A DNA stretch of 60,358 nucleotides from NCBI RefSeq assembly GCF_000374645.1, contig NZ_KB894818.1, positions 1 through 60,358 on the forward strand, written 5' to 3'. Made by a program: the position numbers and the translations under genes. Under the pieces are notes generated by a model. The model did no database searches, was not told the origin of the DNA, and was given only the letters and a program-made list of their open reading frames with translations. Positions within the stretch are counted from its first letter, which is position 1, and each line of letters opens with the position of its first letter. The DNA comes from Arhodomonas aquaeolei DSM 8974 (GTDB taxonomy: Bacteria > Pseudomonadota > Gammaproteobacteria > Nitrococcales > Nitrococcaceae). Positions 1-60,358 of the stretch are shown in pieces.

Positions 1-452
<452 letters not shown>

Positions 453-610
453 AAAGAGCTAGTCGGTTGAGCCGACAAATCTTGGCTCGGCGCACAAGGC
501 ACACATTGACGGATAGCTTCCGTAATGGGTGCTTCACGCCGATTTTTCATCGGCCAGACGCCGGTCAACACCGACGACGCAAGCACCCACACAAGCCATC
601 TGATCCGTAT

Positions 611-621
611 TGTTAAAGAGC
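611..621 (-). promoter_or_regulatory. boxA-like antitermination element of the rRNA leader
   Basis: The minus strand reads GCTCTTTAACA, which matches the core of the E. coli rrn boxA (TGCTCTTTAACA), about 160 bases before mature 16S. In known rrn operons this RNA element recruits the NusB/NusE antitermination complex. The stretch 453-909 holds no gene, only this leader and promoters. Confidence 0.8.
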
Positions 622-654
622 TTCAGGGCCGCCTTGAAGCGACGAAGAGCGCGT

Positions 655-682
655 ATTCTACAGCGCCTGAATGCCGCGTCAA
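655..682 (-). promoter_or_regulatory. rRNA operon promoter, proximal of three
   Basis: Minus-strand TTGACG (677-682), a 16-bp spacer, then TAGAAT (655-660), followed by a GC-rich ACGCGC stretch. A short spacer and GC-rich discriminator are typical of growth-rate- and ppGpp-controlled rRNA promoters. It lies about 200 bp upstream of 16S and just before the boxA-like element. Confidence 0.72.
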
Positions 683-743
683 CCCCTTTGTTCCGCCCCG
701 TCAGGGCCTCGGCTCAACACCTTCGCCCCAACCGGGAACAGGC

Positions 744-771
744 ATTCTAGTGCATCACGAACACCTGTCAA
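744..771 (-). promoter_or_regulatory. rRNA operon promoter, middle of three
   Basis: Minus-strand TTGACA (766-771, full consensus), 16-bp spacer, TAGAAT (744-749). It has the same spacing as the promoters on either side, which supports a tandem array driving the rRNA operon. Confidence 0.7.
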
Positions 772-847
772 CGCCCCGTAACTTCCAGTCCGAAAACCGC
801 CTCCGGGGCTCCCCTCGTCAGACCCTTCGCCCGACAAGAGAGCGCGC

Positions 848-875
848 ATTATAGGCGTCTCAGCGAATGCGTCAA
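848..875 (-). promoter_or_regulatory. rRNA operon promoter, distal of three
   Basis: Minus-strand TTGACG (870-875), 16-bp spacer, perfect TATAAT (848-853), then GCGCGC, a strongly GC-rich discriminator. It resembles a classical rrn P1 promoter. It begins about 35 bp beyond the 3' end of tyrS. Confidence 0.75.
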
Positions 876-909
876 GCGTGTTACACCGGCACTTCGGGTG
901 ACGACGTCC

Positions 910-2124
910 TCAGCCCTCGGCGGCCTCGTTCAGACGCACCCGCGCAAAGCGGCGCTTGCCGACCTGGATCACCATCGGGCCGCCCGCGCCGAGGGTGAGC
1001 CCCCGATCCTCCACGCGCTCGCCATCGATGCGCACCGCTCCCTGCTTGATCATGCGCAGGGCCTCGGAGGTACTCGGGGTCAGGCCCGCCTCCTTGAGGA
1101 CGCTGGCGATGCCGAGTCCCTCGCCGGTGACGTCGAGATCGACCTCGGGCATCTCGTCGGGCATCGCCCCTTTCTGGAAACGCGCTATGAACGATTCCCG
1201 CGCGCGCGAGGCCGCCGCGGTATCGTGGAAGCGCCCGACGAGCTCCTCGGCCAGCTCGAACTTCACGTCCCGGGGGTTGCGCCCCTCGGCAACGGACTGG
1301 CGCAACCGCTCGATCTCGGCGAGGGGCCGGAAGGTGAGCAGCTCGAAATAGCGCCACATGAGCTCGTCGGAGACGGACATGAGCTTGCCGAACATGTCGT
1401 CCGCCCCTTCGCGGATGCCAACGTAGTTGCCCAGCGACTTGGACATCTTCTGCACGCCGTCCAGCCCCTCGAGAATGGGCATGGTCAGAATGACCTGCGG
1501 GCGCTGCCCGTACTCGCGCTGGATCTCACGGCCGACCAGCAGGTTGAACTTCTGGTCCGTGCCGCCGAGCTCGACGTCCGCCTCCAGCGCCACCGAGTCG
1601 TAGGCCTGGACCAGCGGATAGAGGAACTCGTGAACCGCGATGGAGCGGTTCTCCTCGTAGCGCTTGTGGAAGTCGTCGCGCTCGAGCATCCGCGCGACGG
1701 TGTACTTGGCGGCCAGGCGGATCATGCCCTCCGCCTGCATCGGCCCCATCCAGCGGGAGTTGAACTCCACGCGCGTGCGCTCGGGATCGAGGATGCGGAA
1801 GATCTGCTCCTTGTAGGTACGCGCGTTCTCGCTGATCTGCTCCGGGGTGAGCGCCGGGCGGGTGGCGGTCTTGCCGGAGGGATCACCGATCATGCCGGTG
1901 AAGTCGCCGATCAGGAAGATGACCTCGTGACCGAGGTCCTGGAACTGACGGAGCTTGTTGATGAGCACCGTGTGCCCGAGGTGGAGGTCCGGGGCGGTGG
2001 GGTCGAACCCCGCCTTGATCCGCAGCGGACGCCCCTCCTCCAGGCGCGCCCGGAGATCGTTCTCCGGCAGTATCTCCTCGGCACCGCGCCGCAGTATCGC
2101 GAGCGATTCCTCGATCGTGCTCAT
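910..2124 (-). CDS. tyrS: Tyrosyl-tRNA synthetase
   Basis: Cytoplasmic class I aminoacyl-tRNA synthetase that charges tRNA-Tyr with tyrosine. The 404-residue product has the HLGH signature at residues 48-51 and KMSKS at 226-230, the two ATP-binding motifs of the catalytic domain. An S4-like RNA-binding domain closes the protein (about 340-404). Length and motif spacing suggest the TyrZ-like bacterial subtype. The reading frame is open upstream to 2196, but the ATG at 2124 (MSTIEES) is preceded by GGAG at suitable distance and gives the usual N-terminus, so it was chosen. The gene lies just upstream of the rRNA operon on the same strand and is divergent from the M23 peptidase gene. Confidence 0.96.
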
Positions 2125-2231
2125 GCTCGACTCCGCGTTGTCTCTGGTAACTGAGGCGGACGTCACGCCCGCCGACCCGCGCGACATGTTACTCAATCAC
2201 AATGGCCGGGCGTTACTCCCGCGCCCGCGCG

Positions 2232-2260
2232 TTGACTGATTTGAGGCTTCGGGCTAACGT
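2232..2260 (+). promoter_or_regulatory. Promoter for the M23 peptidase-anmK genes
   Basis: TTGACT (2232-2237), 17-bp spacer, TAACGT (2255-2260), 29 bp before the ATG of the peptidase gene. Hexamers match consensus at 5/6 and 4/6. Assigned by sequence only. Confidence 0.5.
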
Positions 2261-2288
2261 TCGGAGCTTATAGGTTGAGGATCGTTTC

Positions 2289-3878
2289 ATGAAGACACGC
2301 CGCCGTAACAAGGACAGTCTGGCCAGCCTGTCCAATCGCCGGAAGCGTCCCCGCCGCGTCCATCACGCACTCGCCCTGTCCGTCGCCGTCGTTACCGGCA
2401 TCGGCGCGTTCGCGATGTCCACCAATGACGGCGACGCCAACGTCGGCGACGGCGGGCTCGTGCGCGCGCTCGAACTGCCCTCGGCCGACGATGACGCCAC
2501 CCGGCCGGAGGGGCTGAAGCCCCTGAAGGTCCTGACCGAACATGCGCCGGCCCATGTAGGCCCGGCCACCGCGGACGCGGACCGCGGCCAGCCCGGGGCC
2601 GGGAGCGACGGCGCGACGCCCGCCGCCGGACTGCAGACCGCGTCACTCACGGCCACGCCGCGGCAACCCCTGAGCGACGTGCCGGCGCCGGCGGAGTCGC
2701 TGCTCGCCTCCGGGGCCCCGCAGTCCGAGGCCGTGGCGGCACCGGACTGGGAGACCTATACCGTCCAGTCCGGCGACTCGCTGGCCGCGCTGTTCAGCCG
2801 CGCCGGGCTTTCCGCCCGGGACGTCTACGACGTCGTCAACGCCGGCGAGCGTGCCGGGGCCCTCACCAGCCTCTACCCCGGCGACGAGCTCCGTATCGCC
2901 CTGGACGGCCGCGGCGGCCTGGAGGCCGTTCGCTACGAGCTCAACGAGACGGAGACGCTCACCGTACGCCACGGCGCCGACGGCTACACCACGAAGGTCA
3001 CCACCACCCCGCTGGAGCGCCGCCGGCGTGTCGCCAGCGGCGAGATCAAGAGTTCGCTGTACGCCTCGGCACTCGAGGCCGGCCTGTCCGATGGCCAGGT
3101 CATGCAGCTCGCCAACATCTTCGGCTGGGACATCGATTTCGCGCTGGACCTGCGCAAGGGCGACCGCTTCCGGGTGATCTACAACGAGGTCTACCGCGAC
3201 GGCGAGAAGCTGCGCAACGGCAACATCGTCGCGGCGGACTTCGTGAACCACGGCGAGCGCTTCCGTGCGGTGCGCTTCACCTTCCCCGACGGGGACGCAC
3301 AGTACTTCACCCCGGAGGGCAAGAGCATGCGCAAGGCCTTCCTGCGCACGCCGGTGAACTTCACCCGGGTGAGCTCGGAGTTCAATCCCCAGCGCCTCCA
3401 CCCCATCCTCGGTACCAAGCGTCCGCACATGGGCACGGACTACGCGGCCCCGCCGGGAACGCCGATCAAGGCGGCCGGCGACGGCCGGATCGTGCACATC
3501 GGCCGCAAGGGCGGCTACGGCAATGCCGTCGTCATCAGGCACGGTTCCCGCTACTCCACCCTGTATGGCCACATGCGGGGGTTCCGCCGGGGCCTCTCCC
3601 ACGGCGACCACGTCAAGCAGGGGGAGGTCATCGGCTACGTGGGCAGCAGCGGCCTGGCGACCGGACCGCACCTGCACTACGAGTTCCGGGTGAACGGCAA
3701 GCACCGCAACCCGCGGACCGTCAAACTGCCCGAGGCCGAGCCGATCCAGGCCAAGTACCGCGAGGACTTCGACACGCAGACCGCGCCGCTGGTGGCGCGC
3801 CTCGAGGCCGCCACACCCACGCAGGTCGCGAGCAGCGAGCAGACCGACAGCGGCACGGCCGGCGGCGGAGACCGCTAG
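2289..3878 (+). CDS. M23 family peptidoglycan endopeptidase with OapA/LysM-type domain (MepM-like)
   Basis: Envelope-anchored metallo-endopeptidase expected to cut peptide cross-links in peptidoglycan. The 529-residue protein has a basic N-terminus (RRRNK...RRKRPRR), one membrane segment at about 26-44, and a low-complexity linker. A LysM/OapA-like domain follows around 155-205 (TYTVQSGDSLAALFSRAG). The C-terminal M23 domain carries zinc ligands H380 and D384 (HMGTD) and H463 (HLHYEF). This architecture is that of E. coli MepM (YebA). The adjacent anmK acts on anhydro-MurNAc released from the same polymer, so the two form a plausible wall-turnover unit, 26 bp apart. Whether the hydrolase prefers D-Ala-mDAP bonds cannot be read from the sequence. 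Confidence 0.9.
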   Translation: MKTRRRNKDSLASLSNRRKRPRRVHHALALSVAVVTGIGAFAMSTNDGDANVGDGGLVRALELPSADDDATRPEGLKPLKVLTEHAPAHVGPATADADRGQPGAGSDGATPAAGLQTASLTATPRQPLSDVPAPAESLLASGAPQSEAVAAPDWETYTVQSGDSLAALFSRAGLSARDVYDVVNAGERAGALTSLYPGDELRIALDGRGGLEAVRYELNETETLTVRHGADGYTTKVTTTPLERRRRVASGEIKSSLYASALEAGLSDGQVMQLANIFGWDIDFALDLRKGDRFRVIYNEVYRDGEKLRNGNIVAADFVNHGERFRAVRFTFPDGDAQYFTPEGKSMRKAFLRTPVNFTRVSSEFNPQRLHPILGTKRPHMGTDYAAPPGTPIKAAGDGRIVHIGRKGGYGNAVVIRHGSRYSTLYGHMRGFRRGLSHGDHVKQGEVIGYVGSSGLATGPHLHYEFRVNGKHRNPRTVKLPEAEPIQAKYREDFDTQTAPLVARLEAATPTQVASSEQTDSGTAGGGDR

Positions 3879-3904
3879 GTATCGCCGCGCGAGACGGGGA
3901 GGGG

Positions 3905-5017
3905 ATGGCCGAGCGCTTCATCGGCCTCATGGCCGGCACGAGCCTGGACGGTGTCGACGCCGCCATGGTTCGTTTCGACACCGGGACGCCGGTGGTCGAG
4001 GCCACTGTGTCCCGCCCGTACCCGGACCGGCTCCGGCACACCCTGCGGGCCATCGGTGCCGGATCGCCGCTCGCCGACGTCATCGCCGCGGATCAGGCCG
4101 TCGCCGAGGCCTTCAGCGACACCGCTCAGGCCCTGCTCGCCCGAGCCGGCCGGCCGGCGGAGACCGTTACCGCCATCGGCAGCCACGGCCAGACGGTGTG
4201 GCACCGCCCGGGCGCACCGAGAGCGGCGTCCGTACAGATCGGCGACGCCAGCCGTATCGCCGAGGCCACCGGCATTACCACCGTCGCCGATTTCCGCCGC
4301 CGCGACATCGCCGCCGGCGGCGAGGGGGCACCGCTCGCCCCCGCCTTCCACCTTGCCATGCTCCAGGGACAGGGCAGCGGAACCGCCGTGCTCAACCTGG
4401 GCGGCATCGCCAACCTGACCGTAGGCGACGCCCCCGCCGGCCCCATCGGCTTCGACTGCGGCCCGGCGAACACCCTCATGGACCGCTGGACGGAACGCCA
4501 CCTCGGCGAGCGCTACGATGCCGACGGCGCCTGGGCCGCCAGCGGCACGGTCGACCCGGCTCTGCTGGAGCGTCTGCTCGCGGATCCGTTCTTCCGGAAG
4601 CCGCCGCCCAAGAGCACGGGCCCGGAGCGCTTCGGACCGGACTGGCTGGACGAGCGTATCGCCTCGCTCTCACGCCCACCGGCCGCGGCGGACGTGCAGG
4701 CGACACTGGCCGCTCTCACCGCGCGCACGGTGGCGGACGCCGTCAACGCGAGCATCGGGAACGCTACCGCGGCGCCGGGACGGCTGCTGGTCTGCGGCGG
4801 CGGGGTGCACAACACCCACCTCATGGACATGGTGCGACGGCACCTGCCCGGCTGGCAGGTGGGGTCCACGGACGAAGCGGGTATCGATCCGGATTTCGTC
4901 GAGGCGGCGGCGTTCGCCTGGCTCGCGCGGGAGACGCTCGCCGGCCGGCCGGGCAACCTCCCGGGGGTGACGGGGGCGCGCCGGCCGGTGGTGCTGGGCG
5001 GGATCTATCCGGCCTGA
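3905..5017 (+). CDS. anmK: Anhydro-N-acetylmuramic acid kinase
   Basis: Cytosolic enzyme of peptidoglycan recycling that phosphorylates 1,6-anhydro-MurNAc and opens the anhydro ring to give MurNAc-6-phosphate. The 370-residue protein begins with the family signature GLMAGTSLDGVDAA (phosphate/ATP-binding loop). It has further sugar-kinase motifs: GSHGQTVWH, NLGGIANLT, GFDCGPANTLMD and LLVCGGGVHN. Length is that of the family. It directly follows the M23 hydrolase gene on the same strand and ends 3 bp from the convergent erpA stop, so no separate terminator fits between them. Confidence 0.95.
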   Translation: MAERFIGLMAGTSLDGVDAAMVRFDTGTPVVEATVSRPYPDRLRHTLRAIGAGSPLADVIAADQAVAEAFSDTAQALLARAGRPAETVTAIGSHGQTVWHRPGAPRAASVQIGDASRIAEATGITTVADFRRRDIAAGGEGAPLAPAFHLAMLQGQGSGTAVLNLGGIANLTVGDAPAGPIGFDCGPANTLMDRWTERHLGERYDADGAWAASGTVDPALLERLLADPFFRKPPPKSTGPERFGPDWLDERIASLSRPPAAADVQATLAALTARTVADAVNASIGNATAAPGRLLVCGGGVHNTHLMDMVRRHLPGWQVGSTDEAGIDPDFVEAAAFAWLARETLAGRPGNLPGVTGARRPVVLGGIYPA

Positions 5018-5020
5018 GAC

Positions 5021-5374
5021 CTAGACGCCGAACGAGGAGCCGCAGCCACAGGTGGTGGCCGCGTTGGGGTTGCGGATGATGAACTGTGCGCCCTCGATAC
5101 CCTCGACGTAGTCGATCTCGGCGCCCTCGAGGTAGGCACCGCTCATCGGGTCGACCAGCAGCGTCACGCCGTTCTTCTCGATAACCGCGTCACCGTCTTC
5201 CTGGTTCTCGTCGAACATGAACCCGTACTGGAAGCCGGAGCAGCCGCCGCCGGTGATGTAGACCCGCAGCTTGAGGTCGCCATTGTCCTCCTCGTCGAGG
5301 AGCTGGCGCACCTTGAGTGCGGCGTTGTCGGTGAAGTTCAGCAGCTCGTCCTGCTCTTCGACCACTTCGCTCAT
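5021..5374 (-). CDS. erpA: Iron-sulfur cluster insertion protein ErpA (A-type carrier)
   Basis: A-type carrier that delivers Fe-S clusters to apoproteins, including those of respiration and isoprenoid synthesis in E. coli. The 117-residue product has the three invariant cysteines C45 (GGGCSGFQY), C109 and C111 (CGCGSSF) of the HesB/IscA fold. The acidic N-terminal extension before NFTDNAA favours ErpA over IscA. It faces anmK tail to tail. The isc/suf genes are not in the window. An AGGAGG-like site precedes the ATG. Confidence 0.93.
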
Positions 5375-5450
5375 GATCCTTTCGCCTCCTGGAGGTGGGC
5401 CCTTTCCCTAGATGGTGGGGACGGCCCGGTTCGGAGTCAATTGCCGACGC

Positions 5451-6482
5451 TCAGGGCAGCAGCGCCACGTCCCCGAGTCCCGCCGTCTCCGGCAGGTCGA
5501 ACATCAGGTTCATGTTCTGCACCGCCTGCCCGGCCGCCCCCTTGACCAGGTTGTCCTCCACCGCAAGCACCAGCGCCATGTCGCTGTAGGGCTGGCGGTG
5601 GACCGCAATGCGGCAGGTGTTGACGCCGCGCACGCTGCGCGTCTCCGGATGGCTGCCGGCAGGCAGCACGTCGACGAAGGGCTCGTCGGCATACCGCGCC
5701 TCGAACAGCGCCTGCAGGTCCGTGGCGGGATCCCGCAGCCTGGCGTAGAGGCTCGCGTGGATCCCCCGCACCATCGGCGCCAGATGCGGCATGAACACCA
5801 GCCCGACCTCGCCGCCGGCGGCCTCCATCAGGCCCTGGCGGATCTCCGGGAGATGCCGGTGGCCGGAGGCCCCGTAGGCACGGAAATTCTCCGAGGCCTC
5901 GCCCAGGAGCGTGTGCTGCTTGGGCTGGCGTCCCGCGCCGGTCGCCCCGGACTTGGCATCGGCGACAAGGGTGTCGGTATCCACCAGACCGGCCTCGACC
6001 AGCGGCAGGAAGCCGAGCTGCACCGCCGTGGGATAGCACCCGGGGTTCGCGACCAGGCGGGCCCCGCGGATGGCATCGCGGTGGCGCTCCGGCAGCCCGT
6101 AGACCGCCTCGGCGGCAATCCCGGGACAGGCGTGCGTCATCCCGTACCACTCGGACCAGAGATCCAGGTCACGGATGCGGAAATCCGCCCCCAGATCGAT
6201 GACGCGCACACCGGCCTCGAGCAGCGCGGGCACGGACTGCATCGCCGTGCCGTTGGGCGTTGCGAAGAAGACCACGTCACAGGCAGCGAGGCGTTCGTCG
6301 TCCGGGGCCTCGAAGGCGAGATCGCAGTGTCCGCGCAGGTTCGGGAACAGCTCGGCCACGCCGCGACCGGCTTCCCCTCGGGAGGTGATCACCTCCGCGC
6401 GCGCACGCGGGTGGTGCGCCAGCAACCGCAACAGCTCGACACCCGTATACCCGGTGCCGCCCACGATCCCGACCTTGAGCAT
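5451..6482 (-). CDS. argC: N-acetyl-gamma-glutamyl-phosphate reductase
   Basis: NADPH-dependent enzyme of arginine biosynthesis that reduces N-acetyl-glutamyl phosphate to the semialdehyde. The 343-residue product opens with a Rossmann glycine motif ([14 protein letters not shown]) and has the active-site cysteine C149 in NPGCYPTA. The reading frame runs on to 6638, but the ATG at 6482 has GGGGAG upstream and gives the standard N-terminus. The gene stands alone here, divergent from hemJ, with no other arg gene visible. Confidence 0.95.
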
Positions 6483-6652
6483 CCGTATCTCCCCTGCTGA
6501 GTGGACAGTCCTGTATCGTAACGCCCGCCTGCGCGCGGCGTCACCCGCGCCGGGCGTGCCCCGCCACGGCCACTCTGCGATACTCGGGCGCGGCCCCGCG
6601 GCCGAACAGCGGCACGACACCCCGGGGACAAGCCACATTCAAGGAGCCGGCC

Positions 6653-7078
6653 ATGCTCTACCTCTGGGTCAAGGCATTCCACATCATCTTCGTGGTGACC
6701 TGGTTCGCCGCGGTGTTCTACCTGCCACGGCTGTTCGTCTACCACGCCCAGACCGAGGACGCGCCGGGCAACGAGCGTTTCCGCATCATGGAGCGCAAGC
6801 TCTATCGCGGAATCATGACCCCCAGCGCGGTGCTCACCGTGTTCTTCGGGGGCTGGCTGATCTGGCTCAACCCGGCCTGGCTCGACCAGGGCTGGCTCCA
6901 CGTGAAGCTCGCGCTCGTGGCCGGGCTCATCGGCTACCACGTGTGGTGCGGCCGCCTGGTGCAGGCATTCGCCGAGGGAACCAACCGGCGCGGCCATGTC
7001 TGGTTCCGCTGGTTCAACGAGCTGCCCGTGATCGTACTCGTCGGTGTGGTGCTGCTGGTGGAGCTCAAGCCCTTCTAG
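6653..7078 (+). CDS. hemJ: Protoporphyrinogen IX oxidase HemJ-like membrane protein
   Basis: Integral membrane protein of 141 residues with four predicted hydrophobic segments (about 5-25, 60-76, 82-100, 122-138). The start MLYLWVKAFHIIFVVTWFAA and the internal YRGIMTPSA match the HemJ (UPF0093/CopD-like) family, which oxidises protoporphyrinogen IX to protoporphyrin IX in heme synthesis. The early histidine in the KAFHII segment is the conserved one. An AAGGAG site sits just upstream of the ATG. Function is by family resemblance. The heme-related neighbour bfr faces it. Confidence 0.88.
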   Translation: MLYLWVKAFHIIFVVTWFAAVFYLPRLFVYHAQTEDAPGNERFRIMERKLYRGIMTPSAVLTVFFGGWLIWLNPAWLDQGWLHVKLALVAGLIGYHVWCGRLVQAFAEGTNRRGHVWFRWFNELPVIVLVGVVLLVELKPF

Positions 7079-7085
7079 GGGCGCC

Positions 7086-7105
7086 GGGGCCGCCGCTGCG
7101 GCCCC
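7086..7105. terminator. Hairpin between convergent hemJ and bfr
   Basis: GGGGCCGC - CGCT - GCGGCCCC is a perfect 8-bp GC-rich stem with a 4-base loop in the 33-bp gap between two converging genes. No clear T-run follows on the plus strand. A bidirectional terminator is the natural reading. Confidence 0.5.
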
Positions 7106-7111
7106 TCCCCC

Positions 7112-7582
7112 TCACTCGGGGATCTGCGACTGCTGGTAATTCTGCTCGCCCACCCGGTCGACGAGCTCCAGCTGGGTCTCGAGCCAGTCGATGTGCTCCT
7201 CTTCGTCGTCGAGGATGCGACGGAGCAGGTCACGACTGACGTAGTCCTGCACGGACTCGCAGTGAGCGATGGCCTCACGCAGCAACGGGCACGCGGTCTG
7301 CTCCGCGCGCAGGTCGCACTCCAGGATCTCGCGCACCGTCTCGCCGATCATCAGCCGGCCCAGGTCCTGGAGGTTCGGCAGCCCTTCCAGGAAGAGGATG
7401 CGCTTGATCAGCTCGTCGGCATGGCGCATCTCGTCGATGGATTCCTGGTACTCCTTCTCGCCCAGGCGGGACAGCCCCCAATCCTGGAGCATGCGGGCGT
7501 GGAGGAAATACTGGTTGATGGCCGTGAGCTCGTTGGTGAGCGCACGGTTGAGGTATTCGATGACCTTGGTGTCGCCCTTCAT
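7112..7582 (-). CDS. bfr: Bacterioferritin
   Basis: Cytoplasmic 24-subunit iron-storage protein that oxidises Fe2+ and stores it as a mineral. The 156-residue product keeps all ferroxidase ligands at E. coli numbering: E18, E51, H54, E94, E127 and H130. It also keeps M52, the heme-binding methionine, so this is a heme-binding Bfr and not a ferritin. It lies 104 bp downstream of bfd on the same strand. The pair works together: Bfd donates electrons to release iron from Bfr. Confidence 0.96.
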
Positions 7583-7638
7583 TGTGTCTGCCTCTGTGCC
7601 CGTATTGGTGGCGTCAAAGCACAGAGTCTAGCGCATGA

Positions 7639-7666
7639 CGCCCCCCCTTTAGCCAGCCGGGGGGCG
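7639..7666. other. GC-rich hairpin between bfd and bfr
   Basis: CGCCCCCC (7639-7646) and GGGGGGCG (7659-7666) form an 8-bp stem with a 12-base loop just past the bfd stop. No T-run follows, so it may be a partial terminator or an mRNA-stability element that uncouples bfr from bfd. The role is a guess. Confidence 0.35.
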
Positions 7667-7686
7667 AACCGGGCGTTCAGCGGGCG

Positions 7687-7905
7687 CTAGGCAAGGGCGG
7701 GCGTGGCGGCGGGAAAGCCCAGGGCGGGCAGGCTGTCATCGGAGGCCGTGCGCTCGGCGAGCATCGCCTTCGCCGCCGGACCGCACTTGCCACAGCAGCT
7801 GCAGACCCCGAGCTCGCGGCGAAGCTCCCGCATGGTCCGGGCACCGGCATCGATGGCGGCATTGACTTCACGGTCGCTCACGGCCCGGCAGACACAGACG
7901 TACAT
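7687..7905 (-). CDS. bfd: Bacterioferritin-associated ferredoxin
   Basis: Small [2Fe-2S] protein of 72 residues. Family cysteines are C4 and C6 (MYVCVCRAVS) and the CxxC pair in VCSCCGKCG around residues 35-41. In Pseudomonas and E. coli, Bfd docks on Bfr and reduces stored ferric iron for mobilisation. It is slightly longer than E. coli Bfd (64 residues) by an alanine/proline-rich tail. It is first of the bfd-bfr pair. The upstream region has an A/T-rich block unlike the surrounding GC-rich DNA, where iron control would act. Confidence 0.93.
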   Translation of the reverse strand: MYVCVCRAVSDREVNAAIDAGARTMRELRRELGVCSCCGKCGPAAKAMLAERTASDDSLPALGFPAATPALA

Positions 7906-7935
7906 GGCGCACTCACATCCGGTATCGATGGAGAT

Positions 7936-7991
7936 ACGCTACGACTTACCCACCCGGTTAGTCAAACACGAATTATTATTATTTGTGATCT
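7936..7991 (-). promoter_or_regulatory. bfd promoter with A/T-rich Fur-like block
   Basis: On the minus strand TTGACT (7960-7965), an 18-bp spacer and TAGCGT (7936-7941) form a possible sigma-70 promoter 30 bp before bfd. Just upstream, 7971-7984 reads AATAATAATAATT on the minus strand, resembling the GATAAT-rich Fur box. In many proteobacteria bfd is iron-regulated; here Fur control is inferred from base composition and context only. Confidence 0.4.
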
Positions 7992-8003
7992 TCATCACCG
8001 AAC

Positions 8004-10271
8004 CTACTTCCCCGCCCGGGTCAGGCTGCCGAGCCCCTTCGCCTCCAGGGCCCCGCGAACCAGCGCCCGGACCTCCTCCGGGTACTCCAGCGCCAGGGCC
8101 TCGTCGAGCAGCGAACGCGCCTCCTCGTAGGGGAAGCTGCGGATCACCCACTTCACGCGCAGGAGACCGACACTGCTCATCGACAGGCCGCTCAACCCCA
8201 TGGCAAAGAGCAGCAGCGCAGTGGCCGGGTTCCCGGCCATGCCCCCGCACACGCTTACCGGCACCCCCGCGACCCGGCCGACCTGGGCGACGTCGTTGAC
8301 CGCACGGAGCACCGCCGGGTGCAGCTCGTCGTAGAGGTTGGCGACCCGCGGGTTGTTGCGGTCCACCGCGAGCAGGTACTGGGCGAGGTCATTGGAGCCG
8401 ATGGACAGGAAATCCAGCCGCCGGGCCAGGCTCGCGGCCTGGTAGACCGCCGCCGGCACCTCCACCATCGCGCCGAGACGCGGGCGCGCCACGTCGACGC
8501 CTTCCTCGGCGAGCTCCCGCTGGGCCCGGTCGACCAGCGCCACCGACTGCTCCACCTCCTCCACCCGCGAGACCATCGGGAACATGATCTGGAGATTGCT
8601 GAGCCCCTCCGAGGCGCGGAGCATCGCGCGGATCTGGGTGAGGAAGATCTCGGGGTGATCCAGGGTCACACGCACGCCGCGCCAGCCGAGGAACGGGTTG
8701 TCGTCGTCGATGCGGAAGTAAGGCAGCATCTTGTCGCCGCCGATATCCAGCGTGCGCAGTGTCACCGGCAACGGCGAGAAGGTCGTTAACACCTCCCGAT
8801 ACAGACGCGCCTGCTCCTCCTCGCTGGGGAAGCGCTCGCGGACCATGAACGGGAATTCCGTGCGGTGCAGGCCGACACCGTCACAGCCCACCTCGCGGGA
8901 GGACGCGAGATCCGAGATGAGCCCCGTGTTGATATACAGGTTGATGCGCTCGCCATCCGGACTCTCCGCCGGCAGCGTCTGCAACGCCTTGAGATCCTCG
9001 CCGAGCTGGCGCTCCTCGCGCTGCAGCCGACGGTATTCGCGCATCACGGCCCGGGTGGGCTGGACATAGAGACGGCCACGGTAGCCATCGACGATGAGTT
9101 CGCGGCCATCGACCACACTCGGGCGCAGGTCGCTGACGCCCATCACCGCCGGCACCCCCAGCGCCCGCGCCAGGATGGCGACGTGCGAGTTCGCCGAGCC
9201 GGTGGCCGAGACCACACCGACGAGGCGCTCCCGGGGGATCTCGGCGAGCTGCGAGGCGTTCACCTCGTGCCCCACCAGCACCACCCGCTTCGGCAGCGGC
9301 CGGGCCCGGCGCTCGCCGGCGCCGAGCCGGGCGATCAGCCGACGGCCGATATCGCGGATATCGCTGGCGCGCTCGCGCAGATAGCCGTCCTCCATGTCCT
9401 CGAAGTGGCGGACCTGCTCTACGATGACGTCGCGCACCGCCCCGGCCGCCCACACGCCCTCGCGGATGCGCGCTTCCACGGAACCGGACAGGCTCTCACC
9501 GTCGAGCAGCCGCACATAGACCTCGAACAGCCGGCGCTCCTCCTCCGCGACCATGCCCTCGAGCCGGGCATGCAGGTCCTCCAGATCGGCACGCACCGCG
9601 GCGACGGCGGCACGGAAGGTCTCGACCTCCGCCTCCGGGTCGTCCGGAGCGACCTCCGGGATCGCATCGAAGTCCGTCGCCGAGTACAGCGTGTAGGCAT
9701 GGCCGATGCCGACACCGGTCGCCCCGGCGACACCGGCCAGCGGCCGGTTGCGCGCCAGGCCACGGCGCTTGACCAGCTCGCGCAGCCCGCCGCTCGCGCG
9801 GGCGTGGGCGATGACGCCGGAGAGCTGGGCGGCCATGGTCACCAGGAAGGCGACCTTCTCGTCATCGAAACGCTGGCGCTGCTGGCCCTGCACCACCATC
9901 ACGCCGAGGAGCTGGCGGTAGTGGATGATGGGCACGCCGAGGAAGGAGTGGAAGTGCTCCTCCCCAGTCTCTGGGAAGAAACGGAAACGCGGGTGCTGAT
10001 CCGCGTCCTGCAGGTTGATCGGCTCCTCGCGCTCGGCCACCAGGCCGACCAGGCCCTCGTCGAAGCGCAGCCGGACCCGCCCCACCGAATCCACACGCAG
10101 GCCGCGTGTAGCCATCAGGGTGAGCGACTCCTGATCCTCGCCGACCAGGTAGATGGAGGCCACGTCGACCGCCAGCGCATCGGCCACCCGGTCGACGATG
10201 ATGTTCAGCGCCTGGGCGAGATCGCCGGCGCCGTTGACCTCCTGGACGATGCGGTGAAGGGTCTCGAGCAT
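8004..10271 (-). CDS. ptsP: Phosphoenolpyruvate-protein phosphotransferase PtsP (enzyme I-Ntr)
   Basis: First enzyme of the nitrogen-related phosphotransferase chain (PtsP-PtsO-PtsN). It autophosphorylates on histidine from PEP and is regulatory rather than sugar-transporting. The 755-residue protein has an N-terminal GAF domain (about 15-160), the enzyme I N-terminal and swivelling domains with phospho-histidine H363 (SATGSANSHVAILARA), and a C-terminal PEP-binding barrel (CGGMAGNP). The GAF domain distinguishes PtsP from the sugar enzyme I. The ATG at 10271 overlaps the rppH stop by one base (TGATG), as in the rppH-ptsP operon of other gammaproteobacteria. The open frame beyond 10271 is within rppH and was not used. 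Confidence 0.94.
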   Translation of the reverse strand: MLETLHRIVQEVNGAGDLAQALNIIVDRVADALAVDVASIYLVGEDQESLTLMATRGLRVDSVGRVRLRFDEGLVGLVAEREEPINLQDADQHPRFRFFPETGEEHFHSFLGVPIIHYRQLLGVMVVQGQQRQRFDDEKVAFLVTMAAQLSGVIAHARASGGLRELVKRRGLARNRPLAGVAGATGVGIGHAYTLYSATDFDAIPEVAPDDPEAEVETFRAAVAAVRADLEDLHARLEGMVAEEERRLFEVYVRLLDGESLSGSVEARIREGVWAAGAVRDVIVEQVRHFEDMEDGYLRERASDIRDIGRRLIARLGAGERRARPLPKRVVLVGHEVNASQLAEIPRERLVGVVSATGSANSHVAILARALGVPAVMGVSDLRPSVVDGRELIVDGYRGRLYVQPTRAVMREYRRLQREERQLGEDLKALQTLPAESPDGERINLYINTGLISDLASSREVGCDGVGLHRTEFPFMVRERFPSEEEQARLYREVLTTFSPLPVTLRTLDIGGDKMLPYFRIDDDNPFLGWRGVRVTLDHPEIFLTQIRAMLRASEGLSNLQIMFPMVSRVEEVEQSVALVDRAQRELAEEGVDVARPRLGAMVEVPAAVYQAASLARRLDFLSIGSNDLAQYLLAVDRNNPRVANLYDELHPAVLRAVNDVAQVGRVAGVPVSVCGGMAGNPATALLLFAMGLSGLSMSSVGLLRVKWVIRSFPYEEARSLLDEALALEYPEEVRALVRGALEAKGLGSLTRAGK

Positions 10272-10798
10272 CAGTCGCGCCGCCCGTGTTCGCCATTCCG
10301 CGGCGGGGGACGCTGCGGTGGACCGTCCGGAAAGATCAGCGGCGCGAGCTCGGTGAGCGCACGGTCGTAGACGCGGCGCTTGAAGAAAACCACCCGGCGC
10401 ACCGGCTCCCAGTACTCCACCCAGCGCCAGTCGTCGAACTCCGGCTGGGCGCTCTGGTCGAGGCACACCGCGGCCTCGTCACAGGCGAGACGCAGCATGA
10501 ACCACACCTGCTTCTGGCCGATGCACAGCGGCCGCTGACGGCGGCGCACCAGGTGGCGCGGCAGGCGATAGCGCAGCCACCCCTCGGTGCAGCCGAGCAC
10601 CTCCACATGGGAGGATTCCAGCCCCACCTCCTCGCGCAGCTCCCGGAAGAGGGCCTGCTGCGGCGACTCGTGCCGCTTGATCCCCCCCTGGGGGAACTGC
10701 CAGGCGTTCTGGCCGATGCGCCGGGCCCAGAACACGCGCCCGGCCCCATCCGTCAGGATGATCCCCACGTTGGGCCTGAATCCATCCGAATCAATCAC
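10271..10798 (-). CDS. rppH: RNA pyrophosphohydrolase (Nudix), GTG start
   Basis: Removes pyrophosphate from the 5' end of mRNA and so triggers RNase E-dependent decay. The 175-residue product begins (V/M)[12 protein letters not shown], the standard RppH N-terminus, at a GTG codon (10796-10798). An ATG further upstream would add about 95 unrelated residues. The Nudix box GGIKRHE...RELREEVGL spans residues 38-60. The C-terminal tail is basic and proline-rich. It is translationally coupled to ptsP downstream. Confidence 0.93.
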
Positions 10799-10964
10799 TT
10801 GAGAAACCTGGCATGGAATACCGGAAGTTACAGCTATTCTTCCACATCGGTACAAAAGGCGGCAAATGGCGCCCCGGCACCCGTGCACCGCCAACGGCGA
10901 GGTCGTAGACTGTCGCCCCCCGTGCCGCCCGGCGGCACCACCCGGAAACCCAGTGGGAGCACCC

Positions 10965-11645
10965 GTGAGCCTGACCCTCTTCGACCTGGACAATACCCTG
11001 CTCGCCGGGGACAGCGACCATCTCTGGGGCGAGTATCTCACCGAGCACGGCATCGTCGATGCACACAGCCACGCCGCGGCCAACGAGCGTTTCTACGCCG
11101 ACTACCAGGCGGGACGGCTCGACATCGACGCCTTCCTGCGCTTCGCCCTGCGCCCCCTCGCCGAGCACCCGCCCGAGCAGCTTCGCGAGTGGCGCGAGCG
11201 CTTCATCGCCGAGAAGATCGAACCGATAGTGCTTCCCGCCGCCCGGACGCTGATCGACACCCACCGCCGACGCGGCGACACACTGGTGATCATCACCGCG
11301 ACCAACCGTTTCGTCACCGAACCGATCGCCGCATTGCTGGGCATCGACTGCCTGCTCGCCACCGAACCGGAGTTCCGGGAGGGGCGCTACACCGGCGGCT
11401 ACGTGGGCACCCCCACGTTCCGGGACGGCAAGATCGACGCCCTCGCCGCCTGGCGGCACCGGAACGGGACCGAAGGCCTGTCGACGACCTTCTACAGCGA
11501 CTCCCGCAACGACCTGCCGCTGCTCGAGCGCGTGGACGACCCCGTCGCCGTCGACCCCGACCCCGCCCTCGATGCCGTCGCCCGGGAGCGGCGCTGGCGG
11601 CGTGTCACGCTCCGGGACGGTCCCGACCCTCGCCCCCTGGACTAG
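10965..11645 (+). CDS. HAD superfamily (HAD-IB, phosphoserine phosphatase-like) hydrolase, GTG start
   Basis: Cytosolic phosphatase of 226 residues. HAD motif I is FDLDNTLL near the N-terminus, motif II is the ITATN segment, and motif III/IV is [11 protein letters not shown]. An alpha-helical cap typical of subclass IB lies between motifs I and II. The GTG at 10965 with GGGAG upstream puts motif I at residues 5-12; an ATG 99 bp upstream would add a proline-rich stretch not seen in this family. Substrate unknown; related proteins are often annotated as phosphoserine phosphatase-like or histidinol-phosphatase-like. It is divergent from rppH and convergent with the Usp gene. Confidence 0.82.
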
Positions 11646-11675
11646 AGTGAAGGCCCGCGGCCAGGAACCGGCGCG

Positions 11676-12509
11676 TCAGTGCGCAAGCAGGACCGGCCGG
11701 TCCATCACCCGCATCATCTCGTGGGTGGTCCCGCCGAGCACCAGCTCACGCACCCTGGGCTGGCCGTAGGCCCCCATCACGATCAGGTCGGCACCGCTGT
11801 CCTTCGCCGCGGCGACCAGCGACGACGCCGGATCGGCGGACCCCCCGGCATCGCGGACCACCTCCACGATGACACCGTGACGACTCAGCATGGTGGCGAT
11901 ATCGCTGCCGGGCAGCTCGCCGTGACCGTCCAGCCGGTTACGTCCGGTGAACACCTGCACGCGCACCGTCTTTGCGGTCTGCAGCAGCGGCAGCGCGTCG
12001 CTGATCGCCCGGGCTGCCTCCCGGCTGCCGTTCCAGCCGACCACCACGTGATCACCGACCGCCCCGGACCAGCCACCGTGGGGTACGGCAAGTACCGGCC
12101 GGCCGCTGGCGACCGCGACCTGCGCCGGCAGATCCACCGGCGGGGCATCGACGTCGCTGGAGACGTCCGGCTGCCCCATGAGGATCAGATCGGCGTAACG
12201 GGCGTGACGGCTGATAACCTCCAGGCGCTCGCCGCCCTCGGTGAAGCCGTCATGGGCCCGCCACTCGCCGTTCTGGCGGGACAGCGCCTTCCCGAAATGC
12301 TGCTCCAGCGTCTCCAGACGCCGGCGCATCCGCGTCCCGTAGTCGCGGATGCGACTCGGCTGGGACATCTCCAGGGGCAGGCGGAAGGGCACCACCGCGA
12401 GTCCGGCCACGTGGGCCTCGAAGCGCTCGGCGAACCGGGCGGCGAGTGCGAGCGTGTCGTCCAGCGCCGCCCCCTCGTCGACATAGACCAGCAGATCTTT
12501 CCAGGACAT
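11676..12509 (-). CDS. Universal stress protein, tandem UspA domains (copy 1)
   Basis: Cytoplasmic stress protein of 277 residues made of two UspA folds, about 1-140 and 150-277. Only the second shows a good ATP-binding loop (GAYGQPRVRELVLGGTT, ending with DRPVLLAH); the first is degenerate. AGGAGG precedes the ATG. It lies 18 bp downstream of a paralogue on the same strand, so the two are probably co-transcribed. No specific role is evident. Confidence 0.88.
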   Translation of the reverse strand: MSWKDLLVYVDEGAALDDTLALAARFAERFEAHVAGLAVVPFRLPLEMSQPSRIRDYGTRMRRRLETLEQHFGKALSRQNGEWRAHDGFTEGGERLEVISRHARYADLILMGQPDVSSDVDAPPVDLPAQVAVASGRPVLAVPHGGWSGAVGDHVVVGWNGSREAARAISDALPLLQTAKTVRVQVFTGRNRLDGHGELPGSDIATMLSRHGVIVEVVRDAGGSADPASSLVAAAKDSGADLIVMGAYGQPRVRELVLGGTTHEMMRVMDRPVLLAH

Positions 12510-12527
12510 GGCGTACTCGCCTCCTGC

Positions 12528-13367
12528 TCAGTGGGAGAGGAAAACCGGCAGTGTCATGCTCTCGAGCACGCCGCGCGTGGCACCGCCAAGCACCATCTCG
12601 CGCATGCGGGTGCGGCCGTAGGCGCCCATGACCATCATGTCCGCACCGTAATCGCTCGCCGCGGAGAGCAGCGCCGAGGCCACGTCCAGGTCCCCGAGGC
12701 TCTGATGGGCCGCCTCGACATTGACGCCGTGGCGCGCGAGATGCGTGGCGATATCCGCCGCCGGCTGCTCACCGTGGGCCGCATCGCGGCTGGTGCCGGT
12801 GAGCGCGAGCACCCGCACCTCGTCCGCCGCCTTGAGCAGGGGCAGCGAGTCGGAGACCGCACGCGCCGACTCGCGCCCCGCATCCCAGGCCACCAGGACG
12901 CGCCGGCCGATGGGCTGCTCGCGCCAGGCATAGGGCGTCGCCAGCACCGGCCGGCCACTCATCAGACAGAGCTGGCCGGGCAGGTCCCGCGGCACCACGG
13001 AGGTCACGTCGCCGACATCCGGCTGGCCGACCACCGCCAGGTCCGCGTAACGGGAATGGCGCGCGAGCACGTCGAGCACCGTCCCCCCGGCGCTGACCGT
13101 ATCGGTGGCACGCCATTCGGTAACCAGCTGGCGGCCGCCGACCAGCCGCTCGAAACGCTCGCGCAGCCGCTCGTTGCGCTCGCCGGCGAGCTGGAGCTGG
13201 GTCTCCAGCGTCTGGGTCGGGACGAACTCCGGCACGAGCATGACATCGGCGACGGCCAGCCCCACCAGGTGCGCATCCCATTTCGCGGCCAGCTCCGCGG
13301 CCAGTCGCGCGCGGCGCTCGAACTCGGCGGATTCATCGACAAACAGCAACAGGGTGCGCAGTTCCAT
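12528..13367 (-). CDS. Universal stress protein, tandem UspA domains (copy 2)
   Basis: Paralogue of the next gene: 279 residues, two UspA folds, with the ATP-loop (GAYGRTRMREMVLGGATRG) only in the C-terminal half and the ending LPVFLSH. The frame is open to 13490, but the ATG at 13367 (MELRTLLLFVDES) aligns with the neighbour's start and has GAGG upstream. The pair points to an old duplication. Its promoter region is shared, divergently, with the MerR-type regulator gene. Confidence 0.87.
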   Translation of the reverse strand: MELRTLLLFVDESAEFERRARLAAELAAKWDAHLVGLAVADVMLVPEFVPTQTLETQLQLAGERNERLRERFERLVGGRQLVTEWRATDTVSAGGTVLDVLARHSRYADLAVVGQPDVGDVTSVVPRDLPGQLCLMSGRPVLATPYAWREQPIGRRVLVAWDAGRESARAVSDSLPLLKAADEVRVLALTGTSRDAAHGEQPAADIATHLARHGVNVEAAHQSLGDLDVASALLSAASDYGADMMVMGAYGRTRMREMVLGGATRGVLESMTLPVFLSH

Positions 13368-13495
13368 GGTCCCGACCTCTTGGCAATAACGGAAATTTCG
13401 ACGGCAGTCCGCCCGTCCGTCAGAATTTATCATCGAATCGCTGCGGCGGATGACCCAGATCAAGCCGCTGTTATTATGCGGCCTGCTCATTTACT

Positions 13496-13517
13496 ATGAC
13501 GTTTACGTAAACGAAAA
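13496..13517. promoter_or_regulatory. Degenerate LiuR operator upstream of the regulator gene
   Basis: Core GTTTACGTAAAC (13501-13512) flanked by ATGAC on the left and GAAAA on the right. It matches the perfect operator at 13973-13994 except at the outer right arm and first base. It lies 17 bp before the regulator ATG, so autoregulation is likely. Confidence 0.72.
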
Positions 13518-13533
13518 CCTCGAGCCGTCCGCA

Positions 13534-13962
13534 ATGCAGCTACGCGAACGAGACGCCCTGCCCAACGCGACCACCTACACCATCTCCGAGCTGGCCCGGG
13601 AATTCGACATCACCACCCGGGCGATCCGCTTCTACGAGAACCGCGGACTGCTCACCCCCCGGCGCGAGGGCCAGAAGCGCATCTACAGCCGCCGCGACCG
13701 CACCCGGCTCAAGCTCACCCTGCGCGGCAAGCGCCTCGGGATGACGCTGGCGGAGATCAAGGAGGTCTTCGACCTCTACGACTCCGCCCACGGCGAGGAG
13801 CGCCAGCTCGCCCGCTACCTCGAAATCCTAGAGGAAAAACGCCAGCTCTTCCTCCAGCAGCGCAAGGACCTCGAGGACGCCCTCGGCGAGCTCGAGGACT
13901 CCATGGGCCGTTGCCGGCGCATCCTGGAGAACAAGCAGCGCCGCGAAAGCGCCAGCGGCTGA
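13534..13962 (+). CDS. liuR: MerR family regulator of branched-chain acyl-CoA degradation (LiuR-like)
   Basis: DNA-binding regulator of 142 residues. An N-terminal MerR winged helix (TYTISELAREFDITTRAIRFYENRGLL) is followed by a long coiled coil (about 100-140) for dimerisation. No cysteine cluster suggests metal sensing. It lies head-to-tail before the isovaleryl-CoA dehydrogenase operon, as LiuR does in many proteobacteria, and both flanks carry the same palindrome. The ATG at 13534 was chosen because the longer frame begins upstream of the operator. By family knowledge LiuR is a repressor whose ligand is probably a pathway acyl-CoA; the ligand is not readable here. Confidence 0.87.
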   Translation: MQLRERDALPNATTYTISELAREFDITTRAIRFYENRGLLTPRREGQKRIYSRRDRTRLKLTLRGKRLGMTLAEIKEVFDLYDSAHGEERQLARYLEILEEKRQLFLQQRKDLEDALGELEDSMGRCRRILENKQRRESASG

Positions 13963-13972
13963 GCCCCCGGGT

Positions 13973-13994
13973 TTGACGTTTACGTAAACGTCAA
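13973..13994. promoter_or_regulatory. LiuR operator and promoter of the leucine-degradation operon
   Basis: A perfect 22-bp palindrome: left arm TTGACGTTTAC, right arm its exact complement GTAAACGTCAA. Its first six bases can serve as a -35 (TTGACG), with TAGCAT (13996-14001) as -10 after 17 bp, so a bound regulator would cover the -35 and nearly all of the spacer. It is 38 bp before the isovaleryl-CoA dehydrogenase ATG. Confidence 0.85.
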
Positions 13995-14032
13995 ATAGCA
14001 TTGCCGCAAAGACCCGCAGGAGGAGAGGGACC

Positions 14033-15196
14033 ATGGAGCTGCCCGGGCTGAATTTCGGTCTCGGCCAGGAGATCGACATGCTCCGCGAGGCCGTGCGCGA
14101 CTTCGCCGCCGGCGAGATCGCCCCGCGGGCCGAGGCCATCGACCGCGACAATCTCTTCCCCCGCGAGCTGTGGCCGAAGCTCGGCGAGCTCGGCCTCCAC
14201 GGCATCACCGTGGAGGAGGCCTATGGCGGCAGCGCGATGGGCTACCTCGCCCACATGATCGCGATGGAGGAGATCAGCCGCGCCTCCGCCTCCATCGGTC
14301 TCTCCTACGGCGCCCACTCCAACCTGTGCATCAACCAGCTCCGGCTCAACGGCAGCGACGCCCAGCGCGAGCGCTACCTGCCGCCGCTGGTCAGCGGCGA
14401 GCACGTCGGCGCGCTGGCGATGTCCGAGCCCGGCGCCGGTTCCGACGTGGTGTCCATGCGCCTGCGCGCCGAGCGCCGGGGCGAGCACTACGTCCTCAAC
14501 GGCAACAAGATGTGGATCACCAATGGCCCGGAGGCCGACACGCTGGTGGTCTATGCCAAGACCGACCCGGACGCCGGCCCGCGCGGCATCACCGCCTTCA
14601 TCGTCGAGAAGGGCATGCCCGGCTTCACCACGGCCCAGAAGCTCGACAAGCTCGGCATGCGCGGCTCCGACACCTGCGAGCTGGTGTTCAGCGACTGCGA
14701 AGTGCCGGCGGAAAACGTGCTCGGCGAGGAGAACCGCGGCGTGAAAGTGCTCATGAGCGGGCTGGACTACGAGCGCGCGGTGCTCGCCGCCGGCCCCCTG
14801 GGCATCATGCAGGCGTGCCTCGACGCCGTGGTCCCCTACATCCACGAGCGCCGCCAGTTCGACCAGCCCATCGGCGAGTTCCAGCTCATCCAGGGCAAGG
14901 TCGCGGACATGTACACCACGCTCAATGCCTGCCGGGCCTACGTCTACACCGTCGGCGCGGCCTGCGACCGCGGCGAGACCACGCGCAAGGACGCTGCCGG
15001 CGCGATCCTTTTCGCCGCCGAGAAGGCCACGCAGATGGCACTGGAGGCGATCCAGGTCCTCGGCGGCAACGGCTATATCAACGAATACCCCACCGGACGG
15101 CTGCTCCGCGACGCCAAGCTCTACGAGATCGGCGCGGGCACCAGCGAGATCCGGCGGATGCTCATCGGCCGCGAGCTCTTCCGCGAGACGGCCTGA
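14033..15196 (+). CDS. liuA: Isovaleryl-CoA dehydrogenase
   Basis: FAD enzyme of 387 residues that oxidises isovaleryl-CoA to 3-methylcrotonyl-CoA in leucine breakdown, passing electrons to ETF. It has acyl-CoA dehydrogenase signatures ([16 protein letters not shown] near 127-142 and a C-terminal [13 protein letters not shown]). The catalytic base is E247 in GLDYERAVL, the position used by isovaleryl-CoA dehydrogenases rather than the C-terminal glutamate of most relatives. First gene after the operator, with AGGAGAGGG before the ATG. ETF-ubiquinone oxidoreductase, its electron outlet, is in the same operon. Confidence 0.95.
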
Positions 15197-15262
15197 GCCG
15201 GCGGCCCGCCGGGCGGGCCGCCGCACCGACACCGAAGCGAGACCAACCGCGAGGGCCCGGTC

Positions 15263-16456
15263 ATGCGCGAGACCGCCAGCGACCCCATCGTCATCGTCAG
15301 TGCCGCACGCACCCCCATGGGCGGCTTCCAGGGCCGGCTCGCCGCCCTGCGCGCCCCGGAGCTGGGCGCCGCCGCCATCGCCGCGGCGGTAAGCCGTGCC
15401 GGCCTGGAGCCGGACGCCGCCGGCGAGGTCTTTATGGGCAACGTCCTGCCCGCCGGCGTCGGTCAGGCGCCGGCCCGCCAGGCCGCGATCGGCGCCGGGC
15501 TGCCCCAGTCCGTGCCCTGCACCACCATCAGCAAGGTCTGCGGTTCGGGCATGAAGGCGGTGATGCTCGCCCACGACCTCATCGCCGCCGGGAGCGCGGA
15601 CGTGCTGGTCGCCGGCGGCATGGAGAGCATGTCCAACGCGCCCTATCTCCTCGACCGGGCCCGCTCGGGCTACCGGCTCGGCCACGGCCGGGTGCTCGAT
15701 CACATGTTCCTCGACGGCCTGGAGGATGCCTACGATCCCGGACGGCTGATGGGGACCTACGCCGAGGATACCGCCGAGCACTACGGCTTCACCCGCGAGG
15801 CCCAGGACGCCTTCGCGATCGAGTCGCTCAACCGCGCCAACCGCGCCATCGCCGAGGGCGACTTCGCCGACGAGATCGCGCCGGTCACGGTGACCGGCCG
15901 CGGCGGCGAGGAACACGTGGACACCGACGAGCAGCCGGGACAGGCGCGCATCGACCGCATCCCCGCGCTCAGGCCGGCCTTCCGCCGCGACGGCACGGTG
16001 ACGCCGGCGAACTCGAGCTCCATCTCCGACGGCGGCGCGGCACTGGTGCTCATGCGCGCCTCCGAGGCCGAGCGCCGCGGGCTCACCCCACGGGCGGTGA
16101 TCCGCGGCCACGCCGGCCACGCCCAGGCCCCGGCGTGGTTCACCACCGCGCCGGTGGGAGCGATGCGCACCCTGTGCGAGCGCGTGGGCTGGCGCACGGG
16201 CGACGTCGACCTCTTCGAGATCAACGAGGCCTTCGCCGTGGTCACCATGGCGGCCATGCACGAGCTCGGGCTGCCCCACGAGGCGGTGAACGTCAACGGT
16301 GGTGCCTGCGCCCTGGGCCACCCCATCGGCTGCTCCGGGGCAAGGCTGATGGTCACCCTGCTCGCCGCCATGGAACGCCGGGACGTGCGCCGGGGCGTGG
16401 CCTCGCTGTGCATCGGCGGCGGCGAGGCCACCGCGGTGGCAGTGGAACGGGTCTGA
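15263..16456 (+). CDS. Acetyl-CoA C-acetyltransferase (thiolase) of the liu operon
   Basis: Thiolase of 397 residues with catalytic C93 ([10 protein letters not shown]), H353 (GHPIG) and C383 (CIGGG). In this operon it would cleave acetoacetyl-CoA, derived from the acetoacetate made by HMG-CoA lyase, to two acetyl-CoA. No CoA-transferase or acetoacetyl-CoA synthetase gene is nearby, so activation of acetoacetate must be encoded elsewhere. It is clearly distinct from the PHA-cluster thiolase at 41325-42503, e.g. [12 protein letters not shown] against [12 protein letters not shown]. Confidence 0.93.
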
Positions 16457-16478
16457 ACCGACGGTAACGGGGACAATC

Positions 16479-18086
16479 GTGAGCGTCATCAAGAGCAAGT
16501 TCGGTCCGCGCAGCGACGGCTTTGCCGAAAACAGGGCGGCCATGGACACGCTGGTCGCGAACCTGCGCGAGAAGGTCCGCGGCATCAAGCGCGGCGGCGG
16601 CGACCGGGCCCGCGATCGCCACCTCGCCCGCGGCAAGCTCCTGCCCCGGGACCGCATCCGGGTGCTCCTGGACGCAGGCTCGCCCTTCCTGGAACTCTCC
16701 CAGCTCGCCGCCCACGAGGTCTACGACGACGACGTGCCGGCGGCCGGGATCATCACCGGGATCGGCCGCATCGCCGGGCGCGAGTGCATGATCGTCGCCA
16801 ACGACGCCACCGTTAAGGGCGGCACCTACTACCCGCTGACGGTGAAGAAACACCTCCGCGCCCAGGAGATCGCCGAGCAGAACCACCTGCCCTGCATCTA
16901 TCTGGTCGACTCCGGCGGTGCGAACCTGCCCAACCAGGACGAAGTCTTCCCGGACCGCGACCACTTCGGCCGGATCTTCTACAACCAGGCCAATCTCTCC
17001 GCGAAGGGCATCCCCCAGGTCGCGGTGGTGATGGGCTCGTGCACCGCCGGCGGCGCCTACGTCCCCGCGATGGCCGACGAGAGCGTGATCGTGCGCGAGC
17101 AGGGAACCATCTTCCTGGGCGGCCCGCCGCTGGTGAAGGCGGCCACCGGCGAGGAGGTCACCGCCGAGGAGCTCGGCGGCGCCGATACCCACTCGCGGAT
17201 CTCCGGGGTCACCGACCACTACGCCCTCAACGACGCCCATGCGCTCGGCACCGCGCGGCGGATCGTCGCCAACCTCAACCACCGCAAGCCCAACGAGCTC
17301 GACGTCCGCGAGCCGCGGGCGCCGCTGCACGACCCGGACGAGCTCAACGGCATCGTCCCGGCGGACACCAAGCAGCCCTACGACGTCCGCGAGGTGATCG
17401 CGCGCATCGTCGACGGCAGCGAGCTCGACGAGTTCAAGGCCCTCTACGGCACCACCCTGGTGTGCGGCTTCGCCCGCATCCACGGCTACCCGGTGGGCAT
17501 CGTCGCCAACAACGGCGTGCTGTTCTCGGAATCCGCGCTCAAGGGCGCGCACTTCGTGGAGCTGTGCAGCCAGCGCGGCATCCCGCTGGTGTTCCTGCAG
17601 AACATCACCGGCTTCATGGTCGGGCGCAAGTACGAGTCCGGCGGCATCGCCAAGGACGGCGCCAAGCTGGTGACCGCCGTGGCCACCAGCGCCGTGCCCA
17701 AGTTCACCGTGATCATCGGCGGCAGCTTCGGTGCCGGCAACTACGGCATGTGCGGGCGCGCCTACTCGCCGCGCTTCCTGTGGATGTGGCCCAACGCGCG
17801 CATTTCCGTGATGGGCGGCGAGCAGGCCTCGGCCGTGCTCGCGCAGGTGCGCCGCGACGGCATCGAGCGCAAGGGCGGGGAATGGAGCACCGGGGAGGAG
17901 GAGGCCTTCAAGGCCCCGATCCGCGATCAGTACGAACGCGAGGGCCACCCCTACTACGCCAGCGCACGGCTGTGGGACGACGGCGTCATCGCCCCGGCGG
18001 ATACCCGCATGGTCCTGGGGCTGGGCCTGTCCACCGCGCTCAACGCCCCGCAGCAGCCGACCCGCTTCGGCGTCTTCCGGATGTAG
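16479..18086 (+). CDS. liuB: Methylcrotonyl-CoA carboxylase, carboxyltransferase (beta) subunit, GTG start
   Basis: Transfers carboxyl from biotin to 3-methylcrotonyl-CoA, giving 3-methylglutaconyl-CoA. The 535-residue protein has the two crotonase-like halves of acyl-CoA carboxyltransferases, including [14 protein letters not shown] in the N half and [18 protein letters not shown] in the C half. The NYGMCGRAY region is typical of the methylcrotonyl rather than propionyl enzyme. Start is GTG at 16479. It pairs with the biotin subunit encoded one gene downstream. Confidence 0.95.
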
Positions 18087-18099
18087 CCACAGGGAAGCC

Positions 18100-18885
18100 A
18101 TGAGCGAGAACAGCCTCACCGTCACCACCGATGCCGGCATCGCCCGCATCACCATGGACCGCCCGGCGGTCCACAACGCCTTCGACGACGCCCTGATCGC
18201 CGAGCTCACCGAGGCCCTCGTCCGCGTGGGCCGCGACGAGCACGTTCATGCGGTGGTGCTCGCCGCCAAGGGCCGCAGCTTCTCCGCCGGTGCCGACCTC
18301 AACTGGATGCGGCGCATGGCGGACTACGACTGGCAGGAGAACTTCGAGGACTCCCGGGGCCTCGGGCAGCTGATGCATACCCTCTACCGCCTGCCCCAGC
18401 CCACCATCGCCCGGGTCAACGGCGCGGCAATGGGCGGCGGCGTCGGCCTGGTGGCGTGCTGCGACATCGCCGTGGCCGCGGACACCGCGGTGTTCGCACT
18501 CTCCGAGGTGCGCCTGGGACTGATCCCGGCGGTGATCAGCCCCTACGTCGTCAGCGCCATCGGCGAGCGCCAGGCCCGGCGCTATTTCGTCACCGGCGAA
18601 CGCTTCGACGCCCGCACCGCCCGGGCCATCGGGCTGGTGCACGAGGTGGTGCCCCCGGAGGCCCTGGAGGACGCGGTCACGCGCATCATCGCGGACCTTC
18701 GCGGCAACGGCCCGCGGGCCATGCGCGAGGCCAAGCGCCTGGCCCTCGACGTCTCCCGCGGGGCGCTGGACGAGCACATGGTCGAGGACACCGCCCAGCG
18801 CATCGCCGACCAGCGCGCCAGCGACGAGGGCCGCGAGGGGGTGAGCGCCTTCCTCGGCAAGCGGCGCGCGGCGTGGCGCTGGTGA
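18100..18885 (+). CDS. liuC: Methylglutaconyl-CoA hydratase (enoyl-CoA hydratase family)
   Basis: Crotonase-fold protein of 261 residues that hydrates 3-methylglutaconyl-CoA to HMG-CoA. Oxyanion-hole segments GRSFSAGADLNWM (around 62-74) and NGAAMGGGVGLVA (around 107-119) are present. The SAGADLNWM form is common in LiuC-type hydratases. The gene lies between the two carboxylase genes, 13 bp after liuB. Assignment to this substrate rests on context plus motif form. Confidence 0.92.
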   Translation: MSENSLTVTTDAGIARITMDRPAVHNAFDDALIAELTEALVRVGRDEHVHAVVLAAKGRSFSAGADLNWMRRMADYDWQENFEDSRGLGQLMHTLYRLPQPTIARVNGAAMGGGVGLVACCDIAVAADTAVFALSEVRLGLIPAVISPYVVSAIGERQARRYFVTGERFDARTARAIGLVHEVVPPEALEDAVTRIIADLRGNGPRAMREAKRLALDVSRGALDEHMVEDTAQRIADQRASDEGREGVSAFLGKRRAAWRW

Positions 18886-18937
18886 CGCCGGGGCGCGGCA
18901 CCGACACGACCGACCACGAACCGATCGGGGATCACCG

Positions 18938-20938
<2,001 letters not shown>

Positions 20939-21023
20939 CGGGATCGCTCCGCCGGGCAGACCGCAAGGCATAACGTCTCCACCGGACCGGGTCCGGGCGA
21001 CACAACCGCGAGTGAAAACCGCC

Positions 21024-21926
21024 ATGTCCCTTCCCGACACCGTACGCATCGTCGAGGTCGGCCCGCGCGACGGGCTGCAGAACGAACCGCAAAGCATCGT
21101 CGCGGCGGTCAAGATCGAGCTGATCGAGCGCCTCGCCGCGGCGGGACTGCCGGTGGTCGAGGCCGGTGCCTTCGTCTCCCCCAAATGGGTGCCGCAGATG
21201 GCCGCCAGCGCCGATGTCCTCCAGGGCATCCGCCGTCGGGCGGGGGTGCACTACCCCGTGCTCGTGCCCAACATGAAGGGCCTTGACGCCGCCCTGGCCG
21301 CCGGGGCCGAGGAGATCGCCGTCTTCGGCGCCGCCTCCGAGAGCTTCTCGCAGCGGAACATCAACTGCTCCATCAACGAGAGCCTGGAGCGATTCCGGCC
21401 CGTGATCGAGGCCGCCCGGGAGCGGGACGTGCGGGTGCGCGGCTACGTCTCCTGCGTGCTCGGCTGTCCCTACGAGGGGGAGATCGCGCCGGAGGCGGTG
21501 GCCACCGTGGCCGCCGAACTCCAGGCGATGGGCTGTTACGAGATATCGCTGGGCGACACCATCGGCGTGGGCACGCCGCGCAAGGCCCAGCGGATGGTCG
21601 AGGCCGTGGCGGAGCGGGTACCGATATCCCGGCTCGCCGCACACTTCCACGACACCTACGGACAGGCCCTGGCCAATCTCTACGCCGTCATGGAGCTCGG
21701 CATCGCCACCGTCGACAGCTCGGTCGCCGGGCTCGGCGGCTGCCCCTACGCCAGGGGCGCCTCCGGTAACGTCGCCACCGAGGACGTCGTCTACCTGCTC
21801 GACGGCCTCGGCATCACGACCGGGGTGGACCTGGAGGCCCTCGCGGCCACCGGCCGCTGGATCTCGGGCAAGCTCGGCCGCCAGCCTGCCTCGCGGGTGG
21901 CGCAGGCCCTCGCGGCGCGCGCCTGA
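21024..21926 (+). CDS. liuE: Hydroxymethylglutaryl-CoA lyase
   Basis: Splits HMG-CoA into acetyl-CoA and acetoacetate, the last step of the leucine pathway. The 300-residue product starts MSLPDTVRIVEVGPRDGLQNE, with the catalytic RDGLQNE motif, and carries the family signature SVAGLGGCPYARGASGN with its catalytic cysteine. The frame has a GTG 12 bp upstream (21012); the ATG was chosen because it gives the usual N-terminus. The 73-bp gap after liuD shows no terminator. Confidence 0.95.
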   Translation: MSLPDTVRIVEVGPRDGLQNEPQSIVAAVKIELIERLAAAGLPVVEAGAFVSPKWVPQMAASADVLQGIRRRAGVHYPVLVPNMKGLDAALAAGAEEIAVFGAASESFSQRNINCSINESLERFRPVIEAARERDVRVRGYVSCVLGCPYEGEIAPEAVATVAAELQAMGCYEISLGDTIGVGTPRKAQRMVEAVAERVPISRLAAHFHDTYGQALANLYAVMELGIATVDSSVAGLGGCPYARGASGNVATEDVVYLLDGLGITTGVDLEALAATGRWISGKLGRQPASRVAQALAARA

Positions 21927-22052
21927 AACCGCCCGGGGGGAACAGACACAACTCGGGGTCGGAGGCGAAACAGCGCGGTTACCGGTGGCCGGCCGAGGAT
22001 GATCGGGACGTCCCGGGCCCCGGGCGATGAACAAGCACATGGAGAGAGAGCC

Positions 22053-23696
22053 GTGACGAGCGAACGCGAGAGCATGGACTACGACGTGGTGATCGTCGGC
22101 GGCGGCCCGTCGGGGCTGGCCGCGTCGATCCGGCTGATGCAGCGGGCCACGGAGACCGGGCAGGCGCTGTCGGTCTGCGTGCTCGAGAAGGGCAGCGAGA
22201 TCGGCGCGCACATCCTCTCCGGGGCGGTGCTCGATCCCCGCGCCCTCGAGGAGCTGCTGCCGGACTGGCGCGATCGCGGTGCACCGCTGCACACCCCGGT
22301 CGCCGAGGACCGCTTCCTGCTGCTCGGCGAACGCAGCGCCCGGCGGCTGCCCACACCGCCGCAGATGGCGAACGAGGGCAACTACATTGTCAGCCTCGGC
22401 AACCTCTGCCGCTGGCTCGCCGAGCAGGCGGAGGCGCTGGACGTGGAGATCTACCCGGGCTTCGCCGCCGCCGAGGTGCTCTACCACGAGGACGGCTCGG
22501 TCAAGGGCGTGGCCACCGGCGACATGGGCCTGAACCCCGACGGCACGCCGGGGCCGAACCATGAGCCGGGCGTGGAGCTGCATGCCCGCCAGACACTGTT
22601 CGCCGAGGGCTGCCGCGGTTCGCTGACCAAGGCCCTGTTCGAGCGCTTCGAGCTGCGCGCCGACGCCGACCCGCAGACCTACGGGCTCGGGATCAAGGAG
22701 CTCTGGGAGGTGGATCCGGCGCAGCACCAGCCGGGGCTCGTCGTCCACACCGTGGGCTGGCCCATGGACTCGCGGACCTACGGCGGGAGCTTTCTCTACC
22801 ACCTCGAGGACAACCAGGTGGCGGTGGGCTTCGTGGTCGGGCTCGACTACGACAACCCCTACCTCTCGCCGTTCGAGGAGATGCAGCGGTTCAAGACCCA
22901 CCCGGCGATCCGCCCCACCTTCGAGGGTGGGCGGCGCATCAGCTACGGCGCGCGCGCCATCAGCGAGGGCGGCTACCAGTCCATCCCGCGGCTGACCTTC
23001 CCGGGCGGGGCGCTCATCGGCGACACCGCGGGCTTTCTCAACACCCCGCGGATCAAGGGCAGCCACACCGCCATGAAGTCCGGCATGACCGCCGCCGAGA
23101 CGGTCTTCGAGGCGCTCACCGGCGAGGCAGCGGAGGCCGGCGCCGAGGTCAGCGCCTACCCCGAGCGGCTGCGCCGAACCTGGCTATGGGACGAGCTCCA
23201 CCGCGCACGCAACATTCGTCCCGCCTTCCGCTGGGGGCTGTGGCCGGCGATGGCCTACTCCGCCATCGATACGTACCTGTTCCGGGGCAAGGCACCGTGG
23301 ACGTTCCACCACCACGCCGACCACGAGCAGCTCAGGGCGAAGGACGAGGCCACACCCATCGACTACCCGAAACCCGACGGCGTGGTCACCTTCGACCGGC
23401 TCTCCTCGGTATTCATCTCCAACACCAATCACGAGGAGAGCCAGCCCTGCCATCTCACGCTACGCGACGATGACGTGCCCGTGCGCGTGAACCTCGAGCG
23501 CTACGCCGGCCCGGAGGCGCGCTACTGCCCCGCCGGGGTGTACGAGTTCGTCGAGGACGACGCGGGCAACCCGCGGCTGCAGATCAACGCGCAGAACTGC
23601 GTGCACTGCAAGACCTGCGACATCAAGGACCCGACCCAGAACATCGACTGGGTCGTCCCCGAGGGCGGTGGCGGACCCAACTACCCCAACATGTAA
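22053..23696 (+). CDS. Electron transfer flavoprotein-ubiquinone oxidoreductase, GTG start
   Basis: Membrane-associated FAD/[4Fe-4S] protein of 547 residues that moves electrons from ETF to ubiquinone. It shows an N-terminal FAD motif ([20 protein letters not shown]) and a C-terminal ferredoxin-like cluster site (CPAGVYEF...[17 protein letters not shown]...[11 protein letters not shown]). GTG at 22053 with GGAGAGAG just upstream was chosen; the ATG at 22074 is the alternative. Placement in the liu operon fits the need to re-oxidise ETF reduced by isovaleryl-CoA dehydrogenase. ETF subunit genes are not in the window. Confidence 0.94.
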
Positions 23697-23738
23697 CAGG
23701 CGTTCCGGCAGTCCGGGACCGAGCCAACGGGAGCACCC

Positions 23739-23918
23739 ATGGGCATAGAGATCGGCGGTTTTCTCGGCCTCATCCTGCTCATAATCGAGGTCTACGCATT
23801 CGTGCGCATCGTCCAGAGCCGCGCAAGCACCGGCGCCAAGGTCCTCTGGATCGTGGGCATCCTCGTCCTGCCGGTGCTGGGCCTCATCGTCTGGCTGCTC
23901 ACCGGCCCCAAGGGCTGA
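23739..23918 (+). CDS. 59-residue two-helix membrane protein (PLDc_N-like)
   Basis: A short gene. Translation from the ATG at 23739 gives 59 residues: a hydrophobic segment (about 5-24), a short polar loop with RIVQSRASTGAK, a second hydrophobic segment (about 35-54) and the end LLTGPKG. The pattern, with the loop lysine before a tryptophan and the closing GPKG, resembles the N-terminal membrane domain of cardiolipin synthases (PLDc_N) found as stand-alone proteins. GGGAG precedes the ATG. It lies 42 bp after the ETF oxidoreductase and before the operon terminator, so it is probably the last operon gene. Function unknown. Confidence 0.8.
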   Translation: MGIEIGGFLGLILLIIEVYAFVRIVQSRASTGAKVLWIVGILVLPVLGLIVWLLTGPKG

Positions 23919-23943
23919 CCGCAGGTACGAACGCGCCCCCGGC

Positions 23944-23969
23944 AACCCGACGGGCATGGCCGTCGGGTT
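23944..23969 (+). terminator. Terminator of the liu operon
   Basis: AACCCGACGG (23944-23953), loop GCATGG, CCGTCGGGTT (23960-23969): a perfect 10-bp stem followed by one more T and then TGACC. The short T tract makes it a modest intrinsic terminator. It sits 26 bp past the last stop codon. Confidence 0.6.
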
Positions 23970-24013
23970 TGACCGGTTCCGGGTCGCGCCATAACATACA
24001 AACATGTTTGTAT
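23969..24013 (+). promoter_or_regulatory. Promoter and palindromic operator of the PagL-like gene
   Basis: TTGACC (23969-23974), 17-bp spacer, TAACAT (23992-23997) make a possible promoter. Overlapping the -10 is a perfect 18-bp palindrome, ATACAAACATGTTTGTAT (23996-24013). It resembles the ACAAACA-type half-sites of AcrR/TtgR repressors, and an AcrR-type TetR gene lies 6 kb downstream (30094-30717). Confidence 0.62.
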
Positions 24014-24059
24014 CCGGCGAATGGATACAGTGGCACCCGGCCTACCCCGAGGATACGCA

Positions 24060-24611
24060 ATGACCATGGCACTACGCGCCGCGCTGATCACCGCGGCCCT
24101 GGCCACGGCCGCCCCGTCCGTCACCTGTGCGGCCGGCGGAGACGCCCCACACCCGGCATCGACGAGCGTGGGCGTGCGTGCGGGCAGTGGCGACAACGTC
24201 GACTCCGTCACCCTCTACCTGCGGCGGGGCGCACCCTGGGTGCAGCGGCATATCGTCGACGCCTACCTGCCGGAGGGGGTGAATGCCCACTGGGAGGCCA
24301 TGGCCAGCCACTGGGGCGGCTCCGGGGATGACACCCACCTCGCCGCCTTGGGCCCGGTCCTCACCTACCAGTGGCCCGGTCAGCCCATCCTGCTCAGCAC
24401 CGGTGTCCAGCCCTCCGTGCTCTCCGACAGCACGGCCGCGGGCCATGACCTCGGCGGCCACATGCAGTTCACCAGCCATATCGCCGTGGGCTGGCGCCCG
24501 CTGCCCGCCTTCCACGTCGCGGTGCGCGCCCAGCACACCTCGAACGCCGACCTCTACGAGGAGAATCCCGGCGTCGACATCGTCTCCCTGGAGCTCGCCT
24601 ACCACTTCTGA
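24060..24611 (+). CDS. PagL-like lipid A 3-O-deacylase (outer-membrane beta-barrel)
   Basis: The 183-residue product has a signal peptide (about 1-24, cut near TCAAG) and alternating barrel strands ending in the outer-membrane signature AYHF. A histidine-serine pair in QHTSNA near the C-terminus matches the PagL active site (H and S two apart). The third PagL catalytic residue, glutamate 14 positions after the histidine, is aspartate here (NPGVD). PagL removes the 3-O acyl chain from lipid A and dampens innate recognition. GAGGATA precedes the ATG. Assignment is by motif; barrel enzymes diverge quickly. Confidence 0.72.
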   Translation: MTMALRAALITAALATAAPSVTCAAGGDAPHPASTSVGVRAGSGDNVDSVTLYLRRGAPWVQRHIVDAYLPEGVNAHWEAMASHWGGSGDDTHLAALGPVLTYQWPGQPILLSTGVQPSVLSDSTAAGHDLGGHMQFTSHIAVGWRPLPAFHVAVRAQHTSNADLYEENPGVDIVSLELAYHF

Positions 24612-24733
24612 GCCCATGATGCATGGGCCGCGCATGATCCGGCGCCGCGGCCCCTGTATGGTTACCCGGGCGCAGCCACTTCCGGGGCCGACGCCCTGAT
24701 CGGGACAGACACAGCCAGCCAGGGGAACAGAAC

Positions 24734-25495
24734 ATGGGTAACACCGTCGTGGGGATCACCGCCGCGATCGCGCTGACGCTGGCCGCCACAGCGGCCGCCG
24801 CGGACGGGCCGGAGACAACCGTGCGCCTCGGCGCCGGCGTTCTCCATGCCCCGAGCTACCGGGGTTCCGACGACCACGACACGGATCCGGTACCCTACTT
24901 CGACATCCGCCATGGGCCATTCTATGCCACCGTGACGGACGGCATCGGCTGGGACGTGTTCCGGCGAACCGGTCTGCGCGTCGGTCCCTTCGTCACCCGG
25001 GCCGGGGGACGAAGCGACGCCGGCGACCTGGAGGGCCTGGAGAGTGTGGACGGCGGCGCACTCGCGGGCATCGCCGCGCACTGGCGCCGGGGTCCCTGGC
25101 GACTCCGGGGGGATATCGCCACCCCGGTCACCGGCGACCTCGAGGGCCTGCGTGCACGAGTGGGGACCCGCTATGCCGGGCGCATCGGGCAACGCTGGCG
25201 CTATGCCGTCGGCCCCGATCTCACCTGGGGCGACGACGACTGGAACGACGCCCTGTTCGCCGTCTCCCCGGCCGGGAGCGCGCGCTCGGGGCTCGACGCG
25301 TTCCACCCGGGCGGCGCCTACTACGAGGTCCGGGTAACGGCCCGGGTCACGCGCCGGCTGGGAGCGGGCTGGTCGGTGACGGCAATAACCCGCGCCGGCC
25401 GCATTCTCGGGGACGCCGCGGACAGCCCCATCGTCGCGGACGTCGGCGACGCCAACCAGACCGCCGCCGGAATCGTGCTCTCCTACGCCTTCTGA
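24734..25495 (+). CDS. MipA/OmpV family outer-membrane protein
   Basis: The 253-residue product has a signal peptide (cleavage near AAAADG, about residue 23) and the family start (RLGAGVLHAPSYRGSDDHDTDPVPYFDIRHG is spread over residues 32-62). Glycine/aromatic-rich amphipathic strands follow, ending in the outer-membrane signature LSYAF. MipA in E. coli scaffolds murein hydrolase and synthase; OmpV members are porin-like. It follows the PagL-like gene by 122 bp on the same strand and precedes the efflux operon, so an envelope-stress role is plausible but inferred. Confidence 0.82.
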   Translation: MGNTVVGITAAIALTLAATAAAADGPETTVRLGAGVLHAPSYRGSDDHDTDPVPYFDIRHGPFYATVTDGIGWDVFRRTGLRVGPFVTRAGGRSDAGDLEGLESVDGGALAGIAAHWRRGPWRLRGDIATPVTGDLEGLRARVGTRYAGRIGQRWRYAVGPDLTWGDDDWNDALFAVSPAGSARSGLDAFHPGGAYYEVRVTARVTRRLGAGWSVTAITRAGRILGDAADSPIVADVGDANQTAAGIVLSYAF

Positions 25496-25521
25496 CGCCC
25501 CGGGCACCCCTTCCCGACCGC

Positions 25522-25551
25522 GACCGGCATCCCGCCGGTCTCCCGGCTTTT
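25522..25551 (+). terminator. Terminator after the MipA/OmpV gene
   Basis: GACCGGC (25522-25528), loop ATCCC, GCCGGTC (25534-25540), then TCCCGGCTTTT. It is a 7-bp GC stem with the T stretch displaced by 7 bases. It separates the gene from the efflux promoter that begins in the same T tract. Confidence 0.45.
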
Positions 25552-25576
25552 AACCATACATTCGTGTATGTATAAT
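25549..25576 (+). promoter_or_regulatory. Efflux operon promoter with operator filling the spacer
   Basis: TTTAAC (25549-25554) and a perfect TATAAT (25571-25576) are separated by exactly 16 bp. All 16 bp are the inverted repeat CATACA-TTCG-TGTATG (25555-25570). It resembles the AcrR operator of E. coli (CATACATT...ATGTATG type). A bound TetR-family dimer would block the promoter directly. Confidence 0.75.
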
Positions 25577-25642
25577 TTGATGTCTATTCCTTCGAGCCTC
25601 TCTCCCCTATGGCTCAGAACACGGCCACAAGGAAGGATTGCC

Positions 25643-26818
25643 ATGCGCAACGCCTATAACTCCCGTTCGCTCTCCGCCGTGATCGTCCTCTCGGCGGCAC
25701 TCGCGGGCCTCGCCGGCGGCCCCGCCGTGGCCCAGCAGTCGAAGCGGCCACCGCCGGAGGTCGGTGTGGTCGAGCTACACATGCAGCCGGTGGAACAGGT
25801 CACCCGTCTTCCGGGGCGGACCTCCGCCTACCGCGTCGCCGAGGTCCGGCCGCAGGTGACCGGCATCCTGCAGAAGCGCGACTTCCGGGCCGGCACCCAG
25901 GTAAGCGCCGGGGACACGCTCTACGAGATCGACCCGCGCCGCTACCGGGCCGCCGTCCACGAGGCGGAGGCCAGCCTGGCCGAAGCCCGCGCGACCCTGG
26001 ACAGTGCCCGCCGCAAGGCCGAGCGCTACAGCGATCTGGTCAAGAAGAACCACGTCAGCCAGCAGGACTACGACGACGTCCAGGCCGCCTACCAGGAGCA
26101 GAAGGCGCGGGTGGCGTCGGCCAAGGCGGCGCTGGAATCCGCCCGCATCGATCTTGCCTACACCAGCATCGATGCCCCCATCGACGGACGCATCAGCCAG
26201 TCGTATGTCACCGAGGGCGCACTCGTGACCGCAAACCAGGAGACCGCACTGGCCCGGATCACCCAGCTCGACCCCATCTACGTCGACATCCAGCGTTCGA
26301 CCACCGAAATGATACGCCTCAGGCGCGCCTTCCACCGCGGCGACCTGGAGAAGGCCGAGCCCGGCAAGGCCCGGGTGGAGCTGCTGCTCGACGACGGCAC
26401 CGAATACGGCCATCCCGGCAAGCTGGAGTTCACCGGGGTGACCGTCGACCAGGGCACGGGAACGGTGACCCTGCGCGCGGTCTTCCCCAACCCGGACCAT
26501 GAGCTCATGCCCGGGATGTTCGTGCGCGCACGGCTGAGCTCCGGCACCAAGCAGGACACCCTGCTCGTGCCCCAGCAGGGCATCACCCACAACCGCCAGG
26601 GCGAGGCGACCGCACTGGTGGTCAACGGCGAGGGCAAGGCCGAGCAGCGCAGCGTCAAGGTGGGCCGCGCCCTCGGCAGCTTCTGGGTCGTTGAGGACGG
26701 CCTCTCGGCGGGTGATCGCGTCATTGTCTCGGGCCTGCAGAAGGCACGGCCGGGCCAGGCGGTGAAGGCCGTTGCGGCCGAGATCCCGAACCGGCCGGGA
26801 GAGACCGACAATGGTTAA
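25643..26818 (+). CDS. RND efflux periplasmic adaptor, AcrA/MexA family
   Basis: Membrane-fusion subunit of 391 residues linking the inner-membrane pump to an outer-membrane channel. Order: signal peptide (about 1-32, ending AVAQQ), barrel-sandwich/lipoyl half (RPQVTGILQKRDFRAGTQV), helical hairpin (about 95-170), second lipoyl half (YTSIDAPIDGRI), beta-barrel and membrane-proximal domains. There is no lipobox cysteine, so unlike E. coli AcrA it is probably a soluble periplasmic protein. It overlaps the pump gene by 8 bases. Confidence 0.92.
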   Translation: MRNAYNSRSLSAVIVLSAALAGLAGGPAVAQQSKRPPPEVGVVELHMQPVEQVTRLPGRTSAYRVAEVRPQVTGILQKRDFRAGTQVSAGDTLYEIDPRRYRAAVHEAEASLAEARATLDSARRKAERYSDLVKKNHVSQQDYDDVQAAYQEQKARVASAKAALESARIDLAYTSIDAPIDGRISQSYVTEGALVTANQETALARITQLDPIYVDIQRSTTEMIRLRRAFHRGDLEKAEPGKARVELLLDDGTEYGHPGKLEFTGVTVDQGTGTVTLRAVFPNPDHELMPGMFVRARLSSGTKQDTLLVPQQGITHNRQGEATALVVNGEGKAEQRSVKVGRALGSFWVVEDGLSAGDRVIVSGLQKARPGQAVKAVAAEIPNRPGETDNG

Positions 26819-29800
26819 TTTCTTCCTGAAAAGGCCGGTCTTCGCGTGGGTGCTGGCGATCGCGGTGATGCTCGCCGGCGTCCTCGCCATCAACACGCTG
26901 CCGATCCAGCGCTACCCGACCGTCGCACCACCGGCGGTCGAGATCCAGGCAAGCTACCCCGGTGCGTCCTCGGACACGGTCTCGAACACCGTGGTGCAGG
27001 TTATCGAGCAGGAAATGACCGGCCTGGACGGCCTGCTCTACATGGGCTCGACCTCCGACTCCACCGGCCACGCGACCATCACCCTGACCTTCGCCAGCGG
27101 CACCGACCCCGATATCGCCCAGGTGCAGGTTCAGAACAAGCTGGCGCTGGCCGAGCCGCGTCTGCCCACGGTGGTGCGCCAGCAGGGCATCAGCGTGGAA
27201 AAGGCGAGCGAGAGCTTCCTGCTGGTCAAGGCCTTCATCTCCGGCGACGGCGAGATGACCAAGCAGGCGATCGCCGACTTCGTGCACTCGGACATCAAGG
27301 AACCCATCGCCCGAGTCACCGGCGTGGGCAGCGTGACCGTGTTCGGCTCGGAGTACGCGATGCGCATCTGGCTCGACCCGGACGCGCTCATCCGCTATGG
27401 CCTCACCGTGTCCGACGTGCGCTCGGCCATCGAGACCCAGAACGCCCAGGTCACGGCGGGCCAGTTCGGTGGTCTGCCGGCGGTGGAGGGCCAGCAGCTC
27501 AACGCGACGGTGACCTCGCAGACGCTGCTGAACACGCCGGAGGAGTTCCGCAACATCCTCATCAAGACCCAGCCGGACGGCTCCCGCGTGCGTCTGGGCG
27601 ACATCGCCCGGGTCGCGCTAGGCGGCGGTTCCACCCACATCGACAGCTTCTACAACGGCCAGCCGGCCGCCGGGCTGGCCGTCACCCTGGCGCCCGGCGC
27701 GAACTCCCTGGAGACCACCCGGCGCGTGGAGGAACGCCTCAACGAGCTCGAACCCTACTTCCCGAAGGACCTCGAGGTCGCCACCCCCTTCGAGACCGCC
27801 CCCTTCGTCGAGGCCTCGATGGAGGAGGTGGTCCGCACCCTGATCGAGGCCATCGCCCTCGTGGTGCTGGTGATGATCCTGTTCCTGCAGAGCTGGCGGG
27901 CCACGCTGATCCCGACGCTGGCGGTGCCGGTGGTGCTGCTCGGCACCTTCGCGGTGATGGCAGCGACAGGGTTCTCCATCAACATGCTGACCATGTTCGG
28001 TATGGTCCTGGCGATCGGGCTACTGGTCGACGACGCCATCGTCGTGGTGGAGAACGTCGAACGCGTCATGCATGAGGACGGGCTTGGCCCCATGGCGGCG
28101 ACGCGCAAGTCCATGGGCCAGATCAGCGGTGCGCTGGTAGGCATCGGCGTGGTGCTCTCCGCCGTGTTCGTGCCCATGGCCTTCTTCCCGGGCTCGGTGG
28201 GTGCGATCTACCGGCAGTTCTCGCTAACCCTGGTGGCGGCGATGGCACTTTCGGTGCTGGTGGCACTGATCCTCAGCCCCATCCTGTGCGCCCGCCTGCT
28301 CAAACGCCAGGAGCACGAGACCCTGCTGCACCGGCTGCTCGGCTGGTTCAACCGCGGCATCGACGGCGCCACCAGCGGCTACGCCGCGACCGTCGGCCAC
28401 TTCGGCCGCCATCCGTGGATCTATGGCGTGGTCTTCGCGGCGATCGTGGCCGGCACCGCCTACGGCTTCACCCGGGTGCCCGGCGGCTTCCTTCCGTCCG
28501 CCGACCAGGGCGTCGTGCTGGTGCAGTACCAGCTCCCCTCCGGGGCAACCCAGCAGCGCACCAAGGCGACCATGGACAAGGTGAAGGACTACTTCCTCGA
28601 CCAGGATGCCGTGGACGGCATCTTCACCGTGGCCGGCTTCAGCTTCGCGGGACGGGCGCAGAACGCGGGTATCGCCTTCGTGAACCTCAACCCGTGGTCC
28701 GAGCGCGATCCGGAAACCGAGAGCGTCGGCGCCATCATCCAGAAGGCCAACCGCGATCTCGCCGGGCTGATCCGCGACGGCCGGGTATTCGCCTTCAACA
28801 TCCCCTCGATCCCGGCACTGGGCAACGCCCTGGGCTTCGATCTGCGGCTGCAGGATCGCGGCGGCGTTGGACACGAGGCGCTGATGCAGGCACAGGGCCG
28901 GTTCCTGCAGCTCGCCGCGCAGAGCCCGGTGCTCACCAACGTCCGCCCGAACGGCCTGGAGGACCGCCCGCGCTACCACCTCGACGTGGACCAGGAGAAG
29001 GCCCAGGCGCTGGGCGTGCCCCTGTCCCGGATCAACGACCTGCTCTCGGTCACCTGGGGGTCGCAGTACGTCAACGACTTCCTCAACAACGGCCGCATCA
29101 AGCGGGTCTTCCTCCAGGGCGAGGCGAATGCGCGCATGCTCCCGGGTGACTTCGAGGACTGGTACCTGCGCAACGACAACGGCGGGATGACCCCGCTGGG
29201 CGAGCTTACCAGCGGCGAGTGGACGTTCGGTTCACCCCGGCTCGAGCGCTTCAACGGCACCCCCTCCCGCCAGCTCCAGGGCGAGCCCGCCCCGGGATAC
29301 TCCACCGGAGAGGCGATGACCGAGGTCGAGCGCCTGCTCCAGCAGCTTCCCCAGGGGATAGGCCACGCCTGGAGCGGCCTCTCCTACCAGGAGCGCCAGT
29401 CGGGGGCGCAGACCACCCTGCTCTACGGCGTGTCCGTGATCGTGGTCTTTCTCGCCCTGGCGGCGCTCTACGAGAGCTGGACCATCCCGGTCTCCGTGAT
29501 GCTCGCGGTCCCGCTCGGCGTTCTCGGTGCGGTACTCGCGGCACTCGTGCGCGGGCTGCCCAACGACGTGTTCTTCCAGGTCGGCATCCTGACCACGGTG
29601 GGCCTGACCGCGAAGAACGCCATACTGATCGTCGAGTTCGCCCGGGCGCTGGAGAACCAGGGCTACGGCCTGGTCGCCTCGACCGTCGAGGCCGCCCGGG
29701 TCCGGCTGCGCCCGATCCTGATGACCTCGCTGGCGTTCACCATGGGCGTCATCCCCCTGGCCTTCGCCTCCGGGGCCGGTGCGGCCTCGCGCATCGCGAT

Positions 29801-29957
29801 CGGCACGGCGGTGCTCGGCGGCATGATCTCGGCCACACTGCTGGCGATCTTCTTCATCCCGCTGTTCTACGTCATCGTGCGCCGGATCACCGACCTTCTG
29901 GGCGGCGGCCGGCGACACGGGGGTGAGACGACCCAGGACGACGAAACGCCGGCGTGA
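26811..29957 (+). CDS. RND multidrug efflux permease, AcrB/MexB type (HAE1)
   Basis: Inner-membrane proton/drug antiporter of 1048 residues. The N-terminus (MVNFFLKRPVFAWVLAIAVML) and large periplasmic loops follow the AcrB plan of 12 membrane segments. The proton-relay aspartate pair is in LLVDDAIVVVENV, with the matching LTAKNAILIVEFA in the second half carrying the lysine. The start ATG lies within the adaptor's last codons, so translation is coupled. No outer-membrane factor gene follows; a TolC-type channel must be supplied from elsewhere. Confidence 0.95.
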   Translation: MVNFFLKRPVFAWVLAIAVMLAGVLAINTLPIQRYPTVAPPAVEIQASYPGASSDTVSNTVVQVIEQEMTGLDGLLYMGSTSDSTGHATITLTFASGTDPDIAQVQVQNKLALAEPRLPTVVRQQGISVEKASESFLLVKAFISGDGEMTKQAIADFVHSDIKEPIARVTGVGSVTVFGSEYAMRIWLDPDALIRYGLTVSDVRSAIETQNAQVTAGQFGGLPAVEGQQLNATVTSQTLLNTPEEFRNILIKTQPDGSRVRLGDIARVALGGGSTHIDSFYNGQPAAGLAVTLAPGANSLETTRRVEERLNELEPYFPKDLEVATPFETAPFVEASMEEVVRTLIEAIALVVLVMILFLQSWRATLIPTLAVPVVLLGTFAVMAATGFSINMLTMFGMVLAIGLLVDDAIVVVENVERVMHEDGLGPMAATRKSMGQISGALVGIGVVLSAVFVPMAFFPGSVGAIYRQFSLTLVAAMALSVLVALILSPILCARLLKRQEHETLLHRLLGWFNRGIDGATSGYAATVGHFGRHPWIYGVVFAAIVAGTAYGFTRVPGGFLPSADQGVVLVQYQLPSGATQQRTKATMDKVKDYFLDQDAVDGIFTVAGFSFAGRAQNAGIAFVNLNPWSERDPETESVGAIIQKANRDLAGLIRDGRVFAFNIPSIPALGNALGFDLRLQDRGGVGHEALMQAQGRFLQLAAQSPVLTNVRPNGLEDRPRYHLDVDQEKAQALGVPLSRINDLLSVTWGSQYVNDFLNNGRIKRVFLQGEANARMLPGDFEDWYLRNDNGGMTPLGELTSGEWTFGSPRLERFNGTPSRQLQGEPAPGYSTGEAMTEVERLLQQLPQGIGHAWSGLSYQERQSGAQTTLLYGVSVIVVFLALAALYESWTIPVSVMLAVPLGVLGAVLAALVRGLPNDVFFQVGILTTVGLTAKNAILIVEFARALENQGYGLVASTVEAARVRLRPILMTSLAFTMGVIPLAFASGAGAASRIAIGTAVLGGMISATLLAIFFIPLFYVIVRRITDLLGGGRRHGGETTQDDETPA

Positions 29958-29965
29958 GCCATCCT

Positions 29966-30010
29966 TTGACAGGCGCTCGACGGGCCGAGCATAGTGCCTC
30001 GGCCCCGTCG
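29966..30010 (+). promoter_or_regulatory. Promoter of the TetR gene inside an inverted repeat
   Basis: TTGACA (29966-29971), 18-bp spacer, CATAGT (29990-29995). The -10 lies in the loop of an inverted repeat: CGACGGGCCGAG (29978-29989) and CTCGGCCCCGTCG (29998-30010), 12 pairs with one bulge. The repeat may act as a terminator of the pump operon, as an operator, or both. Confidence 0.45.
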
Positions 30011-30093
30011 CCGGCCCGGGCGGCGGATCGACGCCCGGGCCGGGCCGCATACCGCGGGTTGGCCGGCGGCGCGCACATCCCCGGGGTAACCCT

Positions 30094-30717
30094 ATGGCCA
30101 AGAAAACCAAGGAAGAATCGGAAGCGACGCGGGAACGGCTGCTGGACGCCGCGGAGGAGGCGTTTCTCGAGAACGGCGTCTCCCGCACCTCGCTGGAGCG
30201 GATCGCCCGTCACGCGGGGCTCACCCGCGGCGCCATCTACTGGCACTTCCAGGACAAGAGCGACCTCTTCGAGGCGATGCTCGAACGCGTGCGCCCACCG
30301 ATGGCCGAGCTCGTCGAGGAGCTCTGCCGGACCCACGACGGCGACCCGGTGGAGACCCTGCGCGGCCTGTGCCGACACGGGCTGGACCGCATCGCCCAGG
30401 ACCTGCGTCACCGCCGGGTCTACACGATCCTGTTCCACCGCAGCGAGCGCGTGGACGACATCAACCCGGCCGTTGCCCGCCAGGACACGCTGATCGCCGA
30501 GATCATCGACCTGTTCGAACAGCAGTTCGAGCGGGTACAGGCACGGGGCCGGCTCAACCCGGCGATCCCGCCGCGGGTCGCGGCGATGGCGCTGCACGCC
30601 TACATGTCCGGACTGTTCAGCCAGTATCTGCGCAAGCCCGCGGAGTGTGATCTCGAGCACGACGCGGACACCCTCCTGGAGGCCTTCTTCGGCCCTCTGA
30701 TCCTGCCCGACGCCTGA
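30094..30717 (+). CDS. TetR family repressor, AcrR/TtgR type
   Basis: The 207-residue regulator has an N-terminal helix-turn-helix (about 12-58: ERIARHAGLTRGAIYWHFQDKSDLFEAML), closely following AcrR. Its alpha-helical ligand-binding domain is expected to bind pump substrates. It lies 137 bp downstream of the AcrAB-type operon on the same strand, an unusual arrangement since acrR is generally divergent. Likely targets, by operator form, are the promoter at 25549-25576 and the PagL-like promoter at 23969-24013; binding is inferred. Confidence 0.9.
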   Translation: MAKKTKEESEATRERLLDAAEEAFLENGVSRTSLERIARHAGLTRGAIYWHFQDKSDLFEAMLERVRPPMAELVEELCRTHDGDPVETLRGLCRHGLDRIAQDLRHRRVYTILFHRSERVDDINPAVARQDTLIAEIIDLFEQQFERVQARGRLNPAIPPRVAAMALHAYMSGLFSQYLRKPAECDLEHDADTLLEAFFGPLILPDA

Positions 30718-30819
30718 AGGGGTTGCATTCCCCGCCTCGGCGCCTACTTTTTGAGGGCGTCACGCCTGCCGGCGCGGCCACCATCACACTCTCTTCACGA
30801 TCCACTGCCAAAAATTATG

Positions 30820-30848
30820 TTGAACGGACCGGCGGCTGTGCCGATGAT
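30820..30848 (+). promoter_or_regulatory. Promoter of the second RND operon
   Basis: TTGAAC (30820-30825), 17-bp spacer, GATGAT (30843-30848), about 30 bp before the adaptor ATG. Matches are 4/6 and 4/6. The -10 is weak. No AcrR-like palindrome is visible here. Confidence 0.4.
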
Positions 30849-30878
30849 TAGCGGTTCGGCAAACGGGGAAAAGAATTG

Positions 30879-31985
30879 ATGAAGGTCATAATCCGGCTGT
30901 TCCTGGTGGTCGTCTTCCTGGGACTCGTGTTCGGCGGCATCTTCGGCTGGAAGTACCTCCAGATGCAGGAGATGGCGAAGCAGGCGAACCAGCCGCAGCC
31001 GCCGGCCACCATCGCCACGGCCACGGCCCGCGAGGTGAGCTGGCGCCCGGGTATCCAGTCCGTGGGCAGCGTCTCGCCGGTGCAGGGCATCGAGATCACC
31101 ACCGAGGTCGCCGGCAAGATCAGCGAGGTAAGCTTCGAGTCCAGCAGCCGGGTGAAGGACGGCGACGTGCTCGTACAGCTCGACGACAGTGTCGATCAGG
31201 CCTCCCTGCGCGGGCTCAAGGCGGATCGCGAGCTCGCCCGGGTGCAGTTCGAGCGCAACGCCAACCTCCTGCCCAAGCGTGCCGTCTCCCAGTCCCAGTA
31301 CGACGAGGCGAAGGCCCGCTACGAGGCCGCCCGGGCCCAGGTCGCCGAGCAGGAGGCGCGCATCGCCAAGAAGGTGATCCGCGCGCCGTTCGACGGCCTT
31401 CTGGGCATCAAGCAGGTGGACCAGGGCGAGTACATCACCGCCGGCCAGTCCCTGGTCACACTGACCGCGCTGGACCCCATCTACGTGGACTACGCCGTGC
31501 CCGAACGCCGCTTCGGCGACCTCCGCAACGGCCAGACCGTACAGATCCGGGTCAGCGCCTACCCCGAACGGCAGTTCGAGGGCGAGATCACCGCCATCGA
31601 TTCCGGTGTGGATGAGGGCACCCGCAGCGTGAACGTGCGCGCCACCCTGCCGAACCCGGACGACGTCCTGCGCCCCGGCATGTTCGCCCGCGTCCAGACC
31701 CTCATGCCGGAGGAACGTACCGTGGTGGTGGTCCCGCGCACGGCGATCTCCTACAACACCTACGGCGACTTCGTCTACGTCGTCACCGGGAACGACGGCG
31801 GCCAGCGCGTCGCCAAGCGCCGTGCCGTGACCACCGGCGCCACGCAGTCCGGCAGTGTGGAGATCACCGACGGGCTGTCCGCCGGCGAGGAGGTGGTCCG
31901 CGCGGGGCTGGTCAAGCTGCGTGACGGCCAGCCCGTGACCGTCGACAACAGCACCGCCCTCGACGGGGAGGTCTCCGGCGAATGA
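30879..31985 (+). CDS. RND efflux periplasmic adaptor, second system
   Basis: The 368-residue membrane-fusion protein has an N-terminal membrane anchor (about 4-24, LFLVVVFLGLVFGGIFGW) and no lipobox. Lipoyl halves (GKISEVSFESSSRVKDGDVL and IRAPFDGLLGIKQVDQGEYI), a hairpin (about 95-160), and a beta-barrel with the LDPIYVDYAVPE motif follow. It is of the MexH/VmeC-like group rather than AcrA. The ATG at 30879 follows GGGGAAAAG; a TTG one codon earlier is less likely. Its last bases overlap the pump gene (ATGA). Confidence 0.9.
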   Translation: MKVIIRLFLVVVFLGLVFGGIFGWKYLQMQEMAKQANQPQPPATIATATAREVSWRPGIQSVGSVSPVQGIEITTEVAGKISEVSFESSSRVKDGDVLVQLDDSVDQASLRGLKADRELARVQFERNANLLPKRAVSQSQYDEAKARYEAARAQVAEQEARIAKKVIRAPFDGLLGIKQVDQGEYITAGQSLVTLTALDPIYVDYAVPERRFGDLRNGQTVQIRVSAYPERQFEGEITAIDSGVDEGTRSVNVRATLPNPDDVLRPGMFARVQTLMPEERTVVVVPRTAISYNTYGDFVYVVTGNDGGQRVAKRRAVTTGATQSGSVEITDGLSAGEEVVRAGLVKLRDGQPVTVDNSTALDGEVSGE

Positions 31986-34900
31986 GATTCACCGACATCT
32001 TCATCCGTCGCCCGGTCCTGGCGACGGTGATCAGCCTGCTGATCCTGCTGGTCGGTGCCCGGTCGCTGGGGCTCATGGAGCTGCGCCAGTATCCGGAGCT
32101 GGAGAACACCGTGGTCACGGTGTCCACGGCCTATCCCGGCGCCAGCTCCGAGCTGGTCAAGGGCTTCGTGACCACACCGCTGCAGCAGGCCATCGCTGAG
32201 GCCGACGGCATCGACTACATCACCGCGACCAGCAGCCAGGGGGCCTCCACCATCGAGGCCCATATGGAGCTGAACTACGACCCCAACGCGGCGGTCTCCG
32301 AGATCCAGGCGAAGGTGGCGAGCCAGCGCAACGTACTGCCGGAGGCCGCGCGGGACCCGGTCATCGAGTCCTCTACCGGTGACTCCACGGCGCTGATGTA
32401 CCTCGCCTTCTACAGCGATGACCTCAGCGTGCCCAAGGTCACGGACTACCTCCTGCGCGTGGTCCAGCCGCAGTTCCAGGCCGTGCCCGGTGTGGCCAAG
32501 GCCCGGCTGCACGGCAAGCGCCTGGCCATGCGCATCTGGCTCGACCCGGACCGCATGGCCTCGCTGGGCGTCACGCCCACGGACGTGGCGGAGGTGCTGC
32601 GCGCAAACAACTACCTCGCCGGCGTCGGCCAGACCAAGGGCGACTACACCGCCATCACCCTGACCGCCACCACGGACGTATCCGACCCGGAGAACTTCCG
32701 CGATCTGGTCATCCGCGGCGACGGCGATACCCTCGTGCGCCTGCGCGATATCGCCCGCAGCGAGCTCGGCGCCGAGGAGTACACGTCCGAGGCGTGGTAC
32801 CAGGGCAAGCCGGCGGTGTTCATGGCCATCGAACAGGCCCCCGGCGCGAACCCGCTGGACACCGCGCAGGCCGTGACCGCGCGGGTGCAGACCGTCCGCG
32901 GCCAGCTCCCGGAGGGCATGCACGTGGTCCTGCCCTACGACGCCTCCGAGTTCATCCAGGACTCCATCGACGAGGTCTACAAGACCATCCTGGAAGCGGT
33001 GGCCATCGTACTGCTGGTGGTCTACCTCTCGCTGGGCTCGATCCGTGCCGCGGCGGTGCCGGCGGTGGCCGTGCCACTGTCACTCATCGGTGGCGCGTTC
33101 GTCATGCTCACCCTGGGCTACTCCCTGAACCTGCTCACACTGCTGTCGATGGTGCTCGCGATCGGCCTGGTGGTGGACGACGCCATCATCGTGGTGGAGA
33201 ACGTCCACCGCCACATCGAGTCCGGCGAGACCCGCTTCCACGCCGCCATGCAGGGGGCCCGCGAGCTCGCCGTGCCCATCATCGCGATGACCACGACGCT
33301 GGTGGCGGTGTATGCCCCCATCGGCTTCATGGGCGGGCTGATCGGCACCCTGTTCACGGAGTTCGCCTTCACCCTGGCCGGCGCCGTGCTGGTCTCCGGC
33401 GTGATCGCGCTCACGCTCTCGCCCATGCTCTCGGGCAAGGTCCTCAAGCCCCACGGCAACCCCGGGCGCTTCGAGCAGATGGTCGAGCGGGCGTTCAACG
33501 CCCTCGCCCGCGGCTACCGGGCACTGCTCGGCCGCGCGCTGCAGACCGTCTCGGTGCTCGTGATCTTCGCCGTCGCGGTGCTGGTGTCGATCTACTTCAT
33601 GTTCGTCACCGCCCAGAACGAGCTCGCCCCCACCGAGGACCAGGGCATCCTGTTCTTCCAGGCCACCGGGCCGCGAACCGCCACCCTCGACTACCTGGAG
33701 GCCTACGGCCAGGACATCCAGACCCAGATGGAGGGCGTGCCGGGCTACAAGGAAAGCTTCATGATCCTCGGCGGCGACTCGGCGAACACGATCTTCGGCG
33801 GCTTCAAGATGAAGAGCTACGCCGACCGCGACGTTTCCCAGTTCGAGGCCCAGCCGCAGCTGCAGAGCGCACTGGGCAAGGTCGCCGGACTGCAGATCAG
33901 CGCCTTCCCGCGCCCGAGCCTGCCGGGCGCCGGGGGCGGACTGCCGGTGCAGTTCGTGCTCACCTCCGGGGCGAGCTACGAGGACATGAACCAGGTGGCC
34001 GACGAGATCGTCGGCAAGGCCATGGGCAGCGGCAACTTCGCCTTCCTCAAGAAGTCCATCGCCTTCGACCGGCCCACGGTCTCCATCCAGGTGGACCGCG
34101 ACCGCGCCGGCGACCTGGGCATCAGCATGCGCGAGATCGGCCAGAACCTGGCGACCATGCTCGGCGGCGACTACGTCAACCGTTTCAGCATGGACGGGCG
34201 CAGCTACCAGGTGATCCCCCAGGTGGAGCGCCGCTTCCGACTCGACGAGCAGATGCTGCGCGACTACTACATCCGTGCGGACACGGGTGCGCTGGTGCCG
34301 CTGTCCTCGCTGGTCACCCTGAAGCAGGGGGTGGAACCATCGGAGCGCACGCAGTTCCAGCAGCTCAACTCGATCACCATCGAGGGCGTGATGGCGCCCG
34401 GCGTGACCATGGGGCAGGCGCTGGGCTATCTGGAGACACAGACCGCGCAGATCGCGCCCCGCTCCTACGGGGTCGACTACACCGGGGCCTCGCGGCAGTT
34501 CAAGCAGCAGGGCACCGCGCTGGTGACGACCTTCTTCCTGTCGCTGCTGGTGATCTACCTGGTGCTCGCCGCGCAGTTCGAGAGCTGGCGCGATCCGTTC
34601 ATCATCCTGGTGTCCGTACCCATGTCCATCGCCGGGGCAATGGCGTTCATCACCCTCGGCTTCGCGAGCATGAACATCTACACCCAGGTGGGACTGATCA
34701 CGCTCATCGGCGTGGTCGCCAAGAACGGCATCCTGATCGTGGAGTTCGCCAACCAGCAGCAGATCCAAAAGGGGCTGTCCAAGGTCGACGCGGTACTGGA
34801 GGCCGGCGCCATCCGGCTGCGGCCCATCATCATGACCTCGGTGGCGCTCATCGTCGCCATGGTGCCGCTACTGACGGCCAGCGGCCCCGGCGCCGTCAGC

Positions 34901-35074
34901 CGCTTCGCCATCGGCCTGACCATCAGCACCGGCCTGGGCATCGGCACGCTGTTCACCCTGTTCGTTCTCCCCGGCTTCTACGTGCTGCTGGCCCGGGACC
35001 ACGCCGCCGAGCAGCGCCGGCTGGCCGAACAGGATGACACGCACGAGCCCGATTCCGGCTCCCACGGCCTGTGA
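31982..35074 (+). CDS. RND multidrug efflux permease, second system (HAE1, MexI-like group)
   Basis: The 1030-residue permease starts MRFTDIFIRRPVLATVIS and shows the AcrB-type fold. The proton-relay aspartates are in LVVDDAIIVVENV and the matching VVAKNGILIVEFANQQ carries the lysine. Sequence in the docking loops is clearly different from the pump 2 kb upstream, so this is not a recent duplicate. It is translationally coupled to its adaptor. No outer-membrane channel and no dedicated regulator gene accompany it. Substrates cannot be inferred. Confidence 0.94.
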   Translation: MRFTDIFIRRPVLATVISLLILLVGARSLGLMELRQYPELENTVVTVSTAYPGASSELVKGFVTTPLQQAIAEADGIDYITATSSQGASTIEAHMELNYDPNAAVSEIQAKVASQRNVLPEAARDPVIESSTGDSTALMYLAFYSDDLSVPKVTDYLLRVVQPQFQAVPGVAKARLHGKRLAMRIWLDPDRMASLGVTPTDVAEVLRANNYLAGVGQTKGDYTAITLTATTDVSDPENFRDLVIRGDGDTLVRLRDIARSELGAEEYTSEAWYQGKPAVFMAIEQAPGANPLDTAQAVTARVQTVRGQLPEGMHVVLPYDASEFIQDSIDEVYKTILEAVAIVLLVVYLSLGSIRAAAVPAVAVPLSLIGGAFVMLTLGYSLNLLTLLSMVLAIGLVVDDAIIVVENVHRHIESGETRFHAAMQGARELAVPIIAMTTTLVAVYAPIGFMGGLIGTLFTEFAFTLAGAVLVSGVIALTLSPMLSGKVLKPHGNPGRFEQMVERAFNALARGYRALLGRALQTVSVLVIFAVAVLVSIYFMFVTAQNELAPTEDQGILFFQATGPRTATLDYLEAYGQDIQTQMEGVPGYKESFMILGGDSANTIFGGFKMKSYADRDVSQFEAQPQLQSALGKVAGLQISAFPRPSLPGAGGGLPVQFVLTSGASYEDMNQVADEIVGKAMGSGNFAFLKKSIAFDRPTVSIQVDRDRAGDLGISMREIGQNLATMLGGDYVNRFSMDGRSYQVIPQVERRFRLDEQMLRDYYIRADTGALVPLSSLVTLKQGVEPSERTQFQQLNSITIEGVMAPGVTMGQALGYLETQTAQIAPRSYGVDYTGASRQFKQQGTALVTTFFLSLLVIYLVLAAQFESWRDPFIILVSVPMSIAGAMAFITLGFASMNIYTQVGLITLIGVVAKNGILIVEFANQQQIQKGLSKVDAVLEAGAIRLRPIIMTSVALIVAMVPLLTASGPGAVSRFAIGLTISTGLGIGTLFTLFVLPGFYVLLARDHAAEQRRLAEQDDTHEPDSGSHGL

Positions 35075-35111
35075 CCACGGGCAGCGGGCGGGCCGCGGTG
35101 CCCGCGCGCCG

Positions 35112-36200
35112 TCAGCCGGAGGCGTCGTCGGCCTCGCCGCGCGCCGCCTCCGGCGGCTCGGGCTCCGGCCAGGCGTTGATGACGGCGTTGATCAGCGTCG
35201 CCAGCGGGATCGCGAAGAATATCCCCCAAAAGCCCCAGATGCCGCCGAAGACCAGGATCGAAACGATGATCGCCACCGGGTGGAGGTTCACCACCTCCGA
35301 GAACAGCAGCGGCACCAGCACGTTGCCATCCAGGGCCTGGATGATCGCGTAGGCCGCCATCACCCAGATGAACTCGCTGCTCGGACCGAACTGGAAGTAC
35401 GCCACCACCGCAATGGGCACGGTGATCACCGTCGCGCCGATGTAGGGGATGATCACGGACAGCCCCGTCACCACGGCAAGCAGCGCGGCAAACTGCAGGC
35501 CGAGCAGCACGAAGGTGATATAGGCCGCCGCACCGACAATGAGGATCTCCAGGAACTTGCCGCGCACGTAGTTGCCGATCTGCATGTCCACCTCGTGCCA
35601 GACCGTGTCCGCGAGGGTGCGGTGGCGCGGCAGGCAGCGGCGCACCCAGCCGAGCAGGCGCGCCTTGTCCTTGAGGAAGAAGAACACCAGCAGCGGCACG
35701 AGGATGGAATAGACGACGAGGGTGAAGATCTTCACCACCGAGGACAGCGAGACCGAGGAAACGAGCATCCGCCCGAGGTCCACGGACTCCTGGCGGATCG
35801 CTGCGAGCAGGCTGCTGACCTGCTCGGCGGAGAAGAACTCCGGATAGCGTTCCGGCAGCCGCAGCAATGTGGTCTGACCGCGATCGAGCATGCGCGGCAG
35901 GTTCTCGACCAGCTGCGCAACCTGCTGGGTGAGCGTGGGCATGAGCGCGAACATCACCAGTGCAAAGCCGGCCATGAACAGCAGGAAGACCACGATCACC
36001 GCCGGCCCCCGCGGTATCCAGTGCTCGAGCTTCTGGACCACCCCCTCGAGCAGGTACGCGATCACGATCGCCGTGAACACCGGCGCGAGCATGTCGCCGA
36101 AGAAGACTACCGTCCCGAGCCCGACGAGCAGCACCCCGGTAAGGGCAACCACCTGCGGGTCATTCATGTGGCGCGAAAGCCAGTCCCGAATCGTCTGCAT
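35112..36200 (-). CDS. AI-2E family (PerM-like) membrane transporter
   Basis: The 362-residue integral membrane protein has about seven or eight hydrophobic segments and family motifs VVFFLLFMAGFAL-like N half, VPLLVFFFLKDK, and IPYIGA with GNVLVPLLF in the C half. Family members export small molecules or act as Na+/H+ antiporters; several halophile relatives are antiporters. The ATG at 36200 (MQTIRDWLSRHMND) follows GCGAGGGT; the frame's upstream extension is arginine-rich and unlikely. It converges with the second RND pump and diverges from the BepA-like gene. Confidence 0.88.
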   Translation of the reverse strand: MQTIRDWLSRHMNDPQVVALTGVLLVGLGTVVFFGDMLAPVFTAIVIAYLLEGVVQKLEHWIPRGPAVIVVFLLFMAGFALVMFALMPTLTQQVAQLVENLPRMLDRGQTTLLRLPERYPEFFSAEQVSSLLAAIRQESVDLGRMLVSSVSLSSVVKIFTLVVYSILVPLLVFFFLKDKARLLGWVRRCLPRHRTLADTVWHEVDMQIGNYVRGKFLEILIVGAAAYITFVLLGLQFAALLAVVTGLSVIIPYIGATVITVPIAVVAYFQFGPSSEFIWVMAAYAIIQALDGNVLVPLLFSEVVNLHPVAIIVSILVFGGIWGFWGIFFAIPLATLINAVINAWPEPEPPEAARGEADDASG

Positions 36201-36443
36201 ACCCTCGCCCGTTGGCTGTGTGACTGGAGTGCCCCGCACGGCCGCGAATCGGCGCCGGGCGTTCCGGCCACCAGTGCGCCGCGACGGCGCGGCACGGCCG
36301 GACACCACGTCCCGCATCTCCGCGCGGGTATACTACTAGCGATTCTCACGATAGTGTCAGTCTGGGACCGGATGATTACGGCGGGGAACACCCCACCGCA
36401 AACCCCGGTCTGATTACCCACACAAACCGCCGACCGGCAGCCT

Positions 36444-37904
36444 ATGGCACGCACACTGCTCCGCGCCCTCATCATCGCCACCGGAATCGCCGCCGCGGCC
36501 CCGGCCGGCGCCGCGCTCGATCTCTCCCTGCCGGACATGGGCGATCCCGCCGATCAGGTGATGACCCCGGCCCGGGAGCGCGAGATCGGCCAGCGCATGA
36601 TGGGCGAGATACGCCGCGAGGCGTCACTGGTCGACGATCCGCCGGTGATCGGCTACATCCACGACCTCGGCGTCCGGCTGGCGGGGTATTCCGGAGGCGC
36701 GAGCGACGGCTTCAGCTTCTTCCTCATCGACGACCCGCGGATCAACGCCTTCGCCATGCCCGGGGGCTATATCGGGATCAACACGGGGCTGTTCCTCGCC
36801 GCCCAGAGCGAGAGCGAGCTCGCCTCGGTGCTCGCCCACGAAATGACCCACGTCACCCAGCGCCACCTCGCGCGCCGCATCCTCGCCGCCCAGGGCAGCA
36901 GCCTGCGCACCATGGCGATGATCCTCGCGGGCATCCTCATCGGCACCCAGGACCCGCAGGCCGGCTCCGCGGCGGCGATGTCGGGCATGGCGAGCGCGGC
37001 CCAGAGCCAGCTGGCGTACTCCCGGGAGCACGAACACGAGGCCGACCGCATCGGCGAGGAGCTGCTCGCACGGGCCGGCTTCGACCCCCACGGCATGCCC
37101 CGATTCTTCGGCCGGCTGCTCGACGCCAGCCGCTACAGCGCCACGCCACCGCCGTTCCTCAGCACCCATCCGCTCACCGAGGAGCGCATCGCCGAGAGCC
37201 GTCAGCGCGCCGACGATCTGGCATCCTCCCAGGGCAGGACCTTCGAGAGCGCCAGCTTCGCGCTCATGCACGCCCGCCTCGCCGCCATCACCGCCCACAG
37301 CGGCAACGCCGCGGTGGAGCGCCTGCGTGGCCAGCTGGAAGACGGCGAGGCCACCCGCGCCGAGCACTATGGCCTCGCGGTCGCGCTGATCCGCGCCGAC
37401 GACCTGGACGCCGCCCGCAAGGAACTCGACAGCGCCTCCGCGGACGGCGAGGAACGCGCCGCGTACTATCTCACCCGGGCCGACATCGCCCGGGCCGCGG
37501 AACAGCCGGCACAGGCCATATCCATCCTGGAGGAGGGGCTGTCGCTGTTCCCGGACGACTATGCCCTGGAGTACCGTCGCATCCAGGCCCTCTCCGCCGC
37601 CGGCCGGCACCAGGACGCCCTCAATGCCGTGGCCGCCGCCACCGAGCGCCATCCCTGGTCCGACGACCTCCTCCGCCTGCACGCCCGTACCGCGGACGCG
37701 GCGGGCCACGGGGCCGAGGCCTCGCTGGCCATGGCGCGCTTCTATGCCGCCCGTGGCGACCTGCGCAGCGCCCTGCATCAGATCGACGACGTCCTCTCGA
37801 GCCCGGCAGCGGACGGCTACCAGCGCTCCCGTGCCCGGGCCCTGCAGCAGAACTGGCAACAGCAGATATCCGGCAAGGACGGGGAACCCTCATCCGGGGA
37901 GTGA
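36444..37904 (+). CDS. bepA: M48 family periplasmic metalloprotease with TPR repeats (BepA-like)
   Basis: Periplasmic zinc protease/chaperone of outer-membrane biogenesis. The 486-residue protein has a signal peptide (about 1-23), the zinc motif H132-E-M-T-H136, and the third ligand region E199 in EHEAD. A C-terminal TPR domain (about 265-470) follows. E. coli BepA assists LptD assembly and degrades misassembled barrel proteins. Length and order match BepA (YfgC). The 243-bp gap to the divergent transporter gene shows no other gene. Confidence 0.92.
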   Translation: MARTLLRALIIATGIAAAAPAGAALDLSLPDMGDPADQVMTPAREREIGQRMMGEIRREASLVDDPPVIGYIHDLGVRLAGYSGGASDGFSFFLIDDPRINAFAMPGGYIGINTGLFLAAQSESELASVLAHEMTHVTQRHLARRILAAQGSSLRTMAMILAGILIGTQDPQAGSAAAMSGMASAAQSQLAYSREHEHEADRIGEELLARAGFDPHGMPRFFGRLLDASRYSATPPPFLSTHPLTEERIAESRQRADDLASSQGRTFESASFALMHARLAAITAHSGNAAVERLRGQLEDGEATRAEHYGLAVALIRADDLDAARKELDSASADGEERAAYYLTRADIARAAEQPAQAISILEEGLSLFPDDYALEYRRIQALSAAGRHQDALNAVAAATERHPWSDDLLRLHARTADAAGHGAEASLAMARFYAARGDLRSALHQIDDVLSSPAADGYQRSRARALQQNWQQQISGKDGEPSSGE

Positions 37905-38027
37905 CCCCGCGCCCCGCCAGCCGCGATGTTAGACTGTCGCCCGGACCGCCGAGGGCGGCGGTGACGGCGACGCTGTGCAGCCGCCACGAGGCGGGCGCAC
38001 GCCCCACTGCGAGGCACGACAACGACC

Positions 38028-38729
38028 ATGGGCACGGGCGCGGAAGACTGGCAGGCGGAGATGGCACGGTGGTTCGCCACGCTGCAGCAGGCGTGGGGCC
38101 TCGGCGCCGGTGATGACCTGCCGCCGCTGGAACGGCTCTGGGAGCACTGCAGCGATCCCGCCATCGCCACCCCTGAAGCGGCCAGGACCAGCGCGGCGGG
38201 CCTGCACCAGTGGCAGGCCGCCCTGCCCTCCGCCCCTCCCGCACCACCGGACTGGGAAACCGGCCTCGCTTTTCTCGGCCCGCTGGCACGCTTTGTGGCC
38301 CCGGCGGGGACGGCCGGATTCGGCCCCGGGGGCAGCCTGCAGCGCCAGCTGACCGCTCTCGCCTCGAATCTGCACGACTGGCAGCGTGCCGCCCTAACCC
38401 TCGCCGGCACGCTCGCCGGTATCGTCGCCACGGGCACCGAGGACTACGCCGCGGCAATCGAACACACCTCGGAGCCGGACGCGGAGACACGCCTGGCGCG
38501 TTGGGCGACCTGCGTCGAGGTTCGCTACGAGCGCGCCCTGGCCGAAGGCGGCCTCGCCGAGGCCCTGGCCGCCTTCTGGAGCGCAGCCACCGCCACCCGC
38601 AACGCGCTCACTGCGGTCATGGACGAGATCGCACCCTCGCTGGGCCTGCCCAGCCGCGCCGAGCTCGCCAACGCGCAGGAGCGCATCACGCGGCTGGAGC
38701 GCCAGCTCGCCGGATTGGGGACGGGATGA
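38028..38729 (+). CDS. phaE: Class III polyhydroxyalkanoate synthase subunit PhaE
   Basis: Partner subunit of the class III synthase. The 233-residue protein is helical and low in conservation, typical of PhaE, with the C-terminal helix DEIAPSLGLPSRAELANAQERITRLERQL, given here in parts (PSRAEL near 216, RITRLERQLA at the end), as the recognisable family end. It is shorter than the about 360 residues of Allochromatium PhaE. The stop overlaps the phaC ATG (ATGA). Class III systems are characteristic of Chromatiales, cyanobacteria and haloarchaea. Confidence 0.88.
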   Translation: MGTGAEDWQAEMARWFATLQQAWGLGAGDDLPPLERLWEHCSDPAIATPEAARTSAAGLHQWQAALPSAPPAPPDWETGLAFLGPLARFVAPAGTAGFGPGGSLQRQLTALASNLHDWQRAALTLAGTLAGIVATGTEDYAAAIEHTSEPDAETRLARWATCVEVRYERALAEGGLAEALAAFWSAATATRNALTAVMDEIAPSLGLPSRAELANAQERITRLERQLAGLGTG

Positions 38730-39730
38730 ACGCAGCACGCCGGCGGCAAACCGGGGGACGACGCCTCGCCGACGCCCGTGCCCGCGGCCTCGCCGAACGC
38801 CTCGCGCAGGCGTACACCGTCGTCGAGACCACACCGCTGTATCGCCTGCGCCACTATGCTGGCGGGCCGGGACGCCCGCTGCTGATCGTCTACTCGCTGG
38901 TCAACCGCCCCGAGCTGCTGGACGTCTCGCCGCGGCGCTCGGTGGTGGCACGGCTGGCGGCCTCCCGGCCGGTCTACCTGCTCGAATGGCGGGACCCGGA
39001 GGCCGCGGACCGCTTCCGCGACCTCGCCGACTACGCCCTGACCGGCATCGGCAACGCCCTGGCCACGGTGCGCGCGCGCCACGGCGACGGCCCGCCGCAC
39101 CTCGCCGGCGTCTGCCAGGGCGGCTACCTCGCGCTCTGCCACATGGCACGCAACCCGCAGGCCGCGGCAACGCTGACCACGCTCGCCACGCCGGTGGACG
39201 GTGCCGGCCCGGAGGACACGCTCGCACGCATGGCCCGCGGCATGGACCTCTCGGCGGTTCACGCGAGCGCCCGGAACGTCCCTGCCAGCGAGCTCAACTG
39301 GGCGTTCACCGCCCTGCGCCCGCTGCCGCTGCTCATCGACCGCTACCGCACCGTCCCCGAGGACGACGACGAGGCCCTGGGGGAGTTTCTGCGCATGGAG
39401 CACTGGATGTACGAGGGACCGGATCAGGCGCTGACCGCGTTCGTGGAGTTCGTGCGTGCCCTCTACCGGGACAACGCCCTGATCCGGGGCGGCCTGACCC
39501 TGCGCGGCTGGCCGGTGCGCCTGGAGGACGTCCGCGTGCCGGTGTTCAACGCCGCCGCCGAGGCGGACCACCTCGTGCCGCTGGCCGCGGCCACGGCGCT
39601 GGCCGGGCGCACCGGCGGGGAGTACACCGAGCACCGGCTGCCCGGCGGACACCTGGGGGTGTTCATCAGCAGTCACGCCCACGGCACGCTCTATCCCGCG
39701 CTGGACGACTGGCTCTCGGCAAGGGAATGA
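38726..39730 (+). CDS. phaC: Class III polyhydroxyalkanoate synthase catalytic subunit PhaC
   Basis: Polymerises (R)-3-hydroxybutyryl-CoA on the granule surface. The 334-residue protein is an alpha/beta hydrolase with the nucleophile C130 in the lipase-like box GVCQGGY, aspartate D281 (EADHLVPL) and histidine H309 (PGGHLGV). It is far shorter than class I/II synthases (about 560-590), which fits class III and the partner PhaE. The ATG at 38726 is coupled to phaE; earlier frame extension lies inside phaE. It converges with phaB. Confidence 0.94.
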   Translation: MNAARRRQTGGRRLADARARGLAERLAQAYTVVETTPLYRLRHYAGGPGRPLLIVYSLVNRPELLDVSPRRSVVARLAASRPVYLLEWRDPEAADRFRDLADYALTGIGNALATVRARHGDGPPHLAGVCQGGYLALCHMARNPQAAATLTTLATPVDGAGPEDTLARMARGMDLSAVHASARNVPASELNWAFTALRPLPLLIDRYRTVPEDDDEALGEFLRMEHWMYEGPDQALTAFVEFVRALYRDNALIRGGLTLRGWPVRLEDVRVPVFNAAAEADHLVPLAAATALAGRTGGEYTEHRLPGGHLGVFISSHAHGTLYPALDDWLSARE

Positions 39731-39764
39731 GCCCGCCGGCGGCGAAGCGACCGCCGCCTCGGGC
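39731..39764. terminator. Hairpin between convergent phaC and phaB
   Basis: GCCCG and GGCGGC on the left pair with GCCGCC and CGGGC on the right around a loop. It fills most of the 52-bp gap between two converging genes. No T-run is present, so it is a probable but weak bidirectional terminator. Confidence 0.45.
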
Positions 39765-39782
39765 ATGCATCAGGGGCAGGGC

Positions 39783-40529
39783 TCAGAAGCTGCAGAACAG
39801 CGCGCCGTTCACCGGGATGTTCGCCCCGTTGATGTAGCCGGACTGCTCCTCCGCGAGGAAGGCCACCACCCGCGCGATCTCCTCCGCCTCGGCCATCCGC
39901 CCGGTCGGGATCTGGGCAACGATGGACTCGCGCACCTTCTCCGGGATGGCCGCGGTCATGGACGTGCGCACGTACCCCGGGGAGACGGTGTTCACCGACA
40001 CGCCCTTGGGCGCACTCTCCTTCGCCAGCGCCATGGTGAAGCCGTGGATACCGGCCTTGGCCGCGGAATAATTGGTCTGGCCGAACTGCCCCGCCGCACC
40101 GTTGACCGAGGAGATGTTGACGATCCGCCCGTAGCCGCGGTCGCGCATAGCGCCGACGAACTGGCGGGTGACGTTGAACACGCTGTTGAGGTCCACCGTG
40201 ATCACCGCCTGCCAGTTGTCCGGGTCCATCTTGTGCAGGAACGCGTCCCGGGTGATGCCGGCGGCGTTGACGAGGACGTCGACGTTGCCGAACTCCTGCT
40301 CGACGTGGTTCGCCATCTCTACGCAGGCCTCGAAATCCGAGACGTCGCAGGCGACCCAGTCCACCTCGTAACCCGCCTCGCGCAGTTCGGCCTGCCACTC
40401 GCGGATGTTCTCGCGCTCGGGGTCGACGCAGGTGCTCACCACCCGGTGGCCGGAGCGCACCAGGTGCTTGCAGATCTCGGTACCGATACCGCCGTTGCCG
40501 CCGGTCACCAGGGCCAGACGTTCGCTCAT
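39783..40529 (-). CDS. phaB: Acetoacetyl-CoA reductase
   Basis: NADPH-dependent short-chain dehydrogenase of 248 residues that makes (R)-3-hydroxybutyryl-CoA, the monomer for PhaC. Features: TGGNGGIG cofactor loop (8-15), NAAG (around 88), and catalytic S-Y-K with YSAAK (around 154). The SVNGAAGQFGQTNYSAAK segment and the closing VNGALFCSF are typical of PhaB rather than FabG. The region upstream carries repeated GCACAA/TTGTGC half-sites. It is third in the order phaA-phaR-phaB on the minus strand. Confidence 0.94.
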   Translation of the reverse strand: MSERLALVTGGNGGIGTEICKHLVRSGHRVVSTCVDPERENIREWQAELREAGYEVDWVACDVSDFEACVEMANHVEQEFGNVDVLVNAAGITRDAFLHKMDPDNWQAVITVDLNSVFNVTRQFVGAMRDRGYGRIVNISSVNGAAGQFGQTNYSAAKAGIHGFTMALAKESAPKGVSVNTVSPGYVRTSMTAAIPEKVRESIVAQIPTGRMAEAEEIARVVAFLAEEQSGYINGANIPVNGALFCSF

Positions 40530-40571
40530 GCCGGCTACCTCTTGAATCTATGGATCGGAATGGACGCGCAC

Positions 40572-40599
40572 GCACAACGCGGATTGTGCGGCGCACAAT
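40572..40599. promoter_or_regulatory. Triple half-site operator upstream of phaB (candidate PhaR site)
   Basis: Three alternating half-sites lie in 28 bp: GCACAA (40572-40577), TTGTGC (40584-40589) and GCACAA (40593-40598). The last two form a near-perfect palindrome ATTGTGC-GGC-GCACAAT (40583-40599). It is 43 bp before the phaB start. PhaR, encoded 140 bp away, is the natural candidate ligand; known PhaR sites are TGC-rich inverted repeats. Confidence 0.6.
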
Positions 40600-40733
40600 A
40601 CCGGGCAAGCGTAGGACCGCCCCGGGGATGTGTCAACCGGATTCCGGGCCCGCCCGTGCCGCCACGGAGCGGGAGAGGGGAGACCGCCCGGCGCAGGAGC
40701 ACCGGGCCGGTAATGCGGAATGCGGCGGCCGGC

Positions 40734-41258
40734 TCAGTCGTCCTTGTTGCCGCCGCCGGAGCTGGAGCCGCCGCCCTTCTTGTCGCTGCCGCCGCCGGAG
40801 CCGGAGGAGGAGCCGCGGCGGGCGCCGCCGTCGCTGAAGCCGCTCATCGCCTGCCACATCGCGAGGTTGCGCTCGGTGATCTGGCTGAGCATCTCCATCG
40901 GGTCGCCGCCCATGAGGCTGCGGGTGCGCTCGTGGAACAGGCGCTGCTGCTCCTCCCACATCTCCATGCTCTTCTCCAGGTAGCTGGTGAGCATGTTCTG
41001 CATGTTCCCGCCGTAGGAGCGGATGATCTGGGCGAGCAGGTCGCTGGAGAAGATGGGCTCGCCGCCCTCCTCCTCCTCGCTGATGATCTGCAGAAGGATG
41101 CTGCGGGTCAGATCCGCCTTGGTCTTGGCGTCCACCACCTCGAAGTCCACGCCGTCGAGCACGAGGCGCTTGACGTCGGCGAGGGTGATGTAGCTGCTGA
41201 TCGCCGTGTCATAGAGCCGGCGATTCGGGTATTTCTTGATCACTCGGGTCTCGGACAT
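40734..41258 (-). CDS. phaR: Polyhydroxyalkanoate synthesis repressor PhaR
   Basis: The 174-residue regulator starts with the PhaR/PHB accumulation N-domain (RVIKKYPNRRLYDTAISSYITLADVKRLV), which binds DNA and PHA granules. A second conserved block follows (LLQIISEEEEGGEPIFSSDLLAQIIRSYGG spread over 57-85). In studied species PhaR represses phasin and PHA genes until it is titrated onto granules. The C-terminal 30 residues are glycine/serine-rich with lysines, unlike the rest, and may be a disordered tail. It lies between phaA and phaB on the same strand. Confidence 0.93.
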   Translation of the reverse strand: MSETRVIKKYPNRRLYDTAISSYITLADVKRLVLDGVDFEVVDAKTKADLTRSILLQIISEEEEGGEPIFSSDLLAQIIRSYGGNMQNMLTSYLEKSMEMWEEQQRLFHERTRSLMGGDPMEMLSQITERNLAMWQAMSGFSDGGARRGSSSGSGGGSDKKGGGSSSGGGNKDD

Positions 41259-41324
41259 GGGTGCTCTTGCCTGGCCGTTGGGTGATGAGGGCGCCGCCCG
41301 GGGGCGGACGGCGCGTGGCGGTTT

Positions 41325-42503
41325 CTATCGCTCCACGGCCAGGGCGACGCCCTGTCCGCCGCCGATGCACAGCGTCGCCAGTCCCTTGTGCACGTCCCGG
41401 CGCTTCATCTCATGGAGGAGCGTGACGAGGATACGGGCGCCGGAGGCCCCGATGGGATGACCGAGGGCGATGGCACCACCGTTGACGTTGACACGCTCCA
41501 TGTCCCATTCGAGCTCGCGGCTGACCGCGAGCGCCTGGGCGGCGAAGGCCTCGTTCGCCTCGATAAGGTCCAGGTCCCCAATGGACCAGCCCGCCCGCTC
41601 GAGACAGCGCCGGGTCGCCGGCACCGGGCCGGAGCCCATGTAGGCCGGATCCACGCCGGCGTTGGCATAGGCACGGATCCGCGCCAGCGGCTCCAGGCCG
41701 AGCGCCTCCGCCTGGCTCGCGGACATCATCAGCACCATGGCGGCGCCGTCGTTGATCCCGGAGGCGTTGCCGGCGGTGACGCTGCCATCGCCCTTGAACG
41801 CCGGGCGCAGCTTACCGAGCCCCTCCGCGGTGCAGCCGTGCTTGATGAACTCGTCTTCGTCGAAGCGGATCGGATCGCCCTTGCGCTGGGGGATCTCGAT
41901 GGGAATGATCTCGTCGGCAAAGCGCCCGGCCTTCTGTGCGGCCTCGGCGCGCTGCTGCGAGGTCGCGGCCAACTGGTCCTGCTCCTCGCGGGAGATGCCG
42001 TACTTCTCCGCCAGGTTCTCCGCGGTGACGCCCATGTGGTACTGGTTGAAGGCGTCCCAGAGGCCGTCCTTGATCATGGTGTCCTCGAGCTTCCAGTCGC
42101 CCATGCGCTGACCGGTGCGGGACTTCGGCAGGGCGTGCGGTGCGGTGCTCATGCTCTCCTGGCCGCCGGCGACGATGGTGCGCGCATCGCCCAGCCGGAT
42201 CGCCTGGCTGGCGAGATGGGTCGCCTTGAGGCCGCTACCGCAGACCTTGTTGATGGTCATGGACGGGCAGCTTACCGGCAGACCGGCGTTGAGCGCCGTC
42301 TGGCGCGCCGGGTTCTGACCGGCGGCGGCAGCCAGGACCTGGCCGAGGATCACCTCGTCGATCTGCTCGCCGTCCACGCCGGCGCGCTGGAGCAGACCGC
42401 GAAGCACCTGGGTGCCGAGATCCACTGCCGAGAGCTGCGAGAGGGCCCCGCCGAAATTGCCGATGGCGCTGCGTCCGGCGGCGACGATGACCGTATCTTC
42501 CAT
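41325..42503 (-). CDS. phaA: Acetyl-CoA C-acetyltransferase of the PHA cluster
   Basis: Thiolase of 392 residues that condenses two acetyl-CoA to acetoacetyl-CoA, the first step to polyhydroxybutyrate. Catalytic C88 ([11 protein letters not shown]), H349 (GHPIGAS) and C379 (CIGGG). It is closer to biosynthetic PhaA thiolases than the liu-operon copy. It heads the minus-strand order phaA-phaR-phaB. The 157-bp gap to pabB shows no other gene. Confidence 0.94.
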
Positions 42504-42660
42504 TACTGCCTCCCTGACCCGTCTGTGTTGAGCCCTTTGAGTAGCTGTCGATCATAACAGCCGTGCGCGCGCGATGCCGCCCCGCACAAAAACGCCGCGA
42601 CCAGCGGGCGGAAACCTCCGGCCGTGCGTGTCCCGGCCGGACTCCGCAGGGACAGGCGGC

Positions 42661-43986
42661 TTACCGCGGGGCGGAGACGAGGCCGAGGAAGGCGGCTGCC
42701 TTGGCCCCCGTTTCGTCGAACTCCCCCGCCTCGGTGGAATCCGCGACCACGCCCCCGCCGGCGCGGTATTCCACCCGGCCGCCGGCCGCAACGGCGGTAC
42801 GGATGGCGATGCTGGTGTCCATCGCGCCATCGTCACCGAGGTAACCGACCGCACCGCAGTACACACCCCGCCGGGTCGGCTCCAGCTCGTCGATGATCTG
42901 CATCGCCCGGTGCTTCGGGGCCCCGGTGATCGAGCCGCCGGGCAGACAGGCCGCCACCAGGTCCAGGGCGTCGCGTCCGGCGGGCAGCCGCCCGGTCACC
43001 ACGCTGACCAGGTGCTGCACCGTGGCGAAGCGCTCGACGTCGAACAAACGCGGCACGCGCACGCTGCCCGTCTCGCACACCCGACCGAGGTCGTTGCGCA
43101 GCAGATCCACGATCATCAGGTTCTCCGCCCGGTCCTTGGGCGAGCCGCGCAGGTCCGCGGCGAGGGCAGCATCGCGCCGCGGCTCCGGGTCCCGGGGCCG
43201 GGTACCTTTGATCGGCCGGGTCTCGACGGCACCGTCGCGCAGGTGCAGGAACCGCTCCGGCGAGATGCTGAGCACCGACCGCCCCGGCAGGTCGAGATAC
43301 GCGCCGTACCCACCGGGGCTCGCCTCACGCAGGGCCAGCCACAGGCCCAGGGGATCGCCCTCCAGCGGCGCCTCGAACCGGCGCGCCAGGTTCACCTGGT
43401 AGCAGTCCCCGGCGTGGAGGTAATGCTGCACCCGGGTGAAGGCCGCGGCGTAGGCCTCGCGGTCCAGGTCCGCGAGCGCCGGGCCGAACCGCCAGGGGCG
43501 AGCCGGGGGCGTCGCCGCCATTGCCGCCTCCAGCGCGTGCGCCAGCGGCGCATCCACCGCCGGACCGGCGAGCCACGCCCGGCACCGGTGGTGGTCGATC
43601 ACCACCGCCCAGTCGTAGCGCCCGAATTCGGCCTCCACGGTACCGGCGGAGGCGTCCGCGAGCCCCATCAGCCGGCGCCCGAGGTCGTAGCCGAAATAGC
43701 CGATGAGTCCGCCGGCGAACGGCGGCGGCCCCGCCGGTGCCCGGTCCAGCCCGGCCCGCAGCCCGTCCGGGAAAAGGCCGGCGTCCTCCCATGCCCCGCC
43801 CCCGGTGCCGCGGCGCTGGACGACACCGTCGACCACCCGGAACCAGGCCCGCGGCGCGGCGGCAATGATGTCGTAGCGGGTACCGGCGACACCGCCGCTG
43901 TCGAGCCACACGGCACCGGGCCAGTGTGCGGCGATGGCGGAAAAGGATTTCCCCGGATCGCGAGGATACGCTAGCGTATGGTTCAT
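42661..43986 (-). CDS. pabB: Aminodeoxychorismate synthase component I
   Basis: Chorismate-using enzyme of 441 residues that aminates chorismate to 4-amino-4-deoxychorismate in folate synthesis, with PabA supplying ammonia. Signatures: PIKGTRPRD (about residue 258), SPKDRAENLMIVDLLRNDLGRV, and PGGSITGAPKHRAMQIIDELEP near the C-terminus. The PIKGT lysine and the absence of an anthranilate feedback LLES-like motif favour PabB over TrpE. The ATG at 43986 follows GAGAAG; the much longer open frame upstream is antisense to fadD and was rejected. Divergent from fadD. Confidence 0.92.
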   Translation of the reverse strand: MNHTLAYPRDPGKSFSAIAAHWPGAVWLDSGGVAGTRYDIIAAAPRAWFRVVDGVVQRRGTGGGAWEDAGLFPDGLRAGLDRAPAGPPPFAGGLIGYFGYDLGRRLMGLADASAGTVEAEFGRYDWAVVIDHHRCRAWLAGPAVDAPLAHALEAAMAATPPARPWRFGPALADLDREAYAAAFTRVQHYLHAGDCYQVNLARRFEAPLEGDPLGLWLALREASPGGYGAYLDLPGRSVLSISPERFLHLRDGAVETRPIKGTRPRDPEPRRDAALAADLRGSPKDRAENLMIVDLLRNDLGRVCETGSVRVPRLFDVERFATVQHLVSVVTGRLPAGRDALDLVAACLPGGSITGAPKHRAMQIIDELEPTRRGVYCGAVGYLGDDGAMDTSIAIRTAVAAGGRVEYRAGGGVVADSTEAGEFDETGAKAAAFLGLVSAPR

Positions 43987-44157
43987 GGTCGGGCTTCTCG
44001 GAGAGGCTCCGTTGGTCCGGCGTGAAACGACCGCCGCAAAGAACGACAATCGTACCAGCCCCGCGAAGAGGGCCAATGCGGGAGAGCGGCGGGGGATGGC
44101 ACAATCGCGGCACCGGCGCACCGGGTGCCGGCCGCCGTGCAGGAGGAGAGCGCTGCC

Positions 44158-45867
44158 ATGACCGACTCCAACCGCGCCGGGACCCAGCCCTGGCTCGATG
44201 CCTATGGCCCCGGTGTCAGCGGCGAGTACCAGCCGCTGCCGGATACCGACCTCGCCGCCCTCGTGCGCCGGGCGGCGCGGGAGCACAGCTCGGCCCCGGC
44301 GTTCACGGTCTGCCTGGAGAACGGCATGACCGCGAGCCTGAGCTTCACGGAGGTGGACCGTGCCTCCGACGCCTTCGCCGCCTGGCTGCGCGACGAGGCG
44401 GGGATCACCCCCGGCGAACGGGTCGCGCTGCAGGCCCCCAACAACCTCGCCTTCCCGGTGTGCGCGTTCGGCACATTCAAGGCCGGCGCGGTACTGGTGA
44501 ACGTCAATCCGCTCTACACCGCCCACGAGATGAACCACCAGCTCCGCGACGCGGGGGCCCGGGTACTGGTGATCATCGACATGTTCGCCGACAAGCTCCC
44601 GGAGGCGCTCCGGGACACGGACGTCTCCCGGGTCGTGACCCTGAGCATCGCCTCGTTCTTCCCCTGGCTGAAGTCGCGGCTGATCCGGGGGATGCTGCGC
44701 TACATCCGCCGCGAGATCCCGGCCATGCCCATGGCCGTGACGCCGCTGGAGCAGGCCATCGCCGAGGGCGAACGCGGGGCCGACGCCCTGCGCGCCGCCC
44801 CGCCCCGGCGCGGGAGCGATGACACGGCCGTGCTGCAGTACACCGGCGGGACCACCGGCGTCGCCAAGGGCGCGGAGCTCACCCATGGCAACCTCATGGC
44901 CAATGTCGCCCAGACCCTGACCATCGCCGGGCCGGTGCTGCGCCCCGGTAAGGACATCGTGCTCACCGCGCTGCCGATGTACCACATCTTCGCGTTCACC
45001 TTTAACATGCTGACCTTCTTCACCACGGGCTGCCGCAACATCCTCTGCCCGTCGCCCCGGCCACCGGCGAAGCTGCGCCGGGCGTTCGAGCAGTTCGCGG
45101 TGACCAAGTTCTCGGCGGTGAACGCGCTGTTCCAGGGCCTGCTGCGCGAGCCCTGGTTCCGCGAGAACCCGCCCCGCTCCATCGACCTCTCGGTATCCGG
45201 GGGCACGGCGCTGCACACCCACGTCGCCGAGGAATGGGAACGGCTCGTGGGCAGCCCGATCTGCGAGGGCTACGGCCTGTCGGAGACCTCCCCGGTGGTG
45301 GCGGTGAACCCGCCGGCCGGCGAGGTCCGGCTGGGGACCATCGGGATCCCCATGCCCGGCACGGAGGTGCGCCTGGTGGACGAGGACGACGAGGACGTGC
45401 CCCTCGGCGTGCCCGGGGAGCTGGTGGTCCGCGGGCCCCAGGTGATGCGCGGCTACTGGCAGCGCCCTGAGGAGACCGCAACGGCCATGCGCGGCGGCTG
45501 GTTCCACACCGGCGACGTCGCCCGCATGGACGAACGGGGCTACTTCTCCATCGTCGACCGCAAGAAGGACATGATCGACGTCAGCGGGTTCAACGTGTAT
45601 CCGAACGAGGTCGAGGACGTCCTCGGCGCCCACCCGGACATCGACGAGGTGGCCGTGGTGGGCGTGCGCGACGACGAGGGCGACGAGCACGTCCACGCCT
45701 TCGTGGTGAGCGGCAATCCGTCGCTCGGCGAGGCGGAGGTGCGCCAGTGGGCCCGCCGGGAGCTTACCGGCTACAAGGTGCCGGAGCGGGTGTTCTTCCG
45801 CGACGAGCTGCCGAAATCGCCGGTGGGCAAGATCCTGCGCAAGGACCTGAGAAAGCCCGGGGAATGA
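44158..45867 (+). CDS. fadD: Long-chain fatty acid-CoA ligase (FadD-like)
   Basis: Acyl-activating enzyme of 569 residues that forms acyl-CoA from fatty acid, ATP and CoA. The AMP-binding signature YTGGTTGVAKGAE starts at residue 228. Further motifs are YGLSETSPVV, GWFHTGDVARMDERGYFSIVDRKKDMI and the C-terminal lysine in KSPVGKILRKDLR. The ATG at 44158 follows AGGAGGAG. It sits beside the PHA cluster, which is consistent with carbon and lipid turnover, though no direct link is shown. It converges with the HDOD gene at 9 bp. Confidence 0.93.
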   Translation: MTDSNRAGTQPWLDAYGPGVSGEYQPLPDTDLAALVRRAAREHSSAPAFTVCLENGMTASLSFTEVDRASDAFAAWLRDEAGITPGERVALQAPNNLAFPVCAFGTFKAGAVLVNVNPLYTAHEMNHQLRDAGARVLVIIDMFADKLPEALRDTDVSRVVTLSIASFFPWLKSRLIRGMLRYIRREIPAMPMAVTPLEQAIAEGERGADALRAAPPRRGSDDTAVLQYTGGTTGVAKGAELTHGNLMANVAQTLTIAGPVLRPGKDIVLTALPMYHIFAFTFNMLTFFTTGCRNILCPSPRPPAKLRRAFEQFAVTKFSAVNALFQGLLREPWFRENPPRSIDLSVSGGTALHTHVAEEWERLVGSPICEGYGLSETSPVVAVNPPAGEVRLGTIGIPMPGTEVRLVDEDDEDVPLGVPGELVVRGPQVMRGYWQRPEETATAMRGGWFHTGDVARMDERGYFSIVDRKKDMIDVSGFNVYPNEVEDVLGAHPDIDEVAVVGVRDDEGDEHVHAFVVSGNPSLGEAEVRQWARRELTGYKVPERVFFRDELPKSPVGKILRKDLRKPGE

Positions 45868-45876
45868 GCCCGGGCC

Positions 45877-47127
45877 TCAGCCCATGAGCAGCGACTGGAT
45901 CTCGCCGATCTCGTCGTGGGCCTCTTCGAGCAGGGTCTCGCCGGTGTCGCTCGCGATACTGGCCAGCCCCAGGCGCTCGTAGACCGGTACCGTCTCCAGC
46001 GCGGGGAGCTCGCTGTCCGGCCCGCCGCCGCCCAGGCACTCGAGCTGCGCGGCGATGACCAGATCGGCGTAGTCCGCCCCGCCCTCCGACTCCCGCGACC
46101 ATTCCTCCGCGAGCAGGGCCACGTCCACCATCTCGTCGGAGAAGTTCCAGCGCCGCAGGATCATCGCCCCGAGATCGTCGCGGTGGGCCGCGATGGCCTG
46201 CTCCAGGGCCCCGGGATTGGCGGACAGCCCGGGGTACTCCGAGGCATGGGCGAGCATGGGGACCACGCCGATGTCGTGGATGAGCCCGGCGAGCAGGGCC
46301 CGGTCCGAATCGAAGCCGGACAGCCGTCGCGCCATCACCGCGCAGGTGGCCGCCACCAGCGCGCTGTGCTGCCAGAGCTCGAGCATGCGCTCGTTCAGCA
46401 GGGTGTTCTTCGACTTGAAGACCTCGCGCATGGTCACCGCGGTGACCAGTTCGCGGACGTTGCGCAGCCCCAGCCGCACCACCGCCTGGTTGAGGCTGTC
46501 CACGGTGCGCTCGCCGCGGTAGAGCGCCGAGTTGGCGGCCTGCAGGACCCGCGCAGCGACCGCCGGGTCCGCCTGGATGATACGCGTGACCTCCGGCGCG
46601 CCGGCCCGCTCGTCGGCGATCGCCGAGCGCACGCGTACGGCGACGTCCGGCATCGTCGGCAGGTCCAGCCGATCCTGGAGCAGGTCGGCGATGAGCGCGC
46701 TGTAGAGCTCGTCGGACTCGTCCGCCGCGCCGATCTCGTCGACCTCGTAATCGCTCGCCGGCCCCGGACCGATCTCGTCGAGCAGCGCCCGGATCCGCCC
46801 CGTGGGCACACGGATGAGCTTAACCGCGGTACGTGCCAGGGCATTGCACGTGTGCACGTCGTCCATGCCGATGGGCTCCGCCGCCACGCCGGCATCGCCC
46901 AGCCCGACCACGCTGTGCACCGGCTCGCCGGGACCGGTGGCCAGCACCACCTCGCCGGAGAGCACATACCGCGTCCACGCGTCCCTGTCGCCGCGCTGGA
47001 AGATCACCGAGCGCGGCTCGTGGCGCTCGACCTCGGCCTCCGCGACCAGTGCCTCGAGACGCTCGCGGTCCAGCCCCTGCAGCGGCGAGACCCCTTCGAG
47101 CCAGTCAACCAATACCTCTTCGCTCAT
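45877..47127 (-). CDS. HDOD-domain signalling protein with N-terminal cNMP-binding-like domain
   Basis: The 416-residue protein has an N-terminal cyclic-nucleotide-binding-like fold (about 10-130; EPRSVIFQRGD, YVLSGEVVL). An HDOD domain follows (about 175-370; LPTMPDVAVRVRSA, IIQADPAVAARVLQAANSALY, LLAGLIHDIGVV). HDOD proteins are non-catalytic HD relatives that relay signals in bacterial regulation. The cNMP domain lacks an obvious intact phosphate-binding cassette, so ligand binding is uncertain. The ATG at 47127 was chosen over the frame's upstream extension. Divergent from yebC. Specific role unknown. Confidence 0.85.
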   Translation of the reverse strand: MSEEVLVDWLEGVSPLQGLDRERLEALVAEAEVERHEPRSVIFQRGDRDAWTRYVLSGEVVLATGPGEPVHSVVGLGDAGVAAEPIGMDDVHTCNALARTAVKLIRVPTGRIRALLDEIGPGPASDYEVDEIGAADESDELYSALIADLLQDRLDLPTMPDVAVRVRSAIADERAGAPEVTRIIQADPAVAARVLQAANSALYRGERTVDSLNQAVVRLGLRNVRELVTAVTMREVFKSKNTLLNERMLELWQHSALVAATCAVMARRLSGFDSDRALLAGLIHDIGVVPMLAHASEYPGLSANPGALEQAIAAHRDDLGAMILRRWNFSDEMVDVALLAEEWSRESEGGADYADLVIAAQLECLGGGGPDSELPALETVPVYERLGLASIASDTGETLLEEAHDEIGEIQSLLMG

Positions 47128-47160
47128 AGCCCCCGATTTCCCGAACGTCCTTTCCCCCGG

Positions 47161-47183
47161 CCGCGGGGAACCACTCCCCGCGG
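47161..47183. other. Perfect hairpin between the HDOD gene and yebC
   Basis: CCGCGGGGA - ACCAC - TCCCCGCGG, a 9-bp perfect stem with a 5-base loop, lies in the divergent intergenic region. It could be an operator or a leader-RNA hairpin for either gene. The sequence gives no further clue. Confidence 0.35.
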
Positions 47184-47285
47184 TGCCCGGTACCCGGTCA
47201 TGGTAATCTATCGGGATCGTCGTGCGGGCGAACGCTCGCGCGCACCAGAGCCGATGTCCATGACAGTGCACCGACGGGGAGGATC

Positions 47286-48029
47286 ATGGCAGGACACAGC
47301 AAGTGGGCCAACATCCAGCACCGCAAGAAGGCCCAGGACGCCAAGCGCGGCAAGCTCTTCACCAAGGCCATTCGCGAGATCAGCGTCGCTACCCGCATGG
47401 GCGGTCCCGACCCGGAGACCAACCCGCGGCTGCGCCTGGCGATGGACCGCGCGCTCGCGGTGAACATGCCCAAGGACAACATCGAGCGCGCGATCAAGAA
47501 GGCCTCTGGCGATGACGACAACGCCAACTACGAGGAGCCGCGCTTCGAGGGCTACGGCCCCGGCGGCGTCGCGATCATGGTCGACTGCATGACCGACAAC
47601 CGCAACCGCACCGTCAGCGAGGTCCGCCACGCCTTCTCCAAGCATGGCGGCAACCTCGGCACCGACGGCTGCGTCGCGTTCCTGTTCACCCAGCGTGGCG
47701 TGCTGCTGTTCCCGCCGGACAGCGACGAGGAGCGCATCATGGAGGTGGCGCTGGAAGCGGGCGCGGACGACATCATCACCAACGAGGACGGCTCCATCGA
47801 GGTACTCACCGCCCCCGAGAACTACCACGCCACCAAGGAGGCGCTGCTCGCCGCCGACCTGGAGCCGGCGGACTCGGAGGTGACCATGCGCCCGGAGACC
47901 ACCGTCGAGGTGGGCGACGAGGACGGGCGCAAGACGCTGCGGCTGATCGAGCGCCTCGAGGACCTCGACGACACGCAGAACGTCTACACCAACGCGGACA
48001 TCCAGCCCTCCGCCTACGAGGAAGACTGA
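47286..48029 (+). CDS. yebC: YebC/PmpR family transcriptional regulator or translation factor
   Basis: The 247-residue protein starts [21 protein letters not shown], the invariant family N-terminus, and has the [22 protein letters not shown] core. The family binds DNA and, in recent work, has been linked to ribosome stalling relief. It is commonly found before ruvC, as here (48-bp gap). GGAGG precedes the ATG. Confidence 0.96.
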
Positions 48030-48077
48030 CACCGTCATGGGCGAGCGCGCGGCGGCAACGGCGGTGCGGCTGCCGGC

Positions 48078-48596
48078 ATGAGCGGTGACGGGGTATGCCG
48101 CGTGCTCGGCATCGACCCGGGCTCGCGGGTGACCGGCTTTGGCATCATCGACAGCCACGACCGCGGCCTCGTGTACGTGGCCAGCGGCGTGATCCGCGTC
48201 GAGGGCCACGCCTTCCCGGTGCGGCTGCGCGCGATCTTCGAGCAGCTCGGCGAGGTCGTGGAACGCTACCAGCCGGCGCAGACGGCCATCGAGCAGGTGT
48301 TCGTGCGCAACAACCCGGACTCCGCGCTCAAGCTCGGCCAGGCCCGCGGCGCGGCGATCTGCGCCTGCGTGGGCCGCGGCCTGCCGCTCGCCGAGTACAC
48401 GGCATCCATGGTCAAGCAGGCCGTCACCGGTAACGGCGGCGCCGGCAAGGAACAGGTACAGTACATGGTGCGTACGCTGCTGGGGCTGCAGGGCCGGCTG
48501 CGCGAGGACGCCTCCGACGCCCTCGGCGTCGCGCTCTGCCACATCCACCGCGACCGCCTTGCCGGGCGGCTCGCCGGACGGGGACGCACGGCATGA
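48078..48596 (+). CDS. ruvC: Crossover junction endodeoxyribonuclease RuvC
   Basis: Holliday-junction resolvase of 172 residues. The first catalytic aspartate is D13 in [14 protein letters not shown], with E in the AIEQVF segment and C-terminal acidic [12 protein letters not shown] carrying the remaining catalytic carboxylates. It cuts symmetric strands at junctions moved by RuvAB. Its stop overlaps the ruvA ATG by four bases. Confidence 0.96.
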
Positions 48597-49201
48597 TCGC
48601 ACGGCTGCGCGGCAAACTGGTCGAGAAACAGCCGCCGGTGCTGGTGGTGGACGTCCAGGGCGTGGGCTACGAGATCGAGGCACCGATGTCGGTGTTCTAC
48701 GAGCTACCCGAGATCGGTGGCGAGGTGACCCTGCGCACCCACCTGGCGGTGCGCGAGGACGCCCAGGTGCTCTTCGGCTTCCTCAGCGAGGCCGAGCGCC
48801 GACTCTTCCGGGCGCTCATCCGTGTCTCCGGGGTCGGCCCCAAGCTCGCCCTCGCCCTGCTCTCCGGCATGCGCGCGGAGGACTTCGTGCGCTGCGTGGA
48901 GGCCCGCGACACCGCGACCCTCACGCGGCTGCCCGGGGTGGGCAAGAAGACCGCGGAGCGCCTGGTCATGGAGATGGCCGACCGCATCGGCGAGTTCGGC
49001 GGCGCCGCGGCGGTCACCCCCGCCCCCACCGGAGGCGGCGCCGGAACGGGCGCGGACGACGCCAGCGGCGAGGCGCTGAGCGCGCTGGTCGCCCTGGGCT
49101 ACAAGCCCGCCGAGGCGCAGCGGCTGCTCGCCGACATCGACACCAGCGCCCACAGCAGCGAGACCCTCATCCGCGAGGCCCTGCGCCGCGCCGTGCGCTG
49201 A
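48593..49201 (+). CDS. ruvA: Holliday junction branch-migration complex subunit RuvA
   Basis: The 202-residue junction-binding subunit has an N-terminal OB-fold domain ([21 protein letters not shown]), two helix-hairpin-helix motifs ([10 protein letters not shown]-like [13 protein letters not shown] and [13 protein letters not shown]) and a C-terminal domain III after a glycine-rich linker (about 140-155) that contacts RuvB. Translation is coupled to ruvC. Confidence 0.96.
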
Positions 49202-49215
49202 CCGGAGGTGACACC

Positions 49216-50256
49216 ATGATCGAAGCCGACCGCGTCGTCAGCTCCACCGCCCTGCCCGAAGACGAGGCCGTCGACCGCGCCATCCGGCCGCGCCGGCTGA
49301 GCGACTATGCCGGCCAGCCCCGGGTCCGCGAGCAGATGGAGATCTTCATCTCCGCGGCACGCGGGCGCGACGAGTCGCTGGATCACACCCTGATCTTCGG
49401 CCCGCCGGGCCTCGGCAAGACCACGCTCGCCAACATCATCGCCCACGAGCTCGGCGTGAACCTGCGCCAGACCTCCGGCCCGGTACTCGACAAGCCCGGC
49501 GATCTCGCCGCGCTGCTGACCAACCTGGAGCCCGGCGACGTGCTCTTCGTCGACGAGATCCACCGCCTCGCACCGGTGGTCGAGGAGGTCCTCTATCCGG
49601 CGATGGAGGACTTCAAGATCGACATCCTCATCGGCGAGGGCCCGGCGGCGCGTTCCATCAAGCTCGACCTGCCGCCGTTCACCCTGGTCGGCGCCACCAC
49701 CCGCGCCGGGCTGCTGACCTCGCCGCTGCGCGATCGCTTCGGCATCGTCCAGCGCCTGGAGTACTACAGCGTCGAGGATCTCGCCGAGATCACGCGCCGC
49801 TCCGCCGGTCTGCTGACCCTGGACATCGACACCGGCGGCGCCGAGGAAATCGCCCGCCGCGCCCGCGGCACGCCGCGCATCGCCAACCGTCTGCTGCGCC
49901 GCGTGCGCGACTACGCCGAGGTCCGCGCCAACGGCCACATCTCCGCCGAGGTGGCCCGCGCGGCCATGGACCTGCTGGAGGTGGACACCAACGGCTTCGA
50001 CATCCAGGACCGGCGGCTGCTGCGCGCCATCATCGAGAAGTTCGACGGCGGCCCGGTGGGTGTGGACAACCTCGCCGCCGCCATCGGCGAGGAGCGCGGC
50101 ACCATCGAGGACGTGATCGAGCCCTACCTGATCCAGCAGGGCTACCTCCAGCGCACCCCGCGCGGACGCATGGCCACCCGCAGCGCCTGGAGCCACTGCG
50201 GCTTCGCGCCACCCCCGCGCGGCGAGCTGCCCGGGGATCTGTTCGCCGACGAGTGA
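49216..50256 (+). CDS. ruvB: Holliday junction DNA helicase RuvB
   Basis: AAA+ motor of 346 residues that drives branch migration with RuvA. Walker [12 protein letters not shown], Walker [10 protein letters not shown], sensor VGATTRAG and the C-terminal winged-helix ending RTPRGR are all present. The ATG at 49216 follows GGAGGTG. Its TGA overlaps the GTG start of the sensor kinase gene, so ruvB runs directly into the two-component genes. Confidence 0.97.
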
Positions 50257-51737
50257 CCGCCGTGCGTCCCCGCTCGCTACTCTCGCTCATCCTCCTCGGC
50301 TTCGGCTTCGTGATCGTGCCGCTGTTCGTGGCCCTGGGCTACGCCGGCGTGTACGTCGACCGCCTCTCCGAGCAGGCGCACACCACGGTCTACAACGCGG
50401 CCCGCGCGATCCAGCTCTCCAGCAACCTGGACGACAGCCTCACCGCGCTGGAGCGCGCCGCGCGCCAGCACCTGGTACTGGACGACGAGGGCCTGCTGGA
50501 GGTCTACCGTAACGCCCACCAGCAGTTCCGCGACAACTTCAACGAGCTGCGCCGCTTCGCCACCACCACCACGCAGCGGCGGCTGCTGAGCGTACTCGAC
50601 GAGCGCGAGCAGACCCTGTTCGACACGCTCACCGCCGAGAGCGCACCGGCCGGGCTCACCCAGGAGGTCGTGACCGACCGCTTCATCGCCATGAACCAGC
50701 TCGCCGAGGCGGTCAGCACGCGCAGCAACGACGTCATCGACCAGGAGGTCCGGCGCATGCAGTCGCTGGGGGCCACCGCCCAGCGCTGGCTGTTCTGGAT
50801 GGGCGCCGCACTGCTGCCGCTGACCCTGATCTCCGCCGGTGTGTTCACCGTGCTCATCTCCCGGCCCATCCGGGGTATCGACCAGGCCATCCGCCGGCTC
50901 GGTGCCGCCCGCTTCGACGAACCGATCACCGTCTCCGGCCCCCAGGACCTCCAGGCCCTGGGCGCACGACTGGACTGGCTGCGCAACCGGCTCATCGAGC
51001 TGGAGAACGAGAAGACACGCTTCCTGCGGCACGTCTCCCACGAACTCAAGACGCCGCTGACCGCGATCCGCGAGTCCAGCCAGCTCCTCAGCGAGGAAGT
51101 GGTCGGCCCGCTCAACGACGAGCAGCGCGAGATCGCCACGATCCTCGACGACAGCGGCCGCCAGCTCCAGGGCCTCATCGAGGATCTCCTCGACTTCTCG
51201 CGCACCCAGTCCCAGCTCCCCCAGCTCCGCCTCGGGCAGGTCGACCTCGGCGAGATCGCCGCCGACGTGCTCGGTCGCCACCGCGCGGCGATCCGCGCCC
51301 GTGAGCTCCACCTCGACTTCCGGGAGACGGCGGTACCGATGCGCGGCGATGCGGAAAAACTGCGCACGATCGTGGACAACCTCCTCTCCAATGCGATCAA
51401 GTTCTCGCCCACCGGGGGCCGCGTTCGGGTTACCATCGAACCGGACAATGAGTGGGTGACGCTGGCCGTCGAGGATGACGGCCCGGGGGTGCCGGAAAGC
51501 GAACGAAAGCGCATCTTCGAGGCTTTCTACCAGGGAGGTAACCAGCCGGAAGGTTACGTCAAGGGCACGGGCCTCGGCCTGTCGATCACCCGGGAATACG
51601 CCCTCGCGCACGGCGGTCGCATCGGGATCGGCGATGCCGGCGATGACGCCGGCGGCCGGTTCAGCGTGATCCTGCCGTTGCGCGGCCCTGCCCCGCAGCA
51701 CGCGAGGACCGCGCTGGCGGCAGCGGGCAAGGAGTGA
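50253..51737 (+). CDS. glrK: Membrane sensor histidine kinase, GlrK (QseE)-like, GTG start
   Basis: The 494-residue kinase has a first membrane segment (about 10-33), a periplasmic helical sensor (about 34-178), a second segment (about 179-203), a HAMP-like linker, phospho-acceptor H263 in [18 protein letters not shown], and an ATPase domain (N box [32 protein letters not shown]). It is followed by a lipoprotein and a GlrR-like regulator in the enterobacterial glrK-qseG-glrR order. The GTG overlaps the ruvB stop (GTGA); a GTG at 50262 is an alternative start. Confidence 0.88.
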
Positions 51738-51744
51738 TCGACGC

Positions 51745-52290
51745 ATGAAACGCATGATGGCCGTCCTCGCGCTTACGGCCACCGCCCTCGCGGGCTGTCA
51801 GAATCTGCACCGGAAGGCACCACCGCCGCAGCAGCAGCTGCCGGACACCGAACCGGGACCCGTGGCCATGGCCCTCCAGGCCGTGCGCGGCAGCCAGGGC
51901 CTGTCCGGTGACGAACTGCGCGAGCGCATGACACACCAGCTGGCGGAGCGCACGGACGGGCGTTGCGACGCCGCCGAGCTCAGTGCCGGCATACTCGCCC
52001 TGCGTCTGCCCGGCAATGCGGAACCGCCGGCCATCGACGGGCTTTTCGACGACTGCCTGGACGCGGCCGCCACCGCGGATACGCCCGCCGGCGTGCTCGC
52101 GGCGGTCATCGCCGACGGGCTGTACTGGCGCGGCGAGGCCGCGGCCGGCCACGCCGGCAACAAGGGGCTGAAGACGGCGATCCAGGAGCTGCGCGCGGAG
52201 AACGCCCAGCTGCGCGATCAGCTCGAAGGCCTGAAGGCCATCGAGGAAAGCCTCCAGCAACGCGAACAACAGCGGAACGGGACCCAGTAA
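51745..52290 (+). CDS. qseG: QseG-like lipoprotein
   Basis: The 181-residue product has a lipoprotein signal (MKRMMAVLALTATALAGC, acylated cysteine at 18). After a proline/glutamine stretch, a helical body and a charged C-terminal coiled coil (about 140-178) follow. Position between the kinase and regulator genes identifies it with QseG (YfhG), which in E. coli sits in the outer membrane and activates GlrK. Sequence similarity is expected to be low. The assignment rests on position, size and lipobox. Confidence 0.75.
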   Translation: MKRMMAVLALTATALAGCQNLHRKAPPPQQQLPDTEPGPVAMALQAVRGSQGLSGDELRERMTHQLAERTDGRCDAAELSAGILALRLPGNAEPPAIDGLFDDCLDAAATADTPAGVLAAVIADGLYWRGEAAAGHAGNKGLKTAIQELRAENAQLRDQLEGLKAIEESLQQREQQRNGTQ

Positions 52291-52292
52291 CC

Positions 52293-53630
52293 ATGACCAC
52301 GGCCTACCGCATCCTCGTGGTGGACGACGACCCGGGCGTGCTCCGCCTGCTCTCCATCCGCCTGCGCTCGCGCGGCTACGAGGTCACCACCGCCGCGAGC
52401 GGCGAGGAGGCGCTGGCGCACATCACCGCCGTGCGCCCGCACCTGGTGATCACCGACCTGCGCATGGACGGCATGGACGGCATGACGCTGTTCCAGCGCC
52501 TCCACGACCAGCACCCGAGCCTGCCGGTGATCATCCTCACCGCGCACGGCACCATTCCCGAGGCGGTACGGGCCACCAAGAGCGGCGTGTTCAGCTTCAT
52601 CACCAAACCGTTCGAGGCCCCGTACCTGCTCCAGCAGGTGGAGAGCGCCCTGCGGCTGTCCGGCGCGATCCCCGCCGAGGACGACGAGGACGCGGCCTCC
52701 CAGGCCTGGCGTGCCGAGATCATCACCCGCAGCGCGGCAATGGAGGAGATCCTCCAGCGCGCCCGGCTGATCGCCCCCAGCGAGGCGAGCGTGTTCATCC
52801 AGGGGGACAGCGGCACCGGCAAGGAGGTGCTCGCGCGGGCGATCCACCGGGCCAGCCGCCGTGCGGACGGGCCGTTCGTGCCCGTCAACTGCGGCGCCAT
52901 CCCGGAACAGCGCCTGGAGGCCGAGCTCTTCGGCACCGCCGACGGCCAGACCGGCCTGTTCCGCACCGCCGACGGCGGCACGCTGTTCTTCGACGAGATC
53001 GGTGACATGCCCGCCGCGCTGCAGGTCAAGCTCCTGCGCGTACTCCAGGAGCAGCAGATCCACCCGTCGGGGTCGAACACCCCGGTGCCGGTGGACGTGC
53101 GCATCGTCTCCGCCACCCACCGCGACCTTGAGCAGGCCATGGCGGACGGGGAATTCCGCGAGGACCTCTACTACCGGCTCAACGTCGTGTCCCTGCACCT
53201 GCCGTCCCTCTCCGAGCGCCGCGAGGACATCCCCCTGCTCGCCAACCACTTCCTCCGGGAGCTGGCGACGAAGTACGACAAGGACCTCCGCAGCCTCGCC
53301 CAGCCGGCCCTGGAACGGCTGGTCAGCGCCCCCTGGCCGGGCAACATCCGCCAGCTCTACAACGTCATCGAGCAGGTCGCCATCCTCTCCACCGCATCGA
53401 TCGTCTCCGACGACCTCGTGCGCAAGGCCCTGCGCGACGACACCCCCGGCCTGCCGGCCTTCGCCGACGCCCGCCGGGACTTCGAGCGGGACTACCTGGT
53501 CAAGCTGCTGCAGATCACCCAGGGCAACGTCACCCAGGCCGCCCGGCTTGCAAAGCGCAACCGCACCGAGTTCTACAAGCTGCTCAATCGCCATGAGCTC
53601 AACCCGGGGATGTTCAAGCCCCAGCGCTGA
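52293..53630 (+). CDS. glrR: GlrR (QseF)-like response regulator with AAA+ domain lacking the GAFTGA motif
   Basis: The 445-residue regulator has a receiver domain with D11, D12, phospho-acceptor D55 and K105. Its AAA+ domain has Walker A at 171-178 (GDSGTGKE) and Walker B near 231-236 (LFFDEI). A C-terminal Fis-type helix-turn-helix follows (GNVTQAARLAKRNRTEFYKLLNRHEL). Between ELFG (211-214) and GGTLF (228-232), where sigma-54 activators carry HxxGAFTGA, this protein reads only TADGQTGLFRTAD, about eight residues short. The loop that contacts sigma-54 is therefore absent. Known regulators without it (TyrR, R. capsulatus NtrC) act on sigma-70 RNA polymerase. Otherwise it follows E. coli GlrR closely, including NRTEFYKLL. 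Confidence 0.9.
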   Translation: MTTAYRILVVDDDPGVLRLLSIRLRSRGYEVTTAASGEEALAHITAVRPHLVITDLRMDGMDGMTLFQRLHDQHPSLPVIILTAHGTIPEAVRATKSGVFSFITKPFEAPYLLQQVESALRLSGAIPAEDDEDAASQAWRAEIITRSAAMEEILQRARLIAPSEASVFIQGDSGTGKEVLARAIHRASRRADGPFVPVNCGAIPEQRLEAELFGTADGQTGLFRTADGGTLFFDEIGDMPAALQVKLLRVLQEQQIHPSGSNTPVPVDVRIVSATHRDLEQAMADGEFREDLYYRLNVVSLHLPSLSERREDIPLLANHFLRELATKYDKDLRSLAQPALERLVSAPWPGNIRQLYNVIEQVAILSTASIVSDDLVRKALRDDTPGLPAFADARRDFERDYLVKLLQITQGNVTQAARLAKRNRTEFYKLLNRHELNPGMFKPQR

Positions 53631-53646
53631 CCCCCGCCCCCGGTGG

Positions 53647-53664
53647 TGTCGCGGCGAAACGACG
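53647..53664. promoter_or_regulatory. Possible GlrR site 1 (one mismatch)
   Basis: TGTC (53647-53650), ten bases, GACG (53661-53664). It differs from the GlrR motif TGTC-N10-GACA at the last base. It lies 17 bp after the glrR stop and 52 bp before the exact match at 53716. Confidence 0.45.
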
Positions 53665-53715
53665 CCGGATGCCACCGGGGCCGGGAATCCCCGCCCCGGC
53701 TGGGACCCGGCGCGG

Positions 53716-53733
53716 TGTCGTTACTTCACGACA
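53716..53733. promoter_or_regulatory. Possible GlrR site 2 (exact TGTC-N10-GACA)
   Basis: TGTC (53716-53719), GTTACTTCAC, GACA (53730-53733). It exactly matches the motif described for GlrR upstream of glmY/glmZ in enterobacteria. It lies about 105 bp upstream of the candidate sigma-54 -24 element, a normal enhancer distance. A/T-rich DNA (53745-53785) separates it from the promoter and could help bending. Confidence 0.6.
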
Positions 53734-53836
53734 GACACCGAGAACTCAAAAAAATCACTCTAAAAACAGCCTTTTAAAAATACGCCCGTGCCCTTCTGAA
53801 ACGCCTGCCCGGCCCCCGATTAGACGCGCCGGAATG

Positions 53837-53852
53837 CGGTGGTAGTCTTGCA
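53837..53852 (+). promoter_or_regulatory. Candidate promoter of the small RNA: sigma-54-like, overlapping a weak sigma-70 match
   Basis: CGG (GG at 53838-53839), ten bases, GC at 53850-53851 in TTGCA. The -12 half fits consensus well, while the -24 half keeps only GG. A weak sigma-70 reading overlaps: TAGACG (53821-53826), 16 bp, TAGTCT (53843-53848). E. coli glmY also has overlapping sigma-54 and sigma-70 promoters. Either is unproven. Confidence 0.4.
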
Positions 53853-53862
53853 CCCATGGCAA

Positions 53863-53962
53863 GACACGGCGCCGCGCAAGCGGCACGACGCCAAACGGTT
53901 CACGCGCCTGCAGGCTTCTTTAGCCCCGTCACCCCCTCATTCCGGTCTGCAGGTGCTTTTTT
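53863..53962 (+). ncRNA. Candidate small RNA downstream of glrR
   Basis: About 100 nt if transcription starts 12 bases after the sigma-54-like element. The 5' part holds a perfect hairpin, GCCGC-GCAA-GCGGC (53871-53884), with a GNRA tetraloop. The 3' part is a 10-bp stem (one G-U pair) ending in six T. Its 33-base loop is C-rich (CCCCGTCACCCCCTC) and complementary to G-rich Shine-Dalgarno sequence, as in many regulatory RNAs. No ORF fits. Placement next to glrR, with GlrR-type sites upstream, parallels glmY beside glrK in E. coli. Similarity to GlmY/GlmZ is not evident by eye. Confidence 0.55.
53904..53962 (+). terminator. Intrinsic terminator of the candidate small RNA
   Basis: GCGCCTGCAG (53904-53913) pairs with CTGCAGGTGC (53947-53956), ten pairs including one G-U, followed by TTTTTT (53957-53962). 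The loop is 33 bases, long for a terminator, and may be a functional exposed region. Confidence 0.6.
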
Positions 53963-53971
53963 CTTCCTGAA

Positions 53972-53993
53972 CGCCCCCGGGAACCCGGGGGCG
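53972..53993. other. Perfect GC hairpin after the small RNA
   Basis: CGCCCCCGGG - AA - CCCGGGGGCG, a 10-bp perfect stem with a 2-base spacer. No T-run follows on the plus strand. It may back up termination or act as an operator before tolQ. Confidence 0.45.
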
Positions 53994-54038
53994 CTTCCCC
54001 CGGTCCACCGCCTGTAGCCATGGCCGTCATGCAGCCGC

Positions 54039-54067
54039 TTGCCGCGCCGAGGCAGGATAGCTACATT
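54039..54067 (+). promoter_or_regulatory. Possible promoter of the tol-pal operon
   Basis: TTGCCG (54039-54044), 17-bp spacer, TACATT (54062-54067), both 4/6 to consensus. This leaves a leader of about 130 bases before tolQ. Assigned by sequence alone. Confidence 0.4.
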
Positions 54068-54206
54068 GGCGCTCCATTCGCCGCGCGCAACCGTCCCCGC
54101 AGCGGGGCCGGCAGCGCACGGCGCGGCCACGGTGCCGGGGGGCACCGAATCGCCGGCACGGGCAGCCGGGCCATCGTCCACAGATCGTCGCGAGCGGAGA
54201 CCATCC

Positions 54207-54914
<708 letters not shown>

Positions 54915-54929
54915 TCAGGAGCCGCCACC

Positions 54930-55379
54930 TTGCGTAGCACGCTCCCTCCGCCCCGACAGCGCATCCGGCGCCGGCCGATGGCCGAGATCAACGTCGTGCC
55001 CTACATCGACGTGATGCTGGTACTGCTGGTGATCTTCATGGTCACCGCGCCGCTACTCTACCAGGGCGTGGAGATCGACCTGCCCCAGCAGAGCGCCGAG
55101 GCAATGCCGCAGCAGGACCAGGAGCCGGTGATCATCGAGGTCGACAGCGAGGGCCAGACCTACCTCAACGTCGGCGAGACCCCGGACGAGCCCGTCTCCG
55201 CGAAGGCGCTGATCACGACGATCACCGCCGTGCGCCGCCAGCGCCCGGACGTCCCGGTACTCGTGCGCGGTGACAAGAACGTCAGCTACGGCCGGGTCAT
55301 CGAGGTGATGGCGCGGCTCAAGCAGGCCGGCGTCCCCCAGGTGGGACTCATGACCGAGCCGCCGGCCGGGGAGCGCTGA
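54930..55379 (+). CDS. tolR: Tol-Pal system protein TolR, TTG start
   Basis: The 149-residue ExbD/TolR protein has one membrane segment (about 24-43) with the proton-accepting aspartate in VPYIDVMLVLLVIFM, and a periplasmic domain. TTG at 54930 follows AGGAG and gives the normal basic N-terminus; the ATG at 54978 would leave too short a cytoplasmic stretch. Its stop overlaps the tolA start (TGATG). Confidence 0.93.
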   Translation: MRSTLPPPRQRIRRRPMAEINVVPYIDVMLVLLVIFMVTAPLLYQGVEIDLPQQSAEAMPQQDQEPVIIEVDSEGQTYLNVGETPDEPVSAKALITTITAVRRQRPDVPVLVRGDKNVSYGRVIEVMARLKQAGVPQVGLMTEPPAGER

Positions 55380-56356
55380 TGCGGGGTGGCCTCGCCGGTG
55401 ACATCGCCCTCGCCGTCAGCGTCCACGTGGCCGCCCTGGTCGCGCTGGGCCTGAGCTTCTCCGCGGCACCGCCGGTGCGCAGCGAGCCGGACACCCGTGC
55501 CATCCAGACCGTGACCGTGGACGAGTCGCGGGTCAAGGCCGCAATGGAGCGCATCGCCGAGCAGAAACAGCAGGCCGAGGAGAAACGCCAGGCCGAGCTG
55601 GAGCGCATCGAGCGCGAGCGCAAGGCGGAGGAACAGCGCCTCGCCGAGGCCAGGGCCGAGCGCGAGGCCGAGGCGGAGCGGCAACGCAAGCTCGAGGAAC
55701 AGCGCAAGGCGGAGGCGGAACGCCAGCGCAAGCTCGAGGAACAACGCAAGGCCGAAGAGAAGCGCCTCGCCGAGGCCAAGGCCGAACGCGAGGCCGAGGC
55801 GGAGCGCAAACGCAAGCTCGAGGAGCAGCGCAAGGCGGAGGCGGAACGCCAGCGCAAGCTCGAGGAACAGCGCAAGGCCGAGGAGAAGCGCCTCGCCGAG
55901 GCCAAGGCCGAACGCGAGGCCGAGGCGGAGCGCAAACGCAAACTCGAGGAGCAGCGTAAGGCGGAGGCGGAGCGCCAGCGCAAGCTCGAGGAAAAACGCA
56001 AGGCCGAACAGGCCGAGCGCGAGGCGGCGCTCGAGGAGCAGCTCGCCGAGGAACGCGCCGCCCGGGCCGCGGATCAGGCCGTCGCCAGCCTCTCGGGGGT
56101 ATGGAACAACCAGATCAGCGGCAACTGGACCCGGCCGCCCACCGTTCCGGACGGGCTGACCTGCGTGATCCGCATCCGCGTCGCCCCCAACGGACTGATC
56201 CGCGGCGCGGAACTGGTGGAGTCCAGCGGCAACCAGGCCTTCGACGAGTCCGCGCTGCGCGCGGTCCGCAAGACCGCGGAGCTGCGCATGCCGAACGACG
56301 AGGCGGTCGCGAAGCGGCTCAGCCCGATTGATCTGCACTTCAGCCCACAGGGCTAG
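55379..56356 (+). CDS. tolA: Tol-Pal system protein TolA
   Basis: The 325-residue envelope-spanning protein has an inner-membrane anchor (about 6-26), a long charged helical domain (about 45-225) of KAEE/KLEEQR repeats, and a C-terminal domain III (about 230-325; TCVIRIRVAPNGLIRGAELVESSGNQ in parts) that contacts TolB and Pal. The helical domain has a 42-residue unit repeated nearly three times in phase. Translation is coupled to tolR. Confidence 0.94.
   Translation: MRGGLAGDIALAVSVHVAALVALGLSFSAAPPVRSEPDTRAIQTVTVDESRVKAAMERIAEQKQQAEEKRQAELERIERERKAEEQRLAEARAEREAEAERQRKLEEQRKAEAERQRKLEEQRKAEEKRLAEAKAEREAEAERKRKLEEQRKAEAERQRKLEEQRKAEEKRLAEAKAEREAEAERKRKLEEQRKAEAERQRKLEEKRKAEQAEREAALEEQLAEERAARAADQAVASLSGVWNNQISGNWTRPPTVPDGLTCVIRIRVAPNGLIRGAELVESSGNQAFDESALRAVRKTAELRMPNDEAVAKRLSPIDLHFSPQG
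55637..56000 (+). repeat. In-phase 126-bp tandem repeat within tolA
   Basis: The unit begins with codons for RLAEA at 55637, 55763 and 55889, exactly 126 bp apart. The three copies differ by a few bases; the last is cut short near 56000. Unit length, a multiple of three, keeps the helix frame, so copy number could change without breaking the gene. Confidence 0.85.
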
Positions 56357-56419
56357 CAGTGTTCACACGGCACGGGTGATGATGGATCACCGCCGGCAGT
56401 AGTTACGGGACCAATCGCC

Positions 56420-57700
56420 ATGAAACGACTGCAACGCCTGTTGCTCGCCGTGATCCTCGGCTTCGCCGCAACCCAGGCACAGGCCCAGATCACCGTGGAC
56501 ATCACCGGCGGCGCGCTGGGCGCGCTGCCCATCGCGGTCGTGCCCTTCGAGGGCGGGGACGCCGCGCCGGAGGATATCGCCGGCATCGTCCGCGAGGACC
56601 TCACGCGCACCGGCCTGTTCGAGGCCGTGCCCCGGGAGGATTTCCTCGCCCGGCCCGCGCGCATGGAGGACGTCAACTTCCGCAACTGGCGGGTGATCGG
56701 CGCCGACAATCTCCTCGTGGGCTCGGTAGAGCGCAATGGCGGACAGTACCAGGTCCGCTTCGAGCTGCTCGACGTCTACGCCGGCTCACGCATGGTCGGC
56801 AAGCGCTACACCGCCTCCGGCAGCGACCTGCGCCGCCTCGCCCATACCATCGCCAACGAGGTCTTCCGGGCGCTCATCGGCCGCGGCGGCGGCTTCAACA
56901 GCCGCCTCGCCTACGTCCGCGCCGCCGGCGCCGGCGATGCCCGGCAGTTCCGGCTCGTCGTCGCCCAGGCGGACGGTCACCACCCGCAGACCATCGTCAC
57001 CTCCAGTGAGCCCCTGCTCTCGCCGGCCTGGGGCCCGAAGGGCGAGCGTATCGCCTACGTCTCCTTCGAGGCCGGCCGCTCCGAGATCGTCGTCCAGAAC
57101 GTCGGCACCGGTCAGCGCCGCACCGTCGCACAGTTCAAGGGCATCAACGGGGCCCCGGCGTGGTCGCCGGATGGCTCACGCCTCGCTGTGACCCTCTCCC
57201 GGGGCGGCAACCCGGACATCTACATCCTCGACATCGACAGCGGCGAGACCCGGCAGTTCACGAGCCACTGGGCCATCGACACCGAGCCGGTCTGGGCACC
57301 GGACGGCAAGTCCGTGCTCTTCACCTCCGACCGCGCCGGCGGGCCGCAGATCTTCCGCAAGGGCGTGCGCGGCGGCGACGCCGAGCGCCTGACCTGGGAC
57401 GGCGACTACAACGCCTCCGCCGACATCTCCCCGGACGGCCGGCTGCTCACCATGGTCCACCGCCGCAACGGCCAGTTCCGCATCGCCGTGAAAAACCTGG
57501 AGACGGACACCACCCGCGTGCTCAGCCAGGGACCACTGGACGAGAGCCCGACGTTCGCACCCAACGGCGTGATGATCGCCTACACCCGCACCCACGGCGG
57601 CACGCCGACGATCGCCACCATCTCCGTCCACGGCCGGGCGGAGGCGAACCTGATCCAGGGCAACGGGGACGTGCGCGAACCCGCCTGGTCGCCCGAATAA
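56420..57700 (+). CDS. tolB: Tol-Pal system protein TolB
   Basis: The 426-residue periplasmic beta-propeller has a signal peptide (about 1-22, cut near AQAQ), an N-terminal alpha/beta domain (to about 160) and six WD40-like blades with repeated SPDG / AWSPDGS / APDGKS / SPDGR motifs. It binds Pal and the TolA C-domain. The 63-bp gap after tolA has no terminator. Confidence 0.95.
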   Translation: MKRLQRLLLAVILGFAATQAQAQITVDITGGALGALPIAVVPFEGGDAAPEDIAGIVREDLTRTGLFEAVPREDFLARPARMEDVNFRNWRVIGADNLLVGSVERNGGQYQVRFELLDVYAGSRMVGKRYTASGSDLRRLAHTIANEVFRALIGRGGGFNSRLAYVRAAGAGDARQFRLVVAQADGHHPQTIVTSSEPLLSPAWGPKGERIAYVSFEAGRSEIVVQNVGTGQRRTVAQFKGINGAPAWSPDGSRLAVTLSRGGNPDIYILDIDSGETRQFTSHWAIDTEPVWAPDGKSVLFTSDRAGGPQIFRKGVRGGDAERLTWDGDYNASADISPDGRLLTMVHRRNGQFRIAVKNLETDTTRVLSQGPLDESPTFAPNGVMIAYTRTHGGTPTIATISVHGRAEANLIQGNGDVREPAWSPE

Positions 57701-57734
57701 CCCGCAACCGACTATCCGATAACCGGAGGATCCC

Positions 57735-58313
57735 ATGAAGCATCCCATCCGCTGGCTCAGTATCATCGTCATCGCGCTCGCCCTCAGCGGCTGTGCCACC
57801 ACCGACCAGGGCGGCGGTGCGGCAGCAGGGGGTCAGGAAGGCCAGACCGCCGGCGCCCAGGGCAGCGAGACGGCCGGGACCGGCAGCAGCGGCGACATGG
57901 AAGGCAGCGGCGTCGAGGCCTCCGGCGCCCAGGGCTCCGGGGGCTTCACCAGCGCCGACCTGGAAGACCCGTCCAGCCCGCTGTCCGAGCGCGTGTTCTA
58001 CTTCCCGTTCGACAGCTCCCAGATCGCCCCCGAGGACGTTGAGACCCTCACCAAGCACGCCCAGTACCTCTCCACCCATCCGGAGGTAAGCGTGAACATC
58101 GAGGGCCACACCGACGAGCGCGGCAGCCGTGAATACAACCTCGCCCTCGGCGAGCGCCGTGCCCAGGCCGTCGCCGACGTCCTCACCCTCAACGGCGCCG
58201 CGGGTGATCAGCTCTCCGTGGTGAGTTATGGTGAGGAAAAGCCGGCCGCGACGGGCCACGACGAGGAGGCGTGGTCGCAGAACCGCCGGGTGGAACTCGT
58301 CTACGAGCGCTAG
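57735..58313 (+). CDS. pal: Peptidoglycan-associated lipoprotein Pal
   Basis: The 192-residue outer-membrane lipoprotein has a lipobox (IALALSGC, acylated cysteine at 21), a glycine/serine/glutamine-rich linker (to about 75) and an OmpA-like peptidoglycan-binding domain (NIEGHTDERGSREYNLALGERRA). It tethers the outer membrane to the wall and is the partner of TolB. GGAGG precedes the ATG. Confidence 0.96.
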   Translation: MKHPIRWLSIIVIALALSGCATTDQGGGAAAGGQEGQTAGAQGSETAGTGSSGDMEGSGVEASGAQGSGGFTSADLEDPSSPLSERVFYFPFDSSQIAPEDVETLTKHAQYLSTHPEVSVNIEGHTDERGSREYNLALGERRAQAVADVLTLNGAAGDQLSVVSYGEEKPAATGHDEEAWSQNRRVELVYER

Positions 58314-58316
58314 CCC

Positions 58317-59225
58317 ATGATGCACACCAATACCCTCAAACGCGGGCTGCCCGCGCTGCTGGCGGCGGCGGTACTCGCCGCCGCCGCAGCGCCGGCGGCG
58401 GCACAGCAGTCCAACGGCCAGAGCCTGGAGCAGCGCGTCACCACCCTGGAGCGGCGCCTCGACAGCGGCGCCCTGACCCGCATGCTCAACCAGTTCTCCT
58501 CGCTGCAGCAGGAAGTCCAGCGCCTCAACGGCCGGGTCAGCGAGCTGGAGCGGCGGGTCGACGAGCTCTCCGAGCGCCAGCGCAAGATCTACCAGGACAT
58601 CGACAGCCGCCTCGTCGCACTGGAGAACGGCCAGGGCGGTGGCGGCAACGGTGGCAGCGCCTCAGGGAGCAGCGCCTCGGGCGGCACCGGCGGTGGCGAC
58701 TCGTCCGCTGCCGATACCGGTTCGGACACGGACTCCGGCACCGGGACGGACAGCCCCCCCAACACCGGCCAGAGCGGCGGGGACAGCGGCATGTCCGCCG
58801 CCGGCAGCTCGCCGTCGGGCGGCGGCACTACGGGTAGCGAAGACGCGGGCGCGGCGCGCAACGCCTACCAGTCCGCGTTCGAGACCCTCAGCGCCGGGCG
58901 CTACGACGAGGCCCGCCAGGCGTTCACCCGCTTCCTGCAACAGCACCCGGACAGCACGTACGCCGACAACGCGCGTTACTGGCTGGGCGAGACCCACTAC
59001 GTGCAGCGGGAATTCGACGAGGCACTCGAGCAGTTCCAGCGCGTACTCGACGACTACACCGACAGCGCCAAGCGCCCAGACGCCCTGCTCAAGATCGGCT
59101 ACATCCGCTACGAGCGCGGCCAGCTCGGCGAGGCACGCGAGACCCTGCGCCGCGTCGTGGAAAACTACCCGGACTCCTCCGCGGCCAACCTCGCGCGCCA
59201 GCGGCTGAACCAGATCGACGGCTGA
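58317..59225 (+). CDS. cpoB: Cell division coordinator CpoB (YbgF)
   Basis: The 302-residue periplasmic protein has a signal peptide (about 1-25), a trimerising coiled coil (about 30-100), and a glycine/serine/threonine-rich linker (about 100-180). A TPR domain follows (about 183-300; NAYQSAFETLSAGRYDEARQAF, YADNARYWLGETHYVQREFDEAL in parts). In E. coli it links PBP1B and Tol. It is the last gene of the tol-pal operon, 3 bp after pal. The linker is longer than in E. coli. Confidence 0.93.
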   Translation: MMHTNTLKRGLPALLAAAVLAAAAAPAAAQQSNGQSLEQRVTTLERRLDSGALTRMLNQFSSLQQEVQRLNGRVSELERRVDELSERQRKIYQDIDSRLVALENGQGGGGNGGSASGSSASGGTGGGDSSAADTGSDTDSGTGTDSPPNTGQSGGDSGMSAAGSSPSGGGTTGSEDAGAARNAYQSAFETLSAGRYDEARQAFTRFLQQHPDSTYADNARYWLGETHYVQREFDEALEQFQRVLDDYTDSAKRPDALLKIGYIRYERGQLGEARETLRRVVENYPDSSAANLARQRLNQIDG

Positions 59226-59237
59226 CCGCCCGTCGAT

Positions 59238-59265
59238 GCGGCGGCCGGGATTGTCCGGCCGCCGC
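59238..59265 (+). terminator. Hairpin after the tol-pal operon
   Basis: GCGGCGGCCGG - GATTGT - CCGGCCGCCGC: an 11-bp perfect GC stem with 6-base loop, 12 bp after the cpoB stop. No T-run follows. Probable transcription stop before the tRNA. Confidence 0.5.
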
Positions 59266-59290
59266 GGATCCGCTAATATCCCGCGTCTCC

Positions 59291-59366
59291 GGGCCCTTAG
59301 CTCAGCTGGTAGAGCATCGGACTTTTAATCCGCTGGTCGCTGGTTCGAATCCAGCAGGGCCCACCA
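59291..59366 (+). tRNA. tRNA-Lys (anticodon TTT)
   Basis: Cloverleaf read by eye: acceptor GGGCCCT/AGGGCCC with discriminator A and encoded CCA; D-arm GCTCAGCTGGTAGAGC; anticodon loop CTTTTAA (TTT); T-arm GGTTCGAATCC. The position after cpoB matches E. coli, where lysine/valine tRNA genes follow the tol-pal operon. Confidence 0.96.
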
Positions 59367-59689
59367 ATATATTCAGATACTTAGACGACGCCCGCAGCCC
59401 TCACAGCGGGCTTAGACCCCTTAAGGTGTCAACCAACTGTCAACGCCAGTGACAGCGCCTGACCCGATATCCTCGGGACCGTGACCATCCATCGAACTTG
59501 ACCCGAAGCCCAGGCAATGGGGGACAACCTACGTGTGGACAGCCCCTGACGGGGCCGTGTGCACAGGCTGATGAATAACATGATGGACGGCATAGCCGAC
59601 CACAAGTTATTCACGAGCCTGCGACGTCCCCCCGAGATTGAGTAGCACGGCGATCTGGAGTCCAATCACTGGAAGTCAGGAGATTGGGC
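59367..59689. other. Gene-free stretch between tRNA-Lys and the IS element
   Basis: No convincing gene. It holds a 6-bp hairpin (GCCCGC/GCGGGC, 59390-59411), two direct TGTCAAC copies (59427-59433, 59438-59444), and an 8-bp inverted repeat TGAATAAC/GTTATTCA (59572-59579, 59606-59613) in less GC-rich DNA. The left end of the IS element must lie somewhere in its right half, but its terminal repeat could not be fixed because the other end is off the window. Confidence 0.6.
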
Positions 59690-59953
59690 ATGAAGAAGCG
59701 CTACAGCGAAGAGCAGATCATCGGTTTCCTGAAGGAAGCCGAGGCCGGCGTGCCGGTCAAGGAGCTGTGTCGGCGGCACGGTTTCTCCGAGGCGAGCTAC
59801 TACCTCTGGCGTAGCAAGTTCGGCGGCATGGACGTCTCGGACGCCAAGCGGTTGAAGGCGTTGGAGGCGGAGAACGCCCGACTGAAGCGGCTGCTGGCCG
59901 AGTCGATGCTGGAGAACGAGGTCACCCGGGAGGCGCTGCGAAAAAAGTGGTGA
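59690..59953 (+). CDS. IS3-family transposase OrfA
   Basis: The 87-residue protein has a helix-turn-helix (KKRYSEEQIIGFLKEAEAG, LCRRHGFSEASYYLWRSKF) and a leucine zipper (RLKALEAENARLKRLLAE) for binding and dimerisation at the ends of the element. The ATG at 59690 was used; a TTG at 59684 is possible. The gene ends CGA AAA AAG TGG TGA, which includes the slippery site A AAA AAG (59941-59947). Confidence 0.92.
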   Translation: MKKRYSEEQIIGFLKEAEAGVPVKELCRRHGFSEASYYLWRSKFGGMDVSDAKRLKALEAENARLKRLLAESMLENEVTREALRKKW

Positions 59954-60358
59954 GCGCCCCGGCGAGGCGCGAGCTGGTGCGTCAGATGAAAGGCCGCGGG
60001 TTGAGCGAGCGTCGCGCGCTGGCGGTGATCGGCATGAGTGCGAGCGCGCTGCGCTATCGGCCGGCGGCCGATCGCAACGGGGCGTTGCGGGAAGAGATCC
60101 TGCGCCTGGCGCACCGTCATCGACGCTACGGCGCGGCGATGATCTACCTGAAGCTGCGCCAGCAGGGCTGGACGGTCAACCACAAGCGAGTTGAGCGGTT
60201 GTACGCCGCGGAGGGGCTTCAGGTGCGGCGTCGAAAGCGCAAGAAGGTGCCGTTGGCGGATCGTCAGCCGCTGGTGCGTCCGGGCGCCGCCAATGAGGTC
60301 TGGTCGCTGGACTTCGTCTTCGACCGTGTCGCTGACGGGCGGGCGATCAAGTGCCTGG
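59947..60358 (+). CDS. IS3-family transposase OrfB (catalytic, cut by window edge)
   Basis: Open -1 frame with no stop to the window end. Residues include SAPARRELVRQMKGRGLSE, RHRRYGAAMIYLKLRQQGW (HTH_21-type) and VWSLDFVFD, where the aspartate is the first residue of the DDE catalytic triad. A -1 slip at A AAA AAG would fuse it to OrfA, as in other IS3 elements. A GTG at 59950 could also start OrfB alone. The remaining D and E lie outside. Confidence 0.9.
   Translation, partial: MVSAPARRELVRQMKGRGLSERRALAVIGMSASALRYRPAADRNGALREEILRLAHRHRRYGAAMIYLKLRQQGWTVNHKRVERLYAAEGLQVRRRKRKKVPLADRQPLVRPGAANEVWSLDFVFDRVADGRAIKCL

Follow-up and report, generated by a model that had tools for sequence, protein, structure and literature searches.

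Organization of the glrR-tolQ intergenic region

The window analysed here, a continuous stretch of 60,358 nucleotides from Arhodomonas aquaeolei DSM 8974, carries glrK, a glrG/qseG-like gene and glrR, followed by a gap of 576 bp (53631-54206) that separates the glrR stop (53630) from the tolQ ATG (54207) (Table 1). The glrR product matched best to the NCBIfam GlrR model NF011695 (606 bits, short of its cut-off of 763; runner-up model, 388 bits), and the glrK product matched NCBIfam histidine-kinase models, none above cut-off among the matches listed. For the glrG/qseG-like product, NCBIfam gave no match and Pfam just a sub-threshold match to bZIP_2. By tblastn, a relative of glrK lay beside glrR in each of eight contexts from related genomes, and a relative of glrG was detected in seven of the eight and undetected in one. 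The contig end holds a partial 16S rRNA gene (1-451, minus strand, Rfam match).

Table 1. Features of the glrK-tolQ region and their positions in the window
Feature	Position	Strand	Basis or remark
glrK, sensor histidine kinase	50253..51737	+	ORF; name from position
Small lipoprotein gene (glrG/qseG-like), flanked by kinase and regulator genes	51745..52290	+	Lipoprotein-type signal by eye; name from position
glrR, sigma-54-dependent response regulator	52293..53630	+	NCBIfam
GlrR-type site 1, TGTC-N10-GACG	53647..53664	.	Direct reading
GlrR-type site 2, exact TGTC-N10-GACA	53716..53733	.	69 bp after site 1
A/T-rich stretch, sites to promoter	53743..53783	.	Direct reading
Weak sigma-54 promoter CGGTGGTAGTCTTGCA	53837..53852	+	GG 53838-53839, GC 53850-53851; 7/12 consensus positions
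Predicted sRNA, ~101 nt	53862..53962	+	Start inferred 11 nt after GC; promoter position and T run
5' hairpin GCCGC-GCAA-GCGGC, GCAA tetraloop	53871..53884	+	Fold; lineage-specific
Conserved core hairpin: stem of 13 pairs, long unpaired loop	53904..53956	+	Covariance model, covariation
Loop AGCCCCGTCACCCCCTCA, proposed seed	53922..53939	+	Without substitution in 9/9 genomes
Six-T run	53957..53962	+	Core hairpin thereby a possible terminator in the window
Second GC-rich hairpin, no T tail	53972..53993	+	Same position as the relatives' second hairpin
Sigma-70-like promoter TTGCCG-N17-TACATT before tolQ, downstream of RNA	54039..54067	+	Loose pattern
tolQ, neighbour outside RNA	54207..54914	+	TIGR02796, 296.8 bits, cut-off 221 exceeded

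Direct reading recovered every gap feature described in an earlier sequence-only reading of this DNA, each where that reading had placed it. The core stem, given there as 10 bp, comprises 13 pairs if G-U pairs are counted, and its C-rich loop and six T stand as described. The gap had also been called free of ORFs; short ORFs do span it, including ones of 43 aa (GTG 53839) and 53 aa (ATG 53856) that start just 5' of the inferred RNA start, but none of at least 15 aa begins inside the transcript predicted for the window. Simple scans of the gap found neither a sigma-70 promoter nor a short-loop terminator. The sigma-70-like pattern before tolQ was devised after the match had been seen and occurs six times in the window against 1.8 expected; a stricter promoter scan did not report it.

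An exact TGTC-N10-GACA site is expected by chance about 0.006 times per 576 bp, and the 3.96-Mb genome contains 42 of them versus 18 for the reversed pattern. Fifteen of the other exact sites were examined, two of which had a sigma-54 box of at least 9/12 lying 60-300 bp away on either strand. The window's sigma-54 box (53837-53852) keeps GG and GC in register; because 398 of 400 stretches drawn at random from the window held one as good, this box alone provides no evidence. The stability of the gap's fold was unremarkable (z -1.78; 13 of 200 shuffles equally stable). On its own the window makes a weak case, and it is conservation that raises the feature above chance.

A conserved hairpin with an invariant C-rich loop

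Comparison of the gap with 59 related genomes by blastn recovered a segment of 47-76 nt in seven relatives of the same family. Four further matches were weaker (E 2e-4 to 5e-4) and lay elsewhere in the gap; a family genome supplied one of these. The conserved segment is the core hairpin, with a stem of GCRCCUGYAGG and CCUGCAGGUGC enclosing AGCCCCGUCACCCCCUCAUUCCGG. A covariance model (R1) built from eight sequences, that of the window included, scored the core hairpin (53904-53956, loop AGCCCCGUCACCCCCUCA) at 83.4 bits (E 2.8e-23) in the window and gave strong matches (E 1.4e-11 or better) in 9 of 54 genomes of the order, all within the window's family (n = 23); eight of these nine had themselves built the model. 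Weak matches of at most 30 bits occurred in three other genomes of the order (G032, G025 and the family member G010, which has no glrR orthologue and matched at 20.7 bits). Among 369 genomes of the class, searched with stricter filters, with 13 candidates scored per genome and with few members of the window's family present, the sole strong match was in the window's own genome, and eight of the 369 gave weak matches (at most 30 bits). A collection of named genomes contained the loop pattern in 44 contigs, seven of which fitted the model at E 1e-12 or better, namely four labelled Nitrococcus (including N. mobilis Nb-231), one Gammaproteobacteria MAG and two Ectothiorhodospiraceae (one MAG and one WFHF3C12); the best of the other 37 reached 25.9 bits. 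Near an apparent gltX, around position 1500 of locus L029 (genome G074), a weak model match (E 0.003) with a similar loop, AGCACAGTCACCCCTTCAT, could be either a distant copy or chance.

Across the nine genomes with strong matches the 18-nt loop showed zero substitutions, one inserted C in G005 being its only change, and the ninth and most diverged sequence (G003) kept the loop while its stem was changed on both sides at two pairs. Alignment of the gap across relatives, proposed in the sequence-only reading as a search for covarying stems, pointed to one: 2 of 13 stem pairs carried double changes (three cells) and 99.1% of cells were paired, against just 26-44% in slid alignments. The covariation score was equalled by 5 of 500 shuffles and the count of double-changed pairs by 32, and we regard covariation support for the stem as modest. 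The two hairpins first described fared differently, since the C-loop hairpin is conserved in relatives but the 5' GCAA hairpin is not. Within this comparison, the C-loop hairpin is the conserved core of the predicted RNA.

Linkage to glrR, GlrR-type sites and sigma-54 boxes

Orthologues of glrR (69-100% identity) were present in 9 of the 23 family genomes, exactly those with a strong hairpin match. The other 14 form one small-genome genus, probably Spiribacter, and none had a strong hairpin, some of these genomes being incomplete; GlrR-like matches at E 1e-90 in three of them showed at most 42-43% identity. In all nine genomes the core hairpin begins 270-626 nt 3' of glrR on the same strand, and ruvB-glrK-glrG-glrR-RNA is the common gene order in the window and the eight relatives' contexts.

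TGTC-N10-GACR sites precede the RNA in nine of nine family genomes, and in seven they are joined by a sigma-54 box of at least 9/12 with GG and GC in register, an arrangement found zero times on the minus strand and zero times in 20 rounds of shuffling. The two exceptions are the window (7/12) and Nb-231, whose box matches at 9/12 but has GT for GC. Boxes in G004 and G003 were perfect (12/12; 5 and 3 of 400 random stretches, respectively, did as well) and that of G007 matched at 10/12 (21 of 400), and the 9/12 boxes of five relatives were individually common, with 81-155 of 400 random stretches as good. A site with at least six of the eight fixed letters sits 93-95 or 104 bp before the promoter in eight of the nine genomes, that of G004 having only six. 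In the window the site nearer to the promoter is 121 bp away, outside the relatives' range of 93-104 bp, and the promoter-to-hairpin distance is 67 nt versus 60-61 nt in G004 and G005. In all nine genomes the 100 bp preceding the promoter have a higher A/T content than the gap does up to that point, and the A/T-rich stretch of the window is a possible IHF-type bend site. Control by GlrR and sigma-54, as the sequence-only reading had suggested, is consistent with the sites in nine of nine genomes and the good box in seven, although the window's own box is weak.

Predicted transcript and coding potential

The predicted RNA consists of a variable 5' part and the core hairpin with its open C-rich loop. 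With ends set by eye, it measures 101 nt in the window, against 127-215 nt in relatives, so that the size of about 100 nt originally proposed applies to the window but not to its longer relatives. A second GC-rich hairpin follows the core in the eight relatives, with at least five T directly after it in about half. The window differs in that the core hairpin itself is followed by six T, versus a TTTCTTCT-like tract and the second hairpin in most relatives.

One-base, frame-breaking indels occur inside the core hairpin, two of the nine predicted transcripts contain no ORF of at least 15 aa, and no frame is shared among the rest. Both the indels and the lack of any common ORF speak against a coding function, and the short RNA gene next to glrR is probably non-coding, nine predicted transcripts without a conserved reading frame being what is looked for in a trans-acting sRNA.

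Candidate targets and proposed mechanism

Over UCACCUCCUU, the loop core GUCACCCCCUC and the 3' tail of 16S rRNA are alike at 8 of 10 positions, where we take the anti-Shine-Dalgarno tail to be AUCACCUCCUU, with the 16S 3' tail also given as GAUCACCUCCUUA. Because of this resemblance, the loop could pair with ribosome-binding sites of the GAGGGGGUGA type. Seed complements before ATG were searched in the nine genomes with the reversed pattern as control, some rows of the output representing one place twice: GGGTGACGGGG-N0-12-ATG gave 11 matches versus 2 and GAGGGGGTGA-N0-14-ATG gave 28 versus 5, figures for which the reversed control is unfair to ribosome-binding-site motifs and of which few resemble real starts. 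The candidates, with genes named by eye, include the start of an mltF-like lytic transglycosylase gene in the window's genome (L289, G000:C6 near 84008), where a 12-nt loop complement lies in the ribosome-binding site and ends 2 nt before the ATG; the frr start in two Nitrococcus (L270, L280); and a prsK-like start in two Nitrococcus (L260, and L241 with a G-U pair). Target prediction with the loop, as the sequence-only reading had recommended, produced candidates but none common across genera among the seed complements of the nine genomes, and since no gene recurs we claim no target. The glmS start was also tried as a target and is not supported, pairing of the loop alone being no better than that of shuffled loops in nine of nine genomes (42 to 98 of 100 shuffled loops at least as good).

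The comparisons support a real conserved element and bear out in substance the proposal of the sequence-only reading, a small RNA gene without annotation that is linked to GlrR and sigma-54 and is here placed in the Nitrococcus group. In each of the nine family genomes that have the orthologue, hairpin and GlrR-type sites lie by glrR. In these genomes the core of the candidate gene is conserved, linked to glrR and, judged by its indels, non-coding, and GlrR-type sites precede it. The best explanation, to which we assign a probability of about 0.65, is an sRNA activated by GlrR and sigma-54 whose C-rich loop pairs with G-rich ribosome-binding sites. GlrK/GlrG would phosphorylate GlrR, which would bind the two TGTC-N10-GACR sites and activate the sigma-54 promoter at 53837. 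The resulting RNA would combine its variable 5' part with a stable hairpin presenting a C-rich loop of ~27 nt, in which GUCACCCCCUC would pair with extended G-rich ribosome-binding sites and mostly repress translation. Transcription, GlrR binding, pairing with ribosome-binding sites and a role in envelope stress are inferred, as are the repressive effect and the candidate targets.

Alternative readings of the conserved element

The location of the hairpin invites the reading that it is a leader or attenuator of the ybgC-tol-pal operon and yields no free sRNA, tolQ lying ~240 bp downstream in the window and coming next in five of eight relatives' contexts. In the other three contexts, the next gene is a convergent transporter of SulP type (named by eye) and the hairpin and sites are still intact; with a convergent neighbour, the RNA is no tol-operon leader there. 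The second hairpin coming after the core and the sigma-70-like pattern before tolQ in the window, though absent from the stricter scan, also speak against a leader, and we consider this reading quite improbable. An element that served only to end transcription of glrR or its neighbours, with no separate RNA gene, would account for the stem, the T run and the weak promoter of the window, but as a terminator it would need neither the invariant 18-nt loop nor upstream GlrR sites and a sigma-54 box, and relatives have a second hairpin after the core, making this explanation very hard to sustain. It is unlikely that the loop owes its conservation to protein binding or to a decoy (sponge) function instead of acting as an antisense seed. 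The 18-nt loop lacks substitutions in nine genomes although no conserved target appears, and GlmY itself acts as a decoy (PMC7073468); against this, no GGA motif of the CsrA kind was seen by eye in the loop, and complementarity to G-rich ribosome-binding sites is the reported mode of C-rich-loop sRNAs.

Homology to GlmY/GlmZ, with action through RapZ and glmS, is a further reading, since the type of regulator, the sigma-54 promoter and the length predicted for the candidate, as well as its place by the glr genes, resemble those of GlmY. Moreover, rapZ was found in 11 of 11 genomes searched, all nine sRNA genomes included, and glmS above the model cut-off in 22 of 23 family genomes, again including all nine. 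Against it, the search with Rfam GlmY/GlmZ covariance models recommended in the sequence-only reading gave no match in the gap to E = 10, nor in the nine loci to E = 1, and Rfam as a whole returned no family at threshold in the gap or the nine loci. The RNA lies 3' of glrR and not 5' of glrK, which is preceded by ruvB in the window and in eight of eight contexts, and complementarity of the loop to glmS is not above shuffles. RapZ ends 1-3 residues past RHREL/RHREM in six of the nine sRNA genomes, those with a readable tail, which would be short beside the tail of E. coli RapZ. We judge homology to be exceedingly doubtful, and by the tests made here the candidate sRNA is not a GlmY/GlmZ homologue. 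The RNA-binding domain of RapZ, together with GlmY/GlmZ, is stated to be restricted to Enterobacteriaceae (PMC7073468); given this restriction and the short RapZ tail, a GlmY-like decoy for RapZ is unlikely. GlmY was the analogue named in the sequence-only reading, and it fits the predicted layout of control but finds no match by GlmY/GlmZ covariance models.

The position after glrR across Gammaproteobacteria

Of the 54 genomes of the order, 33 had a glrR orthologue at E 1e-130 or better, as did 78 of the 339 genomes of the class. Downstream stretches were read at the 9 loci of the family, at 21 of the 24 other loci of the order and at 68 of the 78 other class loci; the 3 order and 10 class loci left out had the weakest GlrR matches. 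Five paralogue loci (L110-L114, 39-43% identity) were dropped, three stretches were shorter than 700 nt (L150, L154, L207), and one genome contributed two class loci (L161, L199). A site with promoter was counted wherever a GG-N10-GC box of at least 9/12 lay 60-300 bp after a GlrR-type site, within 700 bp. This arrangement occurred in 5 of 21 order and 25 of 68 class loci in addition to the seven of nine family loci, compared with 0, 0 and 0 on the minus strand and shuffle averages of 0, 0.05 and 0.1 for family, order and class. Neighbouring sites downstream of glrR were 63-69 bp apart in 21 of 28 spacings. The distance from the last site to the promoter was 80-84, 91-94, 103-105 or 112-113 bp in 26 of 37 cases and longer (136-254 bp) in 11, a spacing that suggests helical phasing.

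By-eye assignment of products at the 30 non-family loci with site and promoter gave 14 EF-hand proteins (L117, L118, L136, L138, L145, L146, L152, L154, L156, L187, L213, L223, L225, L226), seven loci without a convincing ORF before the terminator and nine that were other or unclear. The EF-hand proteins are small (~74-175 aa) and carry a signal peptide, with 3 of the 14 tested and confirmed by Pfam, and are a possible calcium-binding output of GlrK/GlrR. Locus L153 has a promoter and an EF-hand protein and no site by the pattern used. The ORF-less loci (L142, L149, L191, L195, L203, L126, L128) encode further candidate sRNAs, and their predicted transcripts were not matched by the family covariance model. 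CCTCC, CTCCTT or CCCCTC occurred in six of these seven transcripts in sense orientation and in two of seven in antisense, and of 500 rounds of shuffling 2 reached six; as both the motif and the ends of the transcripts were selected after inspection, this is a lead only. The same anti-Shine-Dalgarno segment was also sought in the 3' UTRs of EF-hand mRNAs and discarded there (4 of 14 versus 3.85 in shuffles).

Other genes near this position were named by eye. At L155 and L192 the slot precedes an apparent exosortase-associated acyltransferase gene, and at L163 and L206 an opgG-like glucan biosynthesis gene follows it, directly or past a small ORF. A group of loci (L119-L125, L127, L131) has one, mostly two, GlrR-type sites ~67 bp apart shortly before ybgC-tolQ, with no strong sigma-54 box in between (L125 has one of 9/12), which suggests either direct GlrR control of tol-pal or loss of the sigma-54 unit.

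We tentatively propose, at slightly less than even odds, that the position 3' of glrR is an ancient and exchangeable output slot of GlrK/GlrR in Gammaproteobacteria, in which paired GlrR sites and a helically phased sigma-54 promoter are retained and what they drive varies: in some lineages a small periplasmic EF-hand protein, in others sRNAs unrelated to one another, the majority of which contain a C/U-rich segment resembling the anti-Shine-Dalgarno. On this view the RNA of the Nitrococcus group and, by analogy, enterobacterial GlmY would independently occupy GlrR-controlled output. A QseF-like group is listed in a comparative sigma-54 paper, and the words EF-hand, GlrR and TolQ are absent from the portion of its text consulted (PMC3162934). 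Among the open-licence PMC matches listed, no title or abstract opening described an EF-hand/RNA slot after glrR.

Implications and comparison with known small RNAs

One known GlrR-activated sRNA is GlmY of Enterobacteriaceae, the family to which GlmY/GlmZ and the RNA-binding domain of RapZ are tied (PMC7073468). The sRNA candidate of the Nitrococcus group has no detectable GlmY similarity, appears to be controlled in a similar way and lies at the opposite end of the operon. The candidate RNA, its seed and its promoter offer a handle on the role of GlrK/GlrR outside the enterics, and a slot occupied in some cases by an EF-hand protein and in others by an RNA suggests a general output of envelope signalling.

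Among known systems, the candidate most likely resembles the C-rich-loop sRNAs in its action and GlmY in its control. In E. coli and other Enterobacteriaceae, GlmY is, as predicted for the candidate, an sRNA beside glrK-glrG-glrR with a sigma-54 promoter and upstream sites of the GlrR/QseF consensus, E. coli glmY having three such sites described by TGTN12ACA (PMC6075780) and the consensus being given elsewhere as TGTCN10GACA (PMC8745638). Unlike the candidate, GlmY lies 5' of glrK rather than 3' of glrR. The candidate also differs in lacking covariance-model similarity, in having a core made of a single hairpin with a C-rich loop and in showing no sign of glmS pairing, and the RapZ tail of its genomes is short where readable.

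In sX13 of Xanthomonas and GsrN of Caulobacter, as described, a C-rich loop is borne on a stem and pairing with G-rich mRNA motifs has been proposed or shown. The mRNAs repressed by sX13 carry G-rich motifs near their translation starts (PMC3771888), and the C-rich loop of GsrN is its most conserved part (PMC5869019); in the candidate, too, a stable stem exposes such a loop, and the loop is the most conserved part. The likeness is drawn from descriptions rather than sequence comparison, no Rfam family matches at threshold, and the settings differ, sX13 lying downstream of polA and GsrN belonging to the sigma-EcfG response, whereas the candidate is tied to GlrR/sigma-54. The anti-hemB RNA of Burkholderia (RF02837) is alike in having a C/U-rich stretch followed by a GC-rich terminator, but it matched just one of the nine loci, far below threshold (G005, 26.3 bits versus a gathering cut-off of 49.5), and shares with the candidate a generic layout only.
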